Shown piece by piece: positions 1 through 64,000 of a DNA stretch of 64,000 bases. Numbering within the stretch: the first letter of the stretch is position 1; the number at the start of each line of letters is the position of its first letter. The notes below the pieces were generated by a model, which was given only the letters and a program-made list of their open reading frames with translations, ran no database searches and had not been told where the DNA came from. The translations under genes were made by a program, and so were the position numbers. The DNA is from a bacterium (lineage in GTDB: Bacteria; UBP14; UBA6098; 4484-93), in NCBI GenBank assembly GCA_021158465.1, contig JAGGUN010000019.1, positions 88,481-152,480 of the forward strand, written 5' to 3'.

Positions 1-1710
1 GACCTATATATCTACCATTTTGAGAGCGGAAGATTTTCCCGTATAACTGATGACATCTATCCTGACAATGAGCCATCTGTCTCTCCTGATGGGAGATTTG
101 TTGCGTTCGCATCGGCTCGACCGCTCGATACAGATGATACAACATCGCTTGATAGGCTTGAGAAGAATATATTCATTTACGATGTTGAAGGGGATTCGAT
201 ATTTCCTGTAACCCATGACGGTTTCTCAAGCTCCAGTCCGTCTTGGGGACCGAACGGTAGGCTTGTCTATTCATCCTATCGAAACGGGATATCCAATCTA
301 TACCTGTATGATATGGCTGAGGGGGTTTCTTACCCATTGACCGATGTGGTGACTGGAGCTTTCTTCCCATGTTTCAATCCTGACGGAAGCTCCATAGCGT
401 TCTCTACCTTTCAGGATAACGGCTGGGATATATTCATCCTCGAAAATCTCTCGCCAAAGGAGAAGATAGCGGATACACCGTTCAGGGAAGGAGAGCCCGT
501 TTTCAAGCTGCCGGTAGCGAGGGAAGAGGAAAAGGATACATCCGAGACAGGGGGGATAACCGAAGAGTTTTCAAAATTTGTCTTTGCAAAGGAGCCGAGG
601 AGAGAGAAAAAAGAGACGAGGAAGCTCGGGAAGAAGCGCTACACGCCAAGCTTCTCCGCTGACTATGCCACTGCTTCACTTTTCTACGACACATTCTACG
701 GTATCCAGGGGCAAACAGTCCTACTTTTCAGCGATATGCTCGGCAACCATAGGATCTTCCTCGCTACAGACCTCTTCAACACAACAGACAACGCCAACTT
801 TTATCTATCATACACTTATCTCAAGCGTAGAACAGACATCGGGGGAACTATATTTCACACGAAGAATTATTTTATAGACAATAATGGAAGATTCTTTTCT
901 GACAGGGTGTACGGCACCGAGCTCTATGTTGCTTATCCCTTTTCGCAGTTTGTGCGGGCTGAGATGAGCATAGCAGGGCTTTTGTTGAACCGTTGTTTCT
1001 ATGAACCCCCGTTCGACGACAAAAACATCTCCTTCGTTGGAGCAGAGGTCGCATGGGTAAAAGATAACTCCCTTTGGGGAGACACAGGACCTATCAACGG
1101 GACAAGGGTAAGGTTCAAGTTGGAGGGGTTGCCACCCCTCTCTTCTGATTCATACAATTACATAGAGGTTCAAGGAGATGCGAGAAGATACTTCAGGATC
1201 TTACACAAATACACATTTGCTATGAGGTTGACAGGGGGCGTGGTAACAGGTAAAAATCCGAAGCGTTATTACCTTGGTGGAGCGTCCCAGTGGCTCAACT
1301 ACCGGGTTGCTACCGATGATATCTACTCGGTCAGAGACATGTATCTATCAAGTTACATCTATCCTCTGAGAGGATACAGATTGTTTGACCTTTTCGGGAC
1401 AAGGTATGCACTCTTTAACTTTGAGTTCCGCTATCCGTTCATTGAGAAGGTCTCCTTTGGTTTTCCACCGATTGAGATGCGGAACATAAACGGAGCGGTC
1501 TTCGTCGATGTAGGTTCTGCCTGGGATAATGACTATAGCTTTAGACCTGTTATGAACTCAAGGCTTAAGGATATAAAAGCTGGTGTTGGTATCGGCGTTC
1601 GGGTGAATCTTGGGATGCTGCTTTTCACCTGGGATACAGCGTGGAGCACCAATCTTGTTGACATATCAGCACATCCTGTATATTATTTTACCTTAGGAGC
1701 TGAATACTAA
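1..1710 (+). CDS. TolB-like beta-propeller / Omp85-type surface protein (5' end outside window)
   Basis: The reading frame is open from the first base, so the start lies upstream; about 569 residues are visible. The first ~150 residues hold WD40/PD40 repeats of the TolB type, each with a motif like PSVSPDGRFVAFAS, PSWGPNGRLVYSS or PCFNPDGSSIAFST. A charged linker (residues ~160-215) follows. The rest (~220-569) looks like the membrane barrel of the bacterial surface antigen (Omp85/BamA/TamA) family: alternating aromatic strands, GGASQWLNYR and RGYRLFDLFGTRYALFN motifs, and a strand ending in Tyr at the C-terminus. Proteins of this propeller-barrel layout are known in FCB bacteria and are thought to sit in the outer membrane; the substrate is unknown. 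The sigma-54 activator gene starts 15 bases downstream. Confidence 0.85.
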   Translation, partial: DLYIYHFESGRFSRITDDIYPDNEPSVSPDGRFVAFASARPLDTDDTTSLDRLEKNIFIYDVEGDSIFPVTHDGFSSSSPSWGPNGRLVYSSYRNGISNLYLYDMAEGVSYPLTDVVTGAFFPCFNPDGSSIAFSTFQDNGWDIFILENLSPKEKIADTPFREGEPVFKLPVAREEEKDTSETGGITEEFSKFVFAKEPRREKKETRKLGKKRYTPSFSADYATASLFYDTFYGIQGQTVLLFSDMLGNHRIFLATDLFNTTDNANFYLSYTYLKRRTDIGGTIFHTKNYFIDNNGRFFSDRVYGTELYVAYPFSQFVRAEMSIAGLLLNRCFYEPPFDDKNISFVGAEVAWVKDNSLWGDTGPINGTRVRFKLEGLPPLSSDSYNYIEVQGDARRYFRILHKYTFAMRLTGGVVTGKNPKRYYLGGASQWLNYRVATDDIYSVRDMYLSSYIYPLRGYRLFDLFGTRYALFNFEFRYPFIEKVSFGFPPIEMRNINGAVFVDVGSAWDNDYSFRPVMNSRLKDIKAGVGIGVRVNLGMLLFTWDTAWSTNLVDISAHPVYYFTLGAEY

Positions 1711-1725
1711 TTGAGGGAGAGATGA

Positions 1726-3114
1726 ATGGTCAGAATACTCGTAGTGGACGATGAGGAGAGTATGTGTAAGTTTATGCGGATAATGCTCTCCAAGAGCGGT
1801 TATGAGGTAGCTACTGCCTTATCTGCGAAGGAGGCGCTTGCTCTCCTTGATAAGTCCAGTTTTGATATAGCGATACTGGACATTAAGATGCCTGAGATGT
1901 CCGGGGTTGAGCTCTTGCGAGAGATCCGGAAGAAAAATCAGACGATCAGTGTGATAATGATGACGGCTTATGCCTCACTTGAGACAGCGATCGAGGCTCT
2001 GCGGGAGGGTGCGAGCGACTATATCACCAAGCCGTTCCAGATAAGCGAGATAAGACATTCCATCAAGAGGATCTTGGAGGAGAGGGAACTTCGTGAGGAG
2101 AATGTATTGCTAAGAGAACAGGTGAGTGAGGGCGCATCCATCGACGAGTTTGTCGGGAGTTCCCCAAAGATTCTGGAGATGAAAGAGCTTATCAAGACGA
2201 TAGCACCGACCGATAGCACTGTTCTCATCCTTGGGGAATCAGGCACAGGTAAGGAACTTGTGGCGAGGGCGATCCACCGCCTGAGTGGAAGGGCGGATGC
2301 TCCTTTTATCTCCGTTAACTGTGGTGCCTTGCCGGAGCAATTGCTAGAGAGCGAGCTGTTCGGACATAAGAAAGGGAGCTTCACAGGCGCTGTCAGGGAC
2401 AAAGAAGGGCTTATGAAGGCGGCTGACCGCGGGACATTATTCTTGGATGAAATAGGAGACACATCTATGGCTATCCAGGTAAAGCTTCTGCGAGCAATCG
2501 AGGAGAAAGAGATAATACCGATCGGCTCGACCTCATCTGTGAAGGTGGATGTGAGGATTATAGCAGCAACAAATTCCAACCTCGAGGATATGGTTAGAAA
2601 AGGGGCGTTCCGGGCAGACCTATACTATCGATTAAATGTTTTCCCAATATCCATTCCTCCGCTCCGGGAACGGAGGGAGGATATTATACCGATAGCGGAT
2701 CACTTCTTGAAAAAACTTGTCAACAGGATGAATGACAAAAGAGAGGTGCATTTCTCGGAAACAGCGAAGAAGCTTCTCAAGAAAGCTTACTGGGCTGGAA
2801 ATGTCCGCGAGTTGGAGAATGTTATCGAGAGGGCATACTTTCTGAGCAAGGATGGGGTGATAACCGAAAGGGAGCTTCCTGAGCACATAAGAAAAGGGGA
2901 ACAACCGATCGCCCAGAGGCGGAAACAAAGCCTTGTCGGTGGTATCCTTCCTCTTGAAGAGATAGAAAAGGCTTACATCTTTTACACATTGAACCGGGTT
3001 GGTTGGAAAAAGACGGAGGCGGCGCGAGCGCTCGGTATTGACCCGTCAACACTCTATCGAAAGATTGAAAAATATAAACTTACACCCCAGAAGACCTATG
3101 AGGAAAATCCTTGA
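1726..3114 (+). CDS. NtrC-family sigma-54-dependent response regulator
   Basis: 462 residues with three domains in order. The receiver domain (1-~120) has acidic pocket D8/D9, phospho-acceptor D52 in ILDIKMPEMSG and the lysine of TKPF. The AAA+ sigma-54 activation domain (~145-370) has Walker A GESGTGKE near 170, sigma-54 contact loop GSFTGA near 217 (the canonical motif is GAFTGA) and Walker B LFLDEIGD near 240. A Fis-type helix-turn-helix (~415-455) reads EAARALGIDPSTLYRKI. When phosphorylated, such proteins bind upstream enhancers and remodel RNA polymerase carrying sigma-54. The start ATG follows GAGGGAGAG; an ATG four bases earlier is out of frame. No histidine kinase is visible nearby. 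Two sigma-54 promoters occur in this window (34154-34169 and 36104-36119), and this is the only enhancer-binding protein seen here. Confidence 0.96.
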   Translation: MVRILVVDDEESMCKFMRIMLSKSGYEVATALSAKEALALLDKSSFDIAILDIKMPEMSGVELLREIRKKNQTISVIMMTAYASLETAIEALREGASDYITKPFQISEIRHSIKRILEERELREENVLLREQVSEGASIDEFVGSSPKILEMKELIKTIAPTDSTVLILGESGTGKELVARAIHRLSGRADAPFISVNCGALPEQLLESELFGHKKGSFTGAVRDKEGLMKAADRGTLFLDEIGDTSMAIQVKLLRAIEEKEIIPIGSTSSVKVDVRIIAATNSNLEDMVRKGAFRADLYYRLNVFPISIPPLRERREDIIPIADHFLKKLVNRMNDKREVHFSETAKKLLKKAYWAGNVRELENVIERAYFLSKDGVITERELPEHIRKGEQPIAQRRKQSLVGGILPLEEIEKAYIFYTLNRVGWKKTEAARALGIDPSTLYRKIEKYKLTPQKTYEENP

Positions 3115-3138
3115 CTTTCACGTTCCATTTCCTAAAAT
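3111..3138 (+). promoter_or_regulatory. sigma-70-type promoter for the Ig-like secreted protein gene
   Basis: TTGACT and TAAAAT are separated by 16 bases. The -35 box overlaps the stop codon of the preceding regulator gene. The predicted transcription start, near 3145, lies downstream of an in-frame ATG at 3142 but upstream of the ATG at 3172. This decides the start of the next gene in favour of 3172. Confidence 0.6.
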
Positions 3139-3171
3139 AAAATGTGCTATAAAAAGGGGAGTTCAAAAGAT

Positions 3172-6100
3172 ATGAGACGATTTTTTATCTCTTTGTTCAT
3201 TACATCGCTTCTTGTTGTAGCCGCTGATGCTGACTATGGCACGAGGAAATCTATCTATGGACGCTGGAGTGGTGATGGAAAACTAACCTATTCCCGCCAT
3301 GGTATCCGTGTCTGCGTCGACAACGAAGATGGTCGCTTTACCGAGGGTTTAACAACGGGGGAGCGCCTTCTGTTCGGTTTCCCTGGTGAGGGGTCCACAT
3401 CACATACAAACTTCCGTGTTGATGGAAGGTTATACTCAAACTACAACTGGATTACGGGAGCTACCTATGTTACCTGTTCGGCTATTCCACACATTGTAGA
3501 CACATCCGTCGTCTGTGCCTGGGATATAACAGGCGTGAGGGTTGAGCAGGTTTTGACCCCTGTTGAGATTGTACCTGGACTTGGGACCCTCCTCATCGAG
3601 TATTACTGCACGCCAACGGATGGCGGATCTCATACGGTCGGGATACTACTCGAGCTGGATACGATGATAGACGACAACGACGCAGCGCCCCTTTCAACCG
3701 CCTTTGGATATGCAGAGGCTCCTGGTTCCTCCGGACGTGAGCAAGATTTCCGAGCGCCCTATATGCCGAACTACTGGCAGGCTTTCGAGGTCGGCCCTGA
3801 CCAACCGCCGGAATACCTCGTCGGGCAGGGGATACTCTATGGTTGGGGAGCGACTATGCCTGATCGGTTCTGTGTCGGTTCCTGGCCTGTCTATGTCGAT
3901 GTTGCGTGGGACTACACCGCAGACACGCTCCACAACACTTACTGGGACAGTGCTGTTCTCCTATGGTGGTATCCCGTGACAATCTCCCCTGGCGATACAT
4001 TCCGGGTAGGGACATATTACGGCCTTGGCGATCCAACCGTCTCTATCGGGGAGTTAACCCTCTCGTGGGACCTACCGGGTGCTCTCACCTTCGAGGACTG
4101 CAACTACTCGCCGAACCCGATTGAACTCACCGTCAATGTGCAAAATATAGGTGATACGACCGTCTTCAATACCCACTGCGTACTCCATCTTCCGGATATG
4201 ATGAGCGTTGCAGGCGATGACACGATCAGACTTACCACCCCTTCAACACTCGATACCAATGAAACAGGGACGGTTTCATGGACAATAGATGTCGAGCCAT
4301 ATCCTAATGATACCGTGGTCTGCGTGAGTGTAGTAGCCCATGCTGACACTGCTGACTCGAATCTCATCTTTCGGTGTATTGAGCTCCCAGCTTGGAACCT
4401 GAATCCACCAACGGCTTCGATTATAACTCCGCTCCCAGATTCGATAACCTCCTGTGCCGACTATACAATCGAGATACTCGTTACCGATGAGAATTATATT
4501 GACGCACCCACCATCGAGATGACCGTCGACGGGATTGCGTATACCTGGGGTGCGCCCGAACTCGCGTACGACCCTACAACACACAGAATATCGTTTACCC
4601 CTTCTACCGGGCATTACTATTCCGATGCTTCGACGGTCGATGTTTGCCTCGAGCATTGCGAAGATGTCTATTGTAACGATATAGTCGAGCCTCTATGCTG
4701 GAGCTTCGTCGTAGACCTCTCCGGTCCTTATGTTGATTGGTTTTCACCAGCCGAGGGAATTGTGACAACAGATGTCCAGATGGATATCGGGTTCCATCTG
4801 ACGGATGATGTATCGGGTGTCGATTTTGGTTCCGTAGTCTTTGCTATCAACGATTTGATGCTCTCTGTATATTCTGATGGGGTATATCTTCTTGGTGATA
4901 CCGTAATCTTTGTTCCTGAAAGCGTCGGGGTTGATTTCTCCAGTGTCGAGACGGTTTGGGTCCAGGTAATCAGGGCTGAGGATATGCCTTCTTACTGTGA
5001 CCCGAATCCGCTTCAGGAGGCACCTTTCAGCTGGTACTTCCTCGTCGCTGACGATGACACCACCGGACCGTTCTTCGACAACTTTGCTCCAACGCTCTGG
5101 CCCGCCGATAGCGAATTTTATATCGCCTGCGACATCTGGGATACAAGCGGCGTCTACGATGACAATACAGGTCTCGATGGACAGGGTGTTGTCCTTATAT
5201 GGGATACTGACGGGGAGTTAGATTTGGACTATGCTGGCGAGATCCAGATGGATTCCATCCCTGGAGCAGGGAGTTTCGGTAGCCGTTTCCAGACAATAAC
5301 TCCTGTTCCCCCGCAGGCTGAGGGAACAGATTTTGTCTATCGGGTTAGGGCGTTCGACAACGACTCCGACCTCGGGGCGGAGGATAGGCATATGAACTGG
5401 AGCGACGACAGAAGGGTCCTTATTTACAATGTGGTCGGACCTGAGTATCATCTCCTCGTTCCATACGACAGCGCGTACACCAGTTGCCCACGACAGGAGA
5501 TAGAGATCTGGCTCTTCGACGAGAACGGGGTAGATACATCGACCATCTCCTTGACCTTAAACGGGGTCTCATATAGCATCACCTCTGACGAGCTTTCATA
5601 CTATCCGGAGGAAAGCCTGCTCGTGTTTGTGCCGTCTTTCAATCTACCTTATGGAGAGAATGTGGTCATACTTGAACCAGTCGCCGATACCATAGGAAAC
5701 TTCTCCGCAGGGGATACCTGGTCGTTCTTCGTAGACACTCGCCCTCCTACCGTAAGCGATAATCTTCCAGCACAGGGAGCGGTTGTTGATGCACTTCATC
5801 CTATTATCTCCTTCTCCATTGCAGATGAGCTTTCAGGACTTGTTGATTCATCGGTTGTTGTAACAATAAAAGGGAGGAATCTCTCCATCGGCGATTATGG
5901 CGTCTCGTTCGACGAGGTAAGCGGCACGGTCGTTATAAACACTCAGGAGGCTGGGCTCTCCTTCCAGGATGGTGAACTTGTTGCTGTCGATGTTTTCGCA
6001 TACGACGCTGTTGATCCTATCTTCTGTCCACCCAATGAACTCCACACCGGATGGTCATTCCAGATGAACCTTATACCCTGCAAGGAATCTCCGAACCCGA

Positions 6101-6366
6101 TAACCCCAAACAACGACGGTGTCAACGACTATGCGAGATTCGAGTTTCCTAATATGAGGCAGAAGCTACCATCAACGAAGATATACATATATAATATCCG
6201 CGGGAGGCTTGTAAGAACCATCGAGATGTCGGATGTAGTAGGTGATAACTGGCTTTGGGACGGGAGAGATGAGAACGACCAACCTTGTCGTCAGGGGTTG
6301 TATTTATATGTAATAGAGGTAGATGGAGAAAAAGTCTGCAACGGAACTATAAGCATTGCAAGATAA
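3172..6366 (+). CDS. secreted multi-domain Ig-like protein with FlgD-like C-terminal domain
   Basis: 1064 residues. The chosen start begins with a clear signal peptide (MRRFFISLFITSLLVVAADA) and follows AGGGGAG; an in-frame ATG 30 bases earlier lies before the predicted transcription start. A ~270-residue N-terminal domain is unrecognised. It is followed by repeated Ig-like beta domains, each opening with PP/GP plus a hydrophobic strand and holding an LTDDVSGVDF- or IADELSGLVD-type motif (about 300-960). The last ~80 residues (PNPITPNNDGVNDYARFEF, then IYIYNIRGRLVRTI and a WDGRDENDQPCRQG turn) match the FlgD Ig-like / gliding-associated C-terminal domain used as a sorting tail in FCB bacteria. 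A cell-surface or adhesive role is inferred; no enzyme motif is seen. Confidence 0.85.
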   Translation: MRRFFISLFITSLLVVAADADYGTRKSIYGRWSGDGKLTYSRHGIRVCVDNEDGRFTEGLTTGERLLFGFPGEGSTSHTNFRVDGRLYSNYNWITGATYVTCSAIPHIVDTSVVCAWDITGVRVEQVLTPVEIVPGLGTLLIEYYCTPTDGGSHTVGILLELDTMIDDNDAAPLSTAFGYAEAPGSSGREQDFRAPYMPNYWQAFEVGPDQPPEYLVGQGILYGWGATMPDRFCVGSWPVYVDVAWDYTADTLHNTYWDSAVLLWWYPVTISPGDTFRVGTYYGLGDPTVSIGELTLSWDLPGALTFEDCNYSPNPIELTVNVQNIGDTTVFNTHCVLHLPDMMSVAGDDTIRLTTPSTLDTNETGTVSWTIDVEPYPNDTVVCVSVVAHADTADSNLIFRCIELPAWNLNPPTASIITPLPDSITSCADYTIEILVTDENYIDAPTIEMTVDGIAYTWGAPELAYDPTTHRISFTPSTGHYYSDASTVDVCLEHCEDVYCNDIVEPLCWSFVVDLSGPYVDWFSPAEGIVTTDVQMDIGFHLTDDVSGVDFGSVVFAINDLMLSVYSDGVYLLGDTVIFVPESVGVDFSSVETVWVQVIRAEDMPSYCDPNPLQEAPFSWYFLVADDDTTGPFFDNFAPTLWPADSEFYIACDIWDTSGVYDDNTGLDGQGVVLIWDTDGELDLDYAGEIQMDSIPGAGSFGSRFQTITPVPPQAEGTDFVYRVRAFDNDSDLGAEDRHMNWSDDRRVLIYNVVGPEYHLLVPYDSAYTSCPRQEIEIWLFDENGVDTSTISLTLNGVSYSITSDELSYYPEESLLVFVPSFNLPYGENVVILEPVADTIGNFSAGDTWSFFVDTRPPTVSDNLPAQGAVVDALHPIISFSIADELSGLVDSSVVVTIKGRNLSIGDYGVSFDEVSGTVVINTQEAGLSFQDGELVAVDVFAYDAVDPIFCPPNELHTGWSFQMNLIPCKESPNPITPNNDGVNDYARFEFPNMRQKLPSTKIYIYNIRGRLVRTIEMSDVVGDNWLWDGRDENDQPCRQGLYLYVIEVDGEKVCNGTISIAR

Positions 6367-6407
6367 TTGACTGAAACATAAGGAGTTAATTAGAAGGAGA
6401 TAAACCG

Positions 6408-9317
6408 ATGAAAAACTGGCGAGTAGGTCTGATCTTATTCACCACTTTACTCGTTTCAGCATCGTTTCCCTTTGCCCAGATTGATATAGGTGCAAGGCCT
6501 GATGGGATGGGTGGTGCCTTTACAGCTGTCTCTAACGATGCAAACGCCCCTCGATGGAATCCAGCAGGGATTGAGCTATTCAAGGAGCGTGCATTGACTG
6601 TGAGCTTCACGAAGAAATACTGGGGGATCGACGGTGATAACCTTATGAAAGGGTATGCCGCCTACATTCATCACCTCGGTAAGAGGGGGAAGTATGGTTC
6701 TTTTGCTCTCTCCTGGGCGGAGTTCTTTTCGAAAACTTACTCTGAGATGGAGCTTTCGCTCTCATACTCTAAGATGCTTTTTGGCTCCCGGCTTGGGAAG
6801 AATCTATCCTTTGGTGTGAGCGGTAAGATGCTAAGATACGGTTTCAATTCGTCTAACTTTGTTGATTTTGATCCTTCCGACCCTGTCTTCTCTGCCAGCT
6901 ATTCAAGACTCAGCTTCACTGCCGATGTTGGTCTTCTCTGGAGGGCATCCAGTTGGCTGAGTGTTGGGGCAGTTGCCAAGAACATTACTGAGCCAGAGAT
7001 GGCTATCTCTGGAGCGACAGATGGGACAGGTAAGGTACCGATGGAGGTTCGGGGAGGAGTGGCTTTCTGGTTGCCCAAGGGTATAACCTCTACCTTCGAT
7101 GTCGAGTATGTGAATGAGAAGATAGGCAGCTCCAAACAGGTACTTTTCCACTTTGGTGCGGAGAAGAGCTTTGGCAAGGTGTTTGGGCTTCGTGCAGGAT
7201 ACAACAGAAAGGAGGCTTGTCTCGGAGCATCCTACAACCTCATCCGCGATAAGTTTAACATCCTATTCGACTATGGTTTTCTTTATCCGGTTGCCACTGA
7301 ACTGTCCGACCTGTATGTTACCACCCACAAATTCGGGATAACGGCGTACTTCGCGCCGCCGCCTATTCCTCTGGAGGAGTTAGAGCTTGTCGATGGGAAG
7401 GTGGAAATATACCCGAGGAATGCAGTTCTTGGGCAGGAAGTGACTATCCGCTTTTCTGTTCTGAACCGTGGTGAGAAGGATGAACATAAGGTAAAGTTAT
7501 CGATTTACTATCGGGACAAATCGGGCAACTGGGTTATGGCTTTGCCCGTCCAGAGGTTTGACATATCCGTTGGTGAAAGGAAGGAGTTGGTGTTCAATTG
7601 GACCCCGCCTGAGAAGGGGGCTTACGAGATTTACTGCGCCGTGGATGACGACGGTTCACGGCTTCCTGATATCCACGGCAAGATTGAGGAGGTAGATGAG
7701 GACAACAATATAGGTGTTGGACAGCTCGATGTCTTTTCCAAGCCGAAGGGTTCAGTTATTCCGAAGGACAGGTATCTTAAGGTATCCAAGGTCTCTATAT
7801 ACCAAGAGGAGGAGCCGATTATACCAGTCGTTTTCTTCGAAGAGGGGAAAACAGAGCTTGACCCAAGGTTCGACAGAATGCTCTCGACGGTTGCCGAACG
7901 TATGAAGGAGAACCCAGATGTAGTGCTCAATGTCAGAGGGTTCTACTCAAAGGGCTCAGATAAAGTGGATGACCAGAATGCTCTTGCCGATAGAAGAGCA
8001 GAGGTGGTTAAGAATAGGTTGCTTTCTCTTGGAGTACCAGCGAGCCAGATAATGGTGGTAAAAGCAGGCTACGACAAGGGAACTTCACGGTCTGGAACCC
8101 CGGAGGAGCAGTTGAACCCTACGAGCAGAAAACTCCAGGAGGAAGAGAACCGCCGTGCTGAACTGGAAGCAAGATTGGTAGAAGATAAAGATTTTAAGAT
8201 TAGTTTGAAACTACCATCTGTTTCCATCTCGCCAGAGGCAAGGAACAAGATAGACGCTGGTATTGAGGACATTCAGTCCATACTCGAGCGGAACTCTGAG
8301 GTAATCATTCTTGTGGAGGGGTATTCACCGCCAGATGCCGGCAAGGAGGCGCTTGATATTTCATTCAGGAAAGCTGCGGCGGTTGCTGACTATATAAAGG
8401 GGAAACTTCCTGGCAAACTCTCTGAAAGGGTTTACATACATTCCGATGTAGCAGATGATGCCGTAGGGGATGAGGTTGCAATATTTCCCAACGGTGAGGG
8501 TGTGATTTTCCGCCCGAGAGAGGGAGAACGGGTTATCGAGGATTATGCTGTCGAGGGGAGCGAGGAAAACTATGTTAAGATAGAAGCTTCAGTTGACGCT
8601 GGTGTTGACAGCTTCACCGTGATGGTTATAGATGAGGACGGGAATCGTGTTAGGCTTCTTGCGGCGGGCAAGGGTCAGATTCCGCAGGGTCTTTCCTGGG
8701 ACTGGCGTGACGACGCTGGACAGATGCTCGACTTCGACAAGAAATACTACATTAAGATGGACATCCGTGATAAGCTCGGTGAGATGTTTGTCAGCACATC
8801 AGACACGATGGCAATCGAGGTGACGAAGAGTGAGAAGAGAGTGGAAACGCTTGTCATTGTGGAGTTTATCTTTAATGAGTATGTCCCACAGTCGAAGTTT
8901 CTCGAGAGTCGCGTGGAGTATGTGGCAAGGCGGTTTATCCGGCGGGCAGAGAGGAAGTATACTAATCTTGAGGCTCTCATCTCCGGGCACACGGACATAA
9001 TCGGTGCAGAATATGCTAATCGCCAGCTCTCCCGCCAGCGCGCCGAGCGTGAACTCGACAATCTGCGAAGATATATGATCTACCTGCTCGGGCTCAATAC
9101 ACAGGGTGAACTTGATCGTTGGCTTGCCGACCATAACATTAAACTGAGAGCAAAGGGGTTCTGGGAGAAGAACCCTTACACCATCACCAGATGGGTTGAT
9201 GGGAAGATTGAGCATGTTCTTCTCGGAAACAATGAACTCCCGGAGGGAAGAACAATCAACCGCCGAGTCCTGCTCGAGCTTAGGGCTGAAAAAATATCAG
9301 AGGAACAGGTCCAGTGA
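6408..9317 (+). CDS. PorV/PorQ-like outer-membrane barrel fused to CARDB and three OmpA-like domains
   Basis: 969 residues, with a good ribosome site (AAGGAGAT) before the ATG and a signal peptide ending near FAQ. Residues ~25-315 resemble the PorV/PorQ/UPF0164 barrel family (ARPDGMGGAFTAVSNDANAPRWNPAGI is the family's N-terminal signature). Residues ~320-437 form a CARDB-like Ig domain. Two degenerate OmpA-type modules follow (~470-590 with LADRRAEVVKNRLLSLGV, and ~597-700), then a FlgD-like Ig segment (~725-800). A canonical OmpA peptidoglycan-binding domain (~815-965) contains ISGHTDIIG, SRQRAE and INRRVLLEL. PorV is the shuttle protein of type IX secretion; a PorV-like barrel with its own cell-wall anchors is inferred here. 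It follows the Ig-like secreted gene by 41 bases and is probably co-transcribed. Confidence 0.85.
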   Translation: MKNWRVGLILFTTLLVSASFPFAQIDIGARPDGMGGAFTAVSNDANAPRWNPAGIELFKERALTVSFTKKYWGIDGDNLMKGYAAYIHHLGKRGKYGSFALSWAEFFSKTYSEMELSLSYSKMLFGSRLGKNLSFGVSGKMLRYGFNSSNFVDFDPSDPVFSASYSRLSFTADVGLLWRASSWLSVGAVAKNITEPEMAISGATDGTGKVPMEVRGGVAFWLPKGITSTFDVEYVNEKIGSSKQVLFHFGAEKSFGKVFGLRAGYNRKEACLGASYNLIRDKFNILFDYGFLYPVATELSDLYVTTHKFGITAYFAPPPIPLEELELVDGKVEIYPRNAVLGQEVTIRFSVLNRGEKDEHKVKLSIYYRDKSGNWVMALPVQRFDISVGERKELVFNWTPPEKGAYEIYCAVDDDGSRLPDIHGKIEEVDEDNNIGVGQLDVFSKPKGSVIPKDRYLKVSKVSIYQEEEPIIPVVFFEEGKTELDPRFDRMLSTVAERMKENPDVVLNVRGFYSKGSDKVDDQNALADRRAEVVKNRLLSLGVPASQIMVVKAGYDKGTSRSGTPEEQLNPTSRKLQEEENRRAELEARLVEDKDFKISLKLPSVSISPEARNKIDAGIEDIQSILERNSEVIILVEGYSPPDAGKEALDISFRKAAAVADYIKGKLPGKLSERVYIHSDVADDAVGDEVAIFPNGEGVIFRPREGERVIEDYAVEGSEENYVKIEASVDAGVDSFTVMVIDEDGNRVRLLAAGKGQIPQGLSWDWRDDAGQMLDFDKKYYIKMDIRDKLGEMFVSTSDTMAIEVTKSEKRVETLVIVEFIFNEYVPQSKFLESRVEYVARRFIRRAERKYTNLEALISGHTDIIGAEYANRQLSRQRAERELDNLRRYMIYLLGLNTQGELDRWLADHNIKLRAKGFWEKNPYTITRWVDGKIEHVLLGNNELPEGRTINRRVLLELRAEKISEEQVQ

Positions 9318-9358
9318 AGGCTTTTATTGGTAGGGGAAGGTCTTATCCCTCCTTCGGT

Positions 9359-10216
9359 CTAATCTCCGGAAAGTTCCTCTAATTTTTTATAGAGGGATTC
9401 CAGTTCATCGGTTTCGTCAGGTTCCTGCTCAGCTTCTTCAGCCTCACCTTCAGGAGCAGCTTCCTCTTGAACCTCTTTTCGAGGAACTTCGGCTACCGTC
9501 TCGACAGAAGCCTCTTCCTCCTTAAAAGGCGGTTCGCCAGCAGCTTTTGCTATTTTCCTTATGTCGAAGTGTAGGAGAAGAAGCGTGAGCCACATCAGGA
9601 GGAAAAGCAAAACGATGAGTATCATTTGGAGTCTCCCATCGGTAGGCATTATAAGATAGTTTTTTAGCGGAGCTTCCCTCTCCACAGTATCCACCGTGCT
9701 AACGAAAACCGTCTCCTTCACGATGACCGTTTCTGGAATGCTCACGGATGTATCTATTATGGCAGTTGTTTCTTCTGGAGGAGTCCATTCAACCCAGTCA
9801 CCATTCTCCGACCTGACGAGGAGTTGAGCTGAGAAATGATGTGTTCGGGTCTTCGTAGCAACAAAGGCTACCCACATATCCTTGCTCGAATGTGGTGGAA
9901 TCTCCGGAAGGTCAAAATAAACCCTTCTGTTGGCAGGGTCCTTTGTTGCGTATTCTCTCGGGTTCAACCCTGACCTCCCTTTCCATCTTGGAGACCTAAG
10001 CAGTCGAACCCCTGCTGGGTATCTAACCTCCACGCGCGGGCTCTCGATAGTGAACTCTGTCTCGTTGATGAGTGTAAAGTCATACCAGCGAACATTCCCG
10101 CGAGCGATGTAGAGAGAATACTCATCGGGGTTGATATAGCAACCATCATACCCATAAGCTATGAACGGCAAAAGCAAAAGGGGAATGAACAGCAGAAATC
10201 TATAAGCCTTCTTCAT
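9359..10216 (-). CDS. exported single-pass membrane protein with Ig-like ectodomain and acidic tail, unknown function
   Basis: 285 residues, not recognised. A signal peptide (MKKAYRFLLFIPLLLLPFIAYG) precedes a ~160-residue extracytoplasmic beta-rich domain. One transmembrane helix (about 205-225, LQMILIVLLFLLMWLTLLLL) follows, then a strongly acidic Glu-rich tail. The ectodomain is similar in pattern to that of the gene upstream (conserved YPAG/YPEG, FDLP/FQFP and AFVATK/AFFCATK motifs), so the two look like old paralogs. It overlaps the upstream gene by 17 bases and is the last gene of a three-gene operon. A pairing or sensory role is only a guess. Confidence 0.75.
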   Translation of the reverse strand: MKKAYRFLLFIPLLLLPFIAYGYDGCYINPDEYSLYIARGNVRWYDFTLINETEFTIESPRVEVRYPAGVRLLRSPRWKGRSGLNPREYATKDPANRRVYFDLPEIPPHSSKDMWVAFVATKTRTHHFSAQLLVRSENGDWVEWTPPEETTAIIDTSVSIPETVIVKETVFVSTVDTVEREAPLKNYLIMPTDGRLQMILIVLLFLLMWLTLLLLHFDIRKIAKAAGEPPFKEEEASVETVAEVPRKEVQEEAAPEGEAEEAEQEPDETDELESLYKKLEELSGD

Positions 10217-10940
10217 CTTTTGCGGAGCGCTCTATCTCCAGTGATACAAGTTTTTTCTGCACTTCTATTAAGATGTCTGTTCTCTTCTTCAATTCCTGCC
10301 AACGACGGCGGCTCCTCGCATCTGAAACGAGCAGAAGCAAGAGCAGAAGAACCCAGAGGAGTATCATTACCAAGCTGATTATACCTCCCAACCGAGGGGA
10401 AGATTTTGTGGTGGCTCCAGACATCTCCTCTGAAATGCTTGACGAACTATCGGAACTCAGGAAATGAACGGTCTGTCCCTCTCGTGTGTTCTCATAAAGG
10501 AGGGAGTCTCCGCTCTGCCAGCGGATCGTGTAATCGAATTTCAATTTTCCGTATTTGGTGGCACAGAAAAATGCGTAGAACCTCTCCTCTGAGTTGGCTA
10601 TCGGATAGGGGAACTGGAACCTGACGAGACGATTATTGTAGTCGATAAAGTGTCCATCCCAGGGGAAACGGGTAACCTTTCTCTCGTGGAACTTGGCAAG
10701 AAGTGGCTCTGTTCCCTCCGGATAGTGTAACTCGGCAGTAACATTCGACATCCTGTATGCTGTTCGGTTCTTGAAGCGCACCTCGACCATAAATGTGTCT
10801 CCTGCGATGTGCTCGTTATCGAGACCATACTCCTCTACCCTTATCTCCCAGGGACGAGCGACATCACAGAAGGAAACAGCCGGCTTGCATATAAGCAAAC
10901 CGACTGTCAGAACCAGCAGATATTTACCCTTACTGAACAC
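10200..10940 (-). CDS. exported single-pass membrane protein with Ig-like ectodomain, paralog of the next gene
   Basis: 246 residues, start codon GTG after AAGG. Signal peptide (YLLVLTVGLLICKPAVSFC), then a ~150-residue beta-rich ectodomain with TFMVEVRFKNRTAYRMSNV, a Ser-rich stalk (SSDSSSSIS), one transmembrane helix (~185-207), and a basic coiled-coil tail (SRRRWQELKKRTDILIEVQ). The architecture and motifs (YPEG, AFFCATK) repeat those of the following gene. Its start overlaps the upstream gene's stop by 11 bases and its end overlaps the downstream gene by 17 bases, so translation is coupled. Function unknown. Confidence 0.75.
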   Translation of the reverse strand: MFSKGKYLLVLTVGLLICKPAVSFCDVARPWEIRVEEYGLDNEHIAGDTFMVEVRFKNRTAYRMSNVTAELHYPEGTEPLLAKFHERKVTRFPWDGHFIDYNNRLVRFQFPYPIANSEERFYAFFCATKYGKLKFDYTIRWQSGDSLLYENTREGQTVHFLSSDSSSSISEEMSGATTKSSPRLGGIISLVMILLWVLLLLLLLVSDARSRRRWQELKKRTDILIEVQKKLVSLEIERSAKDEEGL

Positions 10941-12435
10941 GAACCTTTATCTGTTTTGCTATCACCGGCTCACGGCAGGAATCTGTGTTGTTGTCCGTTA
11001 TAGTGTGATAATTAATCCAGTCTCCATGGTCAGCCTGAACCCAGGCATCGCTTCCGGCGTCCAGGTAGGCAAGGATAAGCCATGTCCCGCCACCAGGAGA
11101 CTCACCGAATATCTCGTATATCCTGCCACCGGTGTTCACAAGATGGACCGGTCTACTCGGATCCGGGGAATTTTGAATATCCCAGGTCACCTGAAGCCCG
11201 CCCATATTCTCATCCGGCTGATACTCTATCGTTGTGGATTCATCGTTTATATCCCAATAGGTCTTACTCCCTCCTATCTGATGGCTGTAAGCAACTGCAG
11301 CCTCGACGGAGCGCTCCTTTGCATGATAGTAATAGAAGTGCGGGTCCGGGTTGTATGGATAGAACACAAGATAAGCATTATAGCTCAGTGCTGCCTCTGG
11401 CTTGGCACCGTTCACTGTTGGCGTGAGAACCCCATGCTTATAAACAACTCTCTGTCTGTATGGTGTGTGGGTATATTTGGCTACCAATCGGTTGGTGTAG
11501 TGCTTAAGTGCTCCGGCAGTGTCGGTGGTTCCCCAGTCGACCCAGTAGGCATCAGGCCAGTCAGACCCCTGCTGTAAAGGGTCAACCCTGAAGCGAAGCG
11601 TAAACGGTATGTCAGGATAGAGTATAGGGAGGACACCATCCGGGTTCTGATAGTAGTCTGTTTTATCTTCTACTGTGATCTTGTAGTTGATGAATTGGTC
11701 TTCCGATGTATGGAATACATACGGGTCAGGGCTTGTCTCTACTACATTTACCTCCAGCTTCCAGTGGTTGCAGAGCGGTTTATACTTTCCAATCCAGTTA
11801 ACGGCATACTCTACCTCGGGGGTAACGACATTTTCCCCAGTAACGACGGAGACCAGCACTTTCGAGACACCCGGCTCAAACGACCTTATGATTATCCATG
11901 ACTGGTTTGAAGCGATGTCAATCTTGTCCACCGGTTCACCGGAAGTAGCCTTGAGCCCCTTGACCACCTGCGGCAGGGGAGGGTATACCGGGGTCACTCC
12001 CAGCTGGGTTACAACCTGGTCGGCAGAAGAGCGAATCTGATTGTCGGGGACGCCTGCCGCCTTTACGATCGATACCTCGACACCGGGTTTGCCGCCGTAA
12101 TACTCTCTGGCAGTCTCCATAAACGACCAGCGAACGCCGGTAACCCCCTTGACAACATCCGTGTTCACCGTAGCAACAAGAAGCATCTTCTCACCGTAGG
12201 GAAATGCAGCAATGTTGGCTACAGAGCCGCCCGGTGGAACCGTTTTATTGTCGTGGTTGTGGTTAATATAAAGGTGCTGAAGCTTCCCGGCCGCCACTGC
12301 CTTCTGATAGGGATATTCATACCCGCTAACCACAATTAGCGGAGCCTTCGAAGGTGAAGTAGCTTCTCCGGCAAACAGCCCAACGACAAACAGCAAAGGC
12401 ACAGCAAAAAGAACAAACCTTCCTGTCCCTCTCAT
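10930..12435 (-). CDS. secreted protein of unknown function (501 aa)
   Basis: Begins with a signal peptide (RFVLFAVPLLFVVGLFAG) after a perfect AGGAGG ribosome site. The mature part (~480 residues) is rich in Tyr, Trp, Val and Pro, with no membrane helix and no catalytic motif that I recognise. It has a central Ig-like region (KVLVSVVTGENVVTPEVEY) and a C-terminal part rich in aromatic residues (YPYNPDPHFYYYH) resembling beta-sandwich binding modules. It heads a three-gene operon with two membrane-anchored paralogs and is read from a strong sigma-70-type promoter. The three genes may form one surface complex; that is inference. Confidence 0.75.
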   Translation of the reverse strand: MRGTGRFVLFAVPLLFVVGLFAGEATSPSKAPLIVVSGYEYPYQKAVAAGKLQHLYINHNHDNKTVPPGGSVANIAAFPYGEKMLLVATVNTDVVKGVTGVRWSFMETAREYYGGKPGVEVSIVKAAGVPDNQIRSSADQVVTQLGVTPVYPPLPQVVKGLKATSGEPVDKIDIASNQSWIIIRSFEPGVSKVLVSVVTGENVVTPEVEYAVNWIGKYKPLCNHWKLEVNVVETSPDPYVFHTSEDQFINYKITVEDKTDYYQNPDGVLPILYPDIPFTLRFRVDPLQQGSDWPDAYWVDWGTTDTAGALKHYTNRLVAKYTHTPYRQRVVYKHGVLTPTVNGAKPEAALSYNAYLVFYPYNPDPHFYYYHAKERSVEAAVAYSHQIGGSKTYWDINDESTTIEYQPDENMGGLQVTWDIQNSPDPSRPVHLVNTGGRIYEIFGESPGGGTWLILAYLDAGSDAWVQADHGDWINYHTITDNNTDSCREPVIAKQIKVRVQ

Positions 12436-12481
12436 CTCTCCCTCCTTTGTAAAAGGTTACAATTCTCTTCTCTCTGTGTTC

Positions 12482-12510
12482 AAAATATCAATCGAATTTT
12501 AGCTTGTCAA
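12482..12510 (-). promoter_or_regulatory. strong sigma-70-type promoter
   Basis: On the minus strand TTGACA (12510-12505) and TATTTT (12487-12482) are separated by 17 bases. Transcription would start near 12475, about 40 bases before the ATG at 12435 of the 501-residue secreted protein, leaving room for its AGGAGG site. Confidence 0.7.
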
Positions 12511-12533
12511 GCAAAAAATCTGTTTTCTTGTGT

Positions 12534-13670
12534 TCAGAAATCTGAAAGTATCGCCTCTTTTACCTCTCTGTCCACATTGAGGATGTCCTCAAGGGATGGG
12601 TTATCCTTCGATTTGTGCTCACCAAGAGCCTTCTCGATTATCCTGAAGATATCCGAAAAGCGGATCCTCCCATCGAGGAAAAGGGAAACCGCCGCTTCGT
12701 TTGCAGCATTGAGACAGGCAGGATATGTTCCGCCCTTCTTCAGTGACATATATGCAAAATCGAGTGATGGGAATCGTCCTCTATCTGGTGGGTAGAATGT
12801 CAGGTGTCCCAGCTCATCGAGGTTTAGTTTTTTGATTGGGGATGGGAATCTTGCCGGGTATGTGATGGCATACTGGATGGCGAGTCGCATATCTGGCAGA
12901 GACATCTGGGCTATCTGTGAATGGTCGATGAACTCGACAATTGAATGGACTATCGACTGTGGATGTATGAGCACCTCTATCTGCTCCGGTGGAACATCGA
13001 AGAGATAGTGTGCCTCGATAATCTCGAGCCCCTTGTTCATCATCGTTGCCGAATCCACCGAGATTTTTCTCCCCATAGACCAGGTCGGATGAGAGATAGC
13101 CTCATCGACCGTTACACTGCCGAAATCCACATCCTTATTCCAGAGAGGTCCTCCAGATGCCGTCAGGATGAGCCGAGCCACCTCCTTCTGCTTTCCTGCA
13201 AATAGCCCTTGAAAGATGGCAGAATGCTCCGAGTCAATAGGCAGAAGTTCTCCACCTTGCTTTGCTGCCTCTTTGAAAAGGGGACCAGCTGCCACCAGCG
13301 ATTCCTTGTTCGCCAGACACAACCTCTTCCCCATTTTGAGCGTAGTAAGCCCTGGCAGGAGACCTGCTGTTCCGGTGATTGCGTTAATAACTGTATCGCA
13401 ATCTGTTTCCTCAAGCATACGCAGGACTCCGTCGTTACCACAGAATACCCGCGGGAATATGGACCTAAAATCCTCACAGGCGGAGGCGTCTACGATGGCG
13501 ACGAGGTCGGGCGAAAACTCTTCTACCTGCTCCATCAGAAGCTCGGTATTTCTGTTTACGGCAAGCCCGACCACACGAACAGGATACCCCTTATGATTGA
13601 GAAATCTAACAACATCTAAGCTCTGGCGTCCGATAGAGCCTGTGCTACCCAGGAGCAATACCTTTCTCAT
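12534..13670 (-). CDS. dxr: 1-deoxy-D-xylulose 5-phosphate reductoisomerase
   Basis: 378 residues from the chosen start MRKVLLLGSTGSIGRQS. The frame extends 18 codons upstream, but family members begin right at the Rossmann strand, so the ATG at 13670 is preferred. Features of the family: NADPH motif GSTGSIG (residues ~7-13), AITGTAGLLPGL, ANKESLVAAG, the metal site PIDSEHSAIFQ, ASGGPLW, THPTWSMG-type ISHPTWSMG, and NKGLEIIEAHYLF. The enzyme turns 1-deoxyxylulose 5-phosphate into methylerythritol 4-phosphate, the committed step of the non-mevalonate isoprenoid pathway, in the cytoplasm. It is divergent from the HDOD gene and not visibly in an operon. Confidence 0.97.
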   Translation of the reverse strand: MRKVLLLGSTGSIGRQSLDVVRFLNHKGYPVRVVGLAVNRNTELLMEQVEEFSPDLVAIVDASACEDFRSIFPRVFCGNDGVLRMLEETDCDTVINAITGTAGLLPGLTTLKMGKRLCLANKESLVAAGPLFKEAAKQGGELLPIDSEHSAIFQGLFAGKQKEVARLILTASGGPLWNKDVDFGSVTVDEAISHPTWSMGRKISVDSATMMNKGLEIIEAHYLFDVPPEQIEVLIHPQSIVHSIVEFIDHSQIAQMSLPDMRLAIQYAITYPARFPSPIKKLNLDELGHLTFYPPDRGRFPSLDFAYMSLKKGGTYPACLNAANEAAVSLFLDGRIRFSDIFRIIEKALGEHKSKDNPSLEDILNVDREVKEAILSDF

Positions 13671-13762
13671 CTTAAGCAAATTTAAGGTAATCCTGATGGA
13701 AATCAACATAAAAAAATCGCACAAGCAGTCGATAACCCAGATTAGAAGCAGAGGAGGAAGGT

Positions 13763-14587
13763 ATGCAACGCGACGAAGATTTTGTCCACAAGCTGGTCTG
13801 GCTCCCGGAAGGTCACAGGAGATTGTGGGATCTCCTTGAAACCCTGAACGATAAGAATCTTCTTAAAATAAGCCTTGATAACTTCTTTCCTAAAGGAAAC
13901 TTCTACCGAGCAAGGTTTCTTGAGTTTCTGAGGTTTCGTGGGAAGAATGTAGATAACATCATATTAAATGGTAACTTGTATAACATCGCATCAAAGAATG
14001 AGTTAAGGAATGCGGTTTATTTCCTTTTATTGACTGACATTCTCTTTGATAAGCCGTTACCTCTCAACAAGCCGGAGTTTATCCGTCATTCCCTTAAGGT
14101 TGCTCTTCTCTGTGAGATGCTCATAGAGCTTACAGGAGATGTAGGATACTCGGATTCAGAGAGTTTTGCAGCTGGGCTTTCCCATGATATCGGTGTAATT
14201 CTGCTTGCGGGGAATTTTCCTGAGCGCTACAAAAGGGCGTTTGGGCACTCGATTATGCTACAGATACCTATGTATGTATCGGAGAGGGAAATATTCGGCT
14301 TTGACCATGGCGTGGTCGGTGGGTGGTTCCTGCAAAACAGGGAACTCCCTCGCTGGATTGTTGACGCTGCAAGGTTTCATCACGATCCTGAGAAATCACC
14401 AAAATCAACCAGAAAGCTTGTCTCTTTGGTTGCCTACGCCAATGAACTTGCCAAGCGCGGAATATATAGCCTCGTCGAAACGAGAGAACACAAGTCCTAT
14501 CTTCCCACCTCCGTAGAGCAGGAGCTTATTTCGCGGTCGGAGACGCTTCTCTGTCGGTTCGATCAGGGTATGAGGAAGGTCTCCTGA
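13763..14587 (+). CDS. HDOD domain signalling protein
   Basis: 274 residues, start preceded by GAGGAGGAAGG. Residues ~105-250 form an HDOD domain: RHSLKVALLCEML, the HD dipeptide in GLSHDIGVILL, then GFDHGVVGGWFLQ and ARFHHDPE, all standard for the family. HDOD proteins are non-enzymatic or weakly conserved HD relatives that act in signal transduction, often in motility or cell-cycle control. The N-terminal ~100 residues show no known domain. The gene is divergent from dxr and its stop codon lies three bases from the convergent aminopeptidase stop. Partner unknown. Confidence 0.85.
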   Translation: MQRDEDFVHKLVWLPEGHRRLWDLLETLNDKNLLKISLDNFFPKGNFYRARFLEFLRFRGKNVDNIILNGNLYNIASKNELRNAVYFLLLTDILFDKPLPLNKPEFIRHSLKVALLCEMLIELTGDVGYSDSESFAAGLSHDIGVILLAGNFPERYKRAFGHSIMLQIPMYVSEREIFGFDHGVVGGWFLQNRELPRWIVDAARFHHDPEKSPKSTRKLVSLVAYANELAKRGIYSLVETREHKSYLPTSVEQELISRSETLLCRFDQGMRKVS

Positions 14588-14590
14588 TTG

Positions 14591-16492
14591 TTACCTCATT
14601 ACAACAAACCTTGAGAATACTTTTCTATTTCCTTCTTTTGCGACAGCAAGATATACTCCAGATGGATACCGCGAAACATCCAATGCTGTTTTATATACTA
14701 CATCTGGTATTGTTTCCATTATCTTGCCAAGCTCGTTGTATATCAGCACATTCACCGGGCTTCTTGCGTTGACCTCGATATTTACAGTTGGGTTTGCCGG
14801 ATTTGGGAAGACAGAGATGGACAGTTCAGGAATAGATGTTTGTGGCTCTTCCACACCAGGCTCCACAAAGCGGTAAGCCTTGATAATCTCCTTGTTTGGG
14901 TCGAGGGTCACCGACATCATCCTGTCAGAGAAGATATACTCGAGATGAGTGGTTCGCTCAGTAATAAACTCTCTATGTATCTCGCTGGAGGTCGTCGATG
15001 ATATCCTTATATCGAGGTATGTCTGGAAGATAGGTCCATGCTCCTGAATCTGTGTGATGTCCACATACACCGTGTCGCTCGACTGGTAAGCAGAATACTG
15101 GAAAAACGGATACCCCACATCAAACACCCATTCGTCAAAGAACCAGCTCATATCCTCACCTGTGACATCGTTAACAAGCTCGATAAGGTCATATGTTGTA
15201 ACGGTGGAGTATTTATTCTCTTCATAGTATCTGTGCAGGAGCTCAAAGAAGAGGGAATCTCCTATGGTGTAGCGTAACATATGGATAATCATTGCTCCCT
15301 TGTAATAGACCGTATAGCCGAGGTAGACATCGGGGTCGTAGACAGGGAATATCCCTTCTTCATCCTCGAAGGCTATGTAATCGTTTACCAGCCTTCGTCG
15401 CATCTCGCGGGCGTAGATCTCGCCCCTATTGAACTGATGGTATAATAGCTCGGAGTAGACTGCCATTCCCTCGTTGAGCCAGAAATCTCGCCAGTCAGCT
15501 ATTCCAACAGCGTTCCCCCACCACTGGTGCGAGAACTCGTGAACAAACACCGATTGGTAATGTCCCATGCCAGTTATGAGGGAATCGGAGAGAAAAACTA
15601 TATCCTGATGCTCCATTCCGCCTATCCAAGTGGGCAAAGCCACGAGCACCTGTCCAAACTTGTCAAACGGATACTCTCCAAAATCGGCGATAAAAAGCGA
15701 TTCCACATATTCGACAACACTCAAGTCATCATAGACCAACTCGACCATCGATGGAGGAAAATGGTACGAGAATATATTCCCTGTCTCCGATGTGTCCACG
15801 ATCGTCTCAAAATTACCACTGGCAAAGCATATATTGTATGTGCATATAGGATAATTCTCCTCCCATCTGTATCTTGTTGCCCCCGGGAGATACTCGACTT
15901 CTGTAAGAACGCCGTTGCTTACAAGGATCTCATCTTCTGGGACTATCACCTCGACGGTAGATCTTGCCTTATCCTTGGGGTGGTCAACACACGGAAAGAG
16001 GTAGCGTGCGTTGGATGGCCACGATAGAGTGAATGTTGAAAGGTCTCCAAACCTGCCAGCCTGACGGTAGAAATAAGCCCTCGTTGGTGTAGCAGAGTAG
16101 AAGATGTCATAGACAAGGGTATCACCGGCGGCATAATACCTATCCAAAGCAAATCTAATTGAAGCAGAGTCCTGCGTGAAGCTCACCTCGGAGTCGACCT
16201 CGGCATCGTGGAACAGAACCGAATCTATCGTGAGACTGCAGGCGTCGAAGACAACACTCTCCACAAGGTAGGCTGTCATAACAATGGTAATCTTTGCTTC
16301 CCCAATAATTGAGCCGGGGAGGGACACAATGTCAAACTTGAGGTCATACTCCACAACATCGTATTCTTCCAACGGGTTTGCAGCGGACGGTGCCGGTAGA
16401 TAGACATCCGTCTTCTCAATTGGCGCCCAAGGGTTGCCCCAAACAGCTCCTGCAATCGATAACAAGAATAAAACCGCCATCAATCCTTTCAT
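14591..16492 (-). CDS. secreted M1-family zinc aminopeptidase with T9SS-type sorting tail
   Basis: 633 residues from ATG at 16492, eight bases after AGGAGG; a GTG six bases earlier is too close to that site. Signal peptide MKGLMAVLFLLSIAGAVWG. The M1 catalytic core has the exopeptidase motif GGMEHQD (a GAMEN variant) and the exact zinc motif HEFSH-X18-E (HQWWGN ... WLNEG, about residues 317-340), followed by a conserved tyrosine in YTVYYKGAMIIHML. The last ~75 residues (SVFPNPANPTVNIEV ... IYNELGKIM ... YPSGVYLAVA) are a type A Por sorting domain. It should remove N-terminal residues from peptides at the cell surface. The glutaminyl-cyclase-like gene lies just upstream in the same operon. Confidence 0.93.
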   Translation of the reverse strand: MKGLMAVLFLLSIAGAVWGNPWAPIEKTDVYLPAPSAANPLEEYDVVEYDLKFDIVSLPGSIIGEAKITIVMTAYLVESVVFDACSLTIDSVLFHDAEVDSEVSFTQDSASIRFALDRYYAAGDTLVYDIFYSATPTRAYFYRQAGRFGDLSTFTLSWPSNARYLFPCVDHPKDKARSTVEVIVPEDEILVSNGVLTEVEYLPGATRYRWEENYPICTYNICFASGNFETIVDTSETGNIFSYHFPPSMVELVYDDLSVVEYVESLFIADFGEYPFDKFGQVLVALPTWIGGMEHQDIVFLSDSLITGMGHYQSVFVHEFSHQWWGNAVGIADWRDFWLNEGMAVYSELLYHQFNRGEIYAREMRRRLVNDYIAFEDEEGIFPVYDPDVYLGYTVYYKGAMIIHMLRYTIGDSLFFELLHRYYEENKYSTVTTYDLIELVNDVTGEDMSWFFDEWVFDVGYPFFQYSAYQSSDTVYVDITQIQEHGPIFQTYLDIRISSTTSSEIHREFITERTTHLEYIFSDRMMSVTLDPNKEIIKAYRFVEPGVEEPQTSIPELSISVFPNPANPTVNIEVNARSPVNVLIYNELGKIMETIPDVVYKTALDVSRYPSGVYLAVAKEGNRKVFSRFVVMR

Positions 16493-16497
16493 ACTCA

Positions 16498-17421
16498 CTA
16501 CCTCCTTTTAATCTCGTCATATTTCTCATAGATTATTTTCAGGATGACCTGCCCCACCTTCTCGAGGCTCTCAGGTGAACATTTGTCCGGTGTGTCCTGC
16601 GATGTATGCCACCAAGGGTAATCGAAGTCGATTATGTCCACCGTCTTTATCCCCGCCTCGTTCAGTGGAAGATGGTCATCGATGATGTATTCGTCCATCT
16701 TCTTATTCTCAAATTCCTCTATCCCGAGCTCCTCAGCTGTCTTCCAGATAAGGTCCACCACATCCGATGCATACTTGAGTGAATACCTTTCCTTCTTTAT
16801 AGAAAGGTCCTTATCGCCTACCATATCAAGCAAGATACCGAACCTTGCTCTGTATCCGCCGAGATTCCGAGCGAAGTAGCGCGAGCCAAGAAGGTAATTG
16901 TCGTAGTCACCCTCGTAACCATAGTCCTCAGCATCAAACAGGACAATGTCAACCCCAATAGGAGGAGGTTTTTTGTGCATAATCTCTGCCAAACGCATAA
17001 GTATTGCAACGCCGGAGGCACCATCGTTTGCTCCGGGAGTCGGTGTATCGACATTCGCCGAGTCAGGGTCGTTCTCTGACCTGGGACGGGTATCCCAGTG
17101 GGCGCAGAGAAGTATCCTATCCTTATCCTCCGGACGAAATGAAATGATAAAGTTCGTGCTTGGAAAGAACTGTCCATTATACCCCAGAAAAGAGAACCTC
17201 TGCAACTTTACATTCTTGCAATACTTCTGGAAAAACCCTCTAAAGAAATCTACTGCCTTTTCGTGTCCCTCGCTTCCTGGTTCCCTTGTCCCGAGCTCAA
17301 CCTGGGCAGTAAGGTATTCATACGCTATATCCCCACCAAAGCTTGGAGCTTCTTTCTTTGCTTTTTTGCTGCACCCTGAAACAAGAAACACCGCTGATAC
17401 AAAAATCAGCAGTCTCCTCAT
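16498..17421 (-). CDS. glutaminyl-peptide cyclotransferase-like M28-family lipoprotein
   Basis: 307 residues from the ATG at 17421, seven bases after AGGTGGG; a GTG four codons earlier sits inside that site. A lipobox (FLVSGC) gives a lipoprotein. Metal and substrate motifs in order: CAHWDTRP, GANDGASGVA, FDAEDYG, GSRYFAR, LLDMVGDKD, DDHLPLNEAGI and DFDYPWWHTSQDTPD. This series is typical of bacterial type II glutaminyl cyclases, close relatives of M28 zinc peptidases, which convert N-terminal glutamine to pyroglutamate. In Porphyromonas, a homologous enzyme modifies most exported proteins after signal peptide removal. It is paired with an M1 aminopeptidase. M28 peptidase activity cannot be excluded from sequence alone. 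Confidence 0.85.
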   Translation of the reverse strand: MRRLLIFVSAVFLVSGCSKKAKKEAPSFGGDIAYEYLTAQVELGTREPGSEGHEKAVDFFRGFFQKYCKNVKLQRFSFLGYNGQFFPSTNFIISFRPEDKDRILLCAHWDTRPRSENDPDSANVDTPTPGANDGASGVAILMRLAEIMHKKPPPIGVDIVLFDAEDYGYEGDYDNYLLGSRYFARNLGGYRARFGILLDMVGDKDLSIKKERYSLKYASDVVDLIWKTAEELGIEEFENKKMDEYIIDDHLPLNEAGIKTVDIIDFDYPWWHTSQDTPDKCSPESLEKVGQVILKIIYEKYDEIKRR

Positions 17422-17446
17422 TCTTTGACCCACCTGGGAATTAATG

Positions 17447-17494
17447 TTGAAATATCTTGAAATTTCAATATATTAAATTGTTTTGATTTCGCAA
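17447..17494. promoter_or_regulatory. AT-rich divergent promoter region
   Basis: On the minus strand TTGCGA (17494-17489) and TATATT (17472-17467) are 16 bases apart and would drive the glutaminyl-cyclase/aminopeptidase operon. On the plus strand TTGAAA (17447-17452) and TATTAA (17471-17476) are 18 bases apart and would drive the GT4-DUF4159-DUF4175 operon. The two -10 boxes overlap, so the promoters may compete. Confidence 0.4.
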
Positions 17495-17511
17495 TACCAA
17501 AAAGAGCTTTT

Positions 17512-18630
17512 ATGGGGAAATCTGTTTGCATATTGACATCAACACACCCAGCAACGGATGTGCGGGTTTTCTACCGGGAGGCGAGAACCTTAGCGAAACG
17601 GGGTTTCCAGGTCAGTGTATTCGCCGATTGGGATAGGGAGGAGAACAGAGATGGAGTGAGAATTTATCCTGTCAGGAAGCCGAAGAACCGTTTTGTCCGA
17701 ATACTTTTGCTGTATCGCTTCCTTATAAAGGGGCTTTCTTACCCTGCTGATATCTATCATTTTCACGAACTGGAGCTTGTTCCGTTTATGATAATCCTGA
17801 GGATGCTCTCCAGGAAGCCTGTCATCTTCGACATTCACGAGGATTTTGAGGTGCAGTATAGAAAGGCTCGCTGGCTTGTTGGGCGACCGATGAGGTCCTT
17901 TCTTGTATCGACATCGAGACTGCTTCTCTTCATCTCCCGCGTATTTGATGGAACAGTTCTCGCTTTCGACTACCGAAAGAGATACCTCTTCGACGAGAAA
18001 CCGCTCTGTGTACTTAGGAACTATCCAATAAAGGATATGTTCTCCCGCTTTCCGGCCTCTGAGGATGAAAAAGGCGATTATGTTCTTTATACGGGTAGCA
18101 TCTCACGGCGCAGGGGGATAGAGGAGATGATAGAAGCGGTTCGCATAGCGAGCAAGGAGGTAGATGTAAAACTTCTCCTCCTTGGCAAGCCGATTGAAGC
18201 AGGAATACTTCCGCTTCTCGAAGCGAATAGAGATATTGTGGACTACAGAGGCTTCTTTGATTGGAAGAAAGCAGTGGAAATCTATCGTATAGCAAAAGCT
18301 GGATTGTACATCGTCCATCCGACTCCTGGACTCTCCGGGAACCTCCCGAATAAGGTATTCGAGTATATGGCTATGGGCATACCTATAATTGCATCTGGAG
18401 AAGAGAGCTGGAGACGGTACATAGAGGAGACAGATTCAGGTTTCATCATTGATGGCTTTGAACCGACTTGCTACGCGGAAAAAATTGTGTATCTTCTTAA
18501 GAACAAGGACGAAGCGAAACGGCTCGGCGCAAACGGGAGATATGCGTTTGAGACACGTTTCAACTGGGAGGTAGAATCGAAGAAGCTGCTGTCGCTCTAC
18601 CACAGGATACTCAAAGGAGAAGGTGTATGA
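17512..18630 (+). CDS. GT4-family glycosyltransferase
   Basis: 372 residues with the two Rossmann-like halves of GT-B glycosyltransferases. The N-terminal half has HPATDVRVFYREARTLAKRGF, and FHELELVPFMI and DIHEDFE, as in group 1 transferases. The C-terminal half (~185-370) has LYTGSISRRRGIEEMIEAV, LLLLGKP, PTPGLSGNLPNKVFEYMAMGIPIIAS and a C-terminal helix. The conserved glutamate series E-X7-E is represented by SGNLPNKVFEYMAMG. It probably transfers a sugar from a nucleotide donor in surface glycan or exopolysaccharide synthesis; the substrate is unknown. It overlaps the next gene by four bases and heads a five-gene operon. Confidence 0.88.
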   Translation: MGKSVCILTSTHPATDVRVFYREARTLAKRGFQVSVFADWDREENRDGVRIYPVRKPKNRFVRILLLYRFLIKGLSYPADIYHFHELELVPFMIILRMLSRKPVIFDIHEDFEVQYRKARWLVGRPMRSFLVSTSRLLLFISRVFDGTVLAFDYRKRYLFDEKPLCVLRNYPIKDMFSRFPASEDEKGDYVLYTGSISRRRGIEEMIEAVRIASKEVDVKLLLLGKPIEAGILPLLEANRDIVDYRGFFDWKKAVEIYRIAKAGLYIVHPTPGLSGNLPNKVFEYMAMGIPIIASGEESWRRYIEETDSGFIIDGFEPTCYAEKIVYLLKNKDEAKRLGANGRYAFETRFNWEVESKKLLSLYHRILKGEGV

Positions 18631-19301
18631 CCAGAAGGTTTATAGTTGGTCTTCTTTTGCTTCTGATCTCTGTTGGAAGCGTCTTCTCAGAGGAAGAAGC
18701 AGGTCAGAATAGGGTGACAATTGCCCGCTTGAAGTACAGTGGCGGAGGAGACTGGTACTATGGTCCAACACAGCTTCCCAACCTAATTGATTTCATTCGT
18801 GAGAATAGCAACATCCCGGCGTACTATAACGGGAAATATGTTGAGCTCACCGACGACGACCTGTTTAACTATCCGATCCTATATATGACGGGACACGGTA
18901 GGATAAAGCTGAGTGACAAGGAGATAGAGCGCCTCCGGGAGTATCTCGAAGACGGAGGGTTCTTGCTTGCCAACGATGACTATGGACTTGACAAATCCTT
19001 CAGGGAAATGGTAAAAAGGCTGTTCCCGAATAAGGAACTGGTTGAGCTACCGTTCTCCCATGAGATATACCATTGCTTCTATGATTTTCCGAACGGTCTC
19101 CCAAAGATACACGAACATGACGGCAATCCCCCACAGGGATTTGGTGTTTTTTGTGGCGGAAGGCTTGTTATCTTCTACGACCACGAATCGGACATCGGCG
19201 ACGGCTGGGAGGACCCGAATGTCTACAACGACCCGGAAGAGAAGCGTGAGGCAGCGTTGAAGATGGGGTTGAACATAGTATTTTACGCTCTAACACATTG
19301 A
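18627..19301 (+). CDS. DUF4159 domain exported protein
   Basis: 224 residues with signal peptide MTRRFIVGLLLLLISVGSVFS. The rest matches DUF4159: RLKYSGGGDWYYGPTQLPNLI, YPILYMTGHGRIKLSDKEIE, LREYLEDGGFLLANDDYG, LPFSHEIYHCFYDF, and the closing EEKREAALKMGLNIVFYALT. The fold is a glutamine-amidotransferase-like sandwich without a known activity. DUF4159 genes usually sit beside DUF4175, MoxR, DUF58 and VWA genes; here its DUF4175 neighbour is present while the MoxR/Bat set lies 18 kb away. Four-base overlap with the GT4 gene and one-base overlap with the next gene. Confidence 0.9.
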   Translation: MTRRFIVGLLLLLISVGSVFSEEEAGQNRVTIARLKYSGGGDWYYGPTQLPNLIDFIRENSNIPAYYNGKYVELTDDDLFNYPILYMTGHGRIKLSDKEIERLREYLEDGGFLLANDDYGLDKSFREMVKRLFPNKELVELPFSHEIYHCFYDFPNGLPKIHEHDGNPPQGFGVFCGGRLVIFYDHESDIGDGWEDPNVYNDPEEKREAALKMGLNIVFYALTH

Positions 19302-22300
19302 TGCAAATGAAAATAACAGAAATACTTAAAGCGGGTCAAGAGAAAATTGCTATAGCAAATGCTATTTTCGGCACATCCCTGTTTTTAACCACTGTTACCT
19401 CTGGCTTCGTTCTCTTCATTATACTTAACTCCATTGTCTTCTTCTCAAAAACTGCAACATCTATATATTTCTTTCTGTGGATTGCGCTTTCCGCTGTCTC
19501 ATTTCTCTTTTTCGTCGTTCTACCGCTTATCCGCAGGGTATCATTTCGGGAGGTTGCTATCCGCTTCGAGAGAGCCTTTCCGCATCTTAAGAACCGGCTC
19601 ATCTCTGCTTGGGACCTTGTCTCGATGGACACAGAGTCGCTTGGATACTCGCAGGGGCTCATCGACCGTGTTGTCGAGGAAGCGGAGGCTCAGCTCCAAT
19701 CCCTCGATCCAAGAAAACTTGTCTCCCTCCAGAGAATAGGGCAAGGTTTTATGCGGTTCTTTCTTTCGGTGCTCGTTATTCTCCTGGTATTTTTCGTATC
19801 GCCTCTCTCGTTTCATAACGGGGTTTTAAGGCTATTCCACCCGTTCGAAAGCGTCACAAAACCGCTCGCAACAACAGCCGTTGTCTCCCCAGGTGATACC
19901 ACCGTCACCAAGTTCTCGAATCTGACGATACAGGTTAAGACATCCGGCAAGCTCCCGCGGAGGGTATCACTCTTCCGCAAGGTCGAAAGCGGGAAGCTCA
20001 TCGAGTTCCTATTTCGGCAAACAGACGAAGGAAGGTTCCAGTATAGGTTCGAGCATATAAATACCCCGTTCACATATTTTGTCAGGGCGAACGACTATAT
20101 ATCCCCAGTCTATACTGTGAATGTGGTGGACAAACCGAGGGTGATAGACATAAAGCTCACGCTTCAACCTCCCGGATACACCGGCTTCCCGAGGGAGACC
20201 ATCGACGAGAACGATGGAAATATAGATTGTATAAAGGGGACCTATGTTCGATTGGAGATACTGACCAGTAAGAATATCACGGATGGATGGCTCGTATTCG
20301 ACAAGGGGGACAGCTTGTCTATGGCGGTATCAGGACGCACCGCTGATGCTTCCTTCAGGGTTATGAGTTCAGGTAGCTACTTCATCCATGTAGTAGATGA
20401 GGATGGAAACCACAACGAGGAACCGATCGTCTATTACATTCATGCCAGCACAGACGAACCCCCTCTTGTCTCGATAGAAAGACCAGGTGTTGATGTCGAC
20501 ATAACAGAGGATATGCTCCTTCCTATCACCATCCGTGGCACTGACGACTTCGGCTTTTCATCGTTCTACCTTTTCTGGAGTGTGAAAGGAGACACAGGCT
20601 ATCAAAAGCTCCCGTTCAACCTGTTCGGTGAGAAGGAAGTGATGTTCGACTATGTCTGGAAACTTACCCCGCTCGGACTTCTGCCAAACGATGTCGCTAC
20701 CTACTGGGTCACCGCATATGACAACGACAATGTCTCTGGTCCGAAGATGGCAGAGAGCAAGCATTTCTCTGTTAGGTTCCCGTCGCTTGAAGAGATAGCT
20801 GAAAATCTGGTAAAGGAGCAGGAGGAAATAGGAAAAACCGTTCAGGATGTCTCGAGCTCGGAAGAGGATATGATAGAAAAAATGAAGAACCTCACCAAGG
20901 AACTCCAGCAGGTGCAGGAGAAGACACCATGGGAGAAAAAGGAGGAGTTGCAAGATATTCTGAAGAAACAAGAAAAGGCAATCGAGAAGCTCGAAGAGGT
21001 GTCCCAAAAGATATCAGAGGTATCAGAGAAGATAGAGAAGAACAGGCTTGCAACCTTATCCATCCTTGAGAAGATGGCGGAGATCCGGCAGATACTCGAG
21101 GATATAGCAACCCCCGAGATGCGTGAGGCGATGCAGAAACTTCAGCAAGCTCTCGAGAGCATGTCTCCTGAGATGCTTCGTGATGCTATGAAAAGGTTTC
21201 AGATCTCGCAGGAGGAGATGCTCCGGAAACTTGACAGAACACTCTCACTGTTGAAAAGGATACAGATAGAGCAACGCTTAAAAAACCTGACAGAGCTTGC
21301 ATCTCGTCTTGCCGAACAGCAGAAGAAGATAAACGATGAGCTGGCAAACTCGTCATTATCTGCCCTCGAGCGCCAGAGACTAAAACGGGAGGAAGAAAAG
21401 CTTAAGCAGGAGTTTGAAAGGGTAAAGGGTGAGGTGGAAAACCTCGCCGATATGATGAGTGAATTCCCTGATATGCCTTCGGAGGAACTGGACAAGCTTT
21501 CAAAGGAGCTCGATGCTGAGAACCTCTCTTGGCAGATGCAGGAGATGGCAAACCAGATTCCAGAATCTCCCAAGGGGGCTCGCAAGAGGGGAGCCGGTAT
21601 ACAGAAGGCTCTGGAGAAGCTTGCAGAGAAGCTGAAGGGAATACAGGATATGATGCAAAGTATGATGCTTGCCGCTCTGGACGCAGATATGAGGGAAGCA
21701 ATCCTCTCACTGTTCTTACTCTCCAACAAGCAAGAGCAGGTATACACACAGCTTGCTGTTTTACCTCGGCAGGATGAAAAACTCCAGCAACTCGCCAGGG
21801 AAGAGGGAAAGATAGGAGAGATGCTGAAGCGCGTCACAGATGAGATTATGGAAATATCAGGGAAGACGGTATTCCTTACGAGCGGGGTCGCAAAAAGCCT
21901 TGGACTCGCCATCGAACGGGTGGAATCAGCCGCAAGGGAAACCGCTATGAACCGCAACCCGCGTGATGGTGCTAAAAACTCAGTGGAGGCACTTGCCTAT
22001 ATAAATCAGGCGATCGAGCTCTTAATGCGTTCGAGGGAAAAAATGGCGAACTCATCATCGGCGACAGGTGCCGAGCAGTTCTTCCAACAGATGCAGAGCC
22101 TGTGCAACAGACAGCAGGGATTGAACCAGAATATGATGATGCTATTCGGACCAAACGGTGCTCAGGGGCAACTCACTATGGAACAGCAGGCAGCTTTGCA
22201 AAGATTGGCTGCCGAGCAACGGGCAATAAAGGAGGCACTTGAAGAGCTGGAAAAAGAATACGGAGAGCGCGAAAATCTTTTGGGCGATCTCAGCGAGATT

Positions 22301-22621
22301 GCAAAGGAAATGCAGGAAGTTATTGAGAGGATGAAGAGTAAGAATGTTGACCAGCAGCTAATCGAGAAGCAGGAGCATATACTATCCCGAATGCTCGACG
22401 CGCAGCGCTCCATCCACAAGAAGGACTATACAGAAAAGAGAGAAGCTCGCACAGGTAAAGATATTGTCAGAAAAAGCCCCCCAGAAGTCAGCCTAACCGA
22501 GCAGGAAAATTGGATAAGAACCGAAATGATGAAAGCCCTAAGTTCCAAATATCCAAGAGAATACGAAGAGATTATAAAAGCTTACTTTAAAGCATTACTG
22601 GAATCGCGAGGAAAAGAATGA
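19301..22621 (+). CDS. DUF4175-type large membrane-anchored coiled-coil protein
   Basis: 1106 residues starting with the ATG in TGATG, which overlaps the previous stop by one base; a TTG one codon earlier is possible. Two or three N-terminal transmembrane helices (about 20-80) and one near 150-170 are followed by Ig-like beta segments (~190-500). A very long helical coiled coil (~500-1030) follows, with heptads full of Lys, Glu, Gln, Leu and Met (for example QEKTPWEKKEELQDILKKQ). This arrangement is the DUF4175 family, whose role is unknown but which co-occurs with MoxR-BatA-type systems. The coiled coil probably spans the periplasm or pairs with partners. Confidence 0.85.
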   Translation: MQMKITEILKAGQEKIAIANAIFGTSLFLTTVTSGFVLFIILNSIVFFSKTATSIYFFLWIALSAVSFLFFVVLPLIRRVSFREVAIRFERAFPHLKNRLISAWDLVSMDTESLGYSQGLIDRVVEEAEAQLQSLDPRKLVSLQRIGQGFMRFFLSVLVILLVFFVSPLSFHNGVLRLFHPFESVTKPLATTAVVSPGDTTVTKFSNLTIQVKTSGKLPRRVSLFRKVESGKLIEFLFRQTDEGRFQYRFEHINTPFTYFVRANDYISPVYTVNVVDKPRVIDIKLTLQPPGYTGFPRETIDENDGNIDCIKGTYVRLEILTSKNITDGWLVFDKGDSLSMAVSGRTADASFRVMSSGSYFIHVVDEDGNHNEEPIVYYIHASTDEPPLVSIERPGVDVDITEDMLLPITIRGTDDFGFSSFYLFWSVKGDTGYQKLPFNLFGEKEVMFDYVWKLTPLGLLPNDVATYWVTAYDNDNVSGPKMAESKHFSVRFPSLEEIAENLVKEQEEIGKTVQDVSSSEEDMIEKMKNLTKELQQVQEKTPWEKKEELQDILKKQEKAIEKLEEVSQKISEVSEKIEKNRLATLSILEKMAEIRQILEDIATPEMREAMQKLQQALESMSPEMLRDAMKRFQISQEEMLRKLDRTLSLLKRIQIEQRLKNLTELASRLAEQQKKINDELANSSLSALERQRLKREEEKLKQEFERVKGEVENLADMMSEFPDMPSEELDKLSKELDAENLSWQMQEMANQIPESPKGARKRGAGIQKALEKLAEKLKGIQDMMQSMMLAALDADMREAILSLFLLSNKQEQVYTQLAVLPRQDEKLQQLAREEGKIGEMLKRVTDEIMEISGKTVFLTSGVAKSLGLAIERVESAARETAMNRNPRDGAKNSVEALAYINQAIELLMRSREKMANSSSATGAEQFFQQMQSLCNRQQGLNQNMMMLFGPNGAQGQLTMEQQAALQRLAAEQRAIKEALEELEKEYGERENLLGDLSEIAKEMQEVIERMKSKNVDQQLIEKQEHILSRMLDAQRSIHKKDYTEKREARTGKDIVRKSPPEVSLTEQENWIRTEMMKALSSKYPREYEEIIKAYFKALLESRGKE

Positions 22622-24348
22622 AAAAGATAATCTTTGCAGTTATCTTCCTCTCTTTCTCCTCTGCTTTCGCCGGCAGTTATGAGCACAATCTGGAGCTGGC
22701 AAGGCGCCTGCTCGCAATAAAGAAGTATGAAAAGGCAGAGGAGGTTCTGGATGGACTCCTACATGAGCGGCCAGACGACCCTGCTCTCGTTCCCATTATG
22801 AAGGAAGTATATACTAACCTCAAGCAGTACGATAAGTTAATAGGGGTTCTTCGCAAACAGCTTGATGCAAGTCCAAATAGCACATTGCTAAACATAGAAC
22901 TTGGCGATGCTTACCTTGCCACGGGGAGGCTCGATTCGGCGAAGGCGTCCTTTTGGAGGGCGATAAAGCTTACCCCGGAAGACGATATGATATACCGAAC
23001 GGTGTATCAAAAGTTCTCCACCCGTGGCTATGTGGACGAGGCGATAGAGATTATCGAGAGGGCGAGGAAGCGATCTCCTGACCCATCCGGTTTTTTGATT
23101 GACCTGGCGAACTGCTATGAGATAAAGGGAGATTACGATAAGGCGGTTGAACTGTATATCGATTATCTTTCCGAGCATCCCGACCAGGTTCGTGTTGTGG
23201 AGTCTCATCTGAATCTGCTTGGCCGCACTCGTGCAGATGTTGAAAAACTGGAGAAGGCTATAGCATCCGCTTTGAGGAGGAGGAAGAGCCTGTTTTTGTA
23301 TAGTTTCCTTGTGAATGTTCTCGAGCGTGAGGCAAAGTATAGAGAGGCTTTTCAATGGGCAGTTAAGCTTTGGCGGGAAAAGGGCGGAAATGAACCGAGG
23401 ATGTTGAGTATCGGCAGACTTGCTTACAATTCTGGCGATTATGAGACGGCTCTGGAGGTGTTCAGCTTTCTAAAGGAGAATGTCCCGCTGAACGCCTTGG
23501 GTTTTGAACCGCAGCTTTACTCTGCCCGCTCTCTTGCGGCTATTGGCAGGCTCGATGAGGCAAAAAGGGAGTATAATTCCCTTATGGAGAAGGGGGACAA
23601 TGAAATCAAAGCGAAGGTTAGGTGCGACCTTGGGACGCTTGCCCTAAAACAGGGGAACCCTGGCGAGGCGCTGGAGGATTTTCAGCAGGCAACAGAGCTA
23701 ACCAAGACTCCGGAGATCGTGGTCACATCAGCTGTTGGTTATGCTCATGCTCTTATGATGACAGGCAAGCTGAAACAGGCAAAAGAGTTTCTCGCTAAGT
23801 ATCTTGAGCGCTATCCAAACTCTGACCGTATCGTGTACGAATACGGGCGACTGTTGTTCGTGGTGGGTGATTATGATAGCTGTACCGCTATATTCAAGGA
23901 TTTCTTCACCAGATTCCCGACAAGCCTGTATGAAAACGATGCGATCCGGCTAAGGCTCATCGTAGCTGACTATAATGAAGACAAGGAGACCCTCAAAAAA
24001 CTCTCCGCTACCGAGCTAAGCGAGCTCGCAGGGGACTACCGCTCTGCTCTTTCTGTTCTCTGTGAGATCAAGAACCCTGATGAGCAAATCCTGTTTATGA
24101 AGGCAGAACTCTTTTATTCTCTCGGCGATCTCCCTGAGGCTCTTGATACATACAGAAAGATAATTCAGGACTATCCGGAAGGGTTCTATGCACCGCTTGC
24201 GTGTGAGCGGATGGGGGATATCTATCTCAAGACGGGCGAGCTCCCTCTTGCAAGAGCAAGTTACGAGAAGCTTTTGACCGACTATCCAGATGCGCTCAAC
24301 TCCCAGAGTGTCAGGGAGAAAATAGACAAGCTCGAAGGAAAGATTTGA
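22618..24348 (+). CDS. exported TPR-repeat protein
   Basis: 576 residues, signal peptide MKKIIFAVIFLSFSSAFA, then about 14 tetratricopeptide repeats across the length. Repeats are recognisable from AEEVLDGLLHERPDDPAL, LGDAYLATGRLDSAKASFW, CYEIKGDYDKAVELYIDYL, ALKQGNPGEALEDFQQA and RMGDIYLKTGELPLARASYE. Such repeats make protein-binding scaffolds; here it should be periplasmic. It is joined to the DUF4175 gene by an ATGA overlap, so they likely work together. The partner is unknown. Confidence 0.88.
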   Translation: MKKIIFAVIFLSFSSAFAGSYEHNLELARRLLAIKKYEKAEEVLDGLLHERPDDPALVPIMKEVYTNLKQYDKLIGVLRKQLDASPNSTLLNIELGDAYLATGRLDSAKASFWRAIKLTPEDDMIYRTVYQKFSTRGYVDEAIEIIERARKRSPDPSGFLIDLANCYEIKGDYDKAVELYIDYLSEHPDQVRVVESHLNLLGRTRADVEKLEKAIASALRRRKSLFLYSFLVNVLEREAKYREAFQWAVKLWREKGGNEPRMLSIGRLAYNSGDYETALEVFSFLKENVPLNALGFEPQLYSARSLAAIGRLDEAKREYNSLMEKGDNEIKAKVRCDLGTLALKQGNPGEALEDFQQATELTKTPEIVVTSAVGYAHALMMTGKLKQAKEFLAKYLERYPNSDRIVYEYGRLLFVVGDYDSCTAIFKDFFTRFPTSLYENDAIRLRLIVADYNEDKETLKKLSATELSELAGDYRSALSVLCEIKNPDEQILFMKAELFYSLGDLPEALDTYRKIIQDYPEGFYAPLACERMGDIYLKTGELPLARASYEKLLTDYPDALNSQSVREKIDKLEGKI

Positions 24349-25181
24349 GGATAGCAGAAGCCCTCTCCGCAGCAACAGAGAAACTCTCATCCGTAGACAG
24401 CCCGAGGCTCTCAGCAGAGATACTGCTTTCTTATGTACTCTCCTGCCCGAGGTACAAGCTTATAACCGAGCGAGACAAGGAGCTTTCACCTGAAGATGCA
24501 AAGAGATTCTTTCGGTTGGTGGAGAAAAGGGGCAACCATTTCCCGTTACAATATCTGACCGGAAAGACGGAGTTCTACGGGATTGAGCTCAGAATTAGAG
24601 AAGGGGTTTTTATCCCCAGAGCGGAGACCGAGCTTCTCGTGGAGGAGTTGATTAAGATACTAAACAAGGGAGATATCTTTCTCGACATAGGCACAGGTGC
24701 AGGTTGTATCCCGGTGGCTGTTCTTAGGAATAAACCTGCTGCTTTCTGCTTTGCAACAGACATAAACCCAACAGCGCTTCAGGTTGCCCGGGAGAATATC
24801 CGGATGTATGGACTGGAAGGAAGATGCCAACTTTTTGAGGCTGACATCTTTCCACCGGTGGATAAAAGGTTCGACATTATCGTTTCAAATCCACCCTACA
24901 TAAAGAGATCCTTGATTCCCTCTCTCCAGGAGGAGGTCAGGTATGAGCCTCTCTCAGCCATCGATGGCGGAGAGACAGGACTCGATGTATATCGGAGGAT
25001 ACTCTCTGGTGCACCTATGTATCTTAGGGAAGAAGGTTATCTCCTCCTCGAGACAGACCCATCGGTTATGACTGGGTTACTGGAGCTTGCTGAAAGCTCG
25101 TTCAAGCCCTTGGGCATAAAAAGGGATATTCAAGGTCTGGAACGTGTAATCCTCCTCGAGTGCAAGGGCACTGGTGTCTGA
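24345..25181 (+). CDS. prmC: peptide chain release factor N5-glutamine methyltransferase
   Basis: 278 residues. The start codon is TTG, overlapping the previous stop as TTGA. The N-terminal helical domain has SPRLSAEILLSYVL and PLQYLTGKTEFYG. The SAM-binding motif is FLDIGTGAGCIPVAV (~107-121), and the catalytic glutamine-binding motif is SNPPYI (~183). PrmC methylates the GGQ glutamine of release factors RF1/RF2 in the cytoplasm. prfA usually lies beside prmC but does not here; instead it closes an envelope-protein operon. Confidence 0.96.
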   Translation: MRIAEALSAATEKLSSVDSPRLSAEILLSYVLSCPRYKLITERDKELSPEDAKRFFRLVEKRGNHFPLQYLTGKTEFYGIELRIREGVFIPRAETELLVEELIKILNKGDIFLDIGTGAGCIPVAVLRNKPAAFCFATDINPTALQVARENIRMYGLEGRCQLFEADIFPPVDKRFDIIVSNPPYIKRSLIPSLQEEVRYEPLSAIDGGETGLDVYRRILSGAPMYLREEGYLLLETDPSVMTGLLELAESSFKPLGIKRDIQGLERVILLECKGTGV

Positions 25182-25376
25182 TTATGTTCCTCTCCTTCCA
25201 CGCGTGCTTCCCCATCTGAACTTGTTCAGCTTTCTGTGTTCCCTTGCTATCTGTTTTGCCTTCAATCTGTCCCTGGCAACCTTCTTCAGCTGTTCCTCTC
25301 TTTTCTTCTCAAGAAAGTCAAGCTCCTCCTTGATTTTCTTCTTTTTCTCTTCATCTGTTGGCTGTTCATCCGCCAT
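25182..25376 (-). CDS. small highly charged protein of unknown function (64 aa)
   Basis: Starts with ATG six bases after a strong ribosome site (AAAGGAGGT), which argues that it is real. The product is mostly Lys, Glu and Arg: a coiled-coil-like helix (DEEKKKKIKEELDFLEKKRE) and a basic C-terminus (RWGSTRGRRGT). No domain recognised. The basic tail could bind nucleic acid, but that is speculation. Its stop abuts the convergent prmC stop. It may be the last gene of the GH3/nitrilase-like operon. Confidence 0.6.
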   Translation of the reverse strand: MADEQPTDEEKKKKIKEELDFLEKKREEQLKKVARDRLKAKQIAREHRKLNKFRWGSTRGRRGT

Positions 25377-25401
25377 ACTCTTACCTCCTTTTGCTCTTAT
25401 C

Positions 25402-25464
25402 TTACCGACAAAGTGGTGTCCGATCTTTCGGCAAGGGTCCGCAGTATCGGCAGGTTGGTGTCAT
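25402..25464 (-). CDS. possible 20-residue CxxC micro-ORF
   Basis: Between the nitrilase-like gene and the 64-residue gene, minus-strand ATG to TAA encodes MTPTCRYCGPLPKDRTPLCR. CRYCG plus PLC resembles half of a zinc ribbon. GAGAGG touches the ATG, which is too close for a good ribosome site. It could be a true microprotein, a remnant of a zinc-ribbon domain once fused to the next gene, or chance. Confidence 0.2.
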   Translation of the reverse strand: MTPTCRYCGPLPKDRTPLCR

Positions 25465-25487
25465 CCTCTCTTTTGTTCAACCGCTCC

Positions 25488-26726
25488 TCACTTTATAAAT
25501 GTTACCTTCTCAGAAGCGGTTCTGTTTCCCAATGTTGCCTTGACAATATATACCCCCGATGGAACTGACTTCGCTGGTCTCCAAACAGCTTCTGTCCTGT
25601 TCAAACTCCACTGAACCTCCTGCAATTCTATCCTCTCGCCTTTTATGTTGAATATTTCAACATGGATTTCCCCGCGGGTTTGGTGGGGAGTATCGACCGA
25701 GATATAGCAGGCGGAGTTGAACGGGTTTGGGTACATCGAAATCGAGATTTGATCAGGGTGCAAGACCGCCGTCTCCTCCACCGGTGAGTGTCCCTCGATC
25801 GGGAGCCAGGCTACTACCCATTCACTCGTTACCTCAAGATCGTCCAGTAGGACCCACTCGTCTGGCTCACTCTCATACAGATTTGGTATATAGAAGAAAC
25901 CGTTGCTTCCGTAGAAAAACTCCGCTGTTCCAAACCATGGTGTATCGTTACAGGCATCTCCTGTCATCATATACCAGAAGGGTCTGCGGTGCGATGAGCC
26001 AAACTCTGTTACATCCGAGACATCTGCCCTTGCCTGAATATCTTCCATAGTACCAAGCGAACCCGTGAACATTGTTGCTTGCAGGTATATAAATATCTCC
26101 GCCTCACCTCTGTCTCCATAGTAGAGTGAATCTCCTGTTATCTCGTTACAGATGCCGATGTAGAATGTGGTGAATGTTGAATCACGGAGCCATAGCGTGT
26201 CCTGCCTCATCGACTTGAATTCGTATACTGTACCTCTTCCACCCTCAGCTTTCCTCCTCAGATGATGAATTTCCCCATCTGGATAGAATACAGGAGCGGT
26301 ATTGGCATAGTTTGGTGGGATGCTGCCGTATCCTGGTATCCCGGGGCGATACTCTCCGACCGTCCCGGGAACGATTGTGCAGTGATGCTCTCTGGCGAGG
26401 ATTGATATCGTATCGAGAATCGCCGCTATTCTCTCCCCGTATTCCCCAACAGGAACCCAGGATACATCTCCCATAGCGCCGAAAAACTCGACATAGGTGG
26501 TGAAACTGTACCCTGCGTTGACCATAAGTCCAAACTCTGGGGCTATTACCATATCGCAGTCCGGATGTTCCATAAGAACTGCTTTTATCCGCTCAAATAT
26601 ACCGTCCATTGCTGGGTAACTCCCCATCCACCGAACGGATGCAATCTTCACACTACCAGGAAGGTTGACTGAATGGAGAGAGATAATGGCGAGCGACAGA
26701 ACAGTTTCTATGATCTTATGCGTCAT
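25488..26726 (-). CDS. secreted nitrilase-superfamily (carbon-nitrogen hydrolase) protein with T9SS sorting tail
   Basis: 412 residues with an N-terminal hydrophobic export signal (ETVLSLAIISLHSVNLPG). Residues ~25-310 resemble the carbon-nitrogen hydrolase fold: KIASVRW, the candidate catalytic Glu in MVIAPEFGLMVN, the Lys in HHLRRKAEGG, and the Cys in YIGICNEI. This gives the Glu-Lys-Cys triad of nitrilases and amidases. The last ~80 residues (SMYPNPFNSACYISV ... IFNIKGERI ... VPSGVYIVKATLG) form a Por type A sorting domain. Nitrilase-family enzymes are nearly always cytoplasmic, so a secreted one is unusual. It overlaps the upstream GH3 gene by 11 bases. The substrate is unknown; amide or peptide nitrogen scavenging is a guess. 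Confidence 0.75.
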   Translation of the reverse strand: MTHKIIETVLSLAIISLHSVNLPGSVKIASVRWMGSYPAMDGIFERIKAVLMEHPDCDMVIAPEFGLMVNAGYSFTTYVEFFGAMGDVSWVPVGEYGERIAAILDTISILAREHHCTIVPGTVGEYRPGIPGYGSIPPNYANTAPVFYPDGEIHHLRRKAEGGRGTVYEFKSMRQDTLWLRDSTFTTFYIGICNEITGDSLYYGDRGEAEIFIYLQATMFTGSLGTMEDIQARADVSDVTEFGSSHRRPFWYMMTGDACNDTPWFGTAEFFYGSNGFFYIPNLYESEPDEWVLLDDLEVTSEWVVAWLPIEGHSPVEETAVLHPDQISISMYPNPFNSACYISVDTPHQTRGEIHVEIFNIKGERIELQEVQWSLNRTEAVWRPAKSVPSGVYIVKATLGNRTASEKVTFIK

Positions 26727-27666
26727 TCCCTTTCTGCCTCAACCAGATGCTCAAAAGTTTATCCCTACCTTCTTCGATTCTCTCCTTTGGACACCCTTTT
26801 GAAAGGAACTTTTCATAAGTAATGTTTTGCATCTCGAAATCCGAGCATATAAGGACGATGTTATGCCCTGCAACGACAGCAGACATTGCCGCCTCTGGCA
26901 TATCGTCACGAACTGCGCCCATCATCAAATCATCGGTGAGTATCATCCCGGTATAATGCAACTCCTTACGCAGAAAGTCGATTATCCTGTATGAAAAGGT
27001 TACAGGAGAGCTATCCCATTCAGGGACGAGGAGATGTGAAGTCATAATGAACTCAACCCCAGATGAGATCGCCTCTCGAAAGGGTGGAATATTTTTGTCC
27101 AAAAACTCACTCAAAGGTAGGTTTATCTTTCCGAGGGTTTTGTGCGGGTCGAACTCTGCATCCCCCAACCCAGGGAAATGCTTGGCACAGGCAAGGATTC
27201 CAGATTTCTTCATACCCGATATCGCTTCCCTGACCGAACGGGTTACCACATCTGTTTTGCCGGAAAAAGACCTCTTGTATAAAATATTGTCCACAGTAAC
27301 CACATCACAGACAGGAGCGAGGTTGACATCGATACCAAGTTTCACAAGCTCGGCAGATGAGCGAAAGTATGCGTCCTGTATCTCGACACCTTTCTCTTGC
27401 ATCTCCCTGTTCGACGGATGTGTGTAGATCCCCTCCTTAATGCGGTTCTTCTCGCCACCTTCCTGGTCGATATAAACCAGAAAGGGCGGAGGAAGCTCCC
27501 TTCTTAGGAGGGCTATCAATTCCTTTAGGTCCTTTGTGTCCCTGAAATTATGAGGGAAAATTATCACTCCTCCGAGACCAATTCTCCTTCCAAAGCGGGT
27601 AAAATCATCGAGGGAGACGGTTCTATCGATTCCAAAGATGAAAAGATGCCCAAGCTTACCGCTCAC
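26716..27666 (-). CDS. glycoside hydrolase family 3 protein (NagZ-like beta-N-acetylhexosaminidase)
   Basis: 316 residues from GTG at 27666. The frame extends 93 codons further upstream, but that stretch is low-complexity, antisense to the nnr gene and upstream of the promoter. Motifs of the GH3 TIM barrel: GHLFIFGIDR at the start, IGLGGVIIFPHNF, YIDQEGG, LGIDVNLAPVCDV, the catalytic-loop KHFPGLGDAEFDPH, and the nucleophile Asp in ILTDDLMMGAV. It should hydrolyse N-acetylglucosaminides, for example in peptidoglycan recycling. There is no signal peptide, so it is cytoplasmic. A near-perfect promoter places the transcript start at the GTG itself, which suggests a leaderless message. Confidence 0.87.
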   Translation of the reverse strand: MSGKLGHLFIFGIDRTVSLDDFTRFGRRIGLGGVIIFPHNFRDTKDLKELIALLRRELPPPFLVYIDQEGGEKNRIKEGIYTHPSNREMQEKGVEIQDAYFRSSAELVKLGIDVNLAPVCDVVTVDNILYKRSFSGKTDVVTRSVREAISGMKKSGILACAKHFPGLGDAEFDPHKTLGKINLPLSEFLDKNIPPFREAISSGVEFIMTSHLLVPEWDSSPVTFSYRIIDFLRKELHYTGMILTDDLMMGAVRDDMPEAAMSAVVAGHNIVLICSDFEMQNITYEKFLSKGCPKERIEEGRDKLLSIWLRQKGNDA

Positions 27667-27673
27667 AACATTT

Positions 27674-27702
27674 ATAATATCAATTTCCGCTTTTTGTGTC
27701 AA
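27674..27702 (-). promoter_or_regulatory. sigma-70-type promoter of the GH3 gene
   Basis: Minus strand TTGACA (27702-27697), 17-base spacer, TATTAT (27679-27674). The predicted start is at about 27667, one base before the best GTG start codon. Confidence 0.65.
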
Positions 27703-27710
27703 GTTATAAC

Positions 27711-27738
27711 TTGAAAAATAGATAATTCTTCTTATTTT
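27711..27738 (+). promoter_or_regulatory. sigma-70-type promoter of nnr
   Basis: TTGAAA (27711-27716), 16-base spacer, TATTTT (27733-27738). The transcript would start near 27745 and include the AGGAGGGAG ribosome site before the ATG at 27767. Divergent from the GH3 promoter. Confidence 0.5.
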
Positions 27739-27766
27739 AGGGTTTCCAGCATTAGGAGGGAGAGAT

Positions 27767-29314
27767 ATGGAGATAGTAACCAATAGCATAATGAGAGCAC
27801 TCGATAGAAAAGCAATAGATGAAATAGGTATCCCTGGTGAGCAGTTGATGGAAGAAGCAGGTAAGGGTGTTGCCGATGTAGCAGATATGTTTCTCAAAGA
27901 GATAGGTGGTAAGAAGGTCGCCATCTTCTGCGGAAAAGGGAACAACGGTGGAGATGGGTTCGTTGCAGCGAGGCATCTTGGAGGGAAGGGGTATTCCGTT
28001 GATGTCTTCCTGGTTGCCAGGATGGACGAACTTAAAGGGGATGCAAGGCTGAACCTTGAAAGGGCAGTAAAGCTTGGAATACCGGTCCATGAGATAGATA
28101 CCCCCCCTGTTAAGCTGGATTTTGAGATGATAATAGACGCTATGTTCGGTACGGGGTTTAAGGGTAAGGTAAAAAACCCTTACCGGAATATAATCGACAA
28201 GATAAACAATGCAAATATACCCGTTGTTTCTGTGGATATACCATCGGGTATCGACGGCGACACAGGGCAGGACGGAGGGACAAGCGTTTACGCCGATGCC
28301 ACTGTGACATTTGCCTATCCCAAGCTGGGGCATATCTTCTACCCGGGAAGAGAAAGGACTGGCGAGCTTTATACTGTTGATATTGGAATCCCGCCAGAGC
28401 TTATTGAGGAGACCTCGCCCCGCTTCTTCGTCGACGAACCAGAGGAGGTAGCATGTCTTTTGCCTCGACGCTTCCCTGATATGCACAAGGGGGATGCGGG
28501 GAAGGTGCTTATTGTTGCTGGCTCAAAAGGTATGACGGGAGCGGCACATCTCTCTGCTATATCCTGTCTTCGTTCAGGTGCGGGGCTTGCTTATCTTGCT
28601 GTGCCGGAAGGGCTTGCTCCTGTGCTTGAAATGAAGGCGACGGAGGCTGTTAAGGTGTATCTGCCGAATATCAAAAATAAATTCACTATCTCGCTCCGCT
28701 CCCTCGGCGTGATATATGAATATCTCTCCTCTGTTGATGCCCTCATCATCGGACCTGGTCTCGGCAGGCACCATGAGACACGGGAGGTTGTGCTTCGCGT
28801 CGCGGAAAGGACAACAATACCAACATTATTCGATGCCGATGCACTATTTGCGCTGGCAAAAGAGAGAGGAATCTGGGAGAAGATCAAAGCTCCATACATT
28901 ATAACCCCTCATTCGGGTGAGTTTGCACGGATCATTGATGTTCCAGTTGAGAAGGTATCTGCCAATCGACTAAGATCTGCACTCGAGTATAAAGATATGT
29001 TCGCTGGTGGTGTTCTACTTCTCAAGGGTAATCCAACAATAATCGCTCAAGGGGACAAGGTTTATCTCAATCCAACCGGCAACGATGGTATGGCTACTGC
29101 CGGAAGCGGAGATGTTCTATCGGGGCTTATTGGGGGATTTCTTGCTCAAGGGTGTTCACCACTTGATTCTGCCCGACTTGGGGCCTACATTCACGGGCTG
29201 GCAGGTGATATCGCCGCTGAGCGGTTAACCGCCCGCGCGATGATTGCAGGAGATATTGTGCTCGCCATATCGGATGCCTTCGCCAAGATTGAAGAGCTGG
29301 CATCAGAGGGATAA
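27767..29314 (+). CDS. nnr: bifunctional NAD(P)H-hydrate repair enzyme (epimerase + ADP-dependent dehydratase)
   Basis: 515 residues. The N-terminal epimerase domain (YjeF_N, ~1-215) has DRKAIDEIGIPGEQLMEEAG, FCGKGNNGGDGFVAARHL and VDIPSGIDGDTG. The C-terminal dehydratase domain (YjeF_C/CARKD, ~225-515) has HKGDAGKVLIVAGSKGMTGA, IIGPGLGRHHETRE, ITPHSGEFARI, LLLKGNPTII and the nucleotide-loop NDGMATAGSGDVLSGLIGG. It epimerises and dehydrates damaged NAD(P)H hydrates back to NAD(P)H in the cytoplasm. It has its own promoter and the ribosome site AGGAGGG. Confidence 0.97.
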   Translation: MEIVTNSIMRALDRKAIDEIGIPGEQLMEEAGKGVADVADMFLKEIGGKKVAIFCGKGNNGGDGFVAARHLGGKGYSVDVFLVARMDELKGDARLNLERAVKLGIPVHEIDTPPVKLDFEMIIDAMFGTGFKGKVKNPYRNIIDKINNANIPVVSVDIPSGIDGDTGQDGGTSVYADATVTFAYPKLGHIFYPGRERTGELYTVDIGIPPELIEETSPRFFVDEPEEVACLLPRRFPDMHKGDAGKVLIVAGSKGMTGAAHLSAISCLRSGAGLAYLAVPEGLAPVLEMKATEAVKVYLPNIKNKFTISLRSLGVIYEYLSSVDALIIGPGLGRHHETREVVLRVAERTTIPTLFDADALFALAKERGIWEKIKAPYIITPHSGEFARIIDVPVEKVSANRLRSALEYKDMFAGGVLLLKGNPTIIAQGDKVYLNPTGNDGMATAGSGDVLSGLIGGFLAQGCSPLDSARLGAYIHGLAGDIAAERLTARAMIAGDIVLAISDAFAKIEELASEG

Positions 29315-29444
29315 GCAAGTGATATAGCAGAGTTACTGCATTCACAAAGGTTTGAAGGCTTATGAACTTGCTCATCTTGCTCAATCTTCAGCTGGTTATA
29401 TTACTGATAGTGAATAGGCAAAAACTCGACATTTCCTTTTTCGG

Positions 29445-29472
29445 TTGCTAATCGACTATTTTTGAATATATA
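29445..29472 (+). promoter_or_regulatory. promoter of tRNA-Arg
   Basis: TTGCTA, 16-base spacer, TATATA. The predicted start near 29479 is a few bases before the tRNA 5' end. The 164-base stretch from 29315 to here holds only this promoter and a doubtful 29-codon frame. Confidence 0.45.
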
Positions 29473-29478
29473 TAAACT

Positions 29479-32157
29479 ATGTGCGGCAGTGGCTCAATGG
29501 ATAGAGCGGCAGATTCCGGATCTGCAGGTTGGAGGTTCAAGTCCTCTCTGCCGCACATCCTTCCCCTTGTTGTTCTCCTTTTCTCTTGCTTTACGGTCTA
29601 TGCCGGCAAACCTGAACCGGGCAAGATCGGTGTCATAGCGTACATCCTACCAAGACCGGACTATGACTCGCTTCAGGGGCAAACCCCATCCCGGATAATA
29701 TCGCATCTTAAGCAACTTGCTTCATCCTCGCAGGCGCAGGTCATCAGCTTCCTCCAGCAAAGAAGTGAAGAGGTTGACACCTTTATCTCCTTATGGACGA
29801 TAAATGCAATATACATTATGACCACACAGGATGTCGTCAGTGCGCTTGCCGAGAGAGAAGATATAGAGAAGATTGTGCCCGACCGTGAGCGGAGGCTTGG
29901 TGAGCCTATCTTGTCTGATGCGAAGGATGCCTGGGACAATATCGGTGCAATCCGGGCTGACGAGGTTCACTCGGAGCTCGGCATCGATGGCACGGGTGTT
30001 ATAATCGGCAGTATGGATTCTGGCGTCGACGGCTTTCATCCGGATCTTGAGGGGAATTTTCTTGGTAATGTCGAGCCTGGAAGGGTTGCTTGGTTTGACC
30101 CGACAGATGAGTACCCGCTCTATCCACAGGACGGACACGGACACGGGACGCATACGATGGGGACGGTCTGTGGACAGGGTGGAACAGGTGTTGCTCCAGG
30201 CGCACTCTGGATGGCGGTGAAGATATTCAGGGACAACTCGACATCGAGGGACTTTATCATACATTCTGGCTTCCAGTTCATCGCTGACCCGGATGACAAC
30301 GCCTATACGGATGATTTCCCGAGGCTTGTTAATAACTCTTGGGGCGAGCTCTTCTGCCGTGAAGGGATGCTATACTACGATGATGTCAGATTGTGGCGGC
30401 TCCTGGGTATAATACCCGTTTTTGCCATTGGGAATGATGGACCGGAGGCATCCTCGACAACTCCTCCAGGGAACTACCCGAATGTCATATCAACAGGAGC
30501 AACGGACGCTTCGAACAACATCGCATATTTCTCAAGCCGTGGACCTGCGCCTTCAGGCTCCCCATGGTTCGGAGCAACAAAACCGGACTTCTCAGCGCCG
30601 GGTGTTGGCATTCTATCAACTGAGGCTGGGACAGGTGGCTACACTCTGATGAGCGGAACGAGCATGGCATCCCCGCATATAGCGGGCACCATCGCACTTA
30701 TGCTTTCTGCCAACCCGACACTCGATTACGATGATGTCTACCGTATCCTGTCGGAAACCTCAGTGGACATAGCCGATCCAGGAATGGATAATATCTCTGG
30801 CTATGGTCTGGTCGATGCGTACCGGGCGGTTCAACTTGCTATAGAAATGCGAGCACCGAGAATATACCATACTCCAATCACTGACAGAGAATCCGCCAAT
30901 GTGACATTTGTGGCAACAGTTGTTTCACCAACATCGCCTCTGGATACATCGTCGGTTGCGCTTATTCTGACATTTAGCGGGATACCAGACACCATCCCGT
31001 TCATACCCTCAGGTGATTCGTTTTTCTGTGAGGTTTCGTTTCCTGGCGAGGGGGATGTCCAGTATTTTATACAGGCAGCAGACTCATTGGGTAGATTGGG
31101 TTGCCTCCCAAAATCTGCTCCTGATTCTGTCTTTTCGTTTCACATTGGAAGAGACTCAATCCCTCCTATCATAGAGTTCACGCCTATAGACTCCGTGCTA
31201 TCCTATCTCATGTTTCCGCAGGACATCTCGGTTGAGGTAAGCGACAACGGGGAGATAGATAGTGTCTGGATTGAGCTGACAGATGAAGCGGGAACGAGAA
31301 GTATCCCTCTCGAGTACGACCCACTGTGGGGGGTATATTCTGGAGAGATTGATTTAGAGCCGATTGGTGAGTTTTTCTACAGGATTGTAGCTATGGACAG
31401 AGCCTCAAATCTGTCCAGCTATCCACCAGATTGGGACAGTCTCCGCGTTGAGGTAGTTGACGATGGCACAATTGATCTTCTGTGGAGCACAGTAACGGAG
31501 ATACCCGATTTTATTCCACCGTATTATGATCAGGAGACATGGAGCGTATTGGAGGTTCCCTGGCACTGTCGGGTCGAGTCAGTAAAAACGAGGGTTCATC
31601 TTACTTATCCGAGGATGAGGAATATTGTGGCTGTACTCTACTCACCATCCGGCACAGAGGTATATCTCCACAACAGGGCATCACTTACCGACAGTGTGAA
31701 CATCTGGTATCCGGACGACAGGAGCGAGGATGGTCCGGGCTCTCTTTCAGATTTTACTTACGAGGATGCAGCGGGTGTATGGTATCTATATGTCGCAGAT
31801 AGAAACGAGATGTATCATGGCTACTATGGGACGCTTTTTGAGTGGGAGCTTATGCTGTTCTGCTCATCTATTGCAGAGGTGGAAGAAAAAAGTGCTCTGC
31901 CTGGGAGGTTTAAGCTTTCCGCCTATCCGAACCCGTTCAATTCGACAACCAAAATTTTATACAGCATACCTGAAACCGAGAAGAAGGCGGTTATTGAAAT
32001 TTACAACATATTGGGAGAAAAGGTAGATAGCTTCTGCGCTGAACCAGGGCTGCACACCATCCTCTGGGATACAAAGAAACTTCCATCGGGAGTCTACCTC
32101 TGCCTGCTGAAGGGGAAGACTACCTCCGCATCTTTGAAGCTCTCACTTTTGAGGTGA
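29479..32157 (+). CDS. subtilisin-like serine protease with T9SS sorting tail; start overlaps tRNA-Arg
   Basis: Up to 892 residues from the ATG at 29479. The S8 catalytic triad is Asp ~180 (GSMDSGVDGFHPDL), His ~222 (GHGHGTHTMGT) and Ser ~395 (MSGTSMASPHIAG), with oxyanion Asn in NNSWG. Ig-like repeats (~460-670), a P-domain-like segment (~690-800) and a Por type A tail (SAYPNPFNSTTKILYS ... YNILGEKVD ... LPSGVYLCLL) follow. The export signal (ILPLVVLLFSCFTVYA) starts right after the tRNA. There is no in-frame ATG, GTG or TTG between the tRNA and the mature enzyme. The possible starts are ATG 29479, four bases before the tRNA, and ATG 29497, inside it. The start is therefore uncertain; the protease itself is not. 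Confidence 0.9.
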   Translation: MCGSGSMDRAADSGSAGWRFKSSLPHILPLVVLLFSCFTVYAGKPEPGKIGVIAYILPRPDYDSLQGQTPSRIISHLKQLASSSQAQVISFLQQRSEEVDTFISLWTINAIYIMTTQDVVSALAEREDIEKIVPDRERRLGEPILSDAKDAWDNIGAIRADEVHSELGIDGTGVIIGSMDSGVDGFHPDLEGNFLGNVEPGRVAWFDPTDEYPLYPQDGHGHGTHTMGTVCGQGGTGVAPGALWMAVKIFRDNSTSRDFIIHSGFQFIADPDDNAYTDDFPRLVNNSWGELFCREGMLYYDDVRLWRLLGIIPVFAIGNDGPEASSTTPPGNYPNVISTGATDASNNIAYFSSRGPAPSGSPWFGATKPDFSAPGVGILSTEAGTGGYTLMSGTSMASPHIAGTIALMLSANPTLDYDDVYRILSETSVDIADPGMDNISGYGLVDAYRAVQLAIEMRAPRIYHTPITDRESANVTFVATVVSPTSPLDTSSVALILTFSGIPDTIPFIPSGDSFFCEVSFPGEGDVQYFIQAADSLGRLGCLPKSAPDSVFSFHIGRDSIPPIIEFTPIDSVLSYLMFPQDISVEVSDNGEIDSVWIELTDEAGTRSIPLEYDPLWGVYSGEIDLEPIGEFFYRIVAMDRASNLSSYPPDWDSLRVEVVDDGTIDLLWSTVTEIPDFIPPYYDQETWSVLEVPWHCRVESVKTRVHLTYPRMRNIVAVLYSPSGTEVYLHNRASLTDSVNIWYPDDRSEDGPGSLSDFTYEDAAGVWYLYVADRNEMYHGYYGTLFEWELMLFCSSIAEVEEKSALPGRFKLSAYPNPFNSTTKILYSIPETEKKAVIEIYNILGEKVDSFCAEPGLHTILWDTKKLPSGVYLCLLKGKTTSASLKLSLLR
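29483..29555 (+). tRNA. tRNA-Arg (anticodon CCG)
   Basis: 73 bases fold into a complete cloverleaf. The acceptor stem pairs GCGGCAG with CTGCCGC. The D arm is GCTC-AATGGATA-GAGC. The anticodon arm is GCAGA-TTCCGGA-TCTGC with anticodon CCG, reading CGG codons. The variable loop is AGGTT. The T arm is GGAGG-TTCAAGT-CCTCT with one G-U pair, and the discriminator is A. The 3' CCA is not encoded and must be added by the CCA enzyme. Confidence 0.95.
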
Positions 32158-32422
32158 CCTTCCTTGTTGTATGTTTCGTTTTCCTTGATGGAACACCCTT
32201 CTTTCTTGTTCTGCTCTTCTTTTCTATGCGGTCGTTTATACCGTTCCTGTCTTTATCGATGAAGTAGTCGAATAACCTGATAGAGGAGCTGGGTTTCTTC
32301 TTTTCGACCTTCTCTTGCTCCACTTCCGTTGTATCCCTGTCGCCTTTTTGCTCGCCCGCCGATGCAGAAGCAAATAATAGCACAAGTGTACTCACCACGA
32401 TCGGTATCAGATACCTTCTCAT
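32120..32422 (-). CDS. small exported basic protein with EF-hand/TSP3-like calcium motif
   Basis: 100 residues, signal peptide MRRYLIPIVVSTLVLLFASASA, good ribosome site (GGAGAGGGAG). The mature part is very charged, with one acidic loop FIDKDRNGINDRIE that resembles the DxDxDGxxD loop of dockerin or thrombospondin type 3 repeats, then a Lys/Arg-rich tail. The last 38 bases overlap the 3' end of the convergent subtilase gene. One base separates it from the upstream Cys/Trp-rich gene, so it is the last gene of that operon. Function unknown; ionic binding to acidic surface polymers is a guess. Confidence 0.65.
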   Translation of the reverse strand: MRRYLIPIVVSTLVLLFASASAGEQKGDRDTTEVEQEKVEKKKPSSSIRLFDYFIDKDRNGINDRIEKKSRTRKKGVPSRKTKHTTRKVTSKVRASKMRR

Positions 32423-32423
32423 C

Positions 32424-33329
32424 TTATCTCCCTCTCCTTATCAGTTTCACACGGGTTGAACTTCCCCGAGCAGCTGTTGCTCTGAAGGAACCTTTGCTTG
32501 AGTATCCTATCGACGACCTCTTGGTGATAGGACCCTTTGAAGGGTTCTTGCTTTTGATCTTGGTGGATTTGACCTCTTTATCATCCTTCCTCAGAAAAAA
32601 CAAATTCTGTCTTCCCTTTTCAGGAATTTTTTTCTCCTTGGAACGCTCCGTCAGGGATTTCTTATTTCTCTCCAAGCCGATTGGTGAGTTTTTTCTCCTT
32701 CTCAGTGTTGTCGAGTTATCCTTTTTATGTTTCTTCCTTGTGCTGTTTTCCGTGGAGGTTTTCTCTATTATCTTCGCTACGCTTCCTGTACTTTTGCTCT
32801 TTGGCAGTATCTTTCTACCACCGACGGCACTGGCGACCTGCGTTACAGAGGAAGCAACCCTGCTTCCTGTATATCTTTTGACTTCGGCACTTCTATATTT
32901 CGCTGGTAAAAGCGATGTCGATTCCCCCGGTTCCCTGAACAGCCCTCTTCTCCTCGTTATCCGGTATCCCGAGGTGGTGTAGCTGCCTCGATATCTGACC
33001 GGAGGTGGTTCATAGTAATAAGGGTAATAAGGATAATAATAGGGTGGGGAAGGGGGAGGCAGGTACCAGAGGAGAACTACCGGATGCCAGAAGCATCGGC
33101 AGTGCCAGCAGTAGGTGTCCAACCACCAATGGTCACAGCAAAGATGCCAACAACAGCAATCATCCCACCACCAGTCACAGCAGCAACAACAGCAGTCGTC
33201 AACAACAATGTCCGGTGGATCGGCAATGACCACACGGGAATGTGTTCTAAGCACTGTTTGGCAGCCGGAAAGTATGAGGGCAAAAACTACTACTGCACCG
33301 ACCGCCATTATACCTTTATAATATCTCAT
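32424..33329 (-). CDS. lipoprotein with extreme Cys/Trp/His-rich segment, Tyr/Pro-rich hinge and basic tail
   Basis: 301 residues from ATG after AGGAGGG. Signal peptide with lipobox ALILSGC (Cys23). Residues 44-82 (33084-33200) hold 14 Cys, 8 Trp, 4 His and 7 Asp in 39 positions, including six Cys in a row and three Trp in a row. A Pro/Tyr segment follows (PPPSPPYYYPYYPYYYEPPP, 91-110), then ~190 residues dominated by Lys, Arg and Ser. Synonymous codons are mixed (TGC/TGT), so this is not a simple DNA repeat. The in-frame signal peptide, lipobox and ribosome site argue for a genuine gene. I recognise no family. Metal binding through thiols and imidazoles, or disulfide cross-linking at the outer membrane, is inference. 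Its start overlaps the FN3 lipoprotein gene by 14 bases. Confidence 0.75.
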   Translation of the reverse strand: MRYYKGIMAVGAVVVFALILSGCQTVLRTHSRVVIADPPDIVVDDCCCCCCDWWWDDCCCWHLCCDHWWLDTYCWHCRCFWHPVVLLWYLPPPSPPYYYPYYPYYYEPPPVRYRGSYTTSGYRITRRRGLFREPGESTSLLPAKYRSAEVKRYTGSRVASSVTQVASAVGGRKILPKSKSTGSVAKIIEKTSTENSTRKKHKKDNSTTLRRRKNSPIGLERNKKSLTERSKEKKIPEKGRQNLFFLRKDDKEVKSTKIKSKNPSKGPITKRSSIGYSSKGSFRATAARGSSTRVKLIRRGR

Positions 33330-34128
33330 TTTTGCCCTCCTTGTTATAAAGCTTTATCCTTTTATTTGTCCTTTCCCTCAGCTCCGGGTTGCCGGTGTCC
33401 GTCTGATAAGCCCACTCGAACTGAACATAATCCGGGGTAACTTCTATTATCCATATCTTGGCAAAATGGTTGTCGCAGGTCCAGATAACATATCCCCAGC
33501 CAGGGTGTATCTCAACCGTTGCCCCAGGTATATACCCATCTTCCGGTGCGTAGTCTATATCCTCGAACGAATATATCTGCCCGTAAACGAGAATATCCGT
33601 CATAGAGTTTGCACCGGAGAGCCAGTACATACCGTCGTAGTTGAAATATATATCAGCAGAGGGGTAATCCCACGGGACGAGCGAATACTCGGAGAAATCA
33701 TACCCCGAATCATCCGGATAACGGTCCGCATCCCAGAGGATCGCAAAACCTTCGGGTCTCGGCGTGTCGAACACGAGGTCATCCGAGAGCTCCGATTCCA
33801 CCCCAGACCACGAGACAGAAGAGACTGCATAATAGTATGTCTTACCGTTTTCGGCAGAGAAATCAATAAAGTAGCTCGACAAGGTCTCACCGATAAGATA
33901 GTAATATCCCGTCTCACTGTACCCGCGATAAACCCGGTAGCTCCAGGCTCCACAGGGGGTCCAGTAAAGATAGACCCGGTTGTCACCCGTCACCGAGTGC
34001 ACATTCGTTGGAACAGGGGGAGGATAATCTCTACGAGCATGATAACAATAATCATCATAAACAACCACATCACACCCGAAGAATGCAAGGAGCGAGAGAA
34101 GAACATCTATGATGACTACCCTCTTCAT
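33316..34128 (-). CDS. lipoprotein with fibronectin type III domain
   Basis: 270 residues, ATG after AGGGGATG. Lipobox LAFFGC. Residues ~40-118 form a fibronectin type III domain (PPVPTNVHSVTGDNRVYLYW ... YRVYRGYSETG ... YYYAVSSVSWSGVESELSD). The C-terminal ~150 residues are an aspartate- and aromatic-rich beta domain ending in a basic stretch; the part HPGWGYVIWTCDNHFAKIWI is typical of FCB FN3 lipoproteins. It is the first gene of the three-gene operon that includes the Cys/Trp-rich lipoprotein, and is read from a well-formed sigma-54 promoter. A surface-exposed binding role is inferred. Confidence 0.8.
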   Translation of the reverse strand: MKRVVIIDVLLSLLAFFGCDVVVYDDYCYHARRDYPPPVPTNVHSVTGDNRVYLYWTPCGAWSYRVYRGYSETGYYYLIGETLSSYFIDFSAENGKTYYYAVSSVSWSGVESELSDDLVFDTPRPEGFAILWDADRYPDDSGYDFSEYSLVPWDYPSADIYFNYDGMYWLSGANSMTDILVYGQIYSFEDIDYAPEDGYIPGATVEIHPGWGYVIWTCDNHFAKIWIIEVTPDYVQFEWAYQTDTGNPELRERTNKRIKLYNKEGKNEIL

Positions 34129-34153
34129 TTTTCATCCCCTCTACAAACTTTGA

Positions 34154-34169
34154 AGCAAATAATATGCCA
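34154..34169 (-). promoter_or_regulatory. sigma-54 (-24/-12) promoter of the FN3 / Cys-Trp-rich lipoprotein operon
   Basis: Minus strand reads TGGCAT-ATTAT-TTGCT, matching the consensus TGGCAC-N5-TTGCW with one change. The invariant GG (34168-34167) and GC (34156-34155) are ten bases apart. Transcription would start near 34143, leaving a 15-base leader that holds exactly the AGGGGATG ribosome site before the ATG at 34128. Confidence 0.75.
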
Positions 34170-34193
34170 TATAAGGCAACTCTTTACGTTTCA

Positions 34194-34292
34194 ATCGGTT
34201 ACGCGAGAAAACGAGGGAAAATATTCCACGAAATTGCACATTTCTCGTGCAATGAGAGCAGCAATTTTGTGCAAAACCGGTTGCGCAAGAAG
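34194..34292. repeat. pair of 17-bp imperfect direct repeats flanking the enhancer sites
   Basis: ATCGGTTACGCGAGAAA (34194-34210) and ACCGGTTGCGCAAGAAG (34276-34292) match at 13 of 17 positions and are 82 bp apart. The second covers the -35 box of the queD promoter. Possible operator pair; the role is unknown. Confidence 0.35.
34233..34274. promoter_or_regulatory. NtrC-like enhancer (upstream activating) sites
   Basis: A perfect dyad TTGCAC-ATTTCTC-GTGCAA (34234-34252, extendable to ATTGCAC/GTGCAAT) has the half-sites and 7-base spacing of the enteric NtrC operator. A second, degenerate copy (GAGCAG-N7-GTGCAA, 34256-34274) lies 22 bp further, two helical turns away. Their centres are about 100 and 122 bp upstream of the predicted sigma-54 start at 34143, a normal enhancer distance. 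The perfect dyad would also form an RNA hairpin, but it lies outside the predicted queD transcript. Confidence 0.55.
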
Positions 34293-34309
34293 ATAATTCG
34301 GATTATATT
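34281..34309 (+). promoter_or_regulatory. sigma-70-type promoter of queDEC
   Basis: TTGCGC (34281-34286), 17-base spacer, TATATT (34304-34309). The transcript would start near 34316, giving a ~30-base leader that ends in AAGGAGGGGGAA. The leader is too short for a preQ1 riboswitch aptamer plus expression platform. Confidence 0.5.
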
Positions 34310-34344
34310 TAAAACGGCAGGATGTAAAAATTAAGGAGGGGGAA

Positions 34345-34710
34345 ATTTATCTTTTAACGGCAAAAGGTGGTTTCTCTGCTGCACATTGGGTAAGAGGGTA
34401 CCCGGGGAAATGCTCTCACCTACACGGACATAACTGGCAGGTTCAGCTAACCGTTAGGGTAGATGAGCTGGATTCACTCGGTATGGGGATCGACTTCTCC
34501 GAGCTAAAGGGCATCCTGAAGGAGATAACCGACCTTTTAGACCACACCTGCTTGAACGAGCTTCCGTTTTTTTCGGAGACGAACCCGACAGCCGAGAACA
34601 TCGCAAGGTTTCTATTCTACGAGGCAAAAAAGAGGCTCCCAAATGGTGTTAAACCCTATGAGCTGAAGCTCTGCGAGAGCGATAACAGCTGGATAACATA
34701 CAGGGAGTAA
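34345..34710 (+). CDS. queD: 6-carboxytetrahydropterin synthase, ATT start codon
   Basis: 121 residues, the same length as E. coli QueD, if translation starts at ATT 34345. The ATT lies five bases after AAGGAGG, and the product begins YLLTAKGGFSAAHWVRG. No ATG, GTG or TTG occurs in frame upstream of 34483, and starting there would delete the zinc site. Key residues are all present: the zinc histidines in FSAAHW and HLHGHNW, the catalytic Cys in GKCSHLHGH, the Asp/His pair in LLDHTCLNE, and the C-terminal Glu in KLCESDNSW. It makes 6-carboxytetrahydropterin from dihydroneopterin triphosphate in queuosine synthesis. Its stop overlaps the queE start as TAATG. Confidence 0.9.
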   Translation: MYLLTAKGGFSAAHWVRGYPGKCSHLHGHNWQVQLTVRVDELDSLGMGIDFSELKGILKEITDLLDHTCLNELPFFSETNPTAENIARFLFYEAKKRLPNGVKPYELKLCESDNSWITYRE

Positions 34711-35348
34711 TGCTCATAAGCGAGATTTACAAGAGTATAAACGGTGAGGGAAGGTTCGCAGGCTTTCCAACCTCGATTGTGAGAGTAGCAGGTTGCAATC
34801 TTAGATGTTCCTGGTGCGATACAACCTATGCCTTAACAGGTGGAGAAAGGGTTTCTCTCGATGAAATAATGAGCAAGATACGGGAGTTCAACACCCGTCG
34901 TGTTCTCATAACCGGTGGTGAGCCTCTTCTACAAGAGGAAACCTATGAACTTGCAATGAGGCTACTTAAGGCAGGCTACCACACGCTTGTTGAGACAAAC
35001 GGCTCGCTTCCGATAAACACACTCACCGAGGGGATTTTCCGGTGCGTCGATATAAAGACACCGTCATCGGGCGAGTCTGGAAAGAATCTGCTCGAGAATA
35101 TAGAGTACCTCCTCCGTACCGACGATGTGAAGTTTGTTATAGCAGATAAGCACGATTTTGACTGGAGCCTCGATTTTACAAGAAGTTTCGACCTTACATC
35201 GAGGTGTGATGTACTCTTTTCTCCTGTCTGGGGCAAGCTCTCTCCTGATGTACTTGCCAGATGGATACTTGACTCCGGTATGGACATAAGGTTAAACCTC
35301 CAACTCCACAAACTCATCTGGAAGGACAGGGAGGAGGGGATAAGGTGA
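34710..35348 (+). CDS. queE: 7-carboxy-7-deazaguanine synthase (radical SAM)
   Basis: 212 residues. Starts LISEIYKSINGEGRFAGFP, the QueE signature, followed by the radical-SAM cluster motif CNLRCSWC (CxxxCxxC, ~29-36) with DTTYAL, then VLITGGEPLLQ (SAM binding) and LVETNGSLP. It converts 6-carboxytetrahydropterin to 7-carboxy-7-deazaguanine with a 4Fe-4S cluster and SAM. One-base overlap with queD and four-base overlap with queC. Confidence 0.96.
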   Translation: MLISEIYKSINGEGRFAGFPTSIVRVAGCNLRCSWCDTTYALTGGERVSLDEIMSKIREFNTRRVLITGGEPLLQEETYELAMRLLKAGYHTLVETNGSLPINTLTEGIFRCVDIKTPSSGESGKNLLENIEYLLRTDDVKFVIADKHDFDWSLDFTRSFDLTSRCDVLFSPVWGKLSPDVLARWILDSGMDIRLNLQLHKLIWKDREEGIR

Positions 35349-35992
35349 AGGCTATTATTCTTCTTTCTGGTGGGCTGGACAGCACAACGACGCTTGCTGT
35401 CGCAATTGACAGAGGATTCGAGATACTGCCGCTGCACTTAAACTATCGACACCGAGCGGAAAAGAAGGAGCTTGAGGCTTTCGATGCAATCCTCAACCAC
35501 TACGGCATAGAAAGAAGGCTCGTCGTGGAGCTACCTTTCTTTTCCCGGTTTGAAAAGAGGGGGCTTGTCAACCCGGAGCTTGACCTGTCGGCTGAAAGCT
35601 ATAACGATTCTCGCCTCTCATACCTCCCGTTCCGGAACGGTGTGATGCTCGCCATAGCTACAGCTGTTGCCGAGGAGGAAGAAGCGGAGGCAATATTTAC
35701 AGGTGTTATGGAGGAGGATTCGTCCGGCTACCCCGACTGCCGTGAGAAGTTTATTCAAGACTTCCAGAAAGCGATAAGCTCAGGAACAAAAAAGGGAAAC
35801 ATAACGGTTATAACCCCTATCATTCACATGAAGAAGAGCGAGGTGGTGCTTCTGGGTAAAAGACTTGGTGTCCCGTTTCATCTTACCTGGTCCTGCTATG
35901 AGGGTGGTGAAAGCCCCTGTGGAAGGTGTGCAAGCTGTCTTCTGAGAAGGTCTGCATTTGAAGAGGCTGGCGTGAATGACCCGCTCATTTAA
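35345..35992 (+). CDS. queC: 7-cyano-7-deazaguanine synthase
   Basis: 215 residues, start GTG in a GTGA overlap with queE. PP-loop ATPase motif ILLSGGLDSTT (~5-15), then YLPFRNGVMLAIATAVAEE, DEDSSGYPDCREKF-type EEDSSGYPDCREKFI, and the zinc site WSCYEGGESPCGRCASCLLR with four cysteines. It uses ATP and ammonia to make preQ0 from 7-carboxy-7-deazaguanine. preQ0 feeds queuosine in tRNA or 7-deazaguanine DNA modification; queF and tgt are not in the window. Confidence 0.96.
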   Translation: MKAIILLSGGLDSTTTLAVAIDRGFEILPLHLNYRHRAEKKELEAFDAILNHYGIERRLVVELPFFSRFEKRGLVNPELDLSAESYNDSRLSYLPFRNGVMLAIATAVAEEEEAEAIFTGVMEEDSSGYPDCREKFIQDFQKAISSGTKKGNITVITPIIHMKKSEVVLLGKRLGVPFHLTWSCYEGGESPCGRCASCLLRRSAFEEAGVNDPLI

Positions 35993-36064
35993 TTTTGCCG
36001 TTTTGACAAAAATTTTGCCATTTTGACAAAAACCTTCGCACTGCAAAACTGTCAAATCCTGACA
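35991..36064. promoter_or_regulatory. candidate enhancer region: tandem 20-bp repeats plus an inverted repeat
   Basis: Two tandem 20-base units (35991-36010 and 36011-36030) differ at one base. Each holds a near-dyad TTTTGCC-N5-GACAAAA (35993-36011, 36013-36031). A third dyad TGTCA-N5-TGACA lies at 36050-36064. Centres are about 128, 108 and 73 bp upstream of the sigma-54 start predicted near 36130. The placement and helical phasing suit an enhancer-binding activator; which one is unknown. Confidence 0.5.
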
Positions 36065-36103
36065 ACCCTTTATAGCAAAGGGGTTACACTGGGTCTGGTT
36101 TTT

Positions 36104-36119
36104 TGGCATAAAATATGCT
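36104..36119 (+). promoter_or_regulatory. sigma-54 (-24/-12) promoter of the response regulator-HtrA-Gld-Bat operon
   Basis: TGGCAT-AAAAT-ATGCT fits TGGCAC-N5-TTGCW with two changes. The GG (36105-36106) and GC (36117-36118) are ten bases apart. The start would be near 36130, only about four bases before the ATG at 36134, which has no ribosome site, so the first gene would be nearly leaderless. No good sigma-70 promoter was found in the 141-base gap. Confidence 0.6.
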
Positions 36120-36133
36120 TTTACCTTCTTGCG

Positions 36134-36508
36134 ATGCAGAAGAAGATACTTGTTGTCGACGATGACGCTTTGACACTCGAGACCATAGGCGAGTTCCTCT
36201 CATCCAAGGGGTATAAGCTATTTCTGGCAAGAACAGGTTCAAAGGCGGTGCAGATTGCGAGGAAGGAAAAGCTTGATGCGACGATACTCGATGTTAATCT
36301 CCCGGATATGGACGGGTTTGCTGTATTAGAAGAGATAAGAAGGTTGAGTGCTAATCTCCCGGCGATTATGATGTCGGCAAAGAACGAGAGTGAGTGTCGG
36401 GCTCGCTCGCTTGAGCTGGGAGCTAACTTTTTCCTACCAAAACCTGTAAAGCTTTCGCTCCTTGAATGGGAGCTGAGAGAAATATTCCAAGAGGGGGTGA
36501 ACAGATGA
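36134..36508 (+). CDS. single-domain response regulator
   Basis: 124 residues, a receiver domain only. Acidic residues D9-D11, phospho-acceptor D53 (ILDVNLPDMDGF), the Ser in MMSAK and the Lys in PKPVK are all in place. The frame extends 37 codons upstream, but that part runs through the promoter and is not domain-like, so the ATG at 36134 is chosen. With no output domain it may act by protein contact, like CheY or Spo0F. It heads the 16-gene operon and overlaps htrA as ATGA, so it may tune the operon's own response. Confidence 0.93.
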   Translation: MQKKILVVDDDALTLETIGEFLSSKGYKLFLARTGSKAVQIARKEKLDATILDVNLPDMDGFAVLEEIRRLSANLPAIMMSAKNESECRARSLELGANFFLPKPVKLSLLEWELREIFQEGVNR

Positions 36509-37974
36509 GAAAGGCGTATCTATACATAGTTCCACTTATTGCTGGGGCGCTGCTTGGGCTCCTCGTGTCCGCACAGCTTAACATCACGAACAGATCCGAC
36601 GCAGGGGAGAAGGTTGATGTCAAGGAGGTAGCTTCCAACAACTCTGGCGATGTCCTTGATATTGTCCCAACAGGGAGGGTGTTAAACGAGATAGCAAAGG
36701 GGGTAAAACCATCCGTTGTTTCCATCACCTCGGAGAGGATATACAGGCTCAGGACAACACCGTTCCCGTTTGAGGATGACTTCTTCCGTTTTTTCTTCAA
36801 CTACCCTCCGACATTCGAGCGGGAGTTCAAGGAGTTCGGACTTGGCTCAGGTGTTATTGTAACCGAGGACGGATACATTCTGACAAACAACCATGTGGTC
36901 AGGGGTGCTGACAAGCTAACAGTGCGAGCTGGTGATAAGAAGTATAAGGCTGAGGTTGTTGGAATGGACGAGAAGACGGATATAGCAGTTGTGAAGATAG
37001 ATCCAGGTGGCGAGAAGCTTCACCCAGCGAAGATAGGTGATTCGGATAAGCTCGTTGTCGGTGAGTGGGTTGTTGCCATCGGAAACCCGTTCAGGCTGGA
37101 GCAGACAGTGACTGCTGGCATTGTCAGTGCGACGGGACGCTCCAATATCGGGCTCACAGAATACGAGAACTTCATCCAGACTGACTGCGCAATAAACCCA
37201 GGAAATTCTGGCGGAGCACTTGTGAATCTGAAGGGGGAGCTTGTGGGGATAAACACAGCTATCATCTCGCGCTCGGGTGGTTCCGAAGGTATCGGGCTTG
37301 CCATACCTATCAACATCGCCAAATCGGTTATGCAGTCCATCATCACAAAAGGGTATGTATCACGTGGCTGGCTCGGTGTGTACATTCAGGACATAAATGA
37401 GAACCTGAAAAAGGCGTTCGGGCTCGACACAGATAAGGGCGTTCTCGTGTCAAGCGTTGTAGAGGGTTCCCCTGCAGAGGAGGCGGGAATAAAGCCCGGC
37501 GATGTCATCCTTAAAATAGACGGCAAGGAGATAGAGAACAGCTTGGAGCTGAGAACGAAGATAGCGTCCTCTTCTCCAGGAACCAAGGTCACCATTACTC
37601 TCCTGAGGGACGGCAAAAAGAAGAAAGTTGATGTTATTCTCGGCGAGATGGAGCACGAAGAGATAGCAGAGAATAAGACATCCGGAGAAAAGCTCGGGCT
37701 TGTTGTGGAGAACATAACCTCTAAGATAGCAAGAAGCCTTGATATTCCAGAGGGTACAGAGGGGGTCGTTGTCACCGATGTTGAGCCTGGCTCGAGAGCA
37801 GAGGATGCAGGACTGCAGAAGGGCGATATAATCAAAGAGGTCAACAGACATCCAATCACCAATGTTAGAGAGTTCACAAAAAGGATCAAAGAAGCGGATG
37901 GAGAAAATGTTATACTCCTTCTGATAGAAAGGGATGGGGCAGACTTTTTCGTTGCTATCCCAGAGGAGGAATGA
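36505..37974 (+). CDS. htrA: HtrA/DegP-family periplasmic serine protease with two PDZ domains
   Basis: 489 residues from the ATG that overlaps the previous stop and follows GAGGGGG; the frame is open 13 codons further. An N-terminal hydrophobic signal or anchor (YIVPLIAGALLGLLVSA) precedes the trypsin-like domain with His130 (ILTNNHVV), Asp159 (KTDIAVVKI) and Ser235 (NPGNSGGALVN). Two PDZ domains follow (~290-375 with GWLGVYIQDI, and ~395-485 with EGVVVTDVEPGSRAEDAGL). It degrades or holds misfolded envelope proteins. Its place next to Bat and ABC genes suggests an envelope stress unit. Confidence 0.96.
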   Translation: MRKAYLYIVPLIAGALLGLLVSAQLNITNRSDAGEKVDVKEVASNNSGDVLDIVPTGRVLNEIAKGVKPSVVSITSERIYRLRTTPFPFEDDFFRFFFNYPPTFEREFKEFGLGSGVIVTEDGYILTNNHVVRGADKLTVRAGDKKYKAEVVGMDEKTDIAVVKIDPGGEKLHPAKIGDSDKLVVGEWVVAIGNPFRLEQTVTAGIVSATGRSNIGLTEYENFIQTDCAINPGNSGGALVNLKGELVGINTAIISRSGGSEGIGLAIPINIAKSVMQSIITKGYVSRGWLGVYIQDINENLKKAFGLDTDKGVLVSSVVEGSPAEEAGIKPGDVILKIDGKEIENSLELRTKIASSSPGTKVTITLLRDGKKKKVDVILGEMEHEEIAENKTSGEKLGLVVENITSKIARSLDIPEGTEGVVVTDVEPGSRAEDAGLQKGDIIKEVNRHPITNVREFTKRIKEADGENVILLLIERDGADFFVAIPEEE

Positions 37975-37975
37975 T

Positions 37976-38893
37976 ATGGTCGAGGCAGTTTCTCTCGTCA
38001 AGCGGTTTGGTGAGGTCACAGCGGTTGACAATCTGAGCTTCCGCGTTGAGAAGAACGAAGTGCTCGGCTTCCTCGGACCGAACGGTGCAGGGAAGACAAC
38101 CACGATGAGAATGCTGACAGGATACTTCACACCGACATCAGGGGAGGTGTATATAAACGGTATCAGTATGGTGGAGAACCCGAGAGAAGCCAAGCGGTTC
38201 ATAGGCTACCTGCCGGAGCACCCTACCCTTTATCCTGATATGAGAGTGGAGGAATATCTGCGGTTTGTAGCGGAGCTTCACGGTGTGAAGAGGATGAAGG
38301 AGAGGCTCGACTATGTCCGGGAAGTCTGCTCGCTTTCGCCTGTGTGGAGCAGGCTTATCTCCCAGATTTCCAAGGGGTTCTGTCAGCGGGTAGGACTGGC
38401 GATGGCGATAGTGCATAATCCATCTGTGATTATCCTTGACGAGCCAACAATCGGGCTCGACCCGGAGCAGATTATAGAAACAAGAAACCTCATAAAAACC
38501 CTTGGTAAGGAGCATTCTGTCATACTCTCGACCCATATACTCTCAGAAGCGAATATGACCTGCGACCGTGTTATGATTATAAACAAAGGAAGGCTGGTTG
38601 GTGAAGGGACACCTGAAAGGCTTTCAGAGAACCTACGGAAGAAACGGAATATCAGTCTCGTCGTCGGCAGCGAAGTAGCTAAGACCCTCTTCTCCGGAAT
38701 TCCAGTCGAAATTCAGAAGCAGGAAAAACTCGATGATAAGTTTAGGCTCGAGCTCTCGTTCCCAGCAGAGGAAGACCTCTGTCCCGAGCTCGTCAGGAGA
38801 ATAACAGAAGCAGGAATAAGCCTCTATCAAATGCAAGAGAAGAAACCGACCCTCGAGGAGATATTCCTCTCCCTTGTTAAGGAGGCGTTATGA
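37976..38893 (+). CDS. ABC transporter ATP-binding protein (GldA-like)
   Basis: 305 residues from the ATG after GAGGAGGA. Walker A GPNGAGKTTT (~39), Q-loop-type YLPEHPTLYPDM, ABC signature variant ISKGFCQRVGLA (LSKGxxQR form, ~138), Walker B VIILDEPTIGLDP and the switch His in STHILSEA. A C-terminal ~80-residue extension is typical of exporters of the GldA/NatA/CcmA type. It is followed by an ABC-2 permease and a GldG-like subunit, the order of the gldA-F-G set of gliding bacteria and of related envelope ABC transporters. Confidence 0.93.
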   Translation: MVEAVSLVKRFGEVTAVDNLSFRVEKNEVLGFLGPNGAGKTTTMRMLTGYFTPTSGEVYINGISMVENPREAKRFIGYLPEHPTLYPDMRVEEYLRFVAELHGVKRMKERLDYVREVCSLSPVWSRLISQISKGFCQRVGLAMAIVHNPSVIILDEPTIGLDPEQIIETRNLIKTLGKEHSVILSTHILSEANMTCDRVMIINKGRLVGEGTPERLSENLRKKRNISLVVGSEVAKTLFSGIPVEIQKQEKLDDKFRLELSFPAEEDLCPELVRRITEAGISLYQMQEKKPTLEEIFLSLVKEAL

Positions 38894-39675
38894 GAGGAAT
38901 TGGACCAATATACAAGCGAGAGATTAACTCCTACTTTACATCACCCGTGGCTTATGTCATCATAACGGCGTTCCTCTTCATTGCCGGGTTCATCTTTTAC
39001 AACCTGCTGTCGTATTTTGCCCTGCAGTGTATCCAGAGCGTTAGATATGCTCAGCTTTATCGTATGGTTCCGCCCCCAATGAACGTAAACAGCTGGGTTG
39101 TGACGCCCTTTTTGCAGAACCTTGCATTCATATTTCTCATAGTCATTCCGCTTTTGACAATGAGGCTATTTGCCGAGGAGAAGCGCCAGGGGACAATGGA
39201 AATGCTGCTTACCGCTCCAATCTCCAGCTGGGAGATAATTCTTGGCAAGTTCTTCGCCGCGACGACGGTCTTCCTTGTAATGCTCGCTCTGACATTCATT
39301 TACCAGATTATGCTTATCATTCATGGTGAGCCAGACATTCCTCCCGTTCTCAGCGGATACCTCGGAATATTCCTCTTCGGACTTACCTTTATCGCACTGG
39401 GGATGTTCATCTCATCCCTCACCAAAAACCAGATTGTGGCTGCCTTCGTCTCGATTGTTCTGTTTCTTTTCCTGTGGATTATCAACTGGTCATCCATATT
39501 TACGACGAAAACAGCCGTTCAGGATACCCTTAGTTATCTCTCCATCACCGAGCATCTCAGAGAGTTCATCAAGGGGGTAGTGGATACAAAAAGTCTTATC
39601 TTCTTCCTGTCGCTTACATTTTTGGGGCTTTTTCTAACGGACAAATCATTGCAAATCTGGCGATGGAAGGGGTGA
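38890..39675 (+). CDS. ABC-2 type permease (GldF-like)
   Basis: 261 residues with six predicted transmembrane helices. Conserved motifs: YKREINSYFTSPVAYVIITAF, RLFAEEKRQGTMEMLLTAPIS (the coupling helix of ABC-2 permeases), WEIILGKFFAA, and LREFIKGVVDTKSLIFF. Acts in the inner membrane with the ATPase just upstream (four-base overlap). Substrate unknown; lipid or envelope protein export is possible. Confidence 0.92.
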   Translation: MRGIGPIYKREINSYFTSPVAYVIITAFLFIAGFIFYNLLSYFALQCIQSVRYAQLYRMVPPPMNVNSWVVTPFLQNLAFIFLIVIPLLTMRLFAEEKRQGTMEMLLTAPISSWEIILGKFFAATTVFLVMLALTFIYQIMLIIHGEPDIPPVLSGYLGIFLFGLTFIALGMFISSLTKNQIVAAFVSIVLFLFLWIINWSSIFTTKTAVQDTLSYLSITEHLREFIKGVVDTKSLIFFLSLTFLGLFLTDKSLQIWRWKG

Positions 39676-39676
39676 T

Positions 39677-41173
39677 ATGAAAAGGATAGTTCCGCTTATA
39701 GGTGCGATCGGAGTCGTTCTCCTTATAGCCGGCATCGGGCTTGTCTACATCTCTGCTGGGATAGTGGCATACATTCTCACCGGAGCAGGTGGGGCAGCGC
39801 TTATTGCCTCTCTCGTCCTAAGGATTTTGGAGGTTGCCAGAATACATGAGGGAACTCGCCCAAGAAAGGAGAGGATGAGTCTTGTTCTTCTCATCGTGAT
39901 AGTTCTGGTGATTGTGGGGATACTGAACTTCCTCGGGATAAGGCACAGCGCAAGGTTTGACCTCACAGCTAACAAAAAATACTCACTCGCTCCACAGACA
40001 GTAAAGGTCCTGCAAGGACTTGAAACTGATGTTACAATATCTGTCTTTGACAAGAAAGATTCGCCGCTTATCTCCAAGGCAAGGGAGCTTCTGAAAGGAT
40101 ACAGGCACTATTCGAGCAAGATAAAGGATGTTTACATCGACCCTGACAGGCAGCCGGATAAGGCGCGGGAGATGGGGGTGAGCGAGTACGGTACTGTAAT
40201 CGTTCAATCAGGCAACAGAACAGAGAGGCTAAAGAAGCTCGAGGAAAACGAGATAACAAACGCTATTATCCGAGTAACAAGCGAACGGCAGAAGAGGATA
40301 TACTTTTTAACCGGTCACGGTGAGCACAATATAAACGACGAAGAAGGGGCGGATGGATATGGGCTGGCGAGAAAGGAACTGGAAAACAGTAATCATACTG
40401 TAGACGAACTTATGCTACTTGCGGAGGTGGATATTCCCGATGACTGTGACCTGCTCGTTGTCGCAGGACCGAAAAGGGAGCTTCTAACACCTGAAAGGGA
40501 GAAGATAAAGGAGTTTCTCGATAAGGGAGGTTCACTCCTCTTTATGTGTAACCCGAGGGAAGCAGATTCAACTGTCGCTTGGCTCGAGAACACGCTCGGA
40601 ATCGATATCGGTAATGACATCGTAGTGGATGTCAGTATGGTCGGCAAGATATTTGGAGCAAACGAGTTTATGCCCATAGCCTCCGAATATTCCAAAACCC
40701 ATCCGATAACGGAGGAAATGGGGAACAACGCCACAGTTTTTCCACTCGCTCGATCTGTATCCGCCGATACCACAGGGTTTGAGGAGATTGTGAAGACACT
40801 TCCTCGCTCCTGGGGGGAGACAGATATTGATAACGAACAGTTCAAATTCGAGCCTGATAAAGATGTCCCGGGACCCGTTCCGCTCGCTATTGCAGGGACG
40901 ATGAAATCGAGGGCGAGGGTTGCTGTCTTTGGTGACTCCGATTTTGCCTCCAATACATACATATCCTTTATGATGAACAAGGACCTCTTCCTTAACACCA
41001 TCAGCTGGCTCGTCGAGGAGGAAAACAAGATAGCCATCCGCCCAAAGCAGGAGGAGGATAGGAGAATCACCCTCACCAGAGGGCAGAGCAGAACAATATT
41101 CTATATATCGGTCATTGCCCTGCCCCTTGTCGCATTGCTTGTAGGCACCGTCATCTGGTGGAGGAGAAGATGA
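39677..41173 (+). CDS. GldG-like ABC transporter auxiliary protein
   Basis: 498 residues. Two N-terminal helices (~5-50) and another at ~70-95, then a periplasmic domain starting RHSARFDLTANKKYSLAPQT, the signature of GldG / ABC_transp_aux. YFLTGHGEHN and PDDCDLLVVAGPKRELLTPE follow, and a last helix at ~470-492 with a basic end. GldG works with GldA and GldF. One base separates it from the permease gene. Confidence 0.92.
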   Translation: MKRIVPLIGAIGVVLLIAGIGLVYISAGIVAYILTGAGGAALIASLVLRILEVARIHEGTRPRKERMSLVLLIVIVLVIVGILNFLGIRHSARFDLTANKKYSLAPQTVKVLQGLETDVTISVFDKKDSPLISKARELLKGYRHYSSKIKDVYIDPDRQPDKAREMGVSEYGTVIVQSGNRTERLKKLEENEITNAIIRVTSERQKRIYFLTGHGEHNINDEEGADGYGLARKELENSNHTVDELMLLAEVDIPDDCDLLVVAGPKRELLTPEREKIKEFLDKGGSLLFMCNPREADSTVAWLENTLGIDIGNDIVVDVSMVGKIFGANEFMPIASEYSKTHPITEEMGNNATVFPLARSVSADTTGFEEIVKTLPRSWGETDIDNEQFKFEPDKDVPGPVPLAIAGTMKSRARVAVFGDSDFASNTYISFMMNKDLFLNTISWLVEEENKIAIRPKQEEDRRITLTRGQSRTIFYISVIALPLVALLVGTVIWWRRR

Positions 41174-42813
41174 AAAGGTTCGCCATACCGATCGTAATCC
41201 TCGTTTCGCTTACGGCGTTCCTATTCTTCTTTGAGATACCAAGGGGAAAGAAACAAGCGTTAGAACAGCATCTCATTCCAGAGCTTTGTCTTACCGAGGT
41301 TAACCAGTTCGAGATATCATCTCGAGAGGTGAACGCAAAGCTCGTAAAGGATACGCTCGGTATCTGGTGGATAAAGGACCCCATCGAGACAAGAGCGGAC
41401 TCTGCCACGATCACTCGGATCCTCACGGCGCTTGATACAGCAAGGATTGAGGAGGTGATCGAGGCAACCGACAGACCGACGAAATTTGGGCTGGATGAGC
41501 AGAACCGAATAACCTTCGTCCATCAAAAGGATACACTGCTTGTCGGCAGAAGCAATCCAACAGGAAGATTGTGCTATGTTAAGAGCTCGAGAAAAGAGAA
41601 TCTGTTGCTCGTTCCTGATGTTGTCAGACGAAGCCTCACCAAAACCCTATACGACCTAAGGGACAAATCGGTATTCCACTTCGACCCGAAGGATGCTGTC
41701 AAGCTTGAGATAGCAAGACCCTCCGATACAATCAGAGCAGAAAAATCCCCAGACGGCACCTGGAGAGTCGTTGAGCCAGAGAATTTCATCTGCGAGAAGG
41801 CACAGGTTATGCTCATCCTGAACGCAATTGCACATATGAAAGCGAAGAGCTTTGTGCGCGAGACGGCGGACTCGCTGGGAAGATACGGTCTCCTTAAACC
41901 AGATGTGAAAGCAGTGGTTCGGCTCAAGGATGGAGAGGAGAGGACCTTCCTGATCTCGAGCAAGCAATCAGAAGCAAAATACAATTACGCAGAAAACCCC
42001 GAGATGGGAAAGATTATCACGGTCAGCCCAATTGTTTTCAAAAGGTTAACGGTCGAACCTGACCAACTGCGGATAAAAACGCTTCTTACACTTTCCGATA
42101 TCGATTCTATAAGGATCGAAGGAAAGCATACCCTTCTGATCAGGAACAGATTCGGCAGGTTTAGCATAGAAGGTCAAGCAAGGACAGATCAGGGTATTGT
42201 TCAATCTATGATAAGGAAATTCACAAACATAAAGGCAGACTCCCTCCTGCGAAATGTTATGTGCGAACGGACAGGCAAGAGAATAAGCTTCTTCTCGGGA
42301 AAAGAGTCCGAGCATTTCCTGCTCTGCGGTAAGAGGGGAAACCACATTCTCATTAAGAAGAAAAATGAGAAAATATTATATCTTATGCCAGCCTCGATGG
42401 CGGATTGGTTCGATAAATCAGCAGACGATTTCCTCGACAAGCGTTTCCTCACCTTCGATAAGGAAGAGATAAGTAAGGTCACACTGCTGGTGAACGACAC
42501 CACATTCGAGGCTGTGAAAGGGGAAAAGGGTTGGCAACTAACTTTACCTCGTAAGAAGAAACTTAAGGATGACAGTGTGCGACACCTCGTCGACTATGTT
42601 GGCGAACTCAGCTGGAACGAGCTACTCCCCGACACTACAGAGATAGGGGAGATAAGTATCATTGCCCAAATAGCAAGCAAGAGTGGCGAAGAAATAACGA
42701 TACAATTCACAGGGGCTGCTACCTCCAGTGCAATATTTGAGGGAAAGAAATATTCCGTCGACTACTATAAAATCGGAAGAGTAAGAAGTTGGTTCGAGGA
42801 GGAAATAAGATGA
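41170..42813 (+). CDS. DUF4340 domain protein
   Basis: 547 residues from the ATG in an ATGA overlap, five bases after GGAGGAG. One N-terminal transmembrane helix (~2-22) and a large extracytoplasmic part made of repeated DUF4340 modules: LVKDTLGIWWIKDPIETRAD, TKFGLDEQ, VYDLRDKSVF-like LYDLRDKSVFHF, PDGTWRVVEP, RYGLLKPD, and MADWFDKSADDFLDKRFLTF. DUF4340 proteins regularly follow GldG-like genes and are thought to be part of the same ABC complex. The function is not known. Confidence 0.88.
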   Translation: MKRFAIPIVILVSLTAFLFFFEIPRGKKQALEQHLIPELCLTEVNQFEISSREVNAKLVKDTLGIWWIKDPIETRADSATITRILTALDTARIEEVIEATDRPTKFGLDEQNRITFVHQKDTLLVGRSNPTGRLCYVKSSRKENLLLVPDVVRRSLTKTLYDLRDKSVFHFDPKDAVKLEIARPSDTIRAEKSPDGTWRVVEPENFICEKAQVMLILNAIAHMKAKSFVRETADSLGRYGLLKPDVKAVVRLKDGEERTFLISSKQSEAKYNYAENPEMGKIITVSPIVFKRLTVEPDQLRIKTLLTLSDIDSIRIEGKHTLLIRNRFGRFSIEGQARTDQGIVQSMIRKFTNIKADSLLRNVMCERTGKRISFFSGKESEHFLLCGKRGNHILIKKKNEKILYLMPASMADWFDKSADDFLDKRFLTFDKEEISKVTLLVNDTTFEAVKGEKGWQLTLPRKKKLKDDSVRHLVDYVGELSWNELLPDTTEIGEISIIAQIASKSGEEITIQFTGAATSSAIFEGKKYSVDYYKIGRVRSWFEEEIR

Positions 42814-43712
42814 GATCGATTGTTCTGCTGGCACTTTTGTTGCTCTCACCGACGCTCGTTATTGCTCAACCGGATACAACACAGGTCACCACAGACAACC
42901 TAACCGTCTCATCCGAGGTGAACAAAACAGCCCTCCCGCAGAACGATACCCTCATCTTAACCGTTAGCTTCCGTGTCAGCGGAGATATTGACAACTACAT
43001 CTTCCACGAGATAAAGCCACCCACCGTCTCTAATCTGAAGCTCTTCAAAACATCATCTGCAAACAGAACAGCCGAGGAGAGCGGAGAGCTTATCACATAC
43101 AGGGAATACAGATTCTACTACCTCCCTGTTTCTGTAGGTATGGGCTATATTGACCCCGCTATCCTCTCATACGATTTCGTTCCCGCGGGAACAACTCGCA
43201 GACTTGCGACGGCAAGGATCGAGGTTGAGATAAAAGAGCCTGTAAAGGTTAAGAAAGGTGGCTTCCCCATCTGGATCCTCGCGGTAATAATAGCTGTGGT
43301 TCTGGCTATCGTATCGGCTTATATTATCATCCACAGGCGCAGGAAAACCCCGAAAGAAGAAGAAGAGATACAGGTTCCGCTTGAAGAAGAACTGCTGGAG
43401 AAGCTTAAGGAGACAAAACAGCTACAAAAGGAGGACCCAGATGAGTTTATCGCCAGGATATCAATGCTCACGAGAAGATACATAGCGAGGAAATACAATA
43501 TCCCTGCTGAGATCGCCTCGAGAGAGGAATTGGTGCAGGCTTTGAGCGAGCTTGGAGCTCCGAGCTTCTCCAAGTTCGAATGGATACTTAACAGGCTTGA
43601 CGAGATAAAGTTCGCCAGGCGTAAACTCCAGACCACCGAAACAGAAGAATTATATGGAAAGCTTGAAGCCATACTGGAAGAGAATCTTCCCAAAGGAGGG
43701 GATAATGAATGA
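42810..43712 (+). CDS. short BatD-like exported membrane protein, copy 1
   Basis: 300 residues, ATGA overlap with the previous gene. Signal peptide MRSIVLLALLLLSPTLVIA, an Ig-like BatD-type ectodomain (TDNLTVSSEVNKTALPQND ... YREYRFYYLPVSVGMGYI, ~25-145), one helix (~158-178) and a charged helical cytoplasmic tail (~180-300) with FIARISMLTRRYIARKYNIP. The tail resembles that of the copy at 46506 and of the full BatD. Probably an adaptor that brings the MoxR/DUF58/VWA proteins to the membrane; inference. Confidence 0.75.
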   Translation: MRSIVLLALLLLSPTLVIAQPDTTQVTTDNLTVSSEVNKTALPQNDTLILTVSFRVSGDIDNYIFHEIKPPTVSNLKLFKTSSANRTAEESGELITYREYRFYYLPVSVGMGYIDPAILSYDFVPAGTTRRLATARIEVEIKEPVKVKKGGFPIWILAVIIAVVLAIVSAYIIIHRRRKTPKEEEEIQVPLEEELLEKLKETKQLQKEDPDEFIARISMLTRRYIARKYNIPAEIASREELVQALSELGAPSFSKFEWILNRLDEIKFARRKLQTTETEELYGKLEAILEENLPKGGDNE

Positions 43713-44694
43713 GGAGATTGTAAAGCTGAACGCTGAAATTGAGAAGGAGAGCGAATTCATTGACAGGATTCGTGAGGCAATTCACAAGAGGATAATCGGT
43801 CAAGAGGTACTAATCGACAGGCTACTGATAGGACTTTTATCCGATGGGCACATCCTACTCGAGGGTGTGCCTGGGCTTGCTAAAACACTCGCTGTCAGAA
43901 CCCTCTCAGATGTTATCAACACAAACTTCCAGAGGATTCAGTTCACACCAGACCTCCTTCCAGCGGACATAATCGGTACCCTTGTCTATAACCACCAAAC
44001 AGGTGAGTTCATCACCAAAAAAGGACCGATATTCTCCAACATCATCCTTGCTGATGAGATAAACCGCGCACCAGCAAAGGTACAGTCAGCACTACTCGAG
44101 GCAATGCAGGAACGACAGGTAACCATCGGTGACGAGACTTTCAAGCTCGATTCGCCGTTCCTTGTTATGGCAACCCAAAACCCTATCGAACAGCAGGGAA
44201 CATACCCGCTTCCTGAAGCACAGATCGACCGATTTATGCTGAAGGTGATCATAGATTATCCAAAGAGGGAAGAAGAGAAACAGATTATGAAACTTTACTC
44301 AGAGAAGAATTTTATCCCTCTCGAACCCGTAGTCGAGCCAAAGGAAATACTCGCCGCAAGAGAACTGGTCAAGAAGATATATGTAGATGAGAAGATAGAT
44401 AACTACATTCTCGACATCGTATTTGCCACACGACATCCAGAGAAATACGGAATGGAAGAGTTATCCGACCTTATTGCCTGGGGGGCATCACCGAGAGCAA
44501 GTATATACCTCAAGAAGGTTGCTCGTGCCCATGCCTTCATCAAGCACAGGGGGTATGTCACGCCAGAGGATGTCAGAGCAATGCTCTTCGATGTATTGAG
44601 GCACAGGGTTATCGTCACTTATGAGGCGGAGGCAGAGGAGTTGACATCCGAGGATATTATCCGCAAGATAGTCAACAGGATAGAGGTTCCATAA
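43705..44694 (+). CDS. moxR: MoxR-family AAA+ ATPase
   Basis: 329 residues from the ATG after AGGAGGGG. Walker A LLEGVPGLAKTLAV, Walker B IILADEINRAPAKVQSALLEAM, sensor 1 MATQNPIEQQGTYPLPEAQIDRF and sensor 2 WGASPRAS, all classical for MoxR (AAA_3). MoxR ATPases act as chaperones that assemble or activate partner complexes with VWA and DUF58 proteins. It overlaps the preceding gene by eight bases and is one base before the DUF58 gene. Confidence 0.97.
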   Translation: MNEEIVKLNAEIEKESEFIDRIREAIHKRIIGQEVLIDRLLIGLLSDGHILLEGVPGLAKTLAVRTLSDVINTNFQRIQFTPDLLPADIIGTLVYNHQTGEFITKKGPIFSNIILADEINRAPAKVQSALLEAMQERQVTIGDETFKLDSPFLVMATQNPIEQQGTYPLPEAQIDRFMLKVIIDYPKREEEKQIMKLYSEKNFIPLEPVVEPKEILAARELVKKIYVDEKIDNYILDIVFATRHPEKYGMEELSDLIAWGASPRASIYLKKVARAHAFIKHRGYVTPEDVRAMLFDVLRHRVIVTYEAEAEELTSEDIIRKIVNRIEVP

Positions 44695-44695
44695 T

Positions 44696-45571
44696 ATGAT
44701 ACCGAAGGAGATACTGAAGCGGATAAGGCGGATCGACCTCAAGACACGTCGACTCGTCAACGACATATTCTCCGGTGAATACCACAGCGTCTTCAAAGGC
44801 AGAGGTGTTGAATTCTCAGAGGTAAGGGAATACGCCGTTGGCGATGATATAAGAACGATAGACTGGAATGTCACTGCTCGGATGAACCGCCCGTATGTCA
44901 AGCTGTTCGAAGAGGAACGCGAGCTGACAGTTATGCTACTGTTCGACATAAGCTCATCCGGTGAGTTCGGCTCTGTCTCACGCCTGAAGCGAGACATCGC
45001 AGCGGAGATATGTGCCGTGCTTGCATTCTCCGCCATCCAGAACAACGACAAGGTTGGACTCATCCTCTTCACTGACACAATCGAGAAGTTCATCCCTCCA
45101 AAGAAAGGGAAAAGGCATATTCTCAGAATCCTGAGAGAACTTTTATACTATAAACCGCAGGACAAAAAGACCGATATTGCAGCCTCCCTTGAGTTTCTCC
45201 TTAGAGTGACACAGAAACGGACTATTTCTTTCCTCGTCTCAGATTTTATCGCAGAAGGATATGAAAAGCCGCTCGCTATAGCCAGCAAGAAGCATGACAT
45301 AATCCCTGTGGTCATAACCGACCCAAGGGAAATAAGCCTCCCATCTATCGGGCTTATTGAGCTTGAGGATGCAGAGACAGGCGAGATGCTGCTGCTCGAT
45401 ACCAAGGATATGAGCATTATCAAACAGTTCTCGGAGAGCGCCGTTGCCTCGATAGAGAAGAGAAAAAATATCTTTAACTCCGTCGGGCTGGATACAATAG
45501 AAGTTTCAACCGACACCGACTACCTGCCAAAGCTTGTGAGCTTCTTCCGCAGGAGGGAAAGAAGGCTTTAA
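44696..45571 (+). CDS. DUF58 domain protein
   Basis: 291 residues. Contains GEYHSVFKGRGVEFSEVREY, VGDDIRTIDWNVTARM, the DUF58 signature, then a VWA-like half with VMLLFDISSSGEFGS (a degenerate metal-ion site DISSSGE) and VSDFIAEGYEKPLA. Cytoplasmic. DUF58 proteins are constant partners of MoxR and are found with BatA/B in FCB bacteria and spirochaetes. Confidence 0.95.
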   Translation: MIPKEILKRIRRIDLKTRRLVNDIFSGEYHSVFKGRGVEFSEVREYAVGDDIRTIDWNVTARMNRPYVKLFEEERELTVMLLFDISSSGEFGSVSRLKRDIAAEICAVLAFSAIQNNDKVGLILFTDTIEKFIPPKKGKRHILRILRELLYYKPQDKKTDIAASLEFLLRVTQKRTISFLVSDFIAEGYEKPLAIASKKHDIIPVVITDPREISLPSIGLIELEDAETGEMLLLDTKDMSIIKQFSESAVASIEKRKNIFNSVGLDTIEVSTDTDYLPKLVSFFRRRERRL

Positions 45572-45582
45572 AAGGAGGAAAG

Positions 45583-46500
45583 ATGGACAACAAACTTCTC
45601 AATATTGTTGCTATTGCTCTCCTCGTTCTAATATTCTTATTCTCCGTTCTAACCTGGGTCTCCGTAAGGGGGACCAAGGAAGAAAATTTATCTACTCTGA
45701 TAAGCTATGCAAGTAGGCTCAGGGATTCGGGTCTGTATAAACAGGCTATCGAGACATACGAGAAGCTTCTGGAAAAGGGCAAGCTTAATAAAGAGAAAGC
45801 AGAGAACATAATCTACACGATCGGGGCGATTTATATGGATGACCTACGAGATTACTCCAACGCTCTTGCTCAATTCTTGAAATTGCGAGAGCTATACCCA
45901 AAATCTAACCTCTTATCCGATGCACAGAAGAGGATCGTTACCTGTCTGGAGCATATAGGAGAATCAGCGCAGGCGCAGAGAGAGCTTGAGAGAGCAACAT
46001 CTGTGGGGAGGACAGAGGAGATCCGCCCAGGTGATATTGTTGTCGCTGAGATCGGTAAGAGAAGAATATCTCTCCGAGAGCTGGATAAGGCTTACAATAA
46101 CCTCCCTGAACAGATGAAGAAGCAGTTTGCAGGAAAGGCAGGGAAGAAGCAGTTCTTGTCGAGCTATGTTGCCCAAGAGCTTGTATATGATGCTGCTGTT
46201 CGAGCCGGGCTCGATCAGGAACCAGAAATCGCAGAAACCATAGAAAACATCAAGAAGCAGATCCTTCTTCAGGAATACTATAAGAGAAATATAGGGAAGG
46301 AGATAAAACCGACGGAGTCCGACCTCCGGCTTTATTACGATGCACACAAGGATGAGTTCGAAGGGAAAGGCTTCAACGAGGTAAGAGAGACGGTGAAGCA
46401 GCGTTATACAGAGGAAAAGATAAAGGAGAAGGAACAGGAGCTTCTCTCAAAGATGCTCCAGTCACAGGATGTGAAGATATACCCTGATAGCGTAAGGTAA
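45583..46500 (+). CDS. membrane-anchored TPR protein with SurA/PpiC-type chaperone part lacking the parvulin domain
   Basis: 305 residues, start after AAAAGGAGG. An N-terminal helix (~6-27) anchors a periplasmic TPR region (~35-135, SGLYKQAIETYEKLLEKGK). Then comes a SurA_N/PpiC N-terminal chaperone region (~150-270: IVVAEIGKRRISLRELDKAYNNLP, LSSYVAQELVYDAAVRAG, SDLRLYYDAHKDEFEG). Where parvulin prolyl isomerases continue with the catalytic domain, this protein goes straight to the final helix (FNEVRETVKQRY). It is not a usual Bat component. A chaperone for exported proteins in this system is inferred. Confidence 0.75.
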   Translation: MDNKLLNIVAIALLVLIFLFSVLTWVSVRGTKEENLSTLISYASRLRDSGLYKQAIETYEKLLEKGKLNKEKAENIIYTIGAIYMDDLRDYSNALAQFLKLRELYPKSNLLSDAQKRIVTCLEHIGESAQAQRELERATSVGRTEEIRPGDIVVAEIGKRRISLRELDKAYNNLPEQMKKQFAGKAGKKQFLSSYVAQELVYDAAVRAGLDQEPEIAETIENIKKQILLQEYYKRNIGKEIKPTESDLRLYYDAHKDEFEGKGFNEVRETVKQRYTEEKIKEKEQELLSKMLQSQDVKIYPDSVR

Positions 46501-46505
46501 AGCGT

Positions 46506-47438
46506 ATGAAAAGGGTTGCTCTCATACTGGCGATGGTTTTCACGGCATCGGCTCTCTACAGCGGGATCTCCGTATCGACCGAGGTAAGCAGGTCGGAGAT
46601 AACTATCGGGGATACCATCACATATGTAGTCCATATAGAGTATGATACGACACTTTCAGTCGAGCCACCTTCAGCAGCCGAGAACCTCGGGCAGTTCGAG
46701 ATACGAGACTTCAACATAAGCGAGCCAGAAACACTCGGCAGCAAGGTCAAGCAAGAGTTCGCATACATCATCTCCACATTCGACATAGGAGAGTTCGAGA
46801 TACCACCTATCGGGGTACTCTACAAAACCACTGACGACACAACCCTCAAGGCTATTATGACCCAGCCTGTCAAGATAACCGTCAACAGAATATCACCTGA
46901 AAACGCGACAGAAATAAAGGATGTGAAAGACCCGGAAAGCTTGCCCTTCAACTACCGGAAGGTTATCATAATCTCCACCACCATCATTGTTGCTCTCCTT
47001 GTTGTTGGCTTTGTTCTCTACTACATAAAGCGGAAGAGAAAAAGGGTATCAATGCTTGGGTTCGCAGCTCCACATAGACCACCCGATGAGGTTGCACTCG
47101 AGCGTCTCCTCTCGCTCGATGAGTCAGAACTCCTTAAAAGAAAAGAATATAAGCAGTTCTTCACCCAGCTTTCGGATATACTCCGGGAGTATCTCGAAGC
47201 TCGCTTCGATGTTCCCGCCCTCGAGTCGACAACAAGCCAATTACTCCAACTTCTTGCTGACATTGATGAAATTGACAGAGATGTAATAGATAACATCACA
47301 CAAATTCTGCAACTCTCTGATTTAGTTAAATTTGCAAAGTATATTCCTCTTGACGAAGAGGTTTCTGGGGTAATCGATGATGTTCGCTCGATAATCGAAC
47401 AGACAAAAAGGGAAAAAGTAGTAGATGTCGCAGCTTGA
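46506..47438 (+). CDS. short BatD-like exported membrane protein, copy 2
   Basis: 310 residues, signal peptide MKRVALILAMVFTASALYSG. A BatD-like Ig domain (ISVSTEVSRSEITIGDTITY ... YIISTFDIGEFEIPPIGVLY, ~20-135) is followed by one helix (~155-178), a basic stretch, and a helical tail (KQFFTQLSDILREYLEARFDVPALEST) like that of the other two BatD-type proteins. Overlaps the batA start by 14 bases. Likely a second adaptor; role inferred. Confidence 0.75.
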   Translation: MKRVALILAMVFTASALYSGISVSTEVSRSEITIGDTITYVVHIEYDTTLSVEPPSAAENLGQFEIRDFNISEPETLGSKVKQEFAYIISTFDIGEFEIPPIGVLYKTTDDTTLKAIMTQPVKITVNRISPENATEIKDVKDPESLPFNYRKVIIISTTIIVALLVVGFVLYYIKRKRKRVSMLGFAAPHRPPDEVALERLLSLDESELLKRKEYKQFFTQLSDILREYLEARFDVPALESTTSQLLQLLADIDEIDRDVIDNITQILQLSDLVKFAKYIPLDEEVSGVIDDVRSIIEQTKREKVVDVAA

Positions 47439-48420
47439 TTTCCAGAACCCGTATATACTGTTTCTGATTCCGCTGGCGGTGCTCCTTTTTTGGCTCCTGG
47501 GGAAGCGTCGTGGAGGAGCGATCCGGTTCTCCTCGCTTAGGTTCATTAGAACCGATGGGAGGAAACCAAGTAAAAGGGTTGTCCTATATCCGCTTCTGAA
47601 CATCTTAAGGTTGATTATAATTCTTGTCATAATAGTTGCTCTTGCGAGACCCCGCTTTGGCAGGCAGGAGGAGAATGTCTACACGGAGGGGGTCGACATA
47701 ATGCTCGTGTTTGATGTCTCCTCGAGTATGAAGGCAGAGGATTTCAAGCCCAAAAATAGGATAGAGGCTGCAAAGGTTGTTGCCGAGGAGTTTATCAAAG
47801 GTAGAACGAATGACCAGATTGGGCTCGTAGTATTCGCTGCAAAGAGCTTCACGCAATGCCCGCTCACGATCGACTACGGTATAGTGATTAATTTCCTCAG
47901 GCAGACATACATCGGTATGATAGAGGATGGAACCGCAATCGGGACGGCAATCGCCACCGCAGTCAACCGCTTGCGCCACTCGAAGGCAAAGAGCAAGGTG
48001 ATAGTCCTTTTGACAGACGGAGTAAACAATCGTGGAGAGATCGACCCAATAACAGCAGCTAAGCTCGCAAAGGCAATGAATATAAAAATTTATACCATCG
48101 GGATGGGCAGGAAAGGGTATGCTCTTTATCCCGTGGAGGACCCGATATTCGGTAAGAGGTATGTAAAGATGCCGGTGGAAATAGATGAGGAAACACTTAG
48201 ACAGGTTGCATCCATAACGGGTGGGCAGTATTTCCGAGCAACAGATGAAAACAAGCTCCGTGAGATTTATAAGCAGATAGACGAAATGGAAAAAACAAAG
48301 ATCGAGGTTCAGAAATTCGTTCGATACAAGGAGCTGTTCCCATACCTTGTCGGTCTGTCGGCTATCCTCCTGGTTCTACTGCTCATACTTGAGAACACAT
48401 ATTTGAGGAAACTGCCATAG
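47425..48420 (+). CDS. batA: BatA-like VWA domain membrane protein
   Basis: 331 residues. Helices at ~10-25 and ~55-75, a VWA domain (~88-285) with an intact metal-ion-dependent adhesion site (MLVFDVSSSMKAEDF, TAIGTAIATAV, VIVLLTDGVNNRG), and a C-terminal helix (~305-325). The N-terminal NPYILFLIPLAVLLFW and ALARPRFG are typical of BatA/BatB (aerotolerance operon). VWA domains of this class face the periplasm and bind partners through Mg2+. Confidence 0.93.
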   Translation: MSQLDFQNPYILFLIPLAVLLFWLLGKRRGGAIRFSSLRFIRTDGRKPSKRVVLYPLLNILRLIIILVIIVALARPRFGRQEENVYTEGVDIMLVFDVSSSMKAEDFKPKNRIEAAKVVAEEFIKGRTNDQIGLVVFAAKSFTQCPLTIDYGIVINFLRQTYIGMIEDGTAIGTAIATAVNRLRHSKAKSKVIVLLTDGVNNRGEIDPITAAKLAKAMNIKIYTIGMGRKGYALYPVEDPIFGKRYVKMPVEIDEETLRQVASITGGQYFRATDENKLREIYKQIDEMEKTKIEVQKFVRYKELFPYLVGLSAILLVLLLILENTYLRKLP

Positions 48421-48432
48421 GGGAGGATAGAT

Positions 48433-49464
48433 ATGTTCAGGTTCGCGAACCAAGAGATGCTTTATCTACTTGTGCTGGTGGTGTGTTTGCCTTTTCTGTT
48501 TCACATCTTCGACAGACATGCGAAAAGGCTCCTTGAACGGTTCGCTACTGGCAAGGCACTATCGGTTATTATCGACAGCGTTAACTGGAGGTCGAGGAGA
48601 ATAAAGCGGGTCCTCTTTACTGTGGGTCTTTTCTTCCTTGTTCTCGCTCTTGCTCGCCCACAGTTCGGGACAAAGATCGAGGAGGTGAAGCGAAAGGGAA
48701 TGAACCTTATCGTTGTGCTCGATGTCTCGAACTCGATGCTGGCGGAGGATGTCAAACCGAACAGACTAACCCGCTCCAAGATGGAGGTCTCAAGCATAAT
48801 AGACAAGCTCAAGGGAGATAGGATCGGTATTGTTCTGTTTGCAGGCGAGGCTTTCCCTTATTGCCCTCTGACGCTTGACTATGAGGCTGCCAAGATGTTG
48901 CTTGCTGGGGCAGACACAAGAAGCATCTCTGCTCAGGGAACGAACATAGCAGCAGGCATCAACAAGGCAATTGAGATGTTCCCGAAACGAGAAAAGAAAC
49001 ATCTTGCTATCCTTGTGATAACCGACGGCGAGAATCTGGAGGGTGACCCCGAGGAGGCTGCGAAGCGCGCCGCAGAACAAGGTGTAAAGATATTCACCGT
49101 CGGGATAGGTTCACCTGCCGGTGAGCCTATACCTATCTGGAGTAAGGACGGTAAGAAGATCGGCTACAAGCGGGACGAGAACGGTAGCATCGTTACATCC
49201 AAGCTGGACGAGACGACCCTGCAGAAGATTGCTCTCATCACCGACGGAAAGTACTATCGAGCAAGCCCAGGACAGGCTGAGCTGGACAAAATCTTCTCCG
49301 AGATAGAGAAGATAGAAACAGAAGAATTTGCATCGAAGAAGTTCACAACCTATGAGGACAGATATAGGTATCCTCTCACATTAAGCGGGCTACTTCTGCT
49401 CGCAAGTTTCCTGTTGAACGACAGAAAAAGAAGGAGAAAACAGTGGACTGGAGAGCAGTTTTAG
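48433..49464 (+). CDS. batB: BatB-like VWA domain membrane protein
   Basis: 343 residues, ribosome site GGGAGGA. Same layout as BatA: helices at ~8-25 and ~58-75, VWA domain with IVVLDVSNSMLAEDV, DTRSISAQGTNIAAGI and LVITDGENLEGD, and a C-terminal helix (TLSGLLLLASFLL) with a basic end. Its 3' end overlaps batC by 22 bases. Forms a pair with BatA. Confidence 0.93.
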   Translation: MFRFANQEMLYLLVLVVCLPFLFHIFDRHAKRLLERFATGKALSVIIDSVNWRSRRIKRVLFTVGLFFLVLALARPQFGTKIEEVKRKGMNLIVVLDVSNSMLAEDVKPNRLTRSKMEVSSIIDKLKGDRIGIVLFAGEAFPYCPLTLDYEAAKMLLAGADTRSISAQGTNIAAGINKAIEMFPKREKKHLAILVITDGENLEGDPEEAAKRAAEQGVKIFTVGIGSPAGEPIPIWSKDGKKIGYKRDENGSIVTSKLDETTLQKIALITDGKYYRASPGQAELDKIFSEIEKIETEEFASKKFTTYEDRYRYPLTLSGLLLLASFLLNDRKRRRKQWTGEQF

Positions 49465-50123
49465 CGGTTGCTCTTCTTCTTTGCCCGTTTTATGCTCTTT
49501 ATGCCGATTCTCCGAGAAAAACAAACGAGGATGGAATAGAACTTTACAAGCAGGAAAGGTTTGACGAAGCTCTTGAACGGTTCCGTTCAGCTCAGCTGGA
49601 CAAGCCAGAAAGCCCCATACTCCACCATAATGTTGGCGTCTCACTGTATAAGATGAAAAAGTATGACAAAGCAATAGAGGAGCTCAGCAAAGCTATACCT
49701 GAGGCGAAAGACTCTTTACTTACCTCAAAGATCTACTATAATATAGGAAACTGCTATTTCAAGATGGACAGCCTTATGAACAGCATATTCTTCTATCAGC
49801 AAGCACTGAAACTGAACCCGAATGACGAGGACGCAAAATATAACCTTGAACTTGCGCTGTCACTTCTGAAGCAGAGCTCCAAAAAGAAGCAGATACAAGG
49901 TCAGCAACAACAACAGCAACAACAGCAGCAACAACAGCAACAACAGCAACAACAGCAGCAAGGGCAAAAGGGACAGCAGGGAGAACAGGAGAAAAAAGAG
50001 GGCGAGATATCAAGGGAGGAGGCAGAGCGGATCCTTGACGCCCTGGAAGAGCAGGAAAAAGAGACGCAAAAGGAACAGGTAAGGCAACTCCCGGGGAGAG
50101 GGATACCTGGTAAGGACTGGTAA
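49443..50123 (+). CDS. batC: BatC-like TPR protein with polyglutamine tract
   Basis: 226 residues, start GTG after GAAGGAG. Signal peptide (WRAVLAVALLLCPFYALYA), three TPR repeats (~30-135: GIELYKQERFDEALERFRSA, HNVGVSLYKMKKYDKAIEEL, YYNIGNCYFKMDSLMNSIFFY), then a run of 20 Gln (~154-173) and an acidic Glu/Gln/Lys tail ending GRGIPGKDW. BatC proteins commonly have TPRs plus a disordered Q/E-rich end. It should be periplasmic, binding BatB or BatD. Confidence 0.9.
   Translation: MDWRAVLAVALLLCPFYALYADSPRKTNEDGIELYKQERFDEALERFRSAQLDKPESPILHHNVGVSLYKMKKYDKAIEELSKAIPEAKDSLLTSKIYYNIGNCYFKMDSLMNSIFFYQQALKLNPNDEDAKYNLELALSLLKQSSKKKQIQGQQQQQQQQQQQQQQQQQQQQGQKGQQGEQEKKEGEISREEAERILDALEEQEKETQKEQVRQLPGRGIPGKDW
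49902..49961 (+). repeat. CAA/CAG trinucleotide tract encoding 20 glutamines
   Basis: Sixty bases of mixed CAG and CAA codons. The codon order is partly periodic (CAACAACAG triplets), so slippage could change its length in frame without breaking batC. Confidence 0.9.
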
Positions 50124-50124
50124 G

Positions 50125-51927
50125 ATGAAAAATCTCGGAATAAGGATTGCTGTTCTTTTGATGCTTCTGCCGGTATCACTCTTATCAGGGGATATAAGCT
50201 TCACTGCCTATGTATCGCAGAAGCAGATTTCTCTCGGAGAGGCTATCCAGCTGACACTCTCCCTCCAAGGAGACCTACCATCGAGGCTACCTCAGCCTGA
50301 AATACCTGATCTGGAAAATGAGTTCTCAATTCTCGGCTCATCGTCGTCAACATCAAGCAGCATAAGTATCATCAACGGCAAAGTCACAAGCACAAAAACA
50401 AAAAACTTCATCTACTATATCCAGCCAAAGCATGAAGGGAAATTGACCATACCATCCGCAAGAATAAATATCAAGGGGCGGACCTACAAAACAGAGCCGA
50501 TAACTGTCACTGTGTCCAAAGGGGCAGCCGCTCCCAAGACAACAGGTCAGGGTGCCTCTCCACCTACACATCCCACGCCGAGGGCATCAGGCAAGGATAT
50601 CTTCGTCTCCGCTTATGCCGACAAAAAGACCGCTTATGTCGGTGAGCAGATAACCGTCTACTTCACGCTCTACACCAGGCTGTCAGTTGCAAGGCTATCT
50701 GTTGATACTGAACCGAGATTCGAGAACTGTTGGACAAAGGATATCTTCCAGGCAGAGAAGCTCAGCTACAGGACAGAGGTTGTTGACGGTATTAGATATA
50801 ATGCAGCCCTACTAAGAAAGACTGCGGTTTTTCCGATAACCGATGGGACTATAACGATAACCCCGATGCAGCTTGTCGGAGAGGTATATACTCGCTCGAG
50901 GGGGTTCTTTGACTTCTTTGGAACAACCCGCAGTGTATCCATCGTCGGAAACCCGTTGAAGATTAAGGTATTGCCGTTACCAAGTGAGGGGAAACCATCC
51001 AGTTTTTCGGGTGGCGTCGGGCAGTTCTCTATATCCAGCTCGCTCGACAACCCAAATGTAAAAACAAATGAGGCTTTCACGCTTCGGGTTAGAGTAAGGG
51101 GAACGGGAAATATACATTCAATACCGCCACCAAAGGTCAATTTGCCACCAGACCTTGAGCTATTCGATACACAGACCAAGGATAACATAAAAATCGAGGG
51201 GAACAAACTCACAGGTAGTAAGCTATTCGAGTTTATCATAATTCCGCGTTCGGAGGGTGAGTTCGAAATTCCACCTGTTCTGTTCTCCTATTTCGACCCC
51301 AAGAGTAAAAGCTACAGAACAATAAAGACACGCTCTCTCACGGTGATGGTAGAGAAGGGAGAGAAGATAGCGCAGGGGGAGAGGATATTCCTTCCAACAA
51401 AATCAGGTGTCAAGACCCTCGGGAAGGATATCGAGTTTATCAAACCAGACAAGGAAAAACTGACATCCTATCCTCTTTACCCACGGTATACCGACCTGAT
51501 TTTCGTTGCCGTTGCCGAGGTCGCCTTGCTCTTGCTTTCCTTTTTCATTGCCAGAAGGAGGAGACGACTCCTTGAGGATGAGGTTTATGCGAAGCTATCT
51601 CGGGCGTACTCGAGGGCAAGAAAGGGGCTGAAAAAGGCGCAGGAACTTGCCAGAAAAAGGGAAATTGATGCTGCGTACGGGCTCATCTCCGAGACCCTCG
51701 AGAAATACATATCTGAGAGATTACTCATCCCTTGGACGAATTTCAATGAGGTTGCCAGCCGTATGGAGGAACAAGGGTTCACGAGAGAGGAGACAGAGAG
51801 GCTCAGGCATATTATAGACGGCTGCTATGCCTCCAGGTTCTCGCCAGGTGCATCGGATGAGGCAAAACTCGACCAACTCATCAAGTCCGCTAAACAACTC
51901 ATAAATTGTATCGAGAAGCGAGCATGA
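50125..51927 (+). CDS. batD: BatD (oxygen-tolerance family protein)
   Basis: 600 residues, signal peptide MKNLGIRIAVLLMLLPVSLLSG. Three Ig-like BatD domains (DISFTAYVSQKQISLGEA; DIFVSAYADKKTAYVGEQIT; FSISSSLDNPNVKTNEAFTL), one helix near ~455-475, and a helical cytoplasmic tail (AKLSRAYSRARKGLKKAQEL ... LIPWTNFNEVASRMEEQGF) matching the C-terminal part of other BatD proteins. Long form of the two short BatD-like proteins upstream. Confidence 0.93.
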   Translation: MKNLGIRIAVLLMLLPVSLLSGDISFTAYVSQKQISLGEAIQLTLSLQGDLPSRLPQPEIPDLENEFSILGSSSSTSSSISIINGKVTSTKTKNFIYYIQPKHEGKLTIPSARINIKGRTYKTEPITVTVSKGAAAPKTTGQGASPPTHPTPRASGKDIFVSAYADKKTAYVGEQITVYFTLYTRLSVARLSVDTEPRFENCWTKDIFQAEKLSYRTEVVDGIRYNAALLRKTAVFPITDGTITITPMQLVGEVYTRSRGFFDFFGTTRSVSIVGNPLKIKVLPLPSEGKPSSFSGGVGQFSISSSLDNPNVKTNEAFTLRVRVRGTGNIHSIPPPKVNLPPDLELFDTQTKDNIKIEGNKLTGSKLFEFIIIPRSEGEFEIPPVLFSYFDPKSKSYRTIKTRSLTVMVEKGEKIAQGERIFLPTKSGVKTLGKDIEFIKPDKEKLTSYPLYPRYTDLIFVAVAEVALLLLSFFIARRRRRLLEDEVYAKLSRAYSRARKGLKKAQELARKREIDAAYGLISETLEKYISERLLIPWTNFNEVASRMEEQGFTREETERLRHIIDGCYASRFSPGASDEAKLDQLIKSAKQLINCIEKRA

Positions 51928-52697
51928 GTATGAAGAGAGTAGTTCTGTCAGTGGTTTCCCTTTTGATAGCTGTTCCTGTATTTGGTGAATCTGCTGTTGA
52001 GAAGTACAACCACGGCAACGCCATGTATCGTCAGGGAAACTATAAAGAAGCAGTGAGGTTATACGAGGAAGCTCTTGCATCAGGGGTGCATAGTCCTGAG
52101 CTTTACTTCAATCTCGGCAACGCTTACTTCCGGTCAAAGAACCTTGGAAAGGCAATTCTCAGCTATCGCCGGGGGCTAGTATTCTCACCCAGAGACAAGG
52201 AGCTCCGCTACAATCTTCAGTTCGCCACCGCTTACACAAAGGACAAGATACCATCCATATATGAAGGATTCTTGGGCAGGATGTATCGTAAGATAATAGA
52301 GTTTGCCAGCTTTGCCGAGCTGTTCAAGCTTCTCATACTGGTGTCTGTCATTCTGACCGTCAGCGCCATCCTGTATATCTTCCGTCGCAAGGGGATAGCC
52401 CCTGTGATTTGCTTCGGGATAATTTTCCTTCTGGTTGCTGCTGTTTTCCTCCTCAAGATGTCAGACAAATGGGAGACACAGGCTGCCGTCGTCCTCAGCC
52501 CAAAGCTCGATTGTTTCTCCGCTCCGACCACAACCTCTGAAATACTATTCACAATCCATGAGGGAACAACTGTTGCACTGGAGGAGTCACGAGGAGACTG
52601 GTTCAAAATTTCGCTCACCGACAATCGTGTAGCCTGGGTCCCACAGGATTCAGTTGAAGCAGTAATACCCAAGAACAGCCAGTTTTCAACTCCCTGA
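51924..52697 (+). CDS. batE: BatE-like TPR and SH3 protein
   Basis: 257 residues from the ATG in the ATGA overlap; a second ATG two codons on is also possible. Signal peptide MKRVVLSVVSLLIAVPVFG, TPR pair (VEKYNHGNAMYRQGNYKEAV, YFNLGNAYFRSKNLGKAILSY), two helices (~132-152, ~160-178), and a C-terminal bacterial SH3 domain (VVLSPKLDCFSAPTTTSEIL ... RGDWFKISLTDNRVAWVPQD). This TPR-TM-SH3 layout is BatE. It ends the 16-gene operon. No hairpin-plus-T-run terminator was found in the 68-base gap before the convergent folC gene. Confidence 0.92.
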   Translation: MSMKRVVLSVVSLLIAVPVFGESAVEKYNHGNAMYRQGNYKEAVRLYEEALASGVHSPELYFNLGNAYFRSKNLGKAILSYRRGLVFSPRDKELRYNLQFATAYTKDKIPSIYEGFLGRMYRKIIEFASFAELFKLLILVSVILTVSAILYIFRRKGIAPVICFGIIFLLVAAVFLLKMSDKWETQAAVVLSPKLDCFSAPTTTSEILFTIHEGTTVALEESRGDWFKISLTDNRVAWVPQDSVEAVIPKNSQFSTP

Positions 52698-52765
52698 AAG
52701 GTTAACCACGCACGCAGGGGAGAGGAAAGCTTTTCAAGCTGCGAAGTAATTTAACATAATATATC

Positions 52766-54001
52766 TTATCGGACATTAAACAGCCGGAACGCCTCACCAA
52801 CTGTATAGTGAGAGCCTGTCACAAGAAGCCTTTCAAAGCGTGAGACTGCATAACTTAAAGCAGACGATACATCCTCGATAACGAGGCTTTCCTTTCGTGG
52901 AATTGATGAGAGAACCTGTGGCTTAACGGCTCGTGGCGTGTTTGGGCGAACGAAGATAAAGCGGTCTGCTACCGGCTCAAGACGGCGAATCACCCCTCTA
53001 TGATCTTTATCTCGCATCATCCCGAGAACTATTGTCATCGGTTTTCCAACAAGTGTCCAAAGGTTACGGGCGAGGTTGGCGGCACTTGCTGGATTGTGAG
53101 CAACATCGAGAATAACGAGCGGAGAGCTTGATATAACCTGAAAGCGCCCTGGCCAGTCAGTTTTTCTTATCCCCTCGAGAAAATCTGCATCGGAGATTGA
53201 ATATCCATATTTATCGAGAACCTGTTTTGATAGGAGGCAAATCTTCAACAGATTTCTTATATGAAATCCAGTAAGTTGGGTATCCACAGTCAGATTTGCT
53301 ATTTGGTGCTTGCTGCCGCTTAGATTCATTGAAATAGTCTTTGAGCGTAACTTACCAGCATTCAGGGCAATTACATTGTTTTTATGGAAGAAATCCTCGA
53401 ACGATTTTATCAACTTCCCGCTAACTCCGGAAATTATCAGTTCTTTTCCGTGTCTTACAATGCCAAGTTTGTCATCAAGTATTTGTTTAAGTGTTCTTCC
53501 CAATCTTTCGGTATGGTCGAGTGATACACCAGTTATCACGGAGAACAAGGGTTCAACGACATTGGTAGCATCGTATCTTCCGCCCAGACCAACCTCCAAG
53601 ATTGCAATATCTATCTTTTCGTTTGCAAACCAGTTGAGTGCGAGCCCTGTGGATGTCTCGAAGAAGCTCATCTTCTCGGTTTCAATGAACTTCTGATTCT
53701 CTTTAAGGAAATTCGCTATGTATTTGTTGTCTATGAAGTTATCCCTTCCGGTTCTTATTCTCTCGTTGAAGCGAACGAGATGTGGCGATGTAAACAGACC
53801 GACCTTATATCCTGCTTCCTGAAGGATTGATGTCAAGAAGGCGGCGGTTGTACCCTTTCCGTTTGTGCCGCCGACAAGAACGGTCGCAAACTGTTTTTGT
53901 GGATTCCCAAGGTAAGTGAGGAATCTTCTTGTCCGCTCCAGTCCTGGTTTTATCCCGAACTTGTGTAGTGAGAAGAGGAAATCAATATACCTGTTCACCA
54001 T
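52766..54001 (-). CDS. folC: bifunctional folylpolyglutamate synthase / dihydrofolate synthase
   Basis: 411 residues. P-loop VGGTNGKGTTAAFLTSIL (~43-60), YDATNVVEP with GLDHTE-like VSLDHTERLG, HNPASAANLARNL and VLGMMRDKDH. It adds glutamates to folates, and probably also makes dihydrofolate from dihydropteroate. The stretch around 53200-53750 is more AT-rich than its neighbours but stays in frame. Last gene of a five-gene operon, overlapping the nuclease gene by seven bases. Confidence 0.96.
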   Translation of the reverse strand: MVNRYIDFLFSLHKFGIKPGLERTRRFLTYLGNPQKQFATVLVGGTNGKGTTAAFLTSILQEAGYKVGLFTSPHLVRFNERIRTGRDNFIDNKYIANFLKENQKFIETEKMSFFETSTGLALNWFANEKIDIAILEVGLGGRYDATNVVEPLFSVITGVSLDHTERLGRTLKQILDDKLGIVRHGKELIISGVSGKLIKSFEDFFHKNNVIALNAGKLRSKTISMNLSGSKHQIANLTVDTQLTGFHIRNLLKICLLSKQVLDKYGYSISDADFLEGIRKTDWPGRFQVISSSPLVILDVAHNPASAANLARNLWTLVGKPMTIVLGMMRDKDHRGVIRRLEPVADRFIFVRPNTPRAVKPQVLSSIPRKESLVIEDVSSALSYAVSRFERLLVTGSHYTVGEAFRLFNVR

Positions 54002-54513
54002 TTTCTACGGCGGCTCGAACAGTTCTCTGTCGGGTTCCAGAGTCCCCTGCCGTTCTCTTCTGCCTCACCTTCAGCCGAGCGAAGGAGTTCCTCATAGTCA
54101 GGGCGAATGGGGTATTCGTCATACACCATGCTCCACCCGGCACGGACTATCTCCACATTCAGGCAGGTGGAATCAGGGAGGATATGAACGAAGGCAAGTG
54201 TTCTACCGTAGCGGTCGAGGGAATCACCAACAGAAGTATTGTAGACAAGGTAGCAATCCTTTCCACCTGCAAGCGAGTCAACGAATGCAGTTGCTTCTGG
54301 TGCGCAGAGTTCGGGTTGCCCGGACGGATAGTTCATCTCAGGCGTATTGACGCCGACAAGACGGATGTACTCATCGCCGTCAAGCACAACGGTGTCACCA
54401 TCCACAACCCGTTTCACATGTCTAACGATCCTGCTGTCAGGGATAACAGGGGGGATATTCCTTTCACAACTGAGCACAGCAAGGATAACGGCAAAAAGCA
54501 CTAACCGCTTCAT
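53995..54513 (-). CDS. thermonuclease-like (SNase) lipoprotein
   Basis: 172 residues, lipobox LAVLSC. The SNase fold carries the catalytic residues: VVDGDTVVL, Arg and Glu in YIRLVGVNTPEM, and Arg in DRYGRTLAFVHI. It should cut DNA or RNA at the outer face of a membrane, using Ca2+. Four-base overlap with tsaB. Extracellular nucleic acid turnover is the likely role. Confidence 0.92.
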   Translation of the reverse strand: MKRLVLFAVILAVLSCERNIPPVIPDSRIVRHVKRVVDGDTVVLDGDEYIRLVGVNTPEMNYPSGQPELCAPEATAFVDSLAGGKDCYLVYNTSVGDSLDRYGRTLAFVHILPDSTCLNVEIVRAGWSMVYDEYPIRPDYEELLRSAEGEAEENGRGLWNPTENCSSRRRKW

Positions 54514-55160
54514 TTCGCCTCCGATTTCCTGAAGTAAAACGGCTCGAGAGCCACCAAATCATCCCCTCCCTGCCTGGAAAATTTCTCCATCCCGAGCTTC
54601 GCAACAACAATAGGGTCGGGAATGTTATCTTTGGCAATGTTCGATGGGAACTCTGTGTGAAGGAGATGCGCATCGTAACCTGTAATTACAAAAGCTTCGC
54701 GGCTGAATCTTGAAATCTCACTGACCAACTCCTCAAATCCGTACAACCTTTTGGGGAACAGCTCCTCTCTTGTCCCGTATTTATACCCGGCGGCGAAAAG
54801 CTCACTCTTCTTTGCGTCGATAACAGGAACAACAAGCTTTGCTTTTCCCCTATGCGGATAGCAATAGACCTCAAATGTATCGACGGAGACAACTGGGGTA
54901 GTAAGTGCAAAGGAGAGTGCCTTGGCAAATGTGACTCCGACCCTCAATCCTGTGAACGAGCCTGGTCCACGGGAAACAGCGATGAGTTTGATGTCACTCT
55001 TTTTGATACCTGTGTGTGCAAGAAGCTCATCGACGATCGCCGGCAGGAGCGTGGAATGCTGTTCAGTGCCTCTTGGGGCTATAGAGTGTCGGATAGATTT
55101 CCCGTCATAAAGGGCAACTCCGGTAACCTGTGTGGATGTCTCTATACCAAGTGTTATCAT
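54510..55160 (-). CDS. tsaB: tRNA threonylcarbamoyladenosine biosynthesis protein TsaB
   Basis: 216 residues from the ATG that overlaps the glmS stop. N-terminal ITLGIETSTQVTGVAL and SRGPGSFTGLRVGVTFAKAL, as in TsaB of the Gcp/TsaD-like ASKHA family. It works with TsaD, TsaE and TsaC to make the t6A modification of tRNAs reading ANN codons. Confidence 0.95.
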   Translation of the reverse strand: MITLGIETSTQVTGVALYDGKSIRHSIAPRGTEQHSTLLPAIVDELLAHTGIKKSDIKLIAVSRGPGSFTGLRVGVTFAKALSFALTTPVVSVDTFEVYCYPHRGKAKLVVPVIDAKKSELFAAGYKYGTREELFPKRLYGFEELVSEISRFSREAFVITGYDAHLLHTEFPSNIAKDNIPDPIVVAKLGMEKFSRQGGDDLVALEPFYFRKSEAK

Positions 55161-56995
55161 TCTACTGTAACGGATTTCGCAAGGTTTCTCGGCTGGTCTA
55201 TGCTGCACCCTCTCAACACTGCGGTATAATAAGCGAAGAGCTGCATAGGGATGACAGTCAGAAGCGGCGATAGGAGATAATCGGTCTCAGGAATGTACAC
55301 AACATCGTCGGCGTACCTTCTGATTTCCTCGTTTCCCAGTGTTGCAATAGCAATCACTTTCCCTTTCCTGCTCCTTACCTCCTCGATATTGCTTACCACT
55401 TTTTTGTACATCAGGTCATCGATAGCGATGAAAAATACCGGCATATTCTCATCGATGAGCGCTATTGGACCATGCTTCATTTCCGCTGCCGGATACCCCT
55501 CGGCGTGGATGTAAGAGATCTCCTTCAGTTTCAGTGCCCCTTCCAGCGCAACAGGGAAGTTTATCCCCCTGCCAAGGAAGAGGGCATTGTTTTTCTTATG
55601 GTACTTCTCGGCAATCTTTTTTATGTTCGCTGTCTGGCTGTCGAGTATCCATTTAATCTTCTCAGGTATCTTGGCAAGATGTGAGGCAAGCTCATATCCT
55701 CTTTCGGTGCTCACTATTCCTCTCCTCCTACCAAGCATAAGGGCAGTGAGGGCAAGCACTGTAATCTGAGAGGTAAAAGCCTTTGTTGATGCGACGCCTA
55801 TCTCGGGACCTGCGTGGATATAAACGCCTGCGTCCGTTTCACGGGCAATTGTCGAGCCTACCACATTCACTATACCGAACACGCTAACCCCTTGATTATG
55901 CGCCTCTCTCAGTGCGGCAAGTGTATCTGCCGTCTCGCCCGATTGGGAAATAACAAACACGGCTGTTCCATCATCGAGCACGGGTGAGCGGTAGCGGAAC
56001 TCCGAAGCATACTCCACCTCGACAGGTATTCTGGCAAGTTCCTCAATAAGGTACTCACCGATGAGTGCTGCATGCCAGGATGTCCCGCAAGCGGTTATCA
56101 CTATCCTTTTGAGTTTTTCAATTACATCGAGGTGGCTTTTAAGTCCGTTCAAGCGGGCGGTTCCCATCTCCAGGTTCAACCGACCCCGGAAGGAGTTCCT
56201 CACAGTAGCCGGTTGTTCGAATATCTCCTTGAGCATAAAGTGAGGATACCCTCCCTTCTCCAGCTCCTGCAGCGTCATCGTTAGCTTCTGGACCTCGGGC
56301 TTTACCCTATCCTTTCTCAGTGTGAATATTTCAAACCCATCATCCGTGACCTCTGCCACCTCGCCCTCGTTTAGGTATATTACCCTATTGGTGTACCGTA
56401 TGATTGCTGCTGCGTCGGAGGCAACAAAGTTTTCTTTCTCCCCCTTTCCGATTATCACGGGGGAACCGTGCCTTGCTGCATAGAGCTTGTTTGGCTCGTC
56501 AGCATTGAGGATTGCCAAACCGTATGTCCCCTCTATCTGGAGCAGCGCGGATGTCAGAGCATCGATAAACGGAATATCCTTCTTGTAATATTCCTCTATC
56601 AGGTGGGCAATAACCTCTGTGTCGGTCTCCGTTGTGAAGCGGTGTCCCTGTTTCTGAAGATATTTTCGCAGGGCACGGTAGTTCTCGACGATTCCATTGT
56701 GAACAACGGCAATACGACCTGTGCAGTCGAGATGTGGGTGAGCATTCTTTTCGTTTGGTTCACCGTGGGTTGCCCATCTTGTGTGGGCGACACCGATGTG
56801 ACTTTCAGCGTCGACATCCTGAAGCTGTTGCTCAAGTCGAGCAATCTTACCCATTGACTTCACCGCAACGATCTCTCCGTCCCTGATGTAGGCCAGACCG
56901 GCTGAATCGTATCCCCTATACTCCATCCGCTTCAGCCCATCAATGAGAACAGGAACTACCTTCCTCTTCCCGATATATCCTATTATACCACACAC
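55157..56995 (-). CDS. glmS: glutamine-fructose-6-phosphate aminotransferase (isomerizing)
   Basis: 612 residues, usual length. Catalytic Cys2 in MCGIIGYIG, the amidotransferase motifs RGYDSAG, HTRWATHGEP and HNGIVENYR, then two SIS domains with ACGTSWHAALIGEYLIEE, SQSGETADTLAALREA and GRGINFPVALEGALKLKEISYIHAE, and the conserved end NLAKSVTVE. It makes glucosamine 6-phosphate for cell wall and lipopolysaccharide. No glmS ribozyme room: only three bases separate it from the upstream deaminase gene. Confidence 0.98.
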   Translation of the reverse strand: MCGIIGYIGKRKVVPVLIDGLKRMEYRGYDSAGLAYIRDGEIVAVKSMGKIARLEQQLQDVDAESHIGVAHTRWATHGEPNEKNAHPHLDCTGRIAVVHNGIVENYRALRKYLQKQGHRFTTETDTEVIAHLIEEYYKKDIPFIDALTSALLQIEGTYGLAILNADEPNKLYAARHGSPVIIGKGEKENFVASDAAAIIRYTNRVIYLNEGEVAEVTDDGFEIFTLRKDRVKPEVQKLTMTLQELEKGGYPHFMLKEIFEQPATVRNSFRGRLNLEMGTARLNGLKSHLDVIEKLKRIVITACGTSWHAALIGEYLIEELARIPVEVEYASEFRYRSPVLDDGTAVFVISQSGETADTLAALREAHNQGVSVFGIVNVVGSTIARETDAGVYIHAGPEIGVASTKAFTSQITVLALTALMLGRRRGIVSTERGYELASHLAKIPEKIKWILDSQTANIKKIAEKYHKKNNALFLGRGINFPVALEGALKLKEISYIHAEGYPAAEMKHGPIALIDENMPVFFIAIDDLMYKKVVSNIEEVRSRKGKVIAIATLGNEEIRRYADDVVYIPETDYLLSPLLTVIPMQLFAYYTAVLRGCSIDQPRNLAKSVTVE

Positions 56996-56998
56996 TAT

Positions 56999-57475
56999 TT
57001 ATTCCTCCTGCGACTGGATCTTGATAAACTCAACTGGAATTCCTGCTTCTCTCAACATCTTTTCTGCCAGCGTATCTGGGTATCTTTCGACAACAACAAT
57101 CCGAACAATCCCGGCGTTTATCAGCATCTTTGAGCATGTGATGCACGGTTGAGTGGTGCAGTAGAGTGTTGCTCCAACGGTCGATACGCCAAAGCGGGCA
57201 GCCTGGATTATTGCATTCTGCTCCGCGTGGAGCCCTCGGCATATCTCTTGCCTTTCACCCGATGGAATACCGAGCTGGTCGCGCAGACACCCGACCTCAA
57301 GACAATGCTTAATGCCTGTTGGTGCGCCGTTGTATCCGGTCGATATTATCCGTCTGTCACGAACGAGAATCGCACCGACCTTTCGGCGAAGGCAAGTCGA
57401 GCGTGTGGATACAAGGTAAGCCAGGTGCATAAAATACTCATCCCAGCTCGGACGCTTGTACCCATCATTTTCCAT
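56999..57475 (-). CDS. dCMP deaminase family protein
   Basis: 158 residues. Zinc site [12 protein letters not shown] (His-Ala-Glu) and [16 protein letters not shown] (PCxxC), plus [20 protein letters not shown], typical of deoxycytidylate deaminases (ComEB type). It supplies dUMP for thymidylate synthesis. First gene of the operon deaminase-glmS-tsaB-nuclease-folC, preceded by AAGGGA. Confidence 0.94.
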
Positions 57476-57535
57476 TTGACAATCCCTTCTGTTTAGCTAA
57501 ATTTATAAAAAATTCCGAAATGCGAAAGGGGAAAA

Positions 57536-57718
57536 ATGAAAAAATCTCTTGAAATCATCCTCATCATCATCTACGGGTTGATACCTGCACTTCTGACTGT
57601 CGTCTGTGGGTTCTCGATACAAACTATGGTAATAATGTATTTCATATTTGCCGTAGGGATAACAGCTTTCTACTCCTATCAGTATAAGAACTACATAAAG
57701 AAAAAAGAGGAATTATAG
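57536..57718 (+). CDS. small two-helix membrane protein (60 aa)
   Basis: Starts after AAAGGGG. Two transmembrane helices (~6-25 and ~28-48) with a basic end YKNYIKKKEEL. It lies divergent to the deaminase and overlaps the 3' end of the convergent asd gene by six bases. No family recognised. The ribosome site and clean hydrophobic pattern make it likely to be real. Confidence 0.6.
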   Translation: MKKSLEIILIIIYGLIPALLTVVCGFSIQTMVIMYFIFAVGITAFYSYQYKNYIKKKEEL

Positions 57719-58666
57719 CAACCTCTCCGCTATCTGAATAGCGTTCAGGGCTGCTCCTTTCCTCAAGTTGTCTGCCACTATCCATAGAAGAACAATCCTG
57801 TCCGAGAACATAGCTTTCCTTATTCTACCCACGAATACATCATCTTTACCGTCTGCATCCCTCGGTGTTGGGATATTATCGGTAACGGAGATACCTGGGG
57901 CATCGCCCAGGATGTTGCGAATCTCCTCTATTGATACCTCATTCTCGAATTCGACTGTTACCACCTCGCTGTGGGCGTTCCTAACGGGAACACGAACGGT
58001 TGTCGCAAGTAGCTTCAGTTCCGGCTCACCGAGTATCTTTCTTGACTCGAATATTATCTTTCGTTCCTCCTCACAGAAACCATCAAGGGAAAATTCCCCT
58101 ATCTGTGGAATCAGGTTCTCGAATATATCCTTCTGGAAGGGCGACTGTGAGTAGCCCTCGATAAACATTGCAGATAACCCTCTTCTCCCTGCACCTGATG
58201 TTGCCTGCATGGTTACGACATCGACCCGAACCAGAGGGGAAAGCTTCCTCAGGTAGTGAAGGACAAGCACCAGCTGTATGGTCGAGCAGTTCGGATTGGC
58301 AATCAATCTGTCCGATTTCCTAATCACATCGATATTCACCTCAGGGACCACCAGAGGAATATCCTTTTCCATGCGGAATGCAGAAGAATTATCAATAACA
58401 ATGGCTCCATTTTTGACGAAAAGCGGCGCAAGCCTACGGCTCACTTCGCTTCCAGCAGAGAAAAGCGCAATGTCAAGATAAGGGATATTATCCTCCTCGA
58501 TCGGTTCAACAGGGATATTCTCCCCTTTAAAAACAAGCTCCCTGCGCCCTTTAACCGTTCCACTGGCAAACAGGTATAGTTCATCGACAGAGAACCCCCT
58601 CTCCTCTAATATGGATAACATAGTCCTACCAACAAGCCCTGTTGCACCGACAATTCCTACCTTCAT
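57713..58666 (-). CDS. asd: aspartate-semialdehyde dehydrogenase
   Basis: 317 residues. NADP motif GIVGATGLVGRTML, IDNSSAFRM, the catalytic Cys in ANPNCSTIQLVL, ATSGAGRRGL and VPVRNAHSEVVTVEFE. It reduces aspartyl phosphate to aspartate semialdehyde for lysine, diaminopimelate, threonine and methionine. It directly follows lysC with a four-base overlap, so the two first steps are coupled. Confidence 0.97.
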   Translation of the reverse strand: MKVGIVGATGLVGRTMLSILEERGFSVDELYLFASGTVKGRRELVFKGENIPVEPIEEDNIPYLDIALFSAGSEVSRRLAPLFVKNGAIVIDNSSAFRMEKDIPLVVPEVNIDVIRKSDRLIANPNCSTIQLVLVLHYLRKLSPLVRVDVVTMQATSGAGRRGLSAMFIEGYSQSPFQKDIFENLIPQIGEFSLDGFCEEERKIIFESRKILGEPELKLLATTVRVPVRNAHSEVVTVEFENEVSIEEIRNILGDAPGISVTDNIPTPRDADGKDDVFVGRIRKAMFSDRIVLLWIVADNLRKGAALNAIQIAERLL

Positions 58667-59829
58667 TTAACTAACCTCTCATGAAGTTTTCTGGCAAGTT
58701 CTTCTGCGAATCCCTTTTCAACAAGCAGTGTTATAGATGTATGTGTTGTCCTAACCCGCTCGACTGGAAAACCTCTTGCGATCTTCATCACATCGGAGAC
58801 AAGCTCTACTCTCCAAGATATGTTATGTCCGACGATGGCGACAAGTGAGAGGTCATCTCTAACTTCCGGATTGAATCTGGGGAGCAAGCGCAGGAGATGC
58901 TCCTTTCTCTCGTCTGGAACCCAGAAACAGAGGGAATACCTGCCCCTACCGAGGTGAAGCATATCGACCTCGTCGAGGTTTATGCGCTCCTTCTCAAATA
59001 TTCTAAACAGTTCATCTGCTTCATTATCAAGCAGAACATTGAAATATGTAATGTTATTTCTTATACTTACACCTGTAATGTTCGGCGTCTCCATTGGTTG
59101 CACCTCTTGAATTACGGTTTCTTGTCCATTGTCGGTGGATGAGCGAACGATAATCTTTATGTTGTGTGCCCATGCGAGTTCCACTGCCCTTGGATGCACT
59201 ATATCCGCTCCGAAGTAAGCGTAGTCGAGCATTTGCTCGAACGGTATAGTGAAATGAGGTTTTGCCCCATCGACTATTGATGGGTCAGCGGTGAACACTC
59301 CGGGAACATTTTTATACATCTCGCAGACATCGGCACCGATAGCTGTTGCCAGAGCGACCGCAGTCGTGTCTGAGCCGCCTCTGCCGAGTGTTGTTACCTC
59401 CCTGCCTGCCGATACACCTTGAAACCCGGCGACTATGACCACTTTCCCTTTCTCCAGCTCACCTATTATCCGCTCTGGTTTTATCTCGACAATCCTCGCT
59501 CTCGTGTGGCAGTTGTCGGTTATGATACCGCTCTGGCTACCGGTGAACGAGATAGCATCCACGCCCAGTTTCCGCAGTGCAATGGATAGAAGCGCCATAG
59601 AAATGCGCTCGCCGGCGGTTAAGAGCATATCGAGCTCACGCTCAGGCGGGTTATCCGATATGGAATGGGCAAGCGAAAGCAATTCGTCGGTCGTGTGCAT
59701 CATAGCCGAAACAACGACCACAAGTTTATCCCCTTTCAGAACACGCTCTTTTATCTGCGAGGCAACCGACTCAATCCGCTCTGGCGTGCCAACTGATGTC
59801 CCACCATATTTCTGAACCACCAACGCCAT
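58663..59829 (-). CDS. lysC: aspartate kinase
   Basis: 388 residues from MALVVQKYGGTSVG. The frame extends 26 codons upstream through the neighbouring gene, but the ATG at 59829 overlaps that gene's stop as TAATG and gives the family start. Kinase motifs KYGGTSVG, VVSAMMHTTDELL, TLGRGGSDTTAVALA and VYTADP-like VFTADPSIV. C-terminal ACT region (~260-388) for feedback control by an amino acid. It phosphorylates aspartate. Confidence 0.96.
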   Translation of the reverse strand: MALVVQKYGGTSVGTPERIESVASQIKERVLKGDKLVVVVSAMMHTTDELLSLAHSISDNPPERELDMLLTAGERISMALLSIALRKLGVDAISFTGSQSGIITDNCHTRARIVEIKPERIIGELEKGKVVIVAGFQGVSAGREVTTLGRGGSDTTAVALATAIGADVCEMYKNVPGVFTADPSIVDGAKPHFTIPFEQMLDYAYFGADIVHPRAVELAWAHNIKIIVRSSTDNGQETVIQEVQPMETPNITGVSIRNNITYFNVLLDNEADELFRIFEKERINLDEVDMLHLGRGRYSLCFWVPDERKEHLLRLLPRFNPEVRDDLSLVAIVGHNISWRVELVSDVMKIARGFPVERVRTTHTSITLLVEKGFAEELARKLHERLVK

Positions 59830-60089
59830 TACTCCCTCATCAGGATAAATGTGAGGATTATAGCTCCGAAAACCACGGGAAGAAATCCGACTATCGTCAT
59901 AATCCACCCGAGGTAATCCAGTTTAACTCCTTTTTTATTATAGACTAAAGCGATTATCGAGCTGGCAAATGCACCGAGGTAAAATGCTATCGTAATGTAT
60001 AGAGCGGCTGCACAATGTAGAAAACTATAGGTAAAAAGCCCGAGCATAATCAGCACCAGCGATATGTATGGAAGCCAATTCCTCTTCAA
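59829..60089 (-). CDS. small membrane protein of unknown function (86 aa)
   Basis: Preferred start TTG at 60089, six bases after CAGGAG and overlapping the upstream stop as TTGA; an ATG six codons earlier (60107) has no ribosome site. Three transmembrane helices: YISLVLIMLGLFTYSFL, ITIAFYLGAFASSIIALVY and WIMTIVGFLPVVFGAIILTFI. No family recognised. Its stop overlaps lysC by one base. Confidence 0.65.
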   Translation of the reverse strand: MKRNWLPYISLVLIMLGLFTYSFLHCAAALYITIAFYLGAFASSIIALVYNKKGVKLDYLGWIMTIVGFLPVVFGAIILTFILMRE

Positions 60090-61564
60090 TCTGCGCTCCT
60101 GACACATCGAAAGCCGATGTAGTGCTTCCGCCTGTCGGGGTCCTTGTAGTAGCGTTTGGAAGTCCTGAAGTAGAATCCTGAGAGGTCTGGATAGGAATAT
60201 TTTATCCAGCTTCCGCCACGCTCTACCTTTGAGTCGGTTGTTGGATTACCGACAGGACCCTGTGGATTATCTACTGGGCTTTCCTGATAGTAGGTGTTGC
60301 TATACCAGTCATAGCACCATTCTTCAACATTTCCTGCCATATCGGATACACCGTAAGGGGAATCACCGGTTGGGAATGAGCCGACCGGGGATGTCTGCTC
60401 ATATGTGTCGGAATGCCCACCATCTGAGCCGTTGAAGTTACAATGAACGGTCTGTCCCTCTATTTCCTGAAAGAACTCGTTTCCCCAGGGCCATATATTC
60501 CCTTCCGTTCCCTTGGCAGCAAGCTCCCATTCTGCTTCGGTGGGCAGCCTCTTGCCTGCCCATGCGCAGTACGCTTCCGCCTCATACCAGCTAACACCAA
60601 CGACGGGGTAGTCAGGGTAGGATGGACCGCTGTTATACTCCCCGCTCTCCCAGTATTCGGGAAAACTTACCTCCTCATCCTGTTTCCATTCCCAGCCATC
60701 ATCGCTCCAATACTCTCGCGTGGTGTATCCGCCATCGTCTATAAACTGCTCGAAGAGAGCATTTGTAACCTCATATTTATCAATGTAATATGGGTCAAGG
60801 TGAACAATGTGAAGCGGTGCCTCATCGTTTGTGCCAAGCCCGGAGTCATCACCCATCTCAAACTCCCCACCCGGGATATACACCATCTCTGCTCCATCGC
60901 CTCCTGTCGATGTGTCGGTCTCGACCTGAACCTCATTGCTGTAAGCTATACCACCGGATACCCCAAATGTTGCAAGCCTGAAATAGTATGTTGCCCCGGA
61001 GGAAAGAGATGAAACTGTGTATGATGTATCGTCCCGATTTGTGACACTGCAGGCAAGAGTTGATGTTGTATCCACTCCCGGCTCATCGGAATAGTATAGG
61101 TTGTATAATGCAAACCCTGCGTCGGTATTTCTTGTCCATACCAGAGATACCGAGTGACTGCCGACCTCAGCAACGGACAACGCAGCCGATGACACTTCTC
61201 TCTTAAACACCGTTATCGAATCACAAGCAAAGTTCTCATCGAGGTCGTAAGCGCAGGCTTTCACTGTATGGGCACCCAGTTCCAGCGAGTCAAAGGGTTC
61301 CAGAACAGGCAATACACCATCATAGGGGGAAGCAGAGTCCGCCAGCTCGAGGTGAGCGTCAAGATAGAATTCAACATAAAAGACAGCTTCGTTATCCTCA
61401 GCCTCGCAGGAAACCTCAAATGTAGATGTAAAGGAAGAGGAATCAGGGGGAGATGTTATCTCGATCGTCGGTGGGTCGGTGTCTTTATGAGGTGTCAGTC
61501 CCCCTTTTTTCTCACTGCAGGAGAAAAGCAAAAGAAGGAACATTAAAAGAACCGCTCGCTTCAT
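60086..61564 (-). CDS. lipoprotein with Ig, FN3 and FGE-like (sulfatase-modifying factor) domain
   Basis: 492 residues, lipobox LLLLFSC. A Big-type Ig domain (~30-120, DTDPPTIEITSPPDSSSFTS), a fibronectin III domain (~125-215, SVAEVGSHSVSLVWTRNTD) and a C-terminal FGE-sulfatase domain (~225-492: MVYIPGGEFEMGDD, YEVTNALFEQF, PVVGVSWYEAEAYCAWAGKR, LPTEAEWELAAKG, GNVEEWCYDWYSN, KVERGGSWIKYSY, IGFRCVRSAD). True formylglycine-generating enzymes carry two copper-binding cysteines just after the GGSW region; here that region has Ile-Lys-Tyr and no Cys, so catalysis is doubtful. It is likely a binding module. Three bases after the subtilase gene. Confidence 0.88.
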   Translation of the reverse strand: MKRAVLLMFLLLLFSCSEKKGGLTPHKDTDPPTIEITSPPDSSSFTSTFEVSCEAEDNEAVFYVEFYLDAHLELADSASPYDGVLPVLEPFDSLELGAHTVKACAYDLDENFACDSITVFKREVSSAALSVAEVGSHSVSLVWTRNTDAGFALYNLYYSDEPGVDTTSTLACSVTNRDDTSYTVSSLSSGATYYFRLATFGVSGGIAYSNEVQVETDTSTGGDGAEMVYIPGGEFEMGDDSGLGTNDEAPLHIVHLDPYYIDKYEVTNALFEQFIDDGGYTTREYWSDDGWEWKQDEEVSFPEYWESGEYNSGPSYPDYPVVGVSWYEAEAYCAWAGKRLPTEAEWELAAKGTEGNIWPWGNEFFQEIEGQTVHCNFNGSDGGHSDTYEQTSPVGSFPTGDSPYGVSDMAGNVEEWCYDWYSNTYYQESPVDNPQGPVGNPTTDSKVERGGSWIKYSYPDLSGFYFRTSKRYYKDPDRRKHYIGFRCVRSAD

Positions 61565-61567
61565 CTA

Positions 61568-63487
61568 TTACTCCTTTGTTATTTTTGCTACCTTGGTCAA
61601 TTTCTCTGTTTTACCTCGCTTCGCATAGACTATATATACACCATCCGCTACAGGATTGCCAGAGCCGTTTTTACCATCCCATATAAAGAAGTAGCTGTCG
61701 GTGATTTCCCTATCGAGGATAAGTTGCCCGGATGAGGAGTAGACAAGCACGAGGAGCGGAGGTGCGGTCTCGGTTGTATCGAGCTCGGATAGCACAATCA
61801 GGGAATCGGAAAACGGGTTCGGGTAGACGAGTATCTGGTCCGCAATCCGCACCATCCCAAAACTCAATTGTTCTCTCACACCAGGTGATATCCCGAACCC
61901 CCTCTCTTCCACCCTGTATCCTGGTATATTGACGCGGGCTGTGTATTCGCCATCCGGGAGTGGCATCGCCGCCATACCATCTGCATTCACAGAGAGGAAA
62001 ATCGTGGTGTCGGATGATGTTATCTGCACGGCAGCATCCTGTATCGGGTATCCTGTCCCCTGCTCGAAAACCCTAACATACACTCCTCCCATAATGCCAG
62101 CAGCGACAGGTGCTATAACCTTACCCCAGCCGTATGAGAAATTGGGTGACGAGAACCTGTCGGATGTCGAGTGCAAGCTTTCCATAATATCCGCAGGTGA
62201 TAGGCTCGGGTTCTCCTGTAGCATCAGAGCGACGACACCTGCGACGAGTGGTGCAGCGAGCGATGTCCCCGAAGCAGCTCCGACCTCATCGATTGTTCCA
62301 GCCATAGCACAGGCGACATTTACCCCTGGAGCGGAAACATCAGGCTTGATTCGGTAGTCGGCTGTCGGTCCAGTGGAGGAAAAAGAGGCTATTTCATCAT
62401 TCTCATCGAGGGCACCGACGGTAACGACAGAGTCCCCGTCGCCAGGAGCGATAATGCATCCCCAGGCAGAATCGGACGGGTTCTCAGGGTTATGAATGTA
62501 TTCCCCCCACACATCTGGGAGCTCCCTGTAATTTGGTGGGACATTCTCGTTTCCTGCGGAGTTGACAACGACAATCCCTCTCGATGCCGCTATATCGGCT
62601 GCAATGCTGACAATCGTTCTGTTTCCGTCCATATCGAAATATGTATATCCTGTGCCGTCATCCCAGGTGTAGTATCCGAGCGAGCTTGAAACAACCCGAC
62701 ATCCAAGCGATTCTGCCCACTCTATTCCGCTTACCCAATTGTCCTCCTCTATCTCTATCTCCTGGTCGACGAGCTCGGTTTTGGCGAGTGCAAGCGTCGC
62801 CTCATAAGCCACGCCAACAAGCCTCCCGGGAAGATAGCCGGCAAGAGCCGACAGCGTCGCTGTCCCATGAGAATGCTGCTCGGGGCTTTCGCCCTCCTCA
62901 TTATCGACTATCGTATCGTTATGAATAAAATCATAGGTGGCAAGAATATTAAGCGCCCGGAAAGCGCTATGCTGTGTATCGAACCCGGTGTCAAGTATTC
63001 CGACGAGCACTCCCCTGCCTGTCAGACCGCTTCTGTGAGCCTCTGGAACGAATATCCGCGCAAGATGAGCGTATGACGCCCCGTAGAGCGTGTCCTCGAA
63101 GGCGGATTTCGGAACGGGATTAACAGGCTCCCTTCCCCTGACGAGGTGTCCAACGGGCTTTATCGCTCTCACAAATGGGAAACGGAGGATTAGCTCCTTC
63201 ACACCAGCGGGGATATAGCAGGAGACAGCATTCAGATATCTGCTGACAGAATGAACCCGGCAGCCAAGAGAAACGAGGCTGTCGATATATTCCTTTGCAA
63301 CGGGGATATCGTATTGGTCGAACCCGATGCCGAGCCGCGCCCGCCTGTCGATATTCCTCTGTGGGAAGGTTACAACCTTCCCTGCCGATGGCAGCTTATC
63401 CGTGAAGAATACCCAGTATCTGCCGCTGTTCGCCGAGCAGAGAACGGGCAGGAGTATCAAAAAGATTATAACAATTCCCTTCTTCAA
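61568..63487 (-). CDS. subtilisin-like serine protease with T9SS sorting tail
   Basis: 639 residues from TTG at 63487, just after GAGAGGAAGA, giving the ideal signal peptide KKGIVIIFLILLPVLCSA; an ATG at 63556 would add 23 polar residues and overlap the upstream gene. A propeptide (~20-140) precedes the S8 domain with Asp in VGILDTGFDTQH, His in EQHSHGTATLSA, Asn in VVNSAGNEN and Ser in ASGTSLAAPLVAG. A carboxypeptidase-regulatory-like Ig domain (GGVYVRVFEQGTGYPIQDAA) and a Por-type tail (LVYPNPFSDSLIVL ... VADGVYIVYA) follow. A secreted, surface-attached protease. Confidence 0.93.
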   Translation of the reverse strand: MKKGIVIIFLILLPVLCSANSGRYWVFFTDKLPSAGKVVTFPQRNIDRRARLGIGFDQYDIPVAKEYIDSLVSLGCRVHSVSRYLNAVSCYIPAGVKELILRFPFVRAIKPVGHLVRGREPVNPVPKSAFEDTLYGASYAHLARIFVPEAHRSGLTGRGVLVGILDTGFDTQHSAFRALNILATYDFIHNDTIVDNEEGESPEQHSHGTATLSALAGYLPGRLVGVAYEATLALAKTELVDQEIEIEEDNWVSGIEWAESLGCRVVSSSLGYYTWDDGTGYTYFDMDGNRTIVSIAADIAASRGIVVVNSAGNENVPPNYRELPDVWGEYIHNPENPSDSAWGCIIAPGDGDSVVTVGALDENDEIASFSSTGPTADYRIKPDVSAPGVNVACAMAGTIDEVGAASGTSLAAPLVAGVVALMLQENPSLSPADIMESLHSTSDRFSSPNFSYGWGKVIAPVAAGIMGGVYVRVFEQGTGYPIQDAAVQITSSDTTIFLSVNADGMAAMPLPDGEYTARVNIPGYRVEERGFGISPGVREQLSFGMVRIADQILVYPNPFSDSLIVLSELDTTETAPPLLVLVYSSSGQLILDREITDSYFFIWDGKNGSGNPVADGVYIVYAKRGKTEKLTKVAKITKE

Positions 63488-63509
63488 TCTTCCTCTCGCC
63501 GTGTCCCGC

Positions 63510-64000
63510 TTATTCAAGGGGTAATTTCCGCGGTTTTTCTGATTCTCGGATTTCACGCTTTGCTCGTTTCAGTGTTGCGCTTGTGTCTGGCAGGTCAGGA
63601 CGAATGCCTTTGAAATAATCCTCGACTGTAAAGATTTGGATTTTTGGATATGTTCGAGAAACTTCGGGCATTTGATAGCGACCAGCAGAAGCCGCTTCGG
63701 CAATAGTCTGCTTCGATGGATTTTCGAGCGCAAGCAAGATACCCATTTCTGCGTTTTCGCGTTCCATAACCCCTTTCAAATCTCGCACAGCACCAGGACC
63801 ATAACTACCACCTTTTACCGAAATAATTATTGAATGAGATTTGCCGTTTATGTCTCTGAAATACATAAAGCCATCGATTCCCGTATCGCCACCGCCGGAC
63901 GATTTGAACGGCTGACCGCCGAGTGCCGTAATAAACCATTGCTCGAAGAGGAATTTCCCCTGTCGAGTAGATGCCATCTTTCTCGCGCTATTAACATCTG
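63510..64000 (-). CDS. C-terminal part of DNA methyltransferase-type protein (5' end outside window)
   Basis: The frame is open to the last base, so only the C-terminal ~163 residues are visible. They include QGKFLFEQWFITALGGQPF, GGGDTGIDGFMYFRD, SIIISVKGGSYGPGAVRDLKG, VMERENAEMGILLALENPS and YPKIQIFTVEDYFKGIRPDL. This is the Mrr-like endonuclease-fold tail found at the end of many adenine-specific DNA methyltransferases. An internal ATG (63977) is an apparent start only. The conserved residues (D-TGIDG, SVKGG) fit the PD-(D/E)xK-type core. It heads the operon with the subtilase 22 bases downstream. Confidence 0.75.
   Translation of the reverse strand, partial: DVNSARKMASTRQGKFLFEQWFITALGGQPFKSSGGGDTGIDGFMYFRDINGKSHSIIISVKGGSYGPGAVRDLKGVMERENAEMGILLALENPSKQTIAEAASAGRYQMPEVSRTYPKIQIFTVEDYFKGIRPDLPDTSATLKRAKREIRESEKPRKLPLE

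Follow-up and report, generated by a model that had tools for sequence, protein, structure and literature searches.

A 39-residue segment in which cysteine and tryptophan are extraordinarily dense, encoded on the minus strand of the window (the whole 64,000-nucleotide stretch of bacterial DNA that was analysed), is, judging from sequence comparison, a real part of a gene and under strong purifying selection. It represents the most extreme version of a two-block protein design seen across the class of the source bacterium. The gene belongs to an operon in which an FN3/HmuY-fold lipoprotein is followed by the two-block protein, in some lineages by a DUF4384 protein, and then by a small EF-hand-like basic protein. 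The features of this operon in the window are as follows.

34234..34252, minus strand: palindrome TTGCAC-gagaaat-GTGCAA, probable enhancer (UAS) for an NtrC-type activator
34154..34169, minus strand: predicted sigma-54 promoter TGGCATATTATTTGCT (-24/-12), TGGCAT-N5-TTGCT, 42 bases before the start of the FN3 lipoprotein
33316..34128, minus strand: FN3 lipoprotein, 270 aa, with lipobox, short Cys/Tyr/Asp linker, FN3 domain and HmuY-like beta domain
32424..33329, minus strand: aromatic/Cys-rich lipoprotein ORF, 301 aa, second gene of the operon
33084..33200, minus strand: residues 44-82 of the 301-aa lipoprotein, with 14 Cys, 8 Trp, 4 His and 7 Asp
32427..32954, minus strand: RRRGL motif and basic tail of the same protein (residues 126-301), with 51 Lys plus Arg, 13 Asp plus Glu, no Cys and no Trp
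32120..32422, minus strand: small basic secreted protein, 100 aa, with one EF-hand-like loop FDYFIDKDRNGINDRIE

The 301-residue lipoprotein and its gene

A recount of residues 44-82 (DDCCCCCCDWWWDDCCCWHLCCDHWWLDTYCWHCRCFWH) agrees with the 14 Cys, 8 Trp, 4 His and seven Asp that an earlier, sequence-only reading had reported. Against a background of 0.92 % Cys, calculated over the 53 long non-overlapping ORFs of the window, the binomial probability of at least 14 Cys in 39 residues is 4e-19, and the runner-up 39-residue stretch of the window contains 6 Cys plus Trp, compared with 22 here. The limits of the 39-residue segment are nevertheless arbitrary, as conservation extends over some 100 residues, a block that in this protein spans residues 23-125 and contains no Lys at all. 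The basic tail that follows is predicted to be disordered. In an AlphaFold2 model built from a 14-sequence alignment (pLDDT 48), only the signal helix is folded and the remainder of the protein is likewise predicted as disordered.

The lipobox (LSGC) and ribosome site (AGGAGGGC) that had been claimed for the gene are both present, the start of the gene overlaps the 3' end of the FN3 lipoprotein gene, and the gene for the 100-residue basic protein lies directly downstream. Consistent with the claim that no known family has such a composition, the protein matches none in Pfam or NCBIfam, and a Pfam search with the three operon proteins of the window returned no family above the cut-off. A weak Pfam match to POP1_C and a match of the class profile to the mitoribosomal protein mL77 (E 4e-4) were set aside, both falling in the low-complexity basic tail.

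The small basic gene overlaps tail to tail by 38 bases (32120-32157) with a subtilisin-like gene on the plus strand, the product of which carries a type-IX-like C-terminal domain. A tRNA-Arg (CCG) gene at 29483-29556 is located inside the start of this subtilisin-like ORF (29479-32157), the listed start of which is therefore too early. On the other side, queD, queE and queC-like genes (34339-35992) are divergent from the operon.

Selection on the reading frame

The ortholog in a second genome of the same genus (69 % identity) keeps the gene order and an open frame, and its insertions and deletions are in-frame. Comparison of the two genes by codon-wise substitution counts yields dN/dS values of 0.086 for residues 44-82 and 0.074 for residues 24-90, at a dS of about 0.9-1 in the segment, while the values are 0.29 for the whole protein, 0.42 for the tail (residues 136-301) and 0.14 for the FN3 lipoprotein. 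The changes within the segment comprise three C-to-Y, one W-to-Y, one H-to-Y and one L-to-W replacements and two in-frame indels.

These values bear on the possibility that the frame is spurious, or a sequencing artefact, and that the Gln-rich ORF antisense to it (33115-33321, plus strand) is the true gene. A precedent for such an artefact exists in the window itself, since a poly-Gln tract at 49901-49960, within a TPR protein (49443-50123, plus strand), reads as a comparable run of Cys on its opposite strand, and that run is spurious. The segment at 33084-33200 could have been an artefact of this type but is not: the operon, the ribosome site, the ortholog and the selection all agree with the minus-strand frame, as the earlier reading had anticipated in judging a spurious frame unlikely, and the probability left for an artefact is negligible. 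Frameshifted homologs, or selection on another frame, had been named as grounds for doubt. The dN/dS values and the in-frame indels on the minus strand indicate instead that the antisense ORF is not the selected frame.

The same comparison weighs against a non-adaptive origin, in which slippage between TGY and TGG codons would have expanded Cys and Trp in a functionless spacer behind the lipobox. The codons of the two residues are indeed one step apart, and the FN3 partner likewise has a Cys/Asp/Tyr linker behind its lipobox. However, strong constraint at a dS near 1 is not expected of a functionless linker; the codons of the segment are mixed, as had been claimed, no tandem repeat was found in the Cys run, and the composition is kept in every family. 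This explanation, already contradicted by the selection test, is left with a very small probability.

The two-block protein across the class

Direct homolog searches with the 301-aa lipoprotein reach only the genus, and single-protein scans of genome contigs, viral contigs and plasmids found no relative, because the family diverges too fast; it could be reached only through synteny with the FN3 gene. The FN3 lipoprotein itself was matched in 41 of 117 genomes, the weaker matches covering the FN3 domain only, and its orthologs occur in nearly all class members and in many other phyla. In every class member with a readable region, the next gene encodes a two-block secreted protein.

The architecture was compared in 14 class members and eight proteins of WOR-3. 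In the class, the first block extends for about 100 residues after the signal, consists of 32-42 % C+W+Y, 7-12 % Asp, 6-14 % Arg and 0-1 % Lys, and ends at an RR-x-G motif. The second block (85-204 residues) is rich in Lys, Arg and Ser, has no Cys (with one exception) and contains at most one Trp. The first block therefore has almost no Lys, and the second hardly any Cys or Trp. Some members have a lipobox, as the window protein does, and others an ordinary signal peptide, as seen by sequence inspection.

The number of Cys per protein ranges from 7 to 15, with mixed parity. A check for homologs with conserved Cys positions gave a divided answer, as the Cys columns align inside families (e.g. 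SPCG and PCxxC in one of them) but not between families. Since one ortholog may have Tyr where another has Cys, Trp or His, it is the chemistry rather than the position of these residues that appears to be kept.

The FN3/HmuY-fold partner

The structure model of the FN3 lipoprotein (pLDDT 82) contains an FN3 domain (Z 14) and a second beta domain, residues 124-245 of the model, which superimposes on PinO (6r2h) with Z 12.3 over 115 aligned residues at 2.6 Å rmsd. On this model, the second domain shares the HmuY fold. The Pfam HmuY profile left the window protein unmatched and was matched weakly by two of 21 homologs (best E 0.0022), and a profile search of the domain against PDB sequences returned nothing significant, so that the link to HmuY comes from the structure together with the weak Pfam matches. 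No invariant His or Met column was found in the FN3 lipoprotein family, in which one His column is present in 17 of 21 sequences; heme ligands are poorly conserved within the HmuY family itself (PMC8911585).

Equivalent operons in other phyla

When the FN3 alignment was used to scan named genomes, it identified 80 loci, which belong to WOR-3/Stahlbacteria, Zixibacteria, Hydrothermota, Calditrichaeota, Ignavibacteria, Poribacteria and other phyla. The gene after FN3 in most WOR-3, Zixibacteria, Hydrothermota and Calditrichaeota loci specifies a secreted product that combines an aromatic-rich portion with a basic tail. The WOR-3 second gene product is a Trp/Tyr-rich two-block protein with 43-47 % C+W+Y and 0-1 % Lys in its first block; its Cys content is only 3-8 %, with far more Tyr and Trp in the first block. 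A separate DUF4384-like gene follows this second gene in WOR-3, and one family of the window's class (f2) also has a separate DUF4384-like gene. Among 26 proteins of equivalent operons elsewhere, Pfam identified DUF4384 in 14, PEGA in seven, and DUF6600 and FecR in four.

When the class protein was compared with the WOR-3 second gene product using hhalign, only the signal peptides aligned, and the trimmed blocks reached a probability of 0.2 %. The second genes of the class and those of WOR-3, Zixibacteria and Hydrothermota are therefore described here as position-equivalent: they agree in position, in composition and design, and in promoter, whereas sequence homology was not detected by hhalign. 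CxxCH motifs, of the heme c attachment type, occur in second-gene proteins at L034, L035, L096 and half of the WOR-3 loci, and are broken in close relatives (four of eight WOR-3 proteins).

The small EF-hand-like protein (YDYFxDxDxNGIDDR) is encoded in all families of the class and in 24 of 35 module loci outside it, but in none of the 30 Ignavibacteria-type loci. In the latter, the next genes are different, encoding a 145-aa protein and a kinase-like protein of roughly 1275 aa, and the FN3/HmuY-fold gene often has a sigma-54 promoter and no palindrome (L057, L061, L064 and others). The Ignavibacteria-type organization is another undescribed gene arrangement.

Sigma-54 promoter, palindrome and regulators

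The sigma-54 promoter that the earlier reading had placed before the operon is found at 34169-34154 on the minus strand and is conserved in module loci. Across 62 module-type upstream regions, TGGCAY-N5-TTGCW is perfect in 23 (0.02 expected) and matched at 10 or more of 11 positions in 48 (0.49 expected). The palindrome GCAC-N7-GTGC, in its usual form TTGCACAAnnnTTGTGCAA, is exact in 36 of the 62 (0.29 expected) and lies mostly 75-90 bp upstream of the -24 element, whereas it is present in none of 32 Ignavibacteria-type regions, many of which keep the sigma-54 site. The expectations were derived from single-base shuffles, and because the loci are related, these counts are not independent events. 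The combination of strict-consensus palindrome and promoter with a spacing of 50-80 bp occurs once each, at the operon, in four genomes (G000, G001, G003 and G005); a strict search of seven other class genomes gave no match, as their sites deviate from the strict consensus. The palindrome is probably an enhancer-like site of the kind bound by NtrC-type activators. In all, the neighbours to which the earlier reading had pointed (FN3 lipoprotein, small basic protein and sigma-54 promoter) proved to be conserved.

The source genome carries rpoN (contig C49) and nine NtrC-type AAA activators. No kinase or activator gene was found beside the operon in the window; the NtrC-type response regulator gene at window positions 1726-3111, one of the nine, has no evidence for control of the operon. 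Elsewhere, the FN3 gene is preceded at two loci (L053 and L054) by a sensor kinase gene together with that of an NtrC-type regulator, and at L101 by a regulator gene. The C-terminal part of these regulators includes the helix IHRNTLR and most resembles the activator G000:C11:79849 of the source genome, which has no adjoining kinase gene. This C-terminal (recognition-helix) similarity is the one indication that the orphan regulator possibly controls the operon. Large genes for sigma-54 activators (about 1020-1030 aa) are located upstream of the FN3 gene at two further loci (L085:3956-7045 and L114:3965-7021). Sigma-54 has been widely tied to exterior functions (PMC3162934).

Possible functions

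The reading tentatively preferred here, to which we give somewhat less than an even chance, is that the 301-aa lipoprotein is an inducible envelope coat protein composed of an aromatic/Arg 'sticker' block and a polycationic anchor. A two-component system (sensor kinase and NtrC-type regulator, possibly the orphan on contig C11 in the source genome) would switch the operon on when it perceives a signal at the envelope or cell surface. The FN3 lipoprotein would serve as a surface platform, and the 301-aa lipoprotein may be lipid-anchored in the outer membrane, a membrane supported by the presence of the marker Omp85 in the genome. The Lys-free block of Cys, Trp, Tyr, Arg and Asp would act as a low-complexity 'sticker' that self-associates or packs against partner proteins, while LPS, polysaccharide or nucleic acid, as anionic polymers of the cell surface, would be held by the long polycationic tail, and calcium-dependent bridging could come from the small EF-hand-like protein. 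Together, the operon proteins would build up a coat or adhesive layer of the envelope on induction, in which Cys would offer a bonus of soft-metal binding or occasional cross-links rather than the defining function.

The density of thiols had originally been taken to suggest metal binding. In its developed form, this explanation holds that the Cys/His/Asp segment binds Zn, Cu, Fe or heme and exchanges it with the HmuY-fold domain in a sigma-54 stress system resembling ZraPSR. It draws on the 14 Cys and 4 His within 39 residues, on the HmuY-like fold of the partner and the weak Pfam HmuY matches of a few homologs, on the CxxCH motifs of some position-equivalent proteins (those at L034, L035, L096 and in half of the WOR-3 set), and on ZraR/ZraP, a sigma-54 envelope system that is activated by zinc (PMC7657598). 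DsbB and VKOR were sought in the genome (97.6 % complete) and neither was found. Other oxidation routes may exist, but without these two enzymes catalysed disulfides become less likely, and the thiols could stay reduced and be available to bind metal. Nevertheless, the number and positions of Cys differ between families, Cys is replaced by Tyr in the ortholog, Cys amounts to only 3-8 % in WOR-3, the FN3 lipoprotein family has no invariant His or Met column, and CxxCH is broken in half of the eight WOR-3 proteins. Given the unconserved Cys and the Cys/Tyr swaps, a site dedicated to metal is not the most convincing interpretation, and metal binding as the defining function is not supported; we regard this explanation as possible but less likely than the inducible coat. 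The oxidase result also bears on a cross-linked structural coat, in which disulfides of Cys and dityrosines of Tyr would fix the protein in an insoluble layer of the envelope. The high density of Cys and Tyr and the basic, Ser-rich tail would suit such a layer, although neither oxidase was detected and the Cys content is not kept in position-equivalent proteins, which makes a coat of this kind improbable. As chemistry and layout are conserved and Cys positions are not, the 'sticker' block of the inducible envelope coat fits better than a dedicated metal site.

A broader proposal would be that the operon represents an undescribed, inducible surface-assembly system of several candidate phyla. 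Under a two-component switch of the sigma-54/NtrC type, the FN3/HmuY-fold lipoprotein, the 'sticker' lipoprotein and the calcium-loop polycation would be deployed to build a condensate-type coat on the outer membrane. In this full form the proposal is distinctly doubtful. The narrower suggestion made from the sequence, that the system is undescribed, agrees with the open-access literature searched, in which no description of the operon was found.

The lone curiosity thus becomes a testable operon, with a promoter and an enhancer-like site, three or four proteins, and a distribution over several phyla without laboratory models. If the inducible coat is true, the operon would provide a first handle on surface remodelling in uncultured bacteria; if metal or heme handling is true, the role of the HmuY fold would extend well outside Bacteroidota. 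The palindrome and gene order offer a means to find and annotate proteins now labelled 'hypothetical'.

Comparison with known systems

The HmuY family (HmuY, PinO, Tfo and Bvu) has its fold in common with the C-terminal domain of the FN3 lipoprotein, and both are lipoproteins. The FN3 lipoprotein differs in the FN3 domain in front, in not matching Pfam HmuY, in having no invariant His/Met ligand pair, and in an operon that, in the window, contains no TonB receptor gene. Proteins with DUF4384, PEGA or DUF6600 domains take the second or third place in equivalent operons elsewhere and have aromatic-rich stretches and basic tails, whereas the class protein has no such domain according to Pfam. The combination of a Cys/Tyr-rich block with a tail rich in Ser, Arg and Lys may also resemble that of spore-coat proteins and the Cys-rich envelope proteins of chlamydiae; however, no sequence link to these proteins was found, the cell is Gram-negative, and a disulfide oxidase was not detected.

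The enterobacterial ZraPSR (HydHG) system is alike in that an NtrC-type regulator and sigma-54 govern a very small set of genes for envelope proteins, and its adjacency of kinase and regulator to the target is matched in some phyla, though not in the source genome. A ZraP-type periplasmic chaperone was sought by Pfam in the three window proteins, with no family above the cut-off; instead of a ZraP homolog, the operon encodes three or four unrelated lipoproteins or secreted proteins. The two-block protein and the small EF-hand-like protein match no Pfam family above the cut-off, while the regulatory kind, in which sigma-54 and an NtrC-type activator drive an envelope output, is already known (PMC3162934; ZraPSR, PMC7657598).
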